A stretch of 34,132 bases of DNA from a virus, in IMG/VR virus record IMGVR_UViG_3300010885_001099, positions 1-34,132 of that record; one strand, given 5' to 3'. The translations under genes and the position numbers were made by a program. The notes below the pieces were generated by a model. It made no database searches. It was not told the DNA's origin and saw only the letters and a list, made by a program, of their open reading frames with translations. The stretch's first letter is position 1, and every line of letters starts with the position of its first letter. Shown piece by piece: positions 1-34,132 of the stretch.

Positions 1-1
1 A

Positions 2-157
2 CCTGTTAGCCAGAAGGGCAAAACCTACACCACTCGTGATGTAGAAAAAATGTTCCTGAAGCTAAAAGACCTGAACATTGCGCATAAATACGACGACGCA
101 AAAAAACTTGAAGCCGAAATCGATGCTGCGTATATGGAAGGACGCGTAACTGCGTAA
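2..157 (+). CDS. C-terminal end of an unidentified head-region protein (5' partial)
   Basis: An open frame enters from the left edge and ends at TAA 155-157, giving the last 51 residues of a protein. The tail is charged and helical, rich in Lys, Asp and Glu (for example KLKDLNIAHKYDDAKKLEAE). It sits directly upstream of the major capsid gene. In tailed phages that position is usually held by a scaffolding or other head-assembly protein, and a charged helical C-terminus fits one. No diagnostic motif is visible, so the function is inferred from position only. Confidence 0.6.
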   Translation, partial: PVSQKGKTYTTRDVEKMFLKLKDLNIAHKYDDAKKLEAEIDAAYMEGRVTA

Positions 158-210
158 TTCTGATACAGCGGCTAAGATTAAACCAACTTTTATATCTTTA
201 GGAGGTAATC

Positions 211-1212
211 ATGCCAGCTGTATACCCGGCTAATGCGCCGTTTAACACCAATCCGAGCTACTCCGGTAGCTTTATCCCAACCCTTTGGTCTGGCAAACTC
301 AATGCCAAGTTCTACCAAAACACTATGTTGGCAGAGATCGCCAATACTACGTGGGAAGGCGAACTGAAGAATCAAGGCGATACTGTTCGTATTCGTCTGG
401 CTCCATCGATCAGCATTTCCGACTACGAAGTCGGTAACAACTTGTCCTACGAAGTTCCTACTCCTAGCTACACTGATCTTCAAGTCAACAAGGGTAAGTA
501 CTTTGGCGTTCAAGTTTCTGATGTTCTGGGCTATCAGTCCGACATCGATTTGATGAACATGTTCACTGATGACGCAGCTAAACAGCTGAAGATTCAGATC
601 GAAAACGAAGTGTTCTTCAACTCGTTCGTAACCGAAGGCCCTGCCGCAGCTAACGCTGGTGCTACAGCGGGTGCTATTTCTGCTGCTTACAACCTAGGCA
701 CTGACGTCACTCCGATTGACCAATCAAGTGCAGCTAATGTACTGAATGGCATTCTGCGTATGTCTTCTGTTTTGGATGAGCAGAACGTTCCAGAAACAGG
801 TCGTTGGTTGATTATTTCTCCTTATGACCGCCATCTGTTGATGCAGTCGAACATCGCTCAGGCGTACTTCACTGGCGACCCACAGTCCACGATTCGTTCG
901 GGCAAGATTGGTATGTTAGACCGCTTCACAGTCTACGTATCGAACCTGTTACCGAAAGGTGCTGCTGGTAAGGCATTGGTAGCTGGCTTGTCGGCTACAT
1001 CGACTGGTGGCACAGTATCGAACGCAAAAGTTCGTCGTACCATGATCGCCGGTACTAAGGATGCTGTAGCGTTTGCTATGACTGTTAACAAGACTGAGCC
1101 TTTACGTAACCAAACTGACTTTGGTGACATCGTTCGTGGTCTGGCTGTTTATGGCCGTAAGGTCGTTAAGCCAGAAGCACTCGTTGTTGCTCAAGTAGGT
1201 TCGGCGTCTTAA
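211..1212 (+). CDS. Major capsid protein (HK97-fold type)
   Basis: This 333-residue protein is the probable major shell subunit. It starts at an ATG behind a strong AGGAGG site at about 201-206, as expected for the most abundant virion protein. Features typical of phage coat proteins are an N-terminal stretch placing the subunit on a scaffold (SFIPTLWSGKLNAKFYQNTMLAEIAN), a central region around residues 95-135 with VSDVLGYQSDIDLMNMFTDDAAKQL, and a C-terminal beta-rich region ending in YGRKVVKPEALVVAQV. The length is normal for HK97-fold coat proteins of podoviruses. It is followed by a UUCG hairpin and a small structural-type gene. The call rests on family resemblance and gene order. A fold search would confirm it. 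Confidence 0.88.
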   Translation: MPAVYPANAPFNTNPSYSGSFIPTLWSGKLNAKFYQNTMLAEIANTTWEGELKNQGDTVRIRLAPSISISDYEVGNNLSYEVPTPSYTDLQVNKGKYFGVQVSDVLGYQSDIDLMNMFTDDAAKQLKIQIENEVFFNSFVTEGPAAANAGATAGAISAAYNLGTDVTPIDQSSAANVLNGILRMSSVLDEQNVPETGRWLIISPYDRHLLMQSNIAQAYFTGDPQSTIRSGKIGMLDRFTVYVSNLLPKGAAGKALVAGLSATSTGGTVSNAKVRRTMIAGTKDAVAFAMTVNKTEPLRNQTDFGDIVRGLAVYGRKVVKPEALVVAQVGSAS

Positions 1213-1214
1213 TG

Positions 1215-1234
1215 CAAGGGGCTTCGGCCCCTTG
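1215..1234 (+). terminator. UUCG-loop hairpin after the capsid gene
   Basis: A perfect 8-bp stem (CAAGGGGC/GCCCCTTG) is closed by a TTCG tetraloop, three bases after the capsid stop codon. The run of T is imperfect (TTATCAATCTTTTT), so this may be a leaky terminator or an RNA-stabilising 3' structure rather than a full stop. It shares its 14-base core with the hairpin at 1634-1653. Confidence 0.75.
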
Positions 1235-1260
1235 TTATCAATCTTTTTAGGAGAAATATC

Positions 1261-1626
1261 ATGGCTGGTACTCAGTTCGCTACAATCGTCGGCGACATCC
1301 AAACGGGTGTAACTGCTGGCACGACACAAACCCAAGCTGGAGCCACTGCTATTACTGGCTCTGTCGCCACTGTAACAGTTGTTGCTGTAGATAATGACGG
1401 CGTTATTCTTCCATCCAACATGTCGGCGCAATCACGTGTAGTTATTGCTAACCTTGATGCTGCTCAAGATATCAAGGTGTACCCTCCTGTTGGTGGCACC
1501 ATCAATGGCGCAGCAGCTAACGCCGCTTTGGTGGTAGGTCAGCAACAAGCTGTTGAGTGTATTCAAATCGGCGCTACTGGGCTGACTTGGATCGCTATGC
1601 TTAGCGCGGTAGCAACACCCGCCTAA
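1261..1626 (+). CDS. Small Ala/Gly/Thr-rich putative head protein (decoration or stabilising type)
   Basis: This 121-residue protein starts at ATG behind AGGAGAAA. It is rich in Ala, Gly, Thr and Val, with alternating beta-type residues and no Lys or Arg cluster. The second half reads like a compact beta domain (VIANLDAAQDIKVYPPVGGTINGAA, then QAVECIQIGATGLTWIAML). It lies directly after the capsid gene and between two near-identical hairpins. In many phages that position holds a head decoration or stabilising protein expressed at high level. No named family is recognised with certainty, so the role is inferred from position and composition. Confidence 0.7.
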   Translation: MAGTQFATIVGDIQTGVTAGTTQTQAGATAITGSVATVTVVAVDNDGVILPSNMSAQSRVVIANLDAAQDIKVYPPVGGTINGAAANAALVVGQQQAVECIQIGATGLTWIAMLSAVATPA

Positions 1627-1633
1627 TCAATAG

Positions 1634-1657
1634 CTCGGGGCTTCGGCCCCGAGTTTT
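1634..1657 (+). terminator. Intrinsic terminator with UUCG loop
   Basis: A perfect 8-bp GC-rich stem (CTCGGGGC/GCCCCGAG, 1634-1653) with a TTCG loop is followed directly by TTTT. It lies eight bases after the stop of the preceding small gene and has the classic form of a rho-independent terminator. Genes downstream continue on the same strand without an obvious new promoter, so partial read-through is likely. Confidence 0.85.
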
Positions 1658-1672
1658 CCTATAGGATACTTT

Positions 1673-1948
1673 ATGAATGTTTACGAACTAACTGAAAAGC
1701 TTGGTGGTGAAATTGTTATGAGCAAAGCTCGTGTACGCCAAGGAAATGAATATATCGTTCTTGGTATACTGAATGGCGACGATATGATTTTCACAGAAGA
1801 AGGTCGTCGATTAGCTGCTGAACATGCTACTGAGCCTAAACCTAAGCGTAGTAGACCCGCTAAATCTGACGTAGTAGAATTAGAACAAGTTACAGAAGAT
1901 GTTCCTTTTCCAATTTCTGAGCCAGCATCAAAAACTGGTTTGCGCTAA
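1673..1948 (+). CDS. Small hypothetical protein, head-tail region
   Basis: A 91-residue protein of unknown function, starting at ATG behind AGGA (1662-1665). The N-terminal half looks folded: MNVYELTEKLGGEIVMSKARVRQGNEYIVLGILNG, then an EEGRRLAAEH helix. The C-terminal half (from about residue 54) is charged and low in hydrophobic residues (EPKPKRSRPAKSD), so it is probably a flexible tail. The gene lies between the small capsid-associated gene and the adaptor-like genes and is spaced nine bases from the next start. It may be a minor head or completion protein, but nothing in the sequence proves that. Confidence 0.6.
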   Translation: MNVYELTEKLGGEIVMSKARVRQGNEYIVLGILNGDDMIFTEEGRRLAAEHATEPKPKRSRPAKSDVVELEQVTEDVPFPISEPASKTGLR

Positions 1949-1957
1949 GAGAGAAAA

Positions 1958-2635
1958 ATGGCCACTGTCAAAGTAGTTAGTATTATATCAAGAGCGCAAA
2001 CTCTCTTGAAAGATGCTTCCGGGGCACGGTGGCCTGTTCTCGAACTGCAACTTTGGTTGAATGATAGTTATCGCGAAATAGTTACGCTTCACCCCGATGC
2101 TAACGCAGAGGTTGGTACTTTTGTTTGCGCAGCAGGGTATAGGCAGACACTAGAAACAAATTATCCTTACGCTTATAAAGTGCTTGAGGTATTAAATAAC
2201 AGCGCTGCTACATCTAATAAAAAGTTCGTAAAACTAGTTTCGAAAAGAAGTATGGATTCTATGGTACCTGATTGGTATAACCAAACAGCGTCCGTAAATA
2301 TTGAAAAATACATGTATGACCAGAGAGTTCCAAAAGATTTTCTTGTTTACCCACCTGCTACTACAGCTGCGCGGCTAGAGATAATTTACTCTACTGTGCC
2401 ACAACCACATACACTAACTGAAGCACAGCTTCAGAACGCAGCTACCGCAGAAGTTATTCGTCTTGACGATATTTATGGTAGCCCTATACTGGATTACATT
2501 CTTTATCGAGCCTATACCAAAGATTCGGAACAACCAAACAACGCTGCTCGTGCGGCGGCTCATTATCAAGCTATGGTTACGTCGCTAAACTTTAAAGTTC
2601 AGAGCGATGAAAGCGTAGCACCGGGGAGTTCATAA
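1958..2635 (+). CDS. Phage adaptor-like protein (DUF6682 type)
   Basis: A 225-residue protein. The N-terminal signature ISRAQTLLKDASGARWPVLELQLWLNDSYREIVTLHPDA (about residues 9-48) matches the pattern I associate with DUF6682-type phage adaptor proteins: an ISRA..LL.D...W...EL..W.ND..REI pattern followed by a conserved Pro. The rest is a mixed alpha/beta domain with a conserved-looking LDDIYGSPILDYILYRAYTKDSE helix near the C-terminus, typical of neck and adaptor proteins. It lies between the head genes and the fibre genes, where the connector between portal and tail is expected. The next gene begins at its stop codon. The family call is from memory and the adaptor role is inferred. Confidence 0.7.
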   Translation: MATVKVVSIISRAQTLLKDASGARWPVLELQLWLNDSYREIVTLHPDANAEVGTFVCAAGYRQTLETNYPYAYKVLEVLNNSAATSNKKFVKLVSKRSMDSMVPDWYNQTASVNIEKYMYDQRVPKDFLVYPPATTAARLEIIYSTVPQPHTLTEAQLQNAATAEVIRLDDIYGSPILDYILYRAYTKDSEQPNNAARAAAHYQAMVTSLNFKVQSDESVAPGSS

Positions 2636-3252
2636 TGGCTACAGTGCTTTGGGATGATGTTTTAGATTTAATCACGCCAGAAATACCTTCGTGCCCTGAA
2701 AGCATAATTACGAAGTATTTACCTATTGTCGCCTCTGATTTCTTCGCTAGAACCCACCTATGGAGAGTGCCCTTAGAGGACATGTCCACTGTAGTAAACC
2801 AGTCTACCTATGACTTAGTGGCAGGATTTTTCGACACAAAAATAGAATCTGTGTTGTCGCTAAACGTAGACTATAAGAACATGACTCACACCGACTCTAG
2901 ATTAGTCGACCAAGAGTATCTAACTAGAACAGGGCAACCTACTCATTTTTGGGTTGTCGATGATACGTCAATTCGTTTGTTTTACATTCCTGACCGAGTT
3001 TTGGATATCACAGGCGAGGTTGTTCTAAAGCCATCTCGTACCGCTCGTGGTATACCTTCTTGGGTATACGAGACTTGGATAGACACGATTATTAGCGGCA
3101 CGTTGTATAGACTATGCCGCATTAAAGAAAAAGACTGGACTGATCCTGAGTTTGCGTCGTTGCACAAAGGGGTCTATGAGCAAGGTGTTACGAATTCTAG
3201 GATTCGTGATATGAGAAATGTCCAACTACGCGCAAAAATGCAACGTTTTTAA
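2635..3252 (+). CDS. Putative head-to-tail joining protein
   Basis: A 205-residue protein whose ATG overlaps the last base of the preceding stop codon, so translation is probably coupled. It starts ATVLWDDVLDLITPEIPSCPESIITKYLPIVASDFFARTHLWR, a helical N-terminus, followed by a beta-rich domain (residues about 50-130) and a helical end with DWTDPEFASLHKGVYEQGVTNSRIRDMRN. Similar proteins accompany the adaptor gene in podoviruses, where they occupy the position of neck or tail-joining proteins. No catalytic motif is visible. The role is inferred from order, size and predicted composition. Confidence 0.62.
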   Translation: MATVLWDDVLDLITPEIPSCPESIITKYLPIVASDFFARTHLWRVPLEDMSTVVNQSTYDLVAGFFDTKIESVLSLNVDYKNMTHTDSRLVDQEYLTRTGQPTHFWVVDDTSIRLFYIPDRVLDITGEVVLKPSRTARGIPSWVYETWIDTIISGTLYRLCRIKEKDWTDPEFASLHKGVYEQGVTNSRIRDMRNVQLRAKMQRF

Positions 3253-3261
3253 GGAGTTGGT

Positions 3262-3612
3262 ATGTCAGCTGCTGTGTATAATTTTTTTATAGAGCAAGGC
3301 GCTACTTTTCAAAAAACAATAACTTGGAAAGATTCTAGCGGCACGGCTATAAATCTTACTGGCTACACAGCGCGTATGCAGTTTCGCCGTGTAGTTTCAG
3401 CGACTGAAGTATTGTTTTCTGCTACTTCTTCTAATGGAATAATTGTTTTGGGCGGAGCCGCTGGGACAGTTGCTATTACTATTCCTGCGACTACCACAGA
3501 AGCTTTCGCGTTTGTCGACGCTGTTTACGACCTAGAACTACAAAGCTCAGGTGGTATTGTGACAAGACTAATGGAAGGTGGAGTAGCTGTCTCTAAAGAG
3601 GTAACACGATGA
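3262..3612 (+). CDS. Small beta-sandwich tail protein resembling the BppU N-terminal domain
   Basis: A 116-residue protein starting at ATG behind AGGAG. The pattern [35 protein letters not shown], then [13 protein letters not shown], then [20 protein letters not shown], resembles the N-terminal domain of upper-baseplate BppU-type proteins and many small phage proteins placed next to fibre genes. It probably forms an immunoglobulin-like beta sandwich that attaches or caps the fibre. Its stop overlaps the start of the collagen-like fibre gene by four bases (ATGA), which argues for coupled synthesis with the fibre. The domain resemblance is good but the exact partner is inferred. Confidence 0.65.
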
Positions 3613-6600
3613 ATATTACTGAAATAGACAACGTTCAGTTAGTAATCGTTGAGACGACACAGAATCCCCAGATTATAGATATAGCCGCAGTCGGCCCACA
3701 AGGCCCACAAGGGGCTGCGTCTACTGTAGCTGGTCCAACAGGTCCGACAGGTGCACAAGGCATACAAGGTGTGACAGGCCCAACAGGTCCAACAGGTACT
3801 TCAGGTGCTAAAGGAGATACTGGAGAAATAGGCCCGTTTGGTCCTACAGGTGTTACCGGCCCCGCTGGGGCGACAGGTCCAACAGGAGCTGTGGGTGCTC
3901 TAGGTCCAACGGGTCCAACGGGTCCAACAGGGGCTGCGTCTACTGTAGCTGGTCCAACAGGCCCAATAGGCCCAACAGGCGCAACAGGTCCACAAGGCGC
4001 AGCGTCTACTCAAGCTGGTCCAACAGGCCCAACTGGTGCGCAAGGTGTAACAGGTCCTACAGGCCCAACTGGTGCGCAAGGGGAGTCTTCTAATTTATTT
4101 CTTTATGACGCTAAAACAACTATAACTACTGGCAATCCTGCTGCTGGATTTTTAATATGGAATAACGCAACACAGACTAGCGCTACGCAAATAAATGTAA
4201 GCCACTTAACTGACACGGATGTAGACGTTGATATTTTTTTAGCGCTACTAGCCACAAACCAACGGTTTACTATACAAGATCAAACCGTAAGTTCAAATTA
4301 TCAAACATGGACCATCACAGGGGCTGTCACTAATATTAATCCCGGCACAGTAAATAGCTATTGGACTATTCCTGTTTCATTAGTTAGTTCTGGGGGCACA
4401 GGCACAACAGGTTTTGCAAATAATCAGCCATTATTTATTGCGATAGTTTCGGGGATTGTTGGCCCAACAGGCCCGACAGGCGCTGGTGGAACTATTGGTT
4501 ACTACGGTTCTTTTCTTGATACTACAACACAAACCAATGCTGGCGCGACTACCGCAAATTTGGTTACGGTAAACTCCACAAATGACGCAAGCGGTATCAG
4601 CGTTGTTGATGGCTCAAAACTTACTTTCGCTAATGTAGGTACATATCGAGTTAACCTTTTAGGCCAGTTTATTACTACTGGCGGCGGCAGTGACTACAAA
4701 GTAACAATTTGGTATTCCAAAAATGGAAGCAATGTTGTAAATGGTTCGTTTGTGTTTACAACTTCCGGCGTAAACAATCAGGTTCTTGCGAACGTAGAAG
4801 ACATTGTTGTAGCTAATGCTGGGGATTACATTCAGTTTTATTGGCAATCAATAAACACTTACATGCAGTTGCAATACGTAGCTGCTGGATCATCTCCAAC
4901 AAGACCTGCTTCGCCTAGTGTAAACATTAGCGTTGAGCAAATAACCTACACTCAACTTGGCCCAACAGGTGCAGTAGGCCCAACAGGTCCAACAGGTGCG
5001 CAAGGTATACAAGGTGTAACAGGCCCAACAGGTTCAACAGGGGCTGCGTCTACTGTAGCTGGCCCAACAGGCCCAACAGGTGCGCAAGGCATACAAGGTG
5101 TAACAGGCCCAACAGGCCCAACAGGTTCAACAGGAGCTGCATCTACTGTAGCTGGTCCAACAGGGCCAACAGGCCCAGCGGGTAGCGGCGGGGGTGGGGG
5201 AACCCCCGCTGGCGCAAATACTCAAATTCAGTACAACAACGCTGGAGCGTTTGGCGCGTCAGCTGGACTGACTTTTGACGGCACTAATCTAACTACTACT
5301 GGCAGCGCAACGGCTACAACTTTTATTCCTTCAGGCTCTACCGCCCCAACTAATGGATTGTATTTACCGACGACTAATACGCTTGGTTTATCGGCTAACT
5401 CTATAAATATGGCCCGGTTAACTTCCACCGGTTTGAGTATTGGCACTGCTATAAACCCCTTCGCTAGACTCCACATTGGTACAACTGCGTTTAGTTCCGC
5501 TTCTTGGGCTACGTCAGGTCTTGGTTTACGTATTGATGCAGCGACTTATACTTCTACCGGCGGTTTAGCATCTACCGTAGTGGTAGCCAATAGTATTGCA
5601 CAACAGACATTTGCAGCTACCACCGCTTCACAAACAGTCGCAAACGCGGCTACTTTATACATCGCAAACGCACCTGCTGCTGGTACAAACGTAACAATTA
5701 CTAACGCTTACGCTTTATACGTTGCTGGTGGGTCTAGTTTTATGGCGGGACCATTATTAGTGGGAGCAGGAGCTTCAGGGATTACTTTTTCAACGGGTAT
5801 AAAATCTTTATTAGACGTAGGCGCGGCTTCTGTAGCTTATACGGATCAAAGCAATAACTACGGAACTGGTCCAAGCATTTCCACTGATTCAACTACTTTT
5901 AACTACCCAAACGCTCCTGATTCGGCAACTAATGCTTACGCTAATTATTTGTCACCTGTAGTGTTTAACGGTAATGGCGTTAATGGAACTACATGGGATT
6001 TTGGTTCTACACTCCATATCGCAGGTGCTCCTTCTTCAAATACAGGCACTATTACTACGGGGTACGCTTTATCAATAGGTAATTCTGGTTCTGCTGATGG
6101 TGGTATATACATAAATGTTGCAGCAGATGCGTCTGGTTTAAATGTTGCCACTGGATTAGCAGGTTTTGGTGGGAAAGTACAATTTTATAGTACAACAGGC
6201 GATAAACTTACTGTTACTGGAAATAGTACAAGGGCTGCGTGGACTACTACTGGGGCTGCTATTAGTGTTGGTTCAGGAACATACACATCAAACGCGGGTT
6301 TAACTGGAACTGTTGTAGCCAATAGTATTGCACAACCAACTTTTGCAGCGACTACTGCGTCGCAAACAGTAACAAACGCAGCCACATTGTATATAGCCGC
6401 CGCACCATCAGCCGGGACTAACGTAACTATTACCAACCCTTATGCGCTTTACGTTGCGGCTGGCAATTCATTTTTTGGCGGTAGCGTTACTGGCCGAATT
6501 AACCCTCGTGTAGTTACCGCAACAAATACGGCAACACTAGAAGCAAATATTTCAACGGCTGACCAATATAATTTAACAGCGCAAACTGGTACTTTGAGTG

Positions 6601-6827
6601 TTTCTGCACCCATTGGATCACCGAAGGATGGTAATAAATTAATATTTAGAATTTTAGGCAACACTACAGCGCAAAGCATATCGTGGGCTTCCGGCACAAA
6701 CGGGTTTCTTGCTATGGGAGTAACCCTGCCGACAACAACTGTTGTTGGTAAAGTCATTTATGTTGGTTGCATATACAATGAAAACGCTACCCGCTGGGAT
6801 GTTGTTGCTGTAACTATACAAACTTAA
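3609..6827 (+). CDS. Collagen-like tail fibre protein
   Basis: A 1072-residue fibre. After about 28 residues it enters collagen-type Gly-X-Y repeats (residues about 29-158), dominated by GPT and broken by a recurring [10 protein letters not shown] unit. A second repeat block spans about 450-530 and ends in a poly-Gly hinge. Between them are two beta domains. The second (about 290-445, with [13 protein letters not shown] and ending NISVEQITY) resembles C1q/TNF-like jelly-roll heads that trimerise collagen stalks. The C-terminal half holds two copies of an [16 protein letters not shown] module, each ending in a YALYV motif (about 650-710 and 895-955). The C-terminal domain ends [10 protein letters not shown], as in other phage fibres. 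It is probably a trimeric host-contact fibre. Its start overlaps the preceding gene by four bases. Confidence 0.85.
3693..4085 (+). repeat. First collagen-type coding repeat block
   Basis: Near-identical 9-base units (of the type GGTCCAACA or GGCCCAACA) encode Gly-Pro-Thr triplets. They are mixed with a longer recurring unit encoding [11 protein letters not shown]. The block is internally repetitive at DNA level and shares long near-identical stretches with 4960-5200, so it is prone to recombination. Confidence 0.85.
4960..5200 (+). repeat. Second collagen-type coding repeat block
   Basis: This block repeats the units of 3693-4085, including two near-copies of a segment encoding [16 protein letters not shown] followed by [11 protein letters not shown] (around 4990-5060 and 5060-5160). 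It ends at a poly-Gly run (GSGGGGG). Confidence 0.85.
5540..5740 (+). repeat. First copy of a duplicated beta module in the fibre gene
   Basis: Encodes an [30 protein letters not shown]-like unit ending in [10 protein letters not shown]. The same unit recurs with substitutions at about 6276-6480. The copies differ at many third codon positions, which suggests an old duplication. Confidence 0.7.
6276..6480 (+). repeat. Second copy of the duplicated beta module in the fibre gene
   Basis: Diverged copy of the unit at 5540-5740, with [18 protein letters not shown] and [10 protein letters not shown] as the shared marks. Confidence 0.7.
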
Positions 6828-6831
6828 AATT

Positions 6832-7809
6832 ATGGCGACAAGAGTAAAAACAGTTTTTGTCGGACTAGCGTTTAACCAATCTGGAACATTTCTTGTCCCG
6901 GCTGATTACGAGTCTTTAGTCTCTCTTGAAGCTATTGGTGCTGGGGGGGCGGGTAACAACGGCACTACTACTCAAGCAGGTGGAGGTGGAGGTGGTGGCG
7001 CTTATGCAAAAACTCTAGCTGGAGCTGGCGGAATTACAGCTACATTAACTCCGGGGCAAACAATTTATTGGCAAAAGGGGCCGGGCGGGGCATGGAATAG
7101 TTCTACCCCTCTTGATTCATATATTAATGTTGTAAACGCTTTTACGCCGCCAACCTCTGTTGCGCAAGGAGTATTAGCAAAAGCTGGCGCGAATGGGCCA
7201 ACGACGAGCAGCCCTTCAGGGGGTACAGGTGGTACAGCAGCAGCATCAATCGGCAATACTAAGTTCTCTGGTGGTAGTGGAGGAAGCGGGACAACTGCGT
7301 CAACCCGAAATGGTGGCGGTGGAGGCGGTGGGGCGGCTGGCCCAAGCGGAGGGGGCGCTTCCGGGGGGGCGTCACACAATGCCGGGTCTACACAAGGCGG
7401 CGGAGGCGGCGGGGCGGCAAATGGTGGGTCGATTGGGCAAGCAGGTACAGCAGACCTTGGCGGTAATGGCGGTTCTATAACGGGTGGGACTATTGGAGCT
7501 GGGTATAACATACTTACTTCTACCCCTGCAACAGCGGGGACAAAGGGAGGTGGCGGTGGAGGCGGGGCTTGGGATGGAGCTGCTGTACGGGCGGGGGGTA
7601 GCCCAAGCACGGTTGAAATTTGGCAAGATTCAACTACCGGAGCAGTTTCGGGGCCATCGAGCGGCTTTGGTGGAAATAACAGCGGCACATCCGGGTTTTT
7701 TGGTTGCGGTAGTGGTGGTAACGGCACTGGTTCTAATTCTGGCGGGGAAGGGGTTTTAATATTTACCTACAACGCTTACGATGACGGCAGAATGTTTTTT
7801 CTGTTTTAA
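6832..7809 (+). CDS. Poly-glycine-rich tail adhesin-like protein
   Basis: A 325-residue protein beginning five bases after the fibre stop. Residues 1-35 form a beta-type entry (VFVGLAFNQSGTFLVPADYESLVSLEAIGAGG). The rest is a succession of poly-Gly runs of five to seven residues separated by short loops (residues about 35-300), ending in an aromatic tip, YDDGRMFFLF. Poly-Gly runs of this kind form packed polyglycine-II bundles in known phage adhesins such as the gp38 type of phage S16, where the loops bind the receptor. The position after a long fibre fits a receptor-binding tip. Similarity to gp38 is by composition, not by alignment. A separate short tail fibre is the main alternative. Confidence 0.68.
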   Translation: MATRVKTVFVGLAFNQSGTFLVPADYESLVSLEAIGAGGAGNNGTTTQAGGGGGGGAYAKTLAGAGGITATLTPGQTIYWQKGPGGAWNSSTPLDSYINVVNAFTPPTSVAQGVLAKAGANGPTTSSPSGGTGGTAAASIGNTKFSGGSGGSGTTASTRNGGGGGGGAAGPSGGGASGGASHNAGSTQGGGGGGAANGGSIGQAGTADLGGNGGSITGGTIGAGYNILTSTPATAGTKGGGGGGGAWDGAAVRAGGSPSTVEIWQDSTTGAVSGPSSGFGGNNSGTSGFFGCGSGGNGTGSNSGGEGVLIFTYNAYDDGRMFFLF

Positions 7810-7831
7810 TAATAAAAACTGGAGTATAGAG

Positions 7832-8167
7832 ATGAATGTTTGGAAAATTACCCATATAAATTGCATCTTGGATCAAGATGGAAAACAAAACATAGTCAAA
7901 GAAGTTGAGTTCTCTGTGGATGGCTTAGTTAACGGCACAGCCGCAATTCCTTATGAAGACGGAAATTTTTTGTCGTATAGTGAACTTACCGAAGGCACTG
8001 TGATTGGGTGGGTAAAATCCGCGCTAACCGATTCTGGTGTTGCTTATTATGAAGACATGGTAGCCCAACTAAAAGCCCCGCCTACTACGGGGTACAAAGG
8101 GCTTCCTTGGGCGGAAGGGCAAACTGCTGGCCTTACAGCAGAAACTAATGGAGAAACAAATGAATGA
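7832..8167 (+). CDS. Conserved small phage protein (DUF7936-like)
   Basis: A 111-residue protein. I chose the ATG at 7832 because GGAG lies seven bases upstream. An earlier in-frame ATG at 7781 would overlap the previous gene and lacks such a site. The layout MNVWKITHINCI..QDG, then YSELTEGTVIGWVKSAL, then YEDMVAQLKAPP, and a Pro-rich GLPWAEGQ end, matches a common uncharacterised phage family found near tail genes that I recall as DUF7936. No enzymatic motif is present. It may be a minor structural protein. Confidence 0.65.
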   Translation: MNVWKITHINCILDQDGKQNIVKEVEFSVDGLVNGTAAIPYEDGNFLSYSELTEGTVIGWVKSALTDSGVAYYEDMVAQLKAPPTTGYKGLPWAEGQTAGLTAETNGETNE

Positions 8168-8333
8168 CATCAAACTAACGCTAACCGTGGATGAAGTTAA
8201 CCGTGTTCTAGGTGCGCTAGGCGATAAACCTTTTGTACAAGTTGCTGACCTTATTGAAAAAATTCGTACACAGGCTCAACCACAAGTATCAGAACAAAAA
8301 GCCGACATGGTTGCTGACGAATTAGTGAGCTAA
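8160..8333 (+). CDS. Conserved phage microprotein
   Basis: A 57-residue protein starting MNDIKLTLTVDEVNRVLGALGDKPFVQVADLIEKI. The ATG at 8160 is preferred over that at 8148 because GGAG falls 8 bases before it. The start overlaps the previous gene by eight bases. Short proteins with this IKLTL.VDEVN..L.ALG..PF..V..LI pattern recur in phages next to lysis or tail genes. The function is unknown. The next gene lies in the same frame, one codon beyond its TAA stop. Confidence 0.65.
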   Translation: MNDIKLTLTVDEVNRVLGALGDKPFVQVADLIEKIRTQAQPQVSEQKADMVADELVS

Positions 8334-8336
8334 AAA

Positions 8337-8948
8337 ATTGACCCGATTACCATCCTCGCCGCTGCAAAATTGGCTGCTGCGGCTATCAAACAAGGCTGCG
8401 AACTATACCAACAGGCTAAAGCGGATGGTATGGAGCTGGTCGATGCCTATGGTAAAGCTAAGGATGTGGTTGCTGACCTTAGTAGCCATCTGGGAAATTT
8501 CTTTAAAGCGCATGAGCAGTTGGAAAAACATGTTCACGAGGAAGAACTAAAGACTAAGAAGATACGTGATCCTGAGCTATCGGTAAATCAAGAGGCATTT
8601 AACAGGGTAATGGCTCAAAAGGAAATGATACGGCTTGAAACTGAGTTACGCGAGACCTTAGTGTATTCAGCCCCCAAAGAGCTTGGTGCAATATGGTCAT
8701 CCTTTGAGGCTATGCGCGACAAGGTGAAAGCCGAGCGGGCTGAAGTACAGCGGCAAGAATTACAGAAACAACAGATGGCAGCTTGGCGAAGGGCAAGTTT
8801 AAAAAGAAAGATCGGGGAGCAGTTAACGTCAATCGTAGCGGTGGTGTTCATAACGTTGTGGTTTCTATGGCTAATGATACTAATAAGAACGAGTCAGACG
8901 TACCGTGGAGCTTACTCATCGCCGTGGTGGTCTTGTGTTTTGTGTTGA
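8337..8948 (+). CDS. Conserved phage protein with C-terminal membrane segment; probable ATT start
   Basis: The frame opens after TAA 8331-8333 and has no ATG near its beginning. Reading from ATT at 8337 gives a first codon then DPITILAAAKLAAAAIKQGCELYQQ, which matches the usual MDPI-type start of a widespread phage family. A TTG at 8370 is the nearest standard alternative. From 8337 the protein is 203 residues. It has an amphipathic N-terminus, a helical middle with LSVNQEAFNRVMAQKEMIRLETELRETL, and a membrane segment near the end (LTSIVAVVFITLWFLWLMILI). It sits just before the holin, so it may act in lysis, but this is inferred. Its 3' part overlaps the next membrane gene in another frame. 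Confidence 0.6.
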   Translation: MDPITILAAAKLAAAAIKQGCELYQQAKADGMELVDAYGKAKDVVADLSSHLGNFFKAHEQLEKHVHEEELKTKKIRDPELSVNQEAFNRVMAQKEMIRLETELRETLVYSAPKELGAIWSSFEAMRDKVKAERAEVQRQELQKQQMAAWRRASLKRKIGEQLTSIVAVVFITLWFLWLMILIRTSQTYRGAYSSPWWSCVLC

Positions 8949-9073
8949 TCTTAGCTCTTCCCATCATGGGGATAATGTATATGGATATGAATAACGCAAC
9001 AGCGGCAGCAATGGAAGAAGTAAAGAAAATGCGTGAACTACGCGCCAAAATTTTAATGGGGGTACAGGAATAA
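8867..9073 (+). CDS. Small single-span membrane protein, overlaps the previous gene
   Basis: From ATG 8867 this encodes 68 residues: a short N-terminus (MANDTNKNESDVPW), one strong membrane span (LLIAVVVLCFVLILALPIMGIMYM) and a charged helix, EEVKKMRELRAKI. An in-frame TTG at 8783 would add 28 basic residues. Neither start has a clear ribosome site. The first 82 bases (or 166 from the TTG) lie inside the preceding gene in a different frame, and both frames encode a membrane span there. The stop touches the holin start (TAATG), so it belongs to the lysis group. It could be a spanin-like, antiholin-like or accessory membrane protein. Confidence 0.55.
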   Translation: MANDTNKNESDVPWSLLIAVVVLCFVLILALPIMGIMYMDMNNATAAAMEEVKKMRELRAKILMGVQE

Positions 9074-9588
9074 TGCTTACACTACTTTCAACGTTTCTAT
9101 CGTTTTTGATGGGCGGTTTGCCTAAACTATTAGACGCTTTCCAAGATCGTGCAGATAAGAAGCATGAAATTCAGTTAGCGCAAATGCAAACTGAACGGGA
9201 GTTACAACTACTCCAAGCGGGGTACGTAGCCCAGCAACATATAGAAGAAATTAAGTTAGACGAGATCAAGACCCAGACACAATCTGCGGAGAAAGTCTCG
9301 TTAATCGACGCACAAAAAGCGGAGATGAATGCTATATACGCCCACGACATTGCAATCGGTCAGGGTGCTAGTCCGTGGATGGTTAACTATAGAACGGGAG
9401 TGCGCCCTACTATTACGTACGGTTTCTTTGGTTTGCTAATGCTAGTAGAAATCGGCTTGTTTTTGTACGGCTGGAATCGTGGTGTAGAGTTTAATATATT
9501 GGCAAACATGTTGTGGGATGACGAGACTCAGGCTCTCTTTGCCGCAATAATCAGCTTTCATTTTGGTGGTCGGGCGTTTGGGAAATGA
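9073..9588 (+). CDS. 3TM holin (GTA_holin_3TM type)
   Basis: A 171-residue protein resembling the phage/GTA 3TM holin family. It has a hydrophobic N-terminal helix (LLSTFLSFLMGGLPKLLDAF), a long charged coiled-coil-like region (residues about 27-100, rich in Gln, Glu and Lys), then the family hallmark SPWMVNYRTGVRPTITYGFFGLLMLVEIGLFL. A C-terminal hydrophobic stretch, ALFAAIISFHFGGRAFGK, follows. Holins open the inner membrane at the end of infection and release the lysozyme. The start overlaps the preceding stop by one base and its own end overlaps the lysozyme start by four (ATGA), as in a coupled holin-endolysin pair. Confidence 0.85.
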   Translation: MLTLLSTFLSFLMGGLPKLLDAFQDRADKKHEIQLAQMQTERELQLLQAGYVAQQHIEEIKLDEIKTQTQSAEKVSLIDAQKAEMNAIYAHDIAIGQGASPWMVNYRTGVRPTITYGFFGLLMLVEIGLFLYGWNRGVEFNILANMLWDDETQALFAAIISFHFGGRAFGK

Positions 9589-10067
9589 TTAGCAAAAAAG
9601 CGCTTGACATGATTAAGCACCACGAGGGTGTGCGAGTAAAACCGTACCGTTGCCCTGCCCGACTTTGGACTGTCGGCGTGGGCCATGTAATCGAAGCGAA
9701 TCACGCAAAAGTGCCATTTGAAGAAAGGCTAAGTTTGCCTTGCCCAGAGGGCTGGAATCGCGTATTTACAATGGAGGAAGTGGATGCCATTCTTCAAAAA
9801 GACCTTGACCGTTTTGTTGCGGGAGTTTTGCGCTATTGTCCTAGCAGTGTTAATAATCAAGGCTGGCTTGACGCTCTTGTGAGCTTTAGTTTTAACCTAG
9901 GTTTAGGGGCGCTACAACGTTCAACCCTACGGCAGAAACACAACAGGGGCGATTACGAAGGCGCTGCGAACGAATTCCTTAAGTATTGCAAAGCTGGCGG
10001 CAAGGTCTTGAAAGGACTTGAAAACCGCCGTAAAGACGAACGCGCAGTATATTTATCTACAAAATAA
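9585..10067 (+). CDS. Endolysin, T4-type lysozyme (GH24)
   Basis: A 160-residue muramidase that cuts the glycan strands of peptidoglycan. The catalytic layout is Glu-8aa-Cys-5aa-Thr: E14 (in HHEG), C23 (in YRCPARLW) and T29 (in TVGVGH). Cys in place of the usual Asp is a known variant of this family. The downstream LVSFSFNLGLGALQRSTLRQKHN and the LENRRKDERAVYL ending are standard GH24 features. There is no signal peptide or SAR helix, so export should depend on the holin just upstream. Length is normal for the family, and the gene overlaps the holin by four bases. Confidence 0.93.
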   Translation: MISKKALDMIKHHEGVRVKPYRCPARLWTVGVGHVIEANHAKVPFEERLSLPCPEGWNRVFTMEEVDAILQKDLDRFVAGVLRYCPSSVNNQGWLDALVSFSFNLGLGALQRSTLRQKHNRGDYEGAANEFLKYCKAGGKVLKGLENRRKDERAVYLSTK

Positions 10068-10070
10068 AAT

Positions 10071-11144
10071 ATGAAGATAGCTGTTTACGCCATAAGTAAA
10101 AACGAAGAACAATTCGTAGACCGTTTTTGTGAATCAGCGACTGACGCTGATTTGATATTGATCGGTGACACAGGCTCAACTGACGATACAATTAATCGTG
10201 CGTTGCAGCATACGAACGTGATAGTACAGGAGATATGTGTACGTCCTTGGCGTTTTGATATTGCTCGTGACACAGTCCTGTCTCTTATCCCCGGTGATTT
10301 TGACGTGTGTATTAGCCTAGACTTAGACGAGGTGCTAGAGCCGGGCTGGAGACAAGAAATAGAACGCGTGTGGAAAGAAAACACCACACGGCTACGCTAT
10401 AAATTTGACTGGGGCAGTGGTATTAGTTTCTTTTATGAAAAGATTCACCATCGTCATGGGTACCACTGGCACCACCCCGTCCACGAGTATCCTCGTCCAG
10501 ACGGGCGTATACAAGAAGTTTACGCTAACACAGATATGTTGCTGGTATCTCATCACCCTGACCCTAATAAAAGCCGTGGGCAGTATTTAGACCTTTTGCG
10601 GCTAGCTGTTAAGGAAGACCCACACTGTCCACGTAATGCTTTCTATTTTGCAAGGGAATTGACGTTCTACTCCAAATGGGGCGAGGCGGTAGTGGCGCTG
10701 CTAAAGTACCTAGACAACCCACAAGCTAATTGGCCGAATGAACGGTGTTACGCTATGAGGTTATTGGGCAAAGCTTATGACGCACTACAACAACCTGATG
10801 AAGCGTTAGAGTGGTATAGAAAAGCTTGTGGTGAGGCTCCTTCTACTAGAGAACCGTGGCATGATTGGTCGTTAGCGTTGTATAATAGAAAAGACTGGGC
10901 AGCGTGTTTAACAGCTGCGGAGAAGGGGTTAGCAATCAAGGATAAACAACTAGTTTATACCTGCGACCCACGAGTCTGGGAAGAACCTTTATATGACTTA
11001 GCTTCCATCGCTGCGTGGAATCTAGGATTAAAAGACGAAGCTCTTGCGTATTGCGAAACAGCAGCTAAAATGGCCCCAGAGGACGCTAGGATTGCGGCCA
11101 ATCTTAAAATGATGTCATTGGAGTTAGAGAATGCCAGCACCTAA
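10071..11144 (+). CDS. Family 2 glycosyltransferase with TPR-like C-terminal half
   Basis: A 357-residue protein. The N-terminal 110 residues are a GT-A fold: SKNEE (9-13), the nucleotide-binding GDTGSTDDT (32-40) and a metal-binding DLDE (84-87) acting as the DxD motif. A His-rich loop (about 126-139, HHRHGYHWHHPVHEY) follows. From about residue 190 the sequence becomes helical repeats of TPR type (AMRLLGKAYDALQQPDEALEWYRKAC, DWSLALYNRKDWAACLTAAEKGL). Enzymes with this architecture transfer sugars from nucleotide donors. In a phage the target could be a virion protein, host surface glycan or DNA base, and nothing here decides which. It lies three bases after the lysozyme gene. Confidence 0.85.
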   Translation: MKIAVYAISKNEEQFVDRFCESATDADLILIGDTGSTDDTINRALQHTNVIVQEICVRPWRFDIARDTVLSLIPGDFDVCISLDLDEVLEPGWRQEIERVWKENTTRLRYKFDWGSGISFFYEKIHHRHGYHWHHPVHEYPRPDGRIQEVYANTDMLLVSHHPDPNKSRGQYLDLLRLAVKEDPHCPRNAFYFARELTFYSKWGEAVVALLKYLDNPQANWPNERCYAMRLLGKAYDALQQPDEALEWYRKACGEAPSTREPWHDWSLALYNRKDWAACLTAAEKGLAIKDKQLVYTCDPRVWEEPLYDLASIAAWNLGLKDEALAYCETAAKMAPEDARIAANLKMMSLELENAST

Positions 11145-11445
11145 GACGGACGCTACTGAAAGCGCTTTTATTCATATAGAAGAGCAATTGGAACAAGCGT
11201 TAGCTGACCTCAAAGTTATCAAAAGCGCGTTTCCTGAAGACGAGTTTGGTAATGTAGACACTCTTGGGCATCGTAGATACCACGAAGAAATGATTACCGC
11301 TGCTAGGGCGCAGACAAAGTTTTGGGAAGAATTACGTAGGGACCTTATTAAAAAAGGTCTGATGTGGGGGTTGCTAGCAGTGATTGGTCTTGCGGTTACT
11401 GGCCTCGCGGTAAAAACTGGCATCTCATGGAATGTTGGCGAATAA
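11131..11445 (+). CDS. Small C-terminally membrane-anchored phage protein
   Basis: A 104-residue protein starting inside the end of the glycosyltransferase gene (14-base overlap, GAG-type site upstream). Residues 1-80 are charged and helical, with a conserved-looking GHRRYHEEMITAARAQTKFWEELRRDLIKKG. A single hydrophobic span follows (LMWGLLAVIGLAVTGLAV) and a short tail. Proteins of this shape are common next to phage lysis and tail genes and are usually listed as uncharacterised. It may act with the holin or be inserted in the membrane with the glycosyltransferase. Neither can be shown from the sequence. Confidence 0.65.
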   Translation: MPAPKTDATESAFIHIEEQLEQALADLKVIKSAFPEDEFGNVDTLGHRRYHEEMITAARAQTKFWEELRRDLIKKGLMWGLLAVIGLAVTGLAVKTGISWNVGE

Positions 11446-11454
11446 GGACTAGTT

Positions 11455-14076
11455 ATGACCGCTATTAGCGTTAAAAACTTTGGCGGTATTTCTCCTAGAG
11501 TACCACCTCGCTATCTCCAAGATAACCAAGCTCAGGTTGCTTTAAACTGCCCTGTGTTCACCGGGCCATTAGTTTCACTCCCCGGAGTATCTAATACTGC
11601 GATTTTAACTTTGTCTAGCGCGGGTACGCCAACTACAATCTATCGTTATGGACAGGATGTCGATGCTGATGAGAGGTATTGGTTTAGCTGGAACTTTGAT
11701 GTAAACGTATGCCGTGGACAGATAGCTGGCGACCCAGTAGAGTGGACATTCTACACAGGTGATGGTCCCCCTAAAGCCACATATAACACCATCGCGCTAG
11801 CTTCTTCTCCCTATCCTGCTGCGACGATACCACTGGGCGTCCCCAACCCAAAAACTTCTTTGCAAGCTACAGTTCCTGAGTTTACTGCTACATCATACGC
11901 AGCAGAACTTATCCTAGACGCTTCGGCTCTTGCGAACTTAACTACAGCAGGGCTTGAGATAAGTTTAAATGATGGTACGTCTTACACTACTGTTACTCTG
12001 CCTTCTTTGCCAGCTACTAACAGGACAACGTATGTAAAAGATAGGATTAACGCTCTTGTAGCCAGTGTAGTTGCTACAGTTGATTTGAACGATGTAATCG
12101 TAACTACTACAGCAACGGGTACTGCGGCGACGATATTATTTCGTGGTATAACTGGGTCGTCGACTTCGTATGATACAACGAGTAGTTTTACATACAACGC
12201 GCTTAATTTGTATGCAATCGGCACCACGCGTGACCAACCACTTTACGTTATTAAACAAAGCCAGTGGGCTGCAATAGATGCTGGACTACAAATAAGGCTT
12301 AGCGCTACAAACAGTTCTGGTGTAATGACGACTGTTTTTGATAAACTCGCCCCTAACACGTTTGCTACTGCAGCTAGCTTTGCTACTTGGCTAAACGCCA
12401 ATTTTGTTAGTCCTTATAGCGGAGCGCTAACTATTGCTGCTTATGGCAATTCAGTAATTGTTACCCCCGGCACATACGGACTAAGTACTGCATCTCCGTC
12501 TGTCGTAGGCAAGCTAAATTTAATTTTGGGCGCAGCAGACACTGAAGAAGAAAAAAAATACCCTGTAGTTGCGGCGAAAGATACTGCTGGTACAGCTAGG
12601 ATTATTCTTACCCTTAGTGACTTTAATACTTACGTAAAAGGTAAGTTTTACGCACTAACACTCAACTCGACTTCAGAAACCAAAGTCGAAGTGCAGAGTA
12701 ATTCAACATTGTTTTTAAATATACTTAATTGTTCTATTACTACTTTGGGCGATGATTCGTCTGCGTTGTTAATAGAGACAATTACTAGGGGCACTACAGC
12801 CAGTATAAATCTTAAAGGTGGTACTTACCCTACAACTTCTACAAACGCATACTTCACTCTTTCCGCTGCTGGGTACACCGATACTACTAGCGTTCCTGAA
12901 TCTCGTGTGTATACGTACACATGGGTTAGTAAAGTATCTGGATTTGAATTCGAAAGCGGCCCTGCTGATCCGTCATTATCGGTGGATGTGTACAAAGACC
13001 AGTCTGTTACGCTAAGTAACTTCGAGCCATCAGGGGGCTATAGTGGGTACATATTAACTGCTCGTAGAATATATCGTTCTGTAAACGGAGTTTATTTGTT
13101 TGTAGCAGAAATACCTTCCGCGCAAACATCGTATGTAGACGAAATATCGCCAGATGATTTAAGCGAAGAAATGCCAGTAACAGGATGGGCGGAGCCACCT
13201 AAAACACTAACAGGACTAGTCAATTTACCAAACGGTATCATGGCTGGTTTTACTGGTCGAGATATTTATTTTTGTGACCCCTACCACCCACACGCTTGGC
13301 CTGAATCCTATGTACAAACTGTAGACTACCCTGTAGTTGGTTTGGGGCGTATGGACACAACTCTCGCTGTTTTAACAAAAGGTGTTCCGTACTTTATCCA
13401 AGGGTCGCACCCTGACAGCATGATCGTGGTTAAGTCCGATATAGAACAGTCGTGCGCATCTAAACGAAGCATTGTTAGCTATAGTGGTGTTGTAATGTAC
13501 GCTAGCCCTGATGGTCTTGTTATGTTGTCTTCTGGTGGTTCTAAACTAGTAACTGAAATGATGTTCAGCCGTGCACAATGGCAAGGGTTTAATCCTTCTT
13601 CGATACACGCATATCACCACGACAATAAATACATAGCGTTTTATGATACAGGCACCACCCAAGGCGGGTTTGTGTATGACTTAATATCCCAGCAGTTTAT
13701 TTTGCATAATATCTACGCCACTGCGGGGTTTAGTGATTTACTGCGTGACCAGTTGTTTTTAGCGTTCGCAAATAACACACTTAAAAAATGGTACGACGGA
13801 GATAATTTACCGTATATATGGCGGTCAAAAAAATTTACTTCGCCGTTTATTATGGGGTTTTCGTTCGCTAAGATCGATGCTGAAGTTTATCCTGTAACGG
13901 CTAAATTCTATTGCGATGACTTTACTACTCCATTTCACACGCAAAATGTAACTAGTCGTGAGCCGTTTAGACTGCCAAGCAAAGAAGGGCGTGACTTTGA
14001 AGTGCAAATAGAAGGTACTTCGGAAGTTTTTTCTATAGCTATAGCGCAAGCAATAGAGGAGTTCGCAAGTGCGTAG
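11455..14076 (+). CDS. Large virion structural protein (tail tubular/nozzle-like)
   Basis: An 873-residue protein starting at ATG behind AGGA. The N-terminus, [39 protein letters not shown], is a pattern I associate with large podovirus tail proteins. A long beta-rich region of Thr/Ser/Ala-rich repeats follows. An FN3-like segment lies at about 480-560 ([19 protein letters not shown]-like, [18 protein letters not shown]). The C-terminal part (about 585-780) contains [32 protein letters not shown] and [11 protein letters not shown], which read like beta-propeller blades as in tubular tail or nozzle proteins. It lies directly before the fibre protein. The exact role is inferred. Confidence 0.68.
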
Positions 14077-16909
14077 TTTACCTAGAATAGTCTCACAGAT
14101 ACCTTCAGACGTAAGAAACTTTCTCGACAGAGTTCGTGAGTATCTTAGTGAAGGTGGGGACACGCGTTTTGTAACTGTAAAAGAACTTAGGTCTGGTGGT
14201 ATCGTGGGAACTACGCCTTCGGGGCAATTAGTACCACCAACAATTTACGATGTACAAGACCCTACAGTACCTACTGGGTTAGCTACAACTAGCGGCCTTG
14301 CTTGTGTGTTCGTATCGTGGACTGAGGCGAATTATTTAGGCCATTCCCACACAGAAATATGGACGTCGTCTACTAATGTTTTTTCTTCTAAAGTTTTAGT
14401 AGGAACTTCTATTGGTTCTTCTTTCACACACACTATAGGTAGTGGCGGAACTAGATACTACTGGGTTAGATTTGTTAATCTAAACGATGTTCAAGGCCCA
14501 TTTAATTCCACTGTTGGAACTGCTGGAACTGCAGGTACTGATCCCGCATATTTACTAAATGTTCTCACTGGGGCTATTACTTCGTCGCAACTTCTATCTT
14601 CGCTCAACGCTAGAATAAACTTAATCGACGGTAGCCCTTCTACTCCGGGCACTATACCTTATCAGTTGTCTGTATTGCAGGGGCAGATTGATACACTTAG
14701 CGATATTCCTGCGTATAACAACGCAACTACCTATGTTGTTGATGATCTTGTCCAGTACAGCGGTGGTTTGTATAAAGCTAAATCAACAACTACTGGAAAC
14801 CTTCCTACCAATACTACATACTGGTTAAAGATCGGCGACTACACATCCCTCGGGGATGCGGTCGCCGCGCACACCGTAGAAATAAATACGTTAACAACGA
14901 ACCTTGGCGCGGAAACCACAGCGAGGGAGTCATTAGCCGCGCAAATGCGTGGTTCTTACGCAGGTACTGACTTAGCGTCAGTAACTTCAGGATTAATATT
15001 TTCAGAAAGAACTGCTAGGACTACCGCAGTATCAGCGGAAACCACAGCGAGAGAATCACTAGCCGCGCAAATGCGTGGCGACTACGCAGGGACCGATGTA
15101 ACGCTAGTTACTTCAGGATTGATATTTTCAGAAAGAACTGCTAGAGCTTCCGCCGATGCTTCTGAAGTTACTTCACGAGAAGAATTAGCTACACAACTTC
15201 GTGGTTCTTATGCAGGTAGTGACTTAGCATCGCTTACTTCAGGACTAATATTTTCAGAAAGAACTGCAAGGTCTACCGCCGATGCTTCTGAAGTTACAGC
15301 GAGGGAGTCATTAGCTACACAACTTCGTGGTTCTTACGCAGGTACTGATATAGCGTCAGTAACTTCAGGGCTAGTATTCTCAGAAAGAACTGCGAGAGCA
15401 AGCGCCGATACCGCACTAGCTACTTCTATAAGCACGCTAAACACGACTGTTGGTGGGTTCTCTACTAGTATTGAAAATTTAACTAAAAGTGTCGACGGAG
15501 TAAAAGGGCTTTACACAGTAAAAATAGATAACAACGGTAACGTTTCTGGGTTTGGGCTAGAGTCAGTATTAGATAATACTTCGATAGACTTATGGACAGC
15601 TTCTACCGCGTTTACTTACGGCGCGGTTCGTCGTACTGCTAGCGCGACCACTAAAGTAATGAAGTGTATTGTTGCTGGGACATCTGGCACTGGTACGCCT
15701 TCCATGGCTGGTGCTATTGGCACTACATTTGTTGATGGTAGTGTGACTTGGGAAATAGCGAGTAGTACGGCGACTTCTACATTCATCGCCAACGTAGATA
15801 AATTCGCAGTAGCTACCCCGACTAGTTCTATTGTAGCTAGAGCAAACACAACTGCTTATGCGTTGGGTAATTTTGTAAGCGTTGCTTCAAGCACAACTAA
15901 AATGCTCGTATGTAAAGTAGACGGCATTACAAGCTCGACTGCTCCTAATATATCCGCTACCGCGATAGGCACGTTAGTAACTGATGGCACGGTAACATGG
16001 CAAGTTGCTAGTAGAGTTCCTATGTCTGTACTAACAACAGCAACATCAATTAATGGTGTGGCGGTAGGCCCCGGTGTTTATATAGACGGGGCTTCAATCG
16101 TAAACGCCACTATTACCAACGCGGCTATTGGCGACGCTGCTATTACTACTGCGAAAATAACCGACGCTAATATTACTACCGCAAAGATTGCTAACGCAGC
16201 AATTACTAACGCAAAGATTGGTGACGCAGCAATTACTAACGCAAAGATCGATAACTTGGCCGTAACCGCCGCTAAGATTGATAACGCTACTATTACTGGT
16301 GCAAAAATTGCTGACGCAACTATTACCGCTGCAAAAATTGCTGACGCAACTATTACCACTGCAAAAATAGTCGATGCTAATATTACCAGCGCAAAGATTG
16401 CCGACTTAGCTGTTACTTCTGCAAAATTTGGCGACGCTGTTATTACTTCCGCAAAGATCGCCGACTTAGCTGTTACTACTGGCAAGATTGCTAACTTATC
16501 AGTAGATTATTTAAAAATAGCCGATCAGGCTGTAAGTATTTCCTCATTTACTTCAGGAACATCACTAACTATTACAGTCCCAACCGGGGGTGCTAACGTA
16601 TTAATCGTAGCGTATGTCACATGCACCAACGCTGTACTTAGTTTACGTTACGCGTTTAGAACTTTTTATTTAAGACGAGATGGTGTTGACGTAGCTAAAA
16701 GTGTACTAAATATAGCTAACTCCAATAGTTCTTATATTTATGGTTCGACAGCTATTTTTTACCAAGCTTTTTTAGCCGCTGGGTCGTACACTTTCACCAC
16801 GCTTGTTAACCCTATGGTATTAAATTATTCTGGTACCACTACTCCAGATGAAGCCACGCGCATAGTAATCGACGCTACTGCGATCACAGCGCAGATTCTA
16901 AGGAAATAA
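14069..16909 (+). CDS. Repetitive central tail fibre, lambda-J-like C-terminal modules
   Basis: A 946-residue protein using GTG at 14069, with AGGAG eight bases upstream and an 8-base overlap with the previous gene. It has an N-terminal anchor region, an FN3 domain (about 67-155) and a carbohydrate-binding-like module at about 212-255 ([25 protein letters not shown]). Next come four copies of an [36 protein letters not shown]-like unit (about 284-450), then a DUF1983/lambda-J-type segment ([31 protein letters not shown]). That segment is interrupted by two AY..G..V....W modules. A long ladder of [10 protein letters not shown] units follows (about 675-815), then a beta C-terminal domain. It is probably a host-recognition fibre. 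Confidence 0.78.
14919..15420 (+). repeat. Four tandem ~114-base coding repeats in the fibre gene
   Basis: Each unit encodes about 38 residues with [27 protein letters not shown] as the core. Copies 1-2 and copies 3-4 form the closest pairs, pointing to stepwise duplication. Confidence 0.8.
16093..16500 (+). repeat. AxITxAKIxD ladder repeats in the fibre gene
   Basis: About thirteen short units of about 10 residues ([21 protein letters not shown] and so on) encoded by 30-base DNA repeats. The pattern is known from C-terminal parts of J-type fibre proteins and suggests a triple beta-helix stalk. Confidence 0.8.
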
Positions 16910-16913
16910 TCTA

Positions 16914-17552
16914 ATGTTATATCTTGTTTATACCCCAAGTGGTGAAATTCTGCGATCTGGTAATGTACCAAAAGAGTGGGTGGACTCCCAAGTGGCTAGT
17001 GGTGAGCTTTTATTAACTGACGAAGATGTCCCCCCCGATGCAATCCAGCAAGTTATAACACAAGGAAATAAAGCGTTTTACATAGACCAGCGCACGATAT
17101 TATCAACCCCACCTTGCCCACAAGACGGATGTACGTTTAACTACGTAGATAAACAATGGGATTTATCGTCAACGATGGCGATGGAAAAGTTTCGTGCGCA
17201 AGCTACTAATAAAATAAACCAAGCACGGGTAGAAGTAGAAACACGGGGTTTCGTGTCAGATGGTAAATTATTTGACTCTTCCCCAACAAGCCAGTTACGT
17301 ATAAACGCAGCCGCGTTAGCAGCTGCTAACGATCCAACGTTCCAGACCGATTGGAAACTAGCGGACAATAGCGTTACCCAACTAAACTCTACGCAAATCC
17401 AGCAAGTAGCGAAGTCTTTGTGGGCGCACATGTTGTCTTGCTACACACAAACCCAACAGTTTAAGCAGCGGGTAGCTGAAGCTAATTCTTATCAAGAAAT
17501 TAATTCTGTATCACTAGATGTTGATAACTGGCTAGGATACACAGTCGCCTGA
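16914..17552 (+). CDS. DUF4376-type tail fibre assembly-like protein
   Basis: A 212-residue protein directly after the fibre gene. The N-terminal third is a small beta domain (LYLVYTPSGEILRSGNVP). From about residue 85 it matches the DUF4376 pattern: an N-terminal helix (EKFRAQATNKINQARVEVETRGF), VSDGKLFDSSPTSQLRINAAALAA, TDWKLADNSVTQLNSTQIQQVAKSL, and a closing helix with EANSYQEINSVSLD. Proteins of this family usually sit behind fibre genes and are thought to be fibre-assembly factors or fibre tips. Family assignment is confident; the role follows from gene order. Confidence 0.82.
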   Translation: MLYLVYTPSGEILRSGNVPKEWVDSQVASGELLLTDEDVPPDAIQQVITQGNKAFYIDQRTILSTPPCPQDGCTFNYVDKQWDLSSTMAMEKFRAQATNKINQARVEVETRGFVSDGKLFDSSPTSQLRINAAALAAANDPTFQTDWKLADNSVTQLNSTQIQQVAKSLWAHMLSCYTQTQQFKQRVAEANSYQEINSVSLDVDNWLGYTVA

Positions 17553-17554
17553 TC

Positions 17555-17583
17555 TTTACAGTATGAAAACTTTGTGATATACA
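17555..17583 (+). promoter_or_regulatory. Sigma70-like promoter in front of the GNAT gene
   Basis: TTTACA (17555-17560, five of six to consensus) is followed by a 17-base spacer and TATACA (17578-17583, four of six), with a TG one base before the -10 box (extended -10). It falls in one of the few gaps of the late region. The predicted start of transcription would be at or very near the ATG at 17590. Confidence 0.55.
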
Positions 17584-17589
17584 CAGCGC

Positions 17590-18009
17590 ATGGCTAACCT
17601 AATTCTTTATGATCGAGAGCGTGTAGCTGATTGGGTGGCGGGTAGAGTCACACAGCGGGTAGCTTGGGAAGGGTATAACGCTTTTGGAGTAGAGCAAGGC
17701 GGAGTGATAGTTGCAGGTATTGTCGTCCACCAAATAAATGGAGCCAACGCGTTTTGCCATATTGCTATCGATAAGCCAAATAAGACTTTGTTCTCCCTGT
17801 TTTTTGTTGTGTGCGACTACTGCTTTAGACAACTAGGATTAAATAGGCTAACAGGGCTAGTACCTACCAATGAACCGCATATAATAGCGTTTGATAAGAA
17901 GCTAGGGTTTGAGGAAGAATTCGTAATGAAAGACGCCGCTCCCGAAGCGGATTTGATGGTTTTAGTCATGACAGCGGACAAATGCAAGTGGCTAAAGAGA
18001 GGATATTGA
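17590..18009 (+). CDS. GNAT-type acetyltransferase
   Basis: A 139-residue protein with the GNAT layout: a core strand pair (FGVEQGGVIVAGIVVHQINGANAFCHIAIDKPN), a helix at the acetyl-CoA site (LFSLFFVVCDYCFRQLGLNRLTGLV), and the typical closing NEPHIIAFDKKLGFEEEFVMKDA, where a lone Asn is followed by the GF of the final strand. The full pyrophosphate-binding Q/RxxGxG/A loop is degenerate, as is common in phage members. It would move an acetyl group from acetyl-CoA to an amine, but the substrate is unknown. No ribosome site is seen before the ATG, although a promoter-like site is. Confidence 0.75.
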   Translation: MANLILYDRERVADWVAGRVTQRVAWEGYNAFGVEQGGVIVAGIVVHQINGANAFCHIAIDKPNKTLFSLFFVVCDYCFRQLGLNRLTGLVPTNEPHIIAFDKKLGFEEEFVMKDAAPEADLMVLVMTADKCKWLKRGY

Positions 18010-18010
18010 T

Positions 18011-19030
18011 ATGGGCGGAAAATCAGCACCACCACCAGACTATACCCCACTAGCAAATGCTAGTCGGGAGTCGGCGCGAACAATGGGCGCTCTAGGAAGA
18101 GAGCAACTTGCTTTTAGTCGGCAGCAGTACGCTGAACTAGCCCCGTTAATCCAAGGAATTGCTAGAACTCAACAGCAAGCTCAAGAAGAGCAGATGGGGC
18201 AAGCGCGGGATTACTACGATTATATGCGGTCTACTTATAGGCCAGTAGAGCGTGGGCTAGCCGCTGATGCGCAGAAATTTGACACAGAAGCTTACAGGAA
18301 TGAGCTAGCTTCTAAAGCTGCTGCTGATGTAGGCCGAGCCTTTACTGCTACACAAGGAGCACAACAACGCGCTATGGCAGGTATGGGTGTTAATCCAAAC
18401 TCCGGCAGGTTCGCTTCTACACAGAGCCAAGCCAATCTCGGTCTAGCCGCGCAACGCGCAGCCGCTATGACAGGTACGCGCCAACAAGCACAACAGATGG
18501 GATACGCTCGTAAACTGGACGTGGCTGGTCTTGGTCGTGGCTTACCCGGCGCGTCAACTGCTGCTTATGGTGGTGCTACTAACGCCGGTAACGCCGCTGC
18601 AAATTCTTACATGATGCCGGGTAATCAGTTTACTCAAGGATTCGGCTCAGGTGCTAACATGATTGGACAAGGTTTAGGACAGCAAATCCAAGGACAGAGC
18701 CAAATTCTCAATACTCAAGGCAACCTCTACGGTCAGTCTATGAACACCCAAGGTGAGATGTTTGGCGCACTGGTAGGCGCTGGGACAAGGGGTGGTATTG
18801 CGGCTTTCTCTGACGCTCGTGTCAAAGAAAACATCGAGCGTGTTGGTACTCATTTCCGCACTCAGTTGCCTATCTATGAGTTTAGCTATATCCATATCCC
18901 TGATAAACGCTTCCGTGGTGTTATGGCGCAAGACGTTGAGAAGGTATTCCCTGACGCCGTTGAGGAAACACATGACGGTATCAAGATGGTTAACTATGCG
19001 ATGCTCGGCATGGAAATGGAAGAGGTCTAA
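18011..19030 (+). CDS. Internal virion protein with C-terminal S74 chaperone domain
   Basis: A 339-residue protein. Residues 1-260 are Ala, Gln and Gly-rich, helical and low in hydrophobic residues (starting MGGKSAPPPDYTPLANASRES), typical of small core or ejection proteins. From S267 the sequence SDARVKENIERVG, then LPIYEFSY, then RFRGVMAQDVEKVFPDAV and MVNYAMLG is a clear intramolecular chaperone (peptidase S74) domain. Such domains help trimeric fibres fold and are cut off just before the Ser. Finding one here is unusual unless this protein is itself fibrous. The gene is followed two bases later by the next core-protein gene. Confidence 0.78.
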   Translation: MGGKSAPPPDYTPLANASRESARTMGALGREQLAFSRQQYAELAPLIQGIARTQQQAQEEQMGQARDYYDYMRSTYRPVERGLAADAQKFDTEAYRNELASKAAADVGRAFTATQGAQQRAMAGMGVNPNSGRFASTQSQANLGLAAQRAAAMTGTRQQAQQMGYARKLDVAGLGRGLPGASTAAYGGATNAGNAAANSYMMPGNQFTQGFGSGANMIGQGLGQQIQGQSQILNTQGNLYGQSMNTQGEMFGALVGAGTRGGIAAFSDARVKENIERVGTHFRTQLPIYEFSYIHIPDKRFRGVMAQDVEKVFPDAVEETHDGIKMVNYAMLGMEMEEV

Positions 19031-19032
19031 TT

Positions 19033-21033
19033 ATGGGATTCGCAAGCGGATTTAACACTGGGTATACCGCCGTAGATCAAGGGCTTAAAGATTACGAGCG
19101 TCAAAAACAAAAACGCGAGTTTGAGGCTGCACAGAAAGAAAAAGAATTTCAGAAGTACACACCACAACAAGGTGAGTATCTTCGTGGACTAGCTTCAGAA
19201 ACAGTTGATGTTGGTGGCGAAGCACGTCCTAGGTATCAGTTTGATATAGACCCCGGCTCGACTAATTATCGGGTTAAAGAAATTATGTATCCCGATGCTC
19301 CTACCAAAACAGAAGGTATGAGCTTCGGCGGCCCTATGTATGAAGAAGCCGCTCCAGCCCCCCGCAGTCGTGAAGAAATTGCAAGGATGTATGCTGTTGG
19401 TACACCTTATGGTGGTCCAGTAGACCTAAAGGGCGAACCAATTTACGCCCCAGAAGGTATTGCAACAGGTGGTATTGGTCGTGATCTTACTGCTCGTGAT
19501 ACTGGTATTAGTCGTCCTGCGAACACTGTTTCGCCACGCCCTGAAGACTCTGGTTTATACAGCCAGCTATTAAATCGTTACGGCGAAGATGCGACATTTA
19601 CCCCCAGCGCGACTGAGTACTTAGGCAAAACTTACGAAGGTGGTCTTAGCGCAACACAACGTGACGCTGCATTAATGAACCGTTACGCAGACATCATAGC
19701 CAAAGATAATCCGATGGAAGCTATGAGATTGCGCACCATGGCTAAACAAGAGGAACGTGCTCAAGCGCAAGAAGGTCGTGCATCGCAAGAATTTGATCTT
19801 AGACAAAAAATAAGTAACTTCCAGTTAGGCGAATTGGAGCGCGGTGAAAAACAAAGTAAGGCAGAAGACAAATTATTTGCCGATCTACAAGCCAACCCTG
19901 CAATAATGCAAGGTGATTGGAATCAGGTCGCTGCAAAATATGGTATCCGACCAGATCGACTTAATAAGATCGCTGAAGGTGTTTTGGGCCTTGAGAAAGG
20001 AAAAATACAGCAGATGACTATGGCTGTTGAAAAGGCATACAGAAATTCAAAAGGTAAGCTCAATACGTTCTTGCAATCAACCCTAGATGATGACGACTAT
20101 GATCCTACTAGTCACATGGTAGCTCGCAAAGGGCCTAATGGTGGAGTCATAATTGATGTAGTAGAAACAGTAGCTGGCGGTAGAGATGGGAAAATAAAAC
20201 AGGCTGGCAAAGTTATATCTTCTTTGCCAGAACAAGCTAATGAATTAGAAGCCCTAGATTTGGCATACGCCGTACTTGCTAATCCGGGCCAAGCAGCGCA
20301 AACAGCGTTGAAGAACCAGAAAGCCCGTGAAGAACTTAGCTATATGCGTAAGCATGGTAATTATTTCGAATCAATGGGAGAAGCTTATAGGACTGGTGGT
20401 AGAGGTGGAAGAGCTGATACTACTGAGAGAGATATTAGCGGTCGTGTTACTTCTCTTAATACCATCCTTACACAGAACAGAGAAACCATTAAGGATATTG
20501 ACGCGCAGCTTACAGCTTTAGGTAATCGCAAAGACGAAGCATCTATTAAGCAAAGAGACGCTCTGACTAAGCAGCGCAACGAACTTAATCTGGACAGCGA
20601 AGATATTCGCAAAGAACTTTCTGGCATACGAAACCAAAGTAAGTTTAGTGGGGATGGTGGTGGCTTAAGCCGTGACACTGGGTATAGAGCTGGTGATGTT
20701 GTTTCTTATGTTGACGCAACAGGCAAAACTGTTCAGGCTAGATTTAAAGGCGGTGAAAATAAAAAAGAAAATTGGGAGCCAATAACTGGGGGTGCGGCTA
20801 CAAACGCCCCTACAGGCAAAGGGTTAGAAAAACCTTCTGGCAAAGGTATGTCTGAGAAAGACTATGAAAGTTGGGTTGACGATAAACTCATAGGTACTTT
20901 CACTAGCCGTTTACAAGAGTTGCAACTTATTGCAAAGGAAAATCCTAATCCGCAAATTAGAGCGGCAGCACAACGCTTGCTCGATAAGGAAAAAACAAAA
21001 CCCCAAGCCGGTGGCATAGACGCTCCGCTGTAA
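19033..21033 (+). CDS. Large coiled-coil internal virion (ejection) protein
   Basis: A 666-residue hydrophilic protein starting MGFASGFNTGYTAVDQGLKDYERQKQKREFEAAQKEKEFQ. It has an N-terminal helix, a Pro-rich region (about 90-180), a helical centre with YLGKTYEGGLSATQRDAALMNRYADIIAKDNPMEAMRLR, and a coiled coil at about 475-535 (INTILTQNRETIKDIDAQLTAL..KRDALTKQRNEL-like). There is no membrane span and no enzyme motif. Its place between the S74-bearing core protein and the giant protein is that of the middle ejection protein in T7-like phages (gp15 position). The role is inferred from order, size and composition. It ends nine bases before the giant gene. Confidence 0.65.
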   Translation: MGFASGFNTGYTAVDQGLKDYERQKQKREFEAAQKEKEFQKYTPQQGEYLRGLASETVDVGGEARPRYQFDIDPGSTNYRVKEIMYPDAPTKTEGMSFGGPMYEEAAPAPRSREEIARMYAVGTPYGGPVDLKGEPIYAPEGIATGGIGRDLTARDTGISRPANTVSPRPEDSGLYSQLLNRYGEDATFTPSATEYLGKTYEGGLSATQRDAALMNRYADIIAKDNPMEAMRLRTMAKQEERAQAQEGRASQEFDLRQKISNFQLGELERGEKQSKAEDKLFADLQANPAIMQGDWNQVAAKYGIRPDRLNKIAEGVLGLEKGKIQQMTMAVEKAYRNSKGKLNTFLQSTLDDDDYDPTSHMVARKGPNGGVIIDVVETVAGGRDGKIKQAGKVISSLPEQANELEALDLAYAVLANPGQAAQTALKNQKAREELSYMRKHGNYFESMGEAYRTGGRGGRADTTERDISGRVTSLNTILTQNRETIKDIDAQLTALGNRKDEASIKQRDALTKQRNELNLDSEDIRKELSGIRNQSKFSGDGGGLSRDTGYRAGDVVSYVDATGKTVQARFKGGENKKENWEPITGGAATNAPTGKGLEKPSGKGMSEKDYESWVDDKLIGTFTSRLQELQLIAKENPNPQIRAAAQRLLDKEKTKPQAGGIDAPL

Positions 21034-21042
21034 AGGAAAATC

Positions 21043-24000
21043 ATGGACCCAATTCGTCGCCCACCATGGGAAGTTAGTTCTGGTAACGACTTCCCTTCAA
21101 TAGACCCACGAGATCAGTACCAACGGGATTTAATTCGTTTGCAGATGATTGAGCGTGACCGGAGCGACGCAGAAGCAAACGGTAGGCCAGATTTAGCTGC
21201 AGCCGCGCAAAGAGAAATGAATGCGGTTAGAAAACAAATGGGTGGCGCAACTGCTGCCTTACCTGCGGAACAAGGACCTCTTCGCGCACCTCCTTGGGAA
21301 CAGCAACAAGCCGCGCCTAGTCGTGGTTCGTATGACTTCCCATTACCTAGTGAAATGATAGGAAAACAATCGTCTGATGGTTTCTTCCGTCGTTCATTGG
21401 ACATCCCTACAAAATTCGCAGCAGGTATACCTAGTGCTATTTCTTCTGCAGTTGGGCTTGTTGGCGCGGCAGTTCCTTGGGCGCGTGGTGCTGCTGACCC
21501 TCTAGCTGAGTTATTTTCCGAGTCCGCGCAAGCAATTAACAAGAACTTTTTATCTGATTACCAGCAACAAAAGGAACAAGAACTTGCTAAACGCCTAGCT
21601 GCCAACCCGGGGTTTTTTGAAGGCGCTGGCGAAGGTTTTAAATTTCTTGGGGAACATCCACTATACGCAGTACCTTCGCTTGCTGAGTCAATCCCCTCTA
21701 TGTTAGCTGGTGGTTATCTTGGGCGTGGGCTACAAGTAGGTGCTCGTGGCCTTGGTTACAGAATGCCAGCTAGTACTGCTGGTGCGCTTGGTGAAGGCGG
21801 CATGATTACTGGTAGTGTCGGCACAGACATTGCCCGCCAAGACCCTGAAGCATCACGTGTTCCTGCTTTCCTTGCTGGTGCTGGTGGCGCGGTTGTGGGT
21901 AAGTATGGTGCTCGGCTAATGGGCGGCGCTGATATTGAATCTGCTATTGCAGGTAGATTAGCTCGTGGCGAAGCAGCAGATATTCTCTCCTCTGCAGGGA
22001 CTGCTGGTGGTAGGTTTGTTCGTGGTGTTGTCGGTGAAGGTTTCTTAGAAGAAGCACCGCAGTCTGTCATGGAGCGCATGGCTACTAACTACTCTAGTGG
22101 TCGTCCTATTATGGAAGGCACTGGTGGTGAAGCAGTAATAGGTGCAGCTTCTGGCGCAATGATGGGTGGTGGTTTTGGTCTTCGTCGTCCAAGCAATACG
22201 TACACGCCTGATGAATTAAAAGCTAGCCTAAAAGTAATGGCTGACCCAAGATCGGTTCCTGAAGATGCTGTCGCAGCTGCAGACTTTGTACGCCGTGTTG
22301 AGACTGGCACTTTAGGTGAAGCAGAGGCCAATAAGAGGTTTAATGATTATCTGAATGATGTATTTGGTTCCAAAGTCGAACCCGGTGGTGAATCATTCGA
22401 TATGCTTAAAGACACGAACAGATCGCCAAAAGAAATTATGGCGGAGCTTCGTCGTTCCGCTAACGATCCTAATGAGCCATCTGTGTGGCGTTTCCCTGTG
22501 TCTACTGGCTTAGAAGGTAGCCAACGCGGAATGTTTGCCGCTGGCCCAGAAGCGTTTAATCAACCACGCCCTGTCACGGGTGAGTTGGGCAGCAATCAAC
22601 AAGCCGCATTAGGCGGTACTGCACCATTAGGTGCTGGGCAGATTGCTGCTATGGCGGGTCCAGTAGATCAGAATGCACCTCGCCCAGCTACGGGGTTAGG
22701 ACCAGCGCAACAAATTGCTGCTGGCGGTCCTGAAGCGTTAACTTCTGCGGGTACACCTGTACAACAAACAGTTCCTTCGGGTGGTGCGACCACCACCGTT
22801 CCCTCGAGTGCGCCAGCCGCACCGGGGGCTTTTTCTTCTGATCCAACGCCTCCATCACCTGCCGGTGTAACCATAATGGATGGCAATAATACTAGGGTAA
22901 TTGGCGAAGCAAGGGCTAATGAACTTGCAGCTGACCGAAATAAAGCAACAGGTACCGCCGCCACTCCTGCGGCTAAAACGACTAAGACTACCCCTAAAGT
23001 TTCCGCGCCCAAAAAGACAACCATTGCTCGTTCAATAGAACAGGCACTTGATGAGGAAATGGAAGTAGCGGACACAGCTTTAGATAACGCTCGCGCCAAG
23101 AAAATTATGGCGGACGTTAATAGCGAAGACCTCGGTGCAGAAGTTCAAGGCGCTAAACAAATCAAAGCCCCCGGTCGTGTGTCGTTATCTCAGCGTTCGC
23201 TCTTAGGCATTCGTGATGCCATTTTCCGCAAGTCGGGCAAAGTGGCTAAAGCTTTTGGTAAAAAAGAACAAAAAGTTGTTGATGCTGTTAGTGAATTTAC
23301 TAATGCTTATAATGCGTACCTTAATTTTAGTACGAATATAGCTGATGAATTAAAACAAGCAAAAGGTACTGACGCCGCAGCTGGTAGACGTATACCTAAA
23401 CTAGAAGATAGAGCTAAGGATGTTCAGAATGCTCTGTTCAACTTGGGGCAATCATTAGACAACAACGCTAAGAATGTTGAGGCAATTGTTCGTGTTGTTA
23501 AAGATACAGTCCAGCAGAAGTTAGCCAAGCCGGGCAAGACAAAGAAAGAAACGCTGGAGGCAATGACGTCGTTAGATACTGTGTTGTCTTCTGGTTGGGC
23601 CGCTGCGAAACGCGAAACGTTTATGTCCGAGCTGCCTGACTTAGCTGATGTTAGTGGGCAAACAATACGCCAATCCACAGAGCAACAAGTAAAAGGTAAC
23701 ACTACTTCTAAGCTAGAAAAGGCAGCTAAAGACGGTTATGGTAATCCAAAAGGTACTGCAGAAAAAGAATTCGGGCTAATAGGAGTACTGCAGTACCTGC
23801 GTTTTAACACTACACCTATGGGCAAAGTTCTTGCTCGTATGCTGCGCGACGCGTTGCAACAGTCTGTAAACCCCGCAAAAGTAGTATTCACCGATAAAGT
23901 CGGCTCCCGCTACGTCCCAAAGACGAACACGGTCTATATTAATAGGGGCGAACAGTCAGCTGAAGTTGTGCTGCACGAAACTTTCCACGCCGCATTGCAG

Positions 24001-27000
24001 TGGTATGTGTACCAGAATCCTAGCGCACCAGCTGTTAAGCAACTGGAGTTGTCACTTAAACGCGCACTAGAAGCAAAGGGATTGCAAGGTAAGGCGTTGG
24101 AAGTTCAGAACATCCTCCAAAATTTAGTCAACAACGAACGTGGTCTAGACGCTGTGTTGGAGTTGGTTTCGTACACCGCCACGCTTAATGAGTTCCGTCG
24201 TGCAATGCAGGAAATTAAAACTGGCGACGCGCCCAAGTCGTTCTTGGAGTCAGTAAAAGCTGTATGGGCGATGTACAAAGCGATTGTCCGTAGGCTATTG
24301 GGTTCTAACGACACTGTAGCTAGCGATGTTCTTTCTGCGTCTATGCAACTGTTGGAAGAGTCTACTACAGCTACGATGCCAGCAAAGTTAGAAGGTAAAC
24401 CACTACCAGCCGTTGTGCAGTCTAACAAAGCCACACAAAGCGCGGCTGGTATTACCGCGCAGGATTATCGTGGCTACACCAAACGAATCGCACCAGCTGC
24501 TATAAGCACTAAGGCATTCTTCGATGTTGTTGGCTGGAACGAGAACGTAGCTAAGAAGTTTACTCAGACAACTAGCAAAATGGCTGAAGCAATCCGTAAG
24601 GATTTTCCTTCACTTGAGCGGTTCCTTATCTATGTCAACTCTCGTTTCAGTGCTGGTGCAATGACTAGCCAAGAGATTGAGAATTACAAAGTAAATAAGA
24701 GTGTCGGCTATCAGCAGATGGAGCGTTTGGCAAACTTTGTCACTAACCGTTCTGCTACTGAAATCCGTGCTTTGTTCGACTACATGGACGGCAACAAGAA
24801 AGCATTGGATGGCCTCGCAGATAAAGGCGTTATGACCCGCACAGCGGATAACGTCATGGAGTGGTTCAAGACCTACGTTGCTGATCTCCCTGCTGCAGAG
24901 CGTTCATTCTTCACCACCCGTAAGTTCTCTGAGTCATTGCTGTATGCGTCGAAGAGCGCACAGGTAGCTAGCAGCACATTCGGTGCTCGTAAGTTATCCA
25001 AAGTCCTTGGGCTAAAGCACGAAAGCGAAAATACGCTCGAAGGTTTTATGGACTGGCTAGAAAAAGATGGAAACGGTGACGTTGTTTTAGACGGCAGATT
25101 CTACGAAGTATTTAAGAACGACGGTTTGCGCCCCGGCGATGGCCCAGAACACGCTGGTTATATGTCTGTCTCTGAGTTTGAGAAGCGTGGTCGTAAAGCA
25201 CCTGATGGCTACCAAGTAGACGCCACTAGAGAGTGGTGGATGTCGCAGTACGACCCAGATCGCGGCTATAAGTTCTCATCCAGTATGACCGCTAAACAGG
25301 CTATACAGGAAAACAAAGTAGATGATTTAGCTAATGCTATGCGTAACACCATGGCGGCGCTTGCAAATAACTATGCAAGTAGGCAGTTCTCGAAAGCTTT
25401 GGCTGCAGATAAGTCAATTGCGTTTGACAGTCTGGAAGATATTAAAGCGTTTTCTGGACAGGTTATTGATGAAGCTTTGGTTCTTAAAGTAAGCCAAGAA
25501 GAATCCAAGTCTCCACAAATTAGTAGTCTATATAGAAACTCTGGTACTTGGGTGAAGCTGCCTGACTCTGCAGCCTATGGTGACTTAGCTAATAAGTACA
25601 TCCCCGGCCCTGTGTGGAGTGCGATGACCGACATGGCTGATCGTAGGCCATTAGTTGAGTTTGGACTATATAACGACATAATGCGTTGGTTTAAGAAGTC
25701 CAAGACGGTATACAACCCCGGTACTCACATAACTAACGTAGCGTCGAACATTACACTAGCCATGATGCACGACATTCCTATGTCAACTCTAGGAAAAGCT
25801 GCACGTGTCTTTGCGTTATTTGAAACCAATCCTAAAGCGCTGACAGATACAGAACTAGACATGATGTCTTCGTTCATAAACTCAGGTGCTATGCTAGGTG
25901 ACTTCTCCAGTGCTGAAGTTAAGAAAGCTCTATACGATGCTTGGAAAGACAACATGGCACCAGCGAACGACAACTCGCTGATGAAACGTCTTGCCGCATT
26001 TACGAACTATGAAAAGTCTAAGGCACAGAAAGCAGTTGAGATAGCTACTAAGATAGGTAAAAAAGCCGATCACTATGCTACAGAACTTTATGCGGCAGAA
26101 GATAATATTTTCCGGCTTGCCGCTTTCTTGACCAAAGCCGGTGACTTGCAAGCACGAGATAAGACTAGCGCCGCAACACCTGAACAGTTGCGCGAGGCAG
26201 GTGACTTTGCTCGTAAAGCCTTTTTGGACTACGACATTGATTCCAAAGCAGTACGTGTTCTTCGCCAGTCAATGATCCCATTTATTTCGTGGGGTTACGC
26301 TGTCGCACCAGTACTAGGTCGTATCGCTTTGCATCAGCCTTGGAAGATAGCCAATATCGTAATGGCTTACTACTTGCTGGATATAGCAATGGCTAGCATG
26401 GGTGGTGGCGACGACGATGAACTACGCGAAAAAGGTCCTGAGTATATGCGGGAACGTATGTTCTTCGGTAACTTCGGCCCTCGCATGTATATCCGCATTC
26501 CTTTCATGGGCGACGCAGAAAATCCTGTGTACTACAAGCTAGGCGACTACGTACCATTTGCATCCATAACCAAAGGGTTGCCTAACGGTTTGTTCGGACA
26601 GTCGTGGATTCCTAGTGTGGTTACGCCAAGCGGCCCATTCGTATCTGCTGTAGCTGGGTTGCTACTTGGTGTTGATCCATACACCGGCAAAGATATTCAT
26701 AAGCCTACAGATTCAGAGTGGGACAAGTTATTCAACTCCGCTACGTTTGCTTATGACACAGCGATGCCTTCTATGGTATCAAGCAAAAATATAAGCAAAG
26801 TAAAAGATATTATTGATGAAAAAGAAGGTATCACTGGCGTGAAACCTAGTAATCTTGTTATGGCTAGGATGTTGGGCTTTAAGTTGTATGATTACAATGT
26901 CGATGAATCTATGGCTATCCAAGACAAAGTAGTCAAAGGCATTGAAAAAGATTTCAAAGCCGCGATGACTAGAGCTAAGAAAGAGGAGTACCGCAAAGGC

Positions 27001-27102
27001 TACCCTGACTACGAGGCGCTCGACAAAGAGCTAGAAGTTCTGCGTGAGCGCATGGAAAAACGTGTCGCCGAAGTTCGCGGCGGCGAGGAGGAAGAGGAAT
27101 AA
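21043..27102 (+). CDS. Giant ejection protein with zincin HExxH motif and LPD38-like C-terminus
   Basis: A 2019-residue protein, the largest in the window, in the position of T7 gp16. Residues about 125-150 hold a hydrophobic stretch (FAAGIPSAISSAVGLVGAAVPWA). A Pro/Ala/Gly-rich linker spans about 480-660. A zinc-protease signature, VVLHETFHAALQW, puts H978, E979 and H982 in place, preceded by the strand YVPKTNTVYINRG usual in zincins. The C-terminal third has TVYNPGTHITNVASNI, LRQSMIPFISWGYA and a membrane-like helix near 1769-1786. It resembles the large polyvalent protein domain LPD38. It is probably injected with the DNA and may cleave host proteins. The protease role is inferred from the motif. 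Confidence 0.8.
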   Translation: MDPIRRPPWEVSSGNDFPSIDPRDQYQRDLIRLQMIERDRSDAEANGRPDLAAAAQREMNAVRKQMGGATAALPAEQGPLRAPPWEQQQAAPSRGSYDFPLPSEMIGKQSSDGFFRRSLDIPTKFAAGIPSAISSAVGLVGAAVPWARGAADPLAELFSESAQAINKNFLSDYQQQKEQELAKRLAANPGFFEGAGEGFKFLGEHPLYAVPSLAESIPSMLAGGYLGRGLQVGARGLGYRMPASTAGALGEGGMITGSVGTDIARQDPEASRVPAFLAGAGGAVVGKYGARLMGGADIESAIAGRLARGEAADILSSAGTAGGRFVRGVVGEGFLEEAPQSVMERMATNYSSGRPIMEGTGGEAVIGAASGAMMGGGFGLRRPSNTYTPDELKASLKVMADPRSVPEDAVAAADFVRRVETGTLGEAEANKRFNDYLNDVFGSKVEPGGESFDMLKDTNRSPKEIMAELRRSANDPNEPSVWRFPVSTGLEGSQRGMFAAGPEAFNQPRPVTGELGSNQQAALGGTAPLGAGQIAAMAGPVDQNAPRPATGLGPAQQIAAGGPEALTSAGTPVQQTVPSGGATTTVPSSAPAAPGAFSSDPTPPSPAGVTIMDGNNTRVIGEARANELAADRNKATGTAATPAAKTTKTTPKVSAPKKTTIARSIEQALDEEMEVADTALDNARAKKIMADVNSEDLGAEVQGAKQIKAPGRVSLSQRSLLGIRDAIFRKSGKVAKAFGKKEQKVVDAVSEFTNAYNAYLNFSTNIADELKQAKGTDAAAGRRIPKLEDRAKDVQNALFNLGQSLDNNAKNVEAIVRVVKDTVQQKLAKPGKTKKETLEAMTSLDTVLSSGWAAAKRETFMSELPDLADVSGQTIRQSTEQQVKGNTTSKLEKAAKDGYGNPKGTAEKEFGLIGVLQYLRFNTTPMGKVLARMLRDALQQSVNPAKVVFTDKVGSRYVPKTNTVYINRGEQSAEVVLHETFHAALQWYVYQNPSAPAVKQLELSLKRALEAKGLQGKALEVQNILQNLVNNERGLDAVLELVSYTATLNEFRRAMQEIKTGDAPKSFLESVKAVWAMYKAIVRRLLGSNDTVASDVLSASMQLLEESTTATMPAKLEGKPLPAVVQSNKATQSAAGITAQDYRGYTKRIAPAAISTKAFFDVVGWNENVAKKFTQTTSKMAEAIRKDFPSLERFLIYVNSRFSAGAMTSQEIENYKVNKSVGYQQMERLANFVTNRSATEIRALFDYMDGNKKALDGLADKGVMTRTADNVMEWFKTYVADLPAAERSFFTTRKFSESLLYASKSAQVASSTFGARKLSKVLGLKHESENTLEGFMDWLEKDGNGDVVLDGRFYEVFKNDGLRPGDGPEHAGYMSVSEFEKRGRKAPDGYQVDATREWWMSQYDPDRGYKFSSSMTAKQAIQENKVDDLANAMRNTMAALANNYASRQFSKALAADKSIAFDSLEDIKAFSGQVIDEALVLKVSQEESKSPQISSLYRNSGTWVKLPDSAAYGDLANKYIPGPVWSAMTDMADRRPLVEFGLYNDIMRWFKKSKTVYNPGTHITNVASNITLAMMHDIPMSTLGKAARVFALFETNPKALTDTELDMMSSFINSGAMLGDFSSAEVKKALYDAWKDNMAPANDNSLMKRLAAFTNYEKSKAQKAVEIATKIGKKADHYATELYAAEDNIFRLAAFLTKAGDLQARDKTSAATPEQLREAGDFARKAFLDYDIDSKAVRVLRQSMIPFISWGYAVAPVLGRIALHQPWKIANIVMAYYLLDIAMASMGGGDDDELREKGPEYMRERMFFGNFGPRMYIRIPFMGDAENPVYYKLGDYVPFASITKGLPNGLFGQSWIPSVVTPSGPFVSAVAGLLLGVDPYTGKDIHKPTDSEWDKLFNSATFAYDTAMPSMVSSKNISKVKDIIDEKEGITGVKPSNLVMARMLGFKLYDYNVDESMAIQDKVVKGIEKDFKAAMTRAKKEEYRKGYPDYEALDKELEVLRERMEKRVAEVRGGEEEEE

Positions 27103-27350
27103 TGGCTAAGTCACCAGCATGGCAACGCAAGGAAGGCAAAGACCCTGAAGGGGGTCTTAACGCCAAGGGCAGAGCAAGCTACAATAAGGCAACAGGTGGT
27201 AATCTCAAAGCCCCACAGCCTGAAGGTGGCAAGCGTAGAGACTCGTTCTGTGCCCGTATGGAAGGCATGAAGAAGAAACTTACCTCTTCTAAAACTGCTA
27301 ACGATCCGAACAGCCGCATCAATAAATCTCTCAGAGCATGGAAGTGCTGA
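27102..27350 (+). CDS. Conserved basic microprotein, DUF6321-like
   Basis: An 82-residue protein starting at the last base of the giant gene's stop codon. The opening MAKSPAWQRKEGKDPEGGLNAKGRASYNKATGGNLKAP, followed by RRDSFCARMEGMKKK and a short ending RINKSLRAWKC, matches the DUF6321 pattern widespread in phages of aquatic bacteria. It is strongly basic and hydrophilic, consistent with nucleic-acid binding or packing inside the virion. The biochemical role is not known. Confidence 0.78.
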   Translation: MAKSPAWQRKEGKDPEGGLNAKGRASYNKATGGNLKAPQPEGGKRRDSFCARMEGMKKKLTSSKTANDPNSRINKSLRAWKC

Positions 27351-27351
27351 T

Positions 27352-27510
27352 ATGAAAAAACAAGTATGGGAAACGCCTCGTCCCAAAGAGCTAGGCAAGC
27401 CAAAGAAACTAACACCTTCGCAGAAGACGACGGCGAAGGCCGCAGCAAAGAAAGCAGGTCGTCCTTACCCAAATCTCGTGGATAACATGAGAGCAGCTAG
27501 AAAGAAATAA
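27352..27510 (+). CDS. Lys/Ala-rich basic microprotein
   Basis: A 52-residue protein: MKKQVWETPRPKELGKPKKLTP, then QKTTAKAAAKKAGRPYPNLVDNMRAARKK. It starts one base after the previous stop and ends one base before the next gene's ATG. Very basic with no acidic cluster, it resembles small conserved phage proteins carrying the AGRPYPNLVDN motif. It could bind DNA or a virion protein. The function is unknown. Confidence 0.65.
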   Translation: MKKQVWETPRPKELGKPKKLTPSQKTTAKAAAKKAGRPYPNLVDNMRAARKK

Positions 27511-27511
27511 T

Positions 27512-27688
27512 ATGGCCGAGAAATGGATTCAGAACGCGATAAAGAAGCCGGGGTCACTACGTGCATCGATGGGTGTTAAAAAGGGCGAAACCATCCCTGC
27601 TGGCAAATTAGCTAAAGCCGCTAAAGCGCCGGGCAAAATGGGTCAACGTGCGCGGCTTGCACAAACTTTAAAGGGGTTTAAGAAATGA
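27512..27688 (+). CDS. Conserved basic microprotein (MAEKWIQNAIKKPG type)
   Basis: A 58-residue protein: MAEKWIQNAIKKPGSLRASM, GVKKGETIPAGKLAKAAKAP, GKMGQRARLAQTLKGFKK. I recognise this as a frequent uncharacterised family in phage genomes, often next to structural genes. The motif KKGETIPAGKL, then GQRARLAQTL, is its hallmark. It is basic and probably helical. Its stop overlaps the start of the next small gene by four bases (ATGA), so the two are probably co-translated. Confidence 0.75.
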   Translation: MAEKWIQNAIKKPGSLRASMGVKKGETIPAGKLAKAAKAPGKMGQRARLAQTLKGFKK

Positions 27689-27858
27689 AAGGTATGCCAA
27701 TGCGCGGTCAACGTACTGCAAAGAACAAGATGGTTAAAGAGTATGGTGGTATGGAGAAATACCCATCTAAAACTGCCATGATGAAGCACGAGAAGGGCGA
27801 AGGCAAAAAGATGGAATCCAAAGAAAAGATGATGGCTATGAAAAAGGGCAAGAAGTAA
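27685..27858 (+). CDS. Met/Lys-rich microprotein
   Basis: A 57-residue protein, MKGMPMRGQRTAKNKMVKEYGGMEKYPSKTAMMKHEKGEG, then KKMESKEKMMAMKKGKK. It has many Met and Lys residues and a YGGMEKY.SK.AMMKHEK core seen in other phage microproteins. It is the last gene of the rightward late run, before the terminator at 27889. The function is unknown. Confidence 0.65.
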   Translation: MKGMPMRGQRTAKNKMVKEYGGMEKYPSKTAMMKHEKGEGKKMESKEKMMAMKKGKK

Positions 27859-27888
27859 TTCTGGCATCAAAGGACTGACTTACTGAAG

Positions 27889-27928
27889 CGGGTCTAATCT
27901 TACTGGTTGGACTCGTTTCTATTTTTTT
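27889..27928 (+). terminator. Intrinsic terminator ending the late gene run
   Basis: An 11-bp stem (27889-27899 with 27905-27915, three G-T wobbles) has a five-base loop (TTACT) and is followed by TTTCTATTTTTTT. It lies 30 bases after the last microprotein gene. The wobbles lower its strength, but the T tract is long. Confidence 0.72.
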
Positions 27929-27957
27929 CGCCTTAGAATCAATCGTTTAACACATAT

Positions 27958-27987
27958 TTCACAAATCTATGTTAGGTTCGCAATACT
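27958..27987 (+). promoter_or_regulatory. Candidate sigma70-type promoter for the metallophosphoesterase unit
   Basis: TTCACA (27958-27963, five of six) is followed by an 18-base spacer and AATACT (27982-27987, four of six). It lies between the terminator at 27889 and the gene at 28009, where a new transcript must begin if the terminator works. Confidence 0.4.
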
Positions 27988-28008
27988 TTAATTACTTGTG
28001 AGTCAAAA

Positions 28009-28968
28009 ATGGCGACAAAAATTACAGACGAAGAGTTTTTGGGTTTGTGGAGAAAGTACGGCAGCGTTAATGAAATTGCTAAAGTTACTGGGCTAACCCT
28101 TCGAGGCGTTAACACAAGACGGCGTAAATTAGAAGAAAAGATTGGTGAAAAACTATTAGGCGTTAGCCCTAAAAGTCCAGATTTTAATATTACATACCCT
28201 GATAATGGTGTAAGAACTAAAGTAGATATTAAGAGCGGTGTTATTTTAGTAGCTTCAGACTGCCACTACTGGCCCGGAGTTATATCATCGGCTCATAAAG
28301 GTTTCGTAAAGCTAATAAAAGATATCAAGCCAAAAATTATTGTGCTTAACGGCGACGTTTTTGACGGCGCTACAATCTCAAGATTCCCCGCAGGAGACTG
28401 GCAAACACTCCCAAGCGTTAAGCAAGAACTCGAAGCTTGCCAAGAACGCGTCAACGAGATCGAAGCTGTTGCTGGTAACGCAAAATTAATGTGGACGTGG
28501 GGTAACCATGACCTTAGATTTAACTCAAAACTAGCAACACAAGTAGGCGACGGCTTCAAAGGTCTGCAAGGATTCAATCTCAAAGACTACTTCCCGCGTT
28601 GGAAATTCCAAACAAGCATAATGGTTAATGGTAACTTGATGATTAAGCACCGTTGGCACAACGGAATTCACGCTGTCTATAACAATATTTTAAAATCAGG
28701 GGTAAGCTTCTGTTCTGGGCACCTTCATTCCCTTAAGGTGACCCCCTTCTCAGATTATTCAGGCGCGAGGTATGGCATCGATACCGGGACCCTAGCACCA
28801 ATCTATGACGATGGTTTTAGCTATATGGAAGACTCGCCACGCAATTGGCGTAGTGGAGGTGCTGCGTTAACGATTTACAATAGCAAACTTATGCCGCCGG
28901 AGTTGTTTGAAGTGATTAATGAAGACGAAGGATTGGTTTATTTTCGTGGTGAAGTTATTAAAACGTAG
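28009..28968 (+). CDS. Calcineurin-like metallophosphoesterase with N-terminal HTH-like segment
   Basis: A 319-residue protein. Residues 1-50 look like a helix-turn-helix (FLGLWRKYGSVNEIAKVTGLTLRGVNTRRRKLEEKI). The remainder is a calcineurin-type phosphoesterase with all metal-binding motifs: D84-C-H86, GDVFD (115-119), GNHD (165-168), H214 and/or H217 in KHRWH, and GHLH (237-240). Such enzymes cut phosphoester bonds and include nucleases (Mre11/SbcD), nucleotide phosphatases and RNA-end enzymes. The HTH suggests DNA contact, so a nuclease or phosphatase acting on DNA is plausible, but the substrate is unknown. It starts its own transcription unit. Confidence 0.85.
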   Translation: MATKITDEEFLGLWRKYGSVNEIAKVTGLTLRGVNTRRRKLEEKIGEKLLGVSPKSPDFNITYPDNGVRTKVDIKSGVILVASDCHYWPGVISSAHKGFVKLIKDIKPKIIVLNGDVFDGATISRFPAGDWQTLPSVKQELEACQERVNEIEAVAGNAKLMWTWGNHDLRFNSKLATQVGDGFKGLQGFNLKDYFPRWKFQTSIMVNGNLMIKHRWHNGIHAVYNNILKSGVSFCSGHLHSLKVTPFSDYSGARYGIDTGTLAPIYDDGFSYMEDSPRNWRSGGAALTIYNSKLMPPELFEVINEDEGLVYFRGEVIKT

Positions 28969-28981
28969 GAGAATAATTATT

Positions 28982-29185
28982 ATGTCCGACTTTTTCCAAA
29001 AACAAATTGAAGCATCTGAACGTCTGTACAACATGATGATCGCAGACCACAAGCAAAGGTTTGAAATAATCGCAGAAGTTTATGGGTTAAGTGAAAGTTT
29101 GCAGAAAAAAATAAACGAACGCGACGCTGAGATAGCTACTTTACGTAGACAACTACGTGCTTATGAGGTCATGGAACGCCTGTAA
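28982..29185 (+). CDS. Coiled-coil microprotein
   Basis: A 67-residue protein. I placed the start at ATG 28982 because TAGGAGAATAATTATT gives a good ribosome site. The in-frame ATG at 28919 lies inside the previous gene. The sequence MSDFFQKQIEASERLYNMMIADHKQRFEIIAEVYGL is followed by a heptad-like helix (SLQKKINERDAEIATLRRQLRAYEVM). It may form a dimer or partner the phosphoesterase upstream, which is 13 bases away. No family is recognised. Confidence 0.65.
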   Translation: MSDFFQKQIEASERLYNMMIADHKQRFEIIAEVYGLSESLQKKINERDAEIATLRRQLRAYEVMERL

Positions 29186-29228
29186 TTGTATTTCAAATCC
29201 GTCATATTTTTAGTGTAGGATACTTTTT

Positions 29229-29252
29229 GCAGCCTGTGGGGGTTGCTTTTTT
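29229..29252 (+). terminator. Short hairpin terminator before the acidic gene
   Basis: A 6-bp stem (GCAGCC/GGTTGC, one G-T wobble) has a six-base loop and six T residues. It lies 43 bases after the coiled-coil gene and 20 bases before the start of the acidic protein, so it can end the upstream transcript or act as a leader attenuator. Confidence 0.6.
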
Positions 29253-29272
29253 ACTACTAATCGGAGCTTATC

Positions 29273-29584
29273 ATGATTGCATCTATTACCTTATTGGTTA
29301 ATGTTGAAGACTTGCTGGAAGCGTTGGACTTGGAAGTAGTTGAAGAGTTGGACGAAGAGTATGACGTTGAGTTCGATATCGACGAAGACGGCACTATTTG
29401 GTTCTACGACGAAGAGTCAGATGTTCTGTACTACTTCGACGAAGACTTACAAGATTGGGCTGAAGTCGACGAAGACGACAACGTTTGGTACGTTGATGAG
29501 TCAGGTGACGTCTATTGGTTCGATGATGAGTCAGATGACTGGGTTGAGTACGACGATTCGGAAGACTATTCCGACGAAGAGTAA
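29273..29584 (+). CDS. Extremely acidic repeat protein, candidate DNA mimic
   Basis: A 103-residue protein starting at ATG behind CGGAGC. By my count it has 25 Asp and 20 Glu (44 percent) and no Lys, Arg or His. Residues 39-65 and 68-93 are a tandem duplication: DGTIWFYDEESDVLYYFDEDLQDWAEV against DDNVWYVDE.SGDVYWFDDESDDWVEY. The pattern alternates acidic and aromatic residues in short beta hairpins, so it should fold rather than be disordered. Phage proteins of this size and charge include DNA mimics that block restriction enzymes, recombinases or nucleoid proteins (Ocr of T7 is the classic case). No sequence relation to Ocr is seen, and the function is inferred from charge alone. Confidence 0.7.
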   Translation: MIASITLLVNVEDLLEALDLEVVEELDEEYDVEFDIDEDGTIWFYDEESDVLYYFDEDLQDWAEVDEDDNVWYVDESGDVYWFDDESDDWVEYDDSEDYSDEE

Positions 29585-29594
29585 TAGCCTTTGG

Positions 29595-29639
29595 TGGGTG
29601 TACGCCGGTTTAAACGCCGGTTTACACCCATTTATTTCA
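29595..29639 (+). terminator. Hairpin between convergent units
   Basis: TGGGTGTA (29595-29602) pairs perfectly with TACACCCA (29623-29630). Inside, GCCGG pairs with CCGGT around a TTTAAACG loop. TTTATTTCAT follows on the plus strand. On the minus strand there is no T run after it, so it is a better terminator for the rightward gene. It contains two 11-base direct repeats (ACGCCGGTTTA). Confidence 0.7.
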
Positions 29640-29883
29640 TACCTGCACGTTTAGTGCGGGGGAACGAACGATTCACTGACTTAGGTACTGCGCGTAAGTT
29701 CCCGCCACCGTTACCACCGCCCTTGGCTATAGGCGTCTTATGGTCAACGTCTTTGCCGTCTCCCTTTGATACTACGCCCTTCTTCTCCATAGTTCTACGA
29801 GCGGCATTACGCTTTGTACGGTTAGCGATCTGCTCGGGCGTACCTTGATAATTAGCGTACTCCTGTTTGTAATCCCTTGGCAT
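29632..29883 (-). CDS. Small HNH-like nuclease protein
   Basis: An 83-residue basic protein starting at ATG (29883) behind GGAG. The N-terminus (MPRDYKQEYANYQGTPEQIANRTKRNAARR) is a basic helix. The HNH-like core follows: D47-H48 in KDVDHKTPIAKGG, N62 in NLRAV, and N71-R72 in SVNRS. The pattern DVDHK..GG..NLR.V..S.NRS recurs in phages, and related HNH proteins cut DNA or act with terminase. The normal Cys pairs of larger HNH domains are absent, so it may be a minimal or degenerate version. It is the last gene of the leftward unit, and the ribosome site overlaps the stop region of the primase gene. Confidence 0.75.
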   Translation of the reverse strand: MPRDYKQEYANYQGTPEQIANRTKRNAARRTMEKKGVVSKGDGKDVDHKTPIAKGGGNGGGNLRAVPKSVNRSFPRTKRAGMK

Positions 29884-29892
29884 GACCTTCTC

Positions 29893-32856
29893 CTAAGATT
29901 GTCCACCTTGCAATACTGCTAGCGCCACAGGACTCTGTAGTCTGGCAGATGTACTAGTTAGTGCGTCCACAAAACGTGGGTGGTTGATATTAACGATTAG
30001 GCAATGAGCTTGCCCCGGGTTGCGGTTCTGGCATCCTTTGAATATAGTAACCCGCTCCCGCGCAGATATCAATGCCCCGTTAGATTCTAGTTCCCGAATA
30101 AGTCGGTCTGCACCATCTCTAGTCTTGCTCAACCACTTCTTTAGCGCGGTTAAATTGATCGCTAGGCTGCTTCCGGGCATCACTGGGGTGTTGCTGTCAT
30201 AGACCACCTTAAGTCTAGCCACAGCGCGTTCTGGAGCGGGTACGCGCACTTGTTCTTTGCCTGACCCATATAGCTCAGTGACTTCGATTAGCTGATCGTT
30301 GAACTCTTGTAAGAACTGACCAACCGTATCGAAAACGTCCTGCTTGCTGCTCTCTGCGTCCTTACGAGCTTTAATCGTGCAGTCAATTAAATACTGTGTT
30401 GTGTTGTCAACATCGAAAGGAATCAGCCCCAGTTTCTGACCGATCTTACCAATGATCCATCCGTTAATAATCCCTGATCTATAGAAGCGTTCTTGAGGTT
30501 CAAACAGAAAATTAAATCTCTTGGTGAACGCCGCTACACCCTTTTCGTATATCAATTCAGGACCACCATACGCTACAACAGCTTCGACTAACTCTGGATA
30601 AGCCCAGCCATTGTTTTTAGCTATCAAATCAAAGAATCGATAGCCATTGCTGTACCCAGTCGAGTCGGTCTGAATAAAGGTGCGGTCGTGGTGGTGCAAC
30701 TCCATAGTCCTAGCGCGTAGTGGATCGTTGCTAGTCTGAATATTGTCGAACTTCTGATGAATAGATATGTTAGTGGTCAGCAGAGTTGGTCCGTCCCACT
30801 TCACAGGCTCACGGATTTCCCTGTCCTTGGACATAGAAATTTTCTCACGCCCTTGGCTTAAGTTATATGCCAACTCAGCAACGTCTTCGTCCGCTGAAGT
30901 AGTCAACTCATCTATGGTGCATGGCAGATTGTTTAGTACGCCGCGAATTTTAAATAGCGCATTGCTAGTGTCTAGCTTAGTCATAAACAAATCACGCGGG
31001 TTGCCGATTAAACTATTCGCAGCCATTAACGCCAACGACTTACCTGTGGTTGTCTCTGTAGAATAAATGGACACGACTAACGAAGCGTTGCCAGATACCT
31101 TACCTAGCAGTCCAGATAAAGCCAAAATAATTGCGGCTCTCAGGTTGTGAGTGCCCGGCTCGTTCAGCATATCCATGGCGTCAATCCAAATCTGACGATC
31201 CCCATGAGGCTTAATCATTTCAGCATAGCGTGACGCAGCGCCACGCAAACGGCGATCTGTGTTTCCAGTAGGCGAGTTAATAATACGTTCCCCGCATAGA
31301 AACGACCCATCGTCTTGCCAACCGAACGATATAAAGTCAACGCCAGTAGGAGACTGCTGCTGTACCATTGTTAAATAATCCATTAAGTAACCTCGTAATT
31401 TTTCTTGTTGGCCTACGCCCTTAATACTAAACACTTGTCTGTTAAGCAAGAATGTAGCGAACTCTTTACCTATTGTTGCTACAACACCGATCTCGTGGTC
31501 TTCTTCCTGCCACCCAGTCATAGGGTATTTAATAGCTAAGCGGAAAGTTGTTTTACCTGATACTACGTCCTTGTACATGCCAGTTATGTGCATGGGGTAT
31601 GGCGAAGTTAATTCCCAATCAGTTGTAGTTACGGTGACGGAGTTGCCGTTCGCGTCTACTACTTCTGTGTCAGTTTTAATCTCTTTGTAAATCTTGCCGT
31701 CTTTTTCAACATAAGGCTTAGGCAATTCGACTTCAATAGATTCGCCTTGCTCGTCAACCACGGTGCTCGTCGTGGATGATGATAGTTGCGCAGGGCTAGT
31801 GATCTTCCCTTTGTGTGGGCAACCTTTGCAACCTTCGGGACTCAGCTGTTCAAACTTAGCGCAAGTAGTCGGACCTGTCCCCTTCCAACCAGCTAACTTA
31901 TTCATGCTATCGTTAAGGTCGAAGTCTTTGTGCTTACCAGCCAGTATGATGACTGCTTCTTTAACATCAGTAGCATGAGCAGCCAAGCCCATTGTCGAAC
32001 GCCATAGTGGCTCCAACACCGGATTACCTGCTGCGTCAGTTACACCACCTGAATTAACTATTGCGCTTATCTGTTTGCAGTGCTGCGCTACCGCTAAAAT
32101 ATTTACGTCGTTCGAGTTTAGCACCGCTGCTGCTATGCTTGACTGTGGTTTCTTCGCCGCTGTCGACGACTGCGTCTTTGAGGCCTTGCCGAACCATGGC
32201 TTCAACGTAGTAAAAAGCTGAATTGGGTTGTAGTCTGGAGAATTTAGTTTGCATTCGACAGGTTTCCAAGGTTGTTGCTTCTTGTGGTTGGAGCCAACAG
32301 GGCGGAGCACCATTGACGAGTCATGAATCTTAGTTGTGTCGATAACGACACCGTTCTCTTCTAATGCTATACGCAATGCTGTCGAAGCTTTTACCCAGTG
32401 TGACGCAGAGATAGCTTCGGTTAGCGGCCAATAGCAGTGTAACCCACGACCAGATGATACAACCATCGGGGTAGGAAAGTTTATCGCAGCAAGCGCAAGT
32501 CGCATCGCCGCCCATCCATCTTTTTGTGTGGCGTAAGGCTTGTCGCTACCAATGTCAAGATCAAGTGCTAAGGTTTTAAACCACGTAGCTTTATCTTGAG
32601 TACGTCTCCATTTTGTTTTTCCATTTACATCTGTGTATGCGTGATTCGCAAACGCACCGATACCAAAATAAACAGTGGTATCTGGCTCGGTATCCCATTT
32701 TTGTATAGCAGCAACGGCGTCATCGATATTTGCAAATGATCCTCTATTCCAGAAAAAACCACGAGATTCTTTCCCAGATGGATCAGGCTTGTGTGTGCAA
32801 ATTACCAGTTCGTCTCGTTGGGCAGATACGCGAGTAAGGAAGTCTTTAGTGTTCAA
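29893..32856 (-). CDS. Primase-polymerase/helicase fusion (AEP-type N-terminus, DUF927-like ATPase)
   Basis: A 987-residue replication protein. The start is TTG at 32856 with GAGG upstream; no ATG is in frame nearby. The N-terminal 200 residues are an archaeo-eukaryotic-type primase: D99 and D101 (LALDLDIG), SGRGLH (135-140) and HDSSMVLRPVGSNHKK (178-193). A Cys cluster follows, C260, C332, C343 and C346, with CKGCPHKG typical of phage primases. The C-terminal half is an ATPase with Walker A TETTTGKS (600-607) and Walker B IDE (648-650). It would make primers and unwind DNA at the phage origin. Family names are from memory; the motifs are visible in the translation. Confidence 0.88.
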   Translation of the reverse strand: MNTKDFLTRVSAQRDELVICTHKPDPSGKESRGFFWNRGSFANIDDAVAAIQKWDTEPDTTVYFGIGAFANHAYTDVNGKTKWRRTQDKATWFKTLALDLDIGSDKPYATQKDGWAAMRLALAAINFPTPMVVSSGRGLHCYWPLTEAISASHWVKASTALRIALEENGVVIDTTKIHDSSMVLRPVGSNHKKQQPWKPVECKLNSPDYNPIQLFTTLKPWFGKASKTQSSTAAKKPQSSIAAAVLNSNDVNILAVAQHCKQISAIVNSGGVTDAAGNPVLEPLWRSTMGLAAHATDVKEAVIILAGKHKDFDLNDSMNKLAGWKGTGPTTCAKFEQLSPEGCKGCPHKGKITSPAQLSSSTTSTVVDEQGESIEVELPKPYVEKDGKIYKEIKTDTEVVDANGNSVTVTTTDWELTSPYPMHITGMYKDVVSGKTTFRLAIKYPMTGWQEEDHEIGVVATIGKEFATFLLNRQVFSIKGVGQQEKLRGYLMDYLTMVQQQSPTGVDFISFGWQDDGSFLCGERIINSPTGNTDRRLRGAASRYAEMIKPHGDRQIWIDAMDMLNEPGTHNLRAAIILALSGLLGKVSGNASLVVSIYSTETTTGKSLALMAANSLIGNPRDLFMTKLDTSNALFKIRGVLNNLPCTIDELTTSADEDVAELAYNLSQGREKISMSKDREIREPVKWDGPTLLTTNISIHQKFDNIQTSNDPLRARTMELHHHDRTFIQTDSTGYSNGYRFFDLIAKNNGWAYPELVEAVVAYGGPELIYEKGVAAFTKRFNFLFEPQERFYRSGIINGWIIGKIGQKLGLIPFDVDNTTQYLIDCTIKARKDAESSKQDVFDTVGQFLQEFNDQLIEVTELYGSGKEQVRVPAPERAVARLKVVYDSNTPVMPGSSLAINLTALKKWLSKTRDGADRLIRELESNGALISARERVTIFKGCQNRNPGQAHCLIVNINHPRFVDALTSTSARLQSPVALAVLQGGQS

Positions 32857-32872
32857 TTCTGTGCCCTCAGAT

Positions 32873-32895
32873 AAAAACCCCGGCCTGAGCCGGGG
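32873..32895 (-). terminator. Intrinsic terminator for the leftward ssDNA-binding gene
   Basis: Read on the minus strand, a perfect 7-bp stem (CCCCGGC/GCCGGGG) with a four-base loop (TCAG) is followed by TTTTT. It lies between the ssDNA-binding-like gene and the primase-helicase gene, so it should set their ratio. Confidence 0.85.
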
Positions 32896-32920
32896 GGTCC
32901 AATACTTCTACTCTATTCTA

Positions 32921-33808
32921 TTACTCATCGAACAGACTGTCGAGCTTTGCAGAAAGTTCATCTGACGCTTTTACTGATGCAACAGTTGGCTTTTCTTTAA
33001 CTGGCTTAGCAACTGCTTGTACTGGGGCTTCTTCTTCATACGCATCATCTACCGCAGGAGCGGCGATCTGTGTTGCCTTTTGCGGTGCAGCAAGCGCAGG
33101 TCCTGCTTGTGATGGGGTAAGTTGGCGAGTAGCTACTTTCACTTGATCGCTTGAGAGTAACACATCAACACGCTCAATAGCTTTTTCTGGCACATATCCC
33201 TTCTGCTTGAATGTGATCTTCGGGTAGCTAGCGCTGTCGTCAAAACCCAACTCAGTAATCGCCTCTTCGGGACCAACACCGTAGTTGCCTAGTTCTTTGA
33301 AATACTCACGCAACGACTTCATACCAGATACAGGAACTGTGAGGCTGTAGACCTTGGTAGGGTCAGCCGCAGGTACGATAGCCAAGTGACGTTGGTCTGA
33401 GCACATCTTAGACTTAGCACCTGATGGAAGAATTTTGGAGCCAAGAACATTGTGTGGGCAATCTGCACATCCGGCATTGACAGGCTTGTCTACACTAACG
33501 TCAGGGCGTAGGCCATCATTCGACCAGCAATCAGGACGAACATCCGAAGCCGAGGCATCGAACGCTTTGCCATAGAACACCTTAGATACTCGTGGGTTTG
33601 CCCCTACGATGATGGTGTCCAGTGTTACTCCAACGGTTGTCTCAACGCCGTCTTCGACCAGTCGATAACGCCCTGCACGAATACTAATGCGCGGGATATT
33701 AGGACCGTCACTGACGATAGCTGATGCAACAGTTGATTTAGTGCCCGACTGCTGACGCGCAGCAATACGGGCAGCAATGTGCGCTGGGACTGTGGTTATG
33801 TTACTCAT
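32921..33808 (-). CDS. Putative ssDNA-binding replication protein with Cys4 cluster
   Basis: A 295-residue protein starting at ATG (33808) behind GGAAT. The N-terminal two thirds hold a beta-rich domain with a four-Cys cluster, C94, C114, C117 and C136 (CADCPHN in the middle), which should bind zinc. A Pro/Ala-rich linker (about 225-275) precedes an acidic end, ELSAKLDSLFDE. A flexible acidic C-terminus ending in aromatic and acidic residues is the hallmark of phage and bacterial ssDNA-binding proteins, which use it to recruit partners. It lies directly upstream of the primase-helicase, separated by a terminator. The SSB role is inferred from architecture and context. Confidence 0.62.
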   Translation of the reverse strand: MSNITTVPAHIAARIAARQQSGTKSTVASAIVSDGPNIPRISIRAGRYRLVEDGVETTVGVTLDTIIVGANPRVSKVFYGKAFDASASDVRPDCWSNDGLRPDVSVDKPVNAGCADCPHNVLGSKILPSGAKSKMCSDQRHLAIVPAADPTKVYSLTVPVSGMKSLREYFKELGNYGVGPEEAITELGFDDSASYPKITFKQKGYVPEKAIERVDVLLSSDQVKVATRQLTPSQAGPALAAPQKATQIAAPAVDDAYEEEAPVQAVAKPVKEKPTVASVKASDELSAKLDSLFDE

Positions 33809-33820
33809 GGTTAGGATTCC

Positions 33821-34012
33821 TTACGAGTTATTTAAGTGAATGTACTTTAGATACTCAGCTATTTTTTTAGAATACTGAGCGTTTAATAATTGGCCGAATG
33901 CTATGTATAAACCCATATCATACGATGCAGCGCCATTTGTTAACACTTTTGATAGATGCTCTATCGATGTATCTAAAGCTTCATCAACTTGATCTTGAGT
34001 TTTTGTATTCAT
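33821..34012 (-). CDS. Small helical hypothetical protein in the replication unit
   Basis: A 63-residue protein starting at ATG (34012) with AGGAG six bases upstream. It is helical: MNTKTQDQVDEALDTSIEHL, SKVLTNGAASYDMGLYIAFG, QLLNAQYSKKIAEYLKYIHL. It ends 12 bases before the ssDNA-binding gene starts and is therefore part of the same leftward transcript. No known family is recognised. Confidence 0.6.
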   Translation of the reverse strand: MNTKTQDQVDEALDTSIEHLSKVLTNGAASYDMGLYIAFGQLLNAQYSKKIAEYLKYIHLNNS

Positions 34013-34015
34013 TTA

Positions 34016-34132
34016 TTACTCCTTGCTTTGAGCTTTTCTAAAATTAAACACACGTGTGGACGAGAAGTTAATACCCGGTGGGGGCGCACCGTTACCCTCG
34101 ATGAAACTCTTCACCCCAGTTTTAGACGCACG
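34016..34132 (-). CDS. C-terminal end of a gene running off the right edge (partial)
   Basis: A minus-strand frame is open from the window edge to TAA at 34016-34018, encoding at least 38 residues that end GVKSFIEGNGAPPPGINFSS, then TRVFNFRKAQSKE. The stop lies three bases upstream of the next start and the AGGAG of the next gene lies within its last codons, so the genes are tightly packed. No function can be assigned to the fragment. Confidence 0.55.
   Translation of the reverse strand, partial: RASKTGVKSFIEGNGAPPPGINFSSTRVFNFRKAQSKE

Follow-up and report, generated by a model that had tools for sequence, protein, structure and literature searches.

The window analysed here, the whole 34,132-nucleotide stretch of IMG/VR virus record IMGVR_UViG_3300010885_001099, contains at positions 29273-29584 (+) a gene encoding a 103-residue ultra-acidic protein, which we named ACID (MIASITLLVNVEDLLEALDLEVVEELDEEYDVEFDIDEDGTIWFYDEESDVLYYFDEDLQDWAEVDEDDNVWYVDESGDVYWFDDESDDWVEYDDSEDYSDEE). 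By direct count, the protein has 45 acidic residues (44%; 25 Asp and 20 Glu) and no Lys, Arg or His, which confirms both figures of the original prediction. It also contains 17 aromatic residues (Trp, Tyr or Phe), with a pI of about 4.05 and a charge of about -45. The other proteins of the window, taken as baseline, show 10.1% acidic and 10.8% basic residues; with this composition, the acidic count has a binomial probability of 1.5e-18 and the lack of any basic residue one of 7.6e-6. An overlapping out-of-frame ORF at 29340-29654 (+) was rejected as a gene, given that relatives of ACID keep the 29273 frame at low dN/dS.

ACID is located, as had been described, at the junction between the rightward and leftward units of the window. 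The rightward unit ends in a metallophosphoesterase (MPE) gene at 28009-28968 (+), whose product has a possible N-terminal winged-helix segment and which is the upstream neighbour in one class of ACID loci, and in a gene at 28982-29185 (+) encoding CC67, a conserved coiled-coil-like protein of 67 residues that is a frequent neighbour of ACID on either side. The leftward unit begins with a small gene at 29632-29883 (-), convergent with ACID, and a primase/helicase gene. The small gene encodes an 83-residue HNH-like protein that belongs to PHROG 4590, matches the Pfam HNH family with an E value of only 0.1, and is of another family than the HNH genes of most relatives. CC67 shows 14 invariant residues and, at about 43% identity, is also found ahead of a head-tail adaptor gene (L079-L083); no match to it was found in INPHARED. 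Four consecutive mini-proteins of 52-82 residues, each with a net charge of +12 or +13, are encoded at 27102-27858 (+), and the first of them (27102) has relatives in many aquatic phages (PHROGs 3477, 4689 and others). Upstream of them, the gene at 21043-27102 (+) encodes a protein of 2019 residues that contains an HExxH-like stretch (VVLHETFHAALQW) and is possibly an internal virion protein of several domains, and a beta-1,4-glycosyltransferase-like gene (PHROG 13126, E value 7e-95) is found within the structural region at 10071-11144 (+).

Relatives of ACID were gathered by three scans of IMG/VR, and further ones were found beside capsid genes, giving about 50 contigs whose proteins show 29-92% identity to the window protein. 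The reading frame is real: the relatives retain the frame, the start codon and the acidity, and dN/dS is low, ranging between 0.07 and 0.27 for pairs with measurable divergence. Judging from these alignments, the gene is under purifying selection, and ACID represents a genuine family of small phage proteins that had no name before. In nearly all the relatives listed, acidic residues represent about 35-50% of the protein with 0-3 basic residues, down to about 30% identity. Across 27 members, D39, G40, Y45, D50, D56, D75 and W90 are invariant, and in a more diverse set of 30, full invariance is limited to D37, G40 and D56. No match was obtained by tblastn with ACID in INPHARED, a weak search owing to low-complexity masking of the acidic query, nor in a plasmid search with a 60-residue query based on the diverged L041 member; a scan of GTDB genomes with peptide patterns gave no confirmed relative.

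The window protein consists of an N-terminal strand/helix segment (residues 1-20), an acidic linker (21-33), two beta-meander units of 28-29 residues (approximately 34-92) and an acidic tail, and a short N-terminal segment of similar kind starts the relatives. A tandem repeat of 27 residues had been proposed; the internal period is actually 28-29 residues, with spacings of 29 between W43 and W72 and of 28 between D56 and D84 and between W62 and W90, and the units are made from strand-plus-turn steps of 9-10 residues. Several members (L066, L072 and L059) have a single 28-29-residue unit. Furthermore, a CC67-bearing phage encodes a less acidic protein (L098, 1641-1940, +) which shares the beta unit of ACID (DDDGVIWKYDREACVWMYFDEDADEWLLFDEE) and has Lys and Arg. 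Because this less acidic relative exists, extreme acidity looks like a trait of the ACID family and not a requirement of the fold.

The tertiary structure was modeled with AlphaFold2 on an alignment of 27 sequences, which predicted a seven-stranded antiparallel beta meander at codons 34-92 (29372-29548, +). The best model has a mean pLDDT of 76.5 and a pTM of 0.49, and the five models span pLDDT values from 76.5 to 55.6. Block pLDDT values are 85-89 across residues 41-90, and low for residues 21-33 and the tail. A second run on a different, one-unit member gave a similar short meander. The core of ACID is predicted to be folded, instead of the disordered chain named in the original prediction as an outcome against it.

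Family and fold searches gave no assignment. According to Pfam, no family matches ACID above its curated cut-off, the best scores being 17.6 for US22 (cut-off 35) and 13.2 for OCRE (cut-off 24.7); OCRE is listed for 11 of the 27 members with a best E value of 0.01, also below the curated cut-off. Membership of US22, OCRE (PF17780), WW and choline-binding repeat families was rejected, all of them scoring below their cut-offs. The best PDB sequence matches to the family profile, MHC class II chains with an E value of 0.25, were considered chance. No known mimic family appears in Pfam up to E=1 or in PHROGs above threshold, where the best match (E value 0.0088) is a family of unknown function, and the PADLOC defence families gave nothing up to E=1. 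Foldseek of the model against PDB and BFVD found no match at E<=0.001, and the nearest viral entries are unnamed proteins of uncultured phages, A0A6J7WIK2 among them (40% identity over 45 columns). The best VIA-align matches are single-layer beta domains: the CPAP/TCP10 G-box with a Z of 4.6 and an rmsd of 5.8 over 66 residues, OspA, and the OCRE domain of RBM10 with a Z of 2.6. The highest of these is not significant, and all lie in a range in which the likeness of the model to single-layer beta sheets may be accidental; the result does not exclude families missing from the list.

The arrangement of ACID loci was tallied over 51 contigs, including the window, some of them near-identical. Capsid-CC67-ACID followed by a convergent HNH gene was found in 32 contigs, and three show the same order without CC67. 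In two contigs, CC67-ACID and the convergent HNH gene are flanked by DNA polymerase A and a large LPD38 protein. The MPE class contains five contigs with MPE-ACID, three with MPE-CC67-ACID, three with MPE-ACID-CC67, and the window itself; the remaining two contigs are truncated. A convergent HNH gene is present at every non-MPE locus with enough sequence (38 contigs), and 11 of the 12 MPE-type loci show no recognised HNH gene beside ACID.

ACID is present or absent at matching sites in related genomes, as is characteristic of morons. MPE-CC67 loci occur both with and without it, and the capsid-cement junction of aquatic phages of about 60 kb is either nearly empty (about 50-180 nt), or occupied by HNH or GIY-YIG genes, or by ACID and an HNH gene. 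Cultured relatives of these phages include Planktothrix phage Pag-Yong1, phage DSL-LC04 and Pelagibacter phage HTVC023P, and no genes of an ACID-type cassette were seen at their capsid-cement site. In contigs L101-L180 of these ~60-kb phages, the space that follows the major capsid gene is a hotspot where HNH and GIY-YIG endonuclease genes, as well as small cargo genes, insert. On comparison of these genomes, ACID behaves as an accessory cassette, since its presence is optional at several sites and often near HNH genes; this behaviour is new here.

Homing endonucleases are associated with cargo genes in HEG-islands (PMC10448857), and SegB, a homing endonuclease, amplifies anti-defence loci (PMC13096335). 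The spread of ACID near homing endonucleases fits the cargo model of PMC10448857. Like morons and HEG-island cargo, ACID is found or missing at a given site in related phages and has a leader and a 3' hairpin of its own; in most loci an HNH gene is adjacent, that of the window being only HNH-like. However, HEG-islands have two flanking HNH genes where ACID has one, and unlike HEG-island cargo, ACID of the MPE class is also found without an HNH gene.

Upstream of ACID, the alignments show a promoter-like box, TGTMATAAT in the consensus of the family; its copy in the window (GTCATATT, 29201-29208, +) is weak and was not reported by a sigma-70 scan of the window. It is followed by a putative RNA leader (29215-29257, +) in which an outer stem, GUAG (29215-29218) with CUAC (29254-29257), surrounds an inner hairpin (29229-29246, GCAGCC...GGUUGC) with a U run after it, and by the Shine-Dalgarno GGAG of ACID (29263-29266, +), which is conserved in relatives. 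The order of TGTMATAAT-type box, about six bases, GTAG, hairpin, CTAC and GGAG is maintained ahead of ACID in all contexts. A covariance model (R1) trained on 17 leaders was scanned over 540,063 bases from 63 sources and gave 23 matches, 22 of which terminate at the ACID start codon. By source, six of the 28 bearing ACID have no match, and none of the 35 without ACID at the site has one; the test is not fully independent, as the window and L037 were among the sequences used to train R1 and some leaders scarcely differ from one another. The conservation of the leader sequence is firm.

An RNA structure of the leader is likely. Both sides of the outer stem change in diverged members, from GUAG/CUAC to CAUAG/CUAUG (L146) or AUAG/CUAU (L040). 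None of 500 shuffles reached the covariation observed on the R1-fitted alignment, which is biased towards structure, and 40 of 500 reached the score observed on the MAFFT alignment (A6). Folded alone, the window leader is no better than its shuffles (z -0.84), and a search of Rfam gave no match. By analogy with the base-paired 5' stem-loops that stabilise the ompA and papA mRNAs (Bouvet and Belasco; Emory et al.; listed in PMC3997798), we infer that the leader would give a stable, well translated mRNA: in both cases a paired 5' leader, predicted for ACID, stops just before a free Shine-Dalgarno sequence, although the ACID leader has no Rfam family. That the inner hairpin is mainly a plain terminator of CC67 was rejected, because the leader is missing where CC67 occurs without ACID, precedes ACID where there is no CC67 (L024, L030 and L138), and shows no conservation of the U run.

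Downstream of the ACID stop codon, a strong hairpin at 29593-29632 (+; dG -25.2 kcal/mol, z -4.3) with a moderately U-rich tail is a probable terminator. The window cassette would therefore have a terminator of its own, as morons do; for a promoter of its own there is the conserved box and the ACID-specific leader, yet the window copy of the box is weak. In the ~60-kb phages, a GC-rich terminator is found between the capsid gene and the CC67 gene of the ACID cassette. A different promoter-like motif, TTGCAT-16-TATAAC, followed by a conserved CCGG-rich leader, is found at the cement gene (L018, 8655-8797, and the same region of L021, L027 and L045).

Taken together, ACID may be an autonomous accessory gene of the moron kind, passed from phage to phage and often accompanied by a homing-type HNH gene, which would be highly expressed from its own leader, with the promoter-like box, the 5' stem around the hairpin and the free Shine-Dalgarno sequence, and in the window with its own hairpin terminator. 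The ACID protein is predicted to be a beta meander built from one or two units of 28-29 residues whose turns are acidic, an arrangement that would set rows of carboxylates along the edges of the sheet. Such a folded polyanion could occupy the surface with which a basic protein binds nucleic acid, as a DNA mimic does. Candidate targets are host proteins of defence or of the nucleoid and, on the phage side, the adjacent HNH protein or the basic mini-proteins. As gp5.9 and Gam illustrate, phage proteins that are small and very acidic can be DNA mimics although their folds are unrelated (PMC9836394). ACID resembles T7 Ocr, T7 gp5.9 (pI 4.0; PMC9836394), lambda Gam and SPO1 Gp44 in being small and very acidic, and these mimics are encoded as host-takeover genes, as ACID may be. 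It differs from them in that gp5.9 and Gam are helical and ACID is predicted beta, in the lack of a sequence match to any of the four, and in its position among late genes.

The proposal that ACID is a DNA-mimic candidate stands in part: the family is real and conserved, its acidity is held to about 30% identity, the gene is optional, and a protein with 44% acidic residues, no basic ones and a predicted folded core fits the class of strongly acidic folded mimics; on the other side, the sequence belongs to no known mimic family and the fold has no significant match. Mimicry of DNA by ACID is possible. In most phages the locus lies amid late or structural genes, and this weighs against a charge decoy because restriction-type DNA mimics are usually produced early. 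We tentatively favour ACID as a charge-based competitor or decoy for a nucleic-acid-binding protein, while giving this reading rather less than an even chance, because charge is held under divergence, the predicted sheet has acidic turns, the signals are autonomous and the gene is mobile. Its optional, accessory status would also suit a counter-defence factor. The full version, a new all-beta, repeat-extendable fold class of DNA mimic in which the number of units would determine how long a DNA is imitated, directed against host defence or nucleoid proteins, spread between unrelated phages with an HNH homing endonuclease and expressed from a dedicated, previously undescribed structured mRNA leader, is distinctly unlikely.

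Positions beside capsid and cement genes or at the end of a late unit, with small basic proteins nearby, leave virion, chaperone and anti-HNH roles to be weighed. As a capsid-associated or chaperone-like polyanion, comparable to an acidic histone chaperone, ACID would hold basic phage proteins until packaging. In line with this are its location between the major capsid and cement genes in most relatives, the four mini-proteins of +12 or +13 and the HNH-like protein of +13 near ACID at -45, and the homologue of the basic 27102 protein (o27102) near ACID in many relatives. However, the capsid-cement site is elsewhere empty or occupied by unrelated endonuclease genes, so that position alone says little; cultured phages that lack ACID there (DSL-LC04 and HTVC023P) also have proteins of the o27102 type, and the window phage has ACID far from its capsid gene. 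We consider this role unlikely, though likelier than the two rivals that follow.

An inhibitor of the adjacent HNH endonuclease, blocking its DNA site until homing is useful as the acidic immunity proteins of HNH colicins do, would account for the convergent HNH gene in the 38 non-MPE contigs, in varied contexts and with ACID proteins differing to about 30% identity, and for the convergent HNH-like gene, of another family, in the window. The 11 MPE-type loci without a recognised HNH gene and the many hotspot endonucleases without an acidic neighbour argue against it, and hitch-hiking with a homing endonuclease predicts the same co-location. We consider this explanation quite improbable. Improbable as well is an aromatic beta-sheet adaptor whose Tyr/Trp faces bind a peptide, as OCRE, WW and the CPAP G-box do with proline-rich peptides, the acids serving solubility. 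W43, Y45, Y54, W62, W72, Y81 and W90 are invariant or nearly so, and these domains share with ACID antiparallel aromatic-rich strands with short turns and the weak profile and structural likeness reported above. Against an adaptor, every profile score is under its curated cut-off and every Z is below 8, the strand spacing is other than in those eukaryotic, less acidic domains, and solubility alone does not account for the near-total lack of Lys, Arg and His.

ACID is a real, unnamed and mobile family of phage proteins, met in aquatic phages that are unrelated to each other and retaining a conserved leader and a single predicted sheet-like fold, for which the DNA-mimic reading is a reasonable candidate. 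That the near-absence of positive charge is kept while the rest of the protein diverges suggests that charge is the function. Its mobility among aquatic phages together with its own conserved leader points to a benefit that is probably independent of the phage backbone, as for counter-defence genes. The leader offers a sequence handle for locating further members of the family, and members with one or two units provide the means to ask whether the length of the polyanion tunes its activity.
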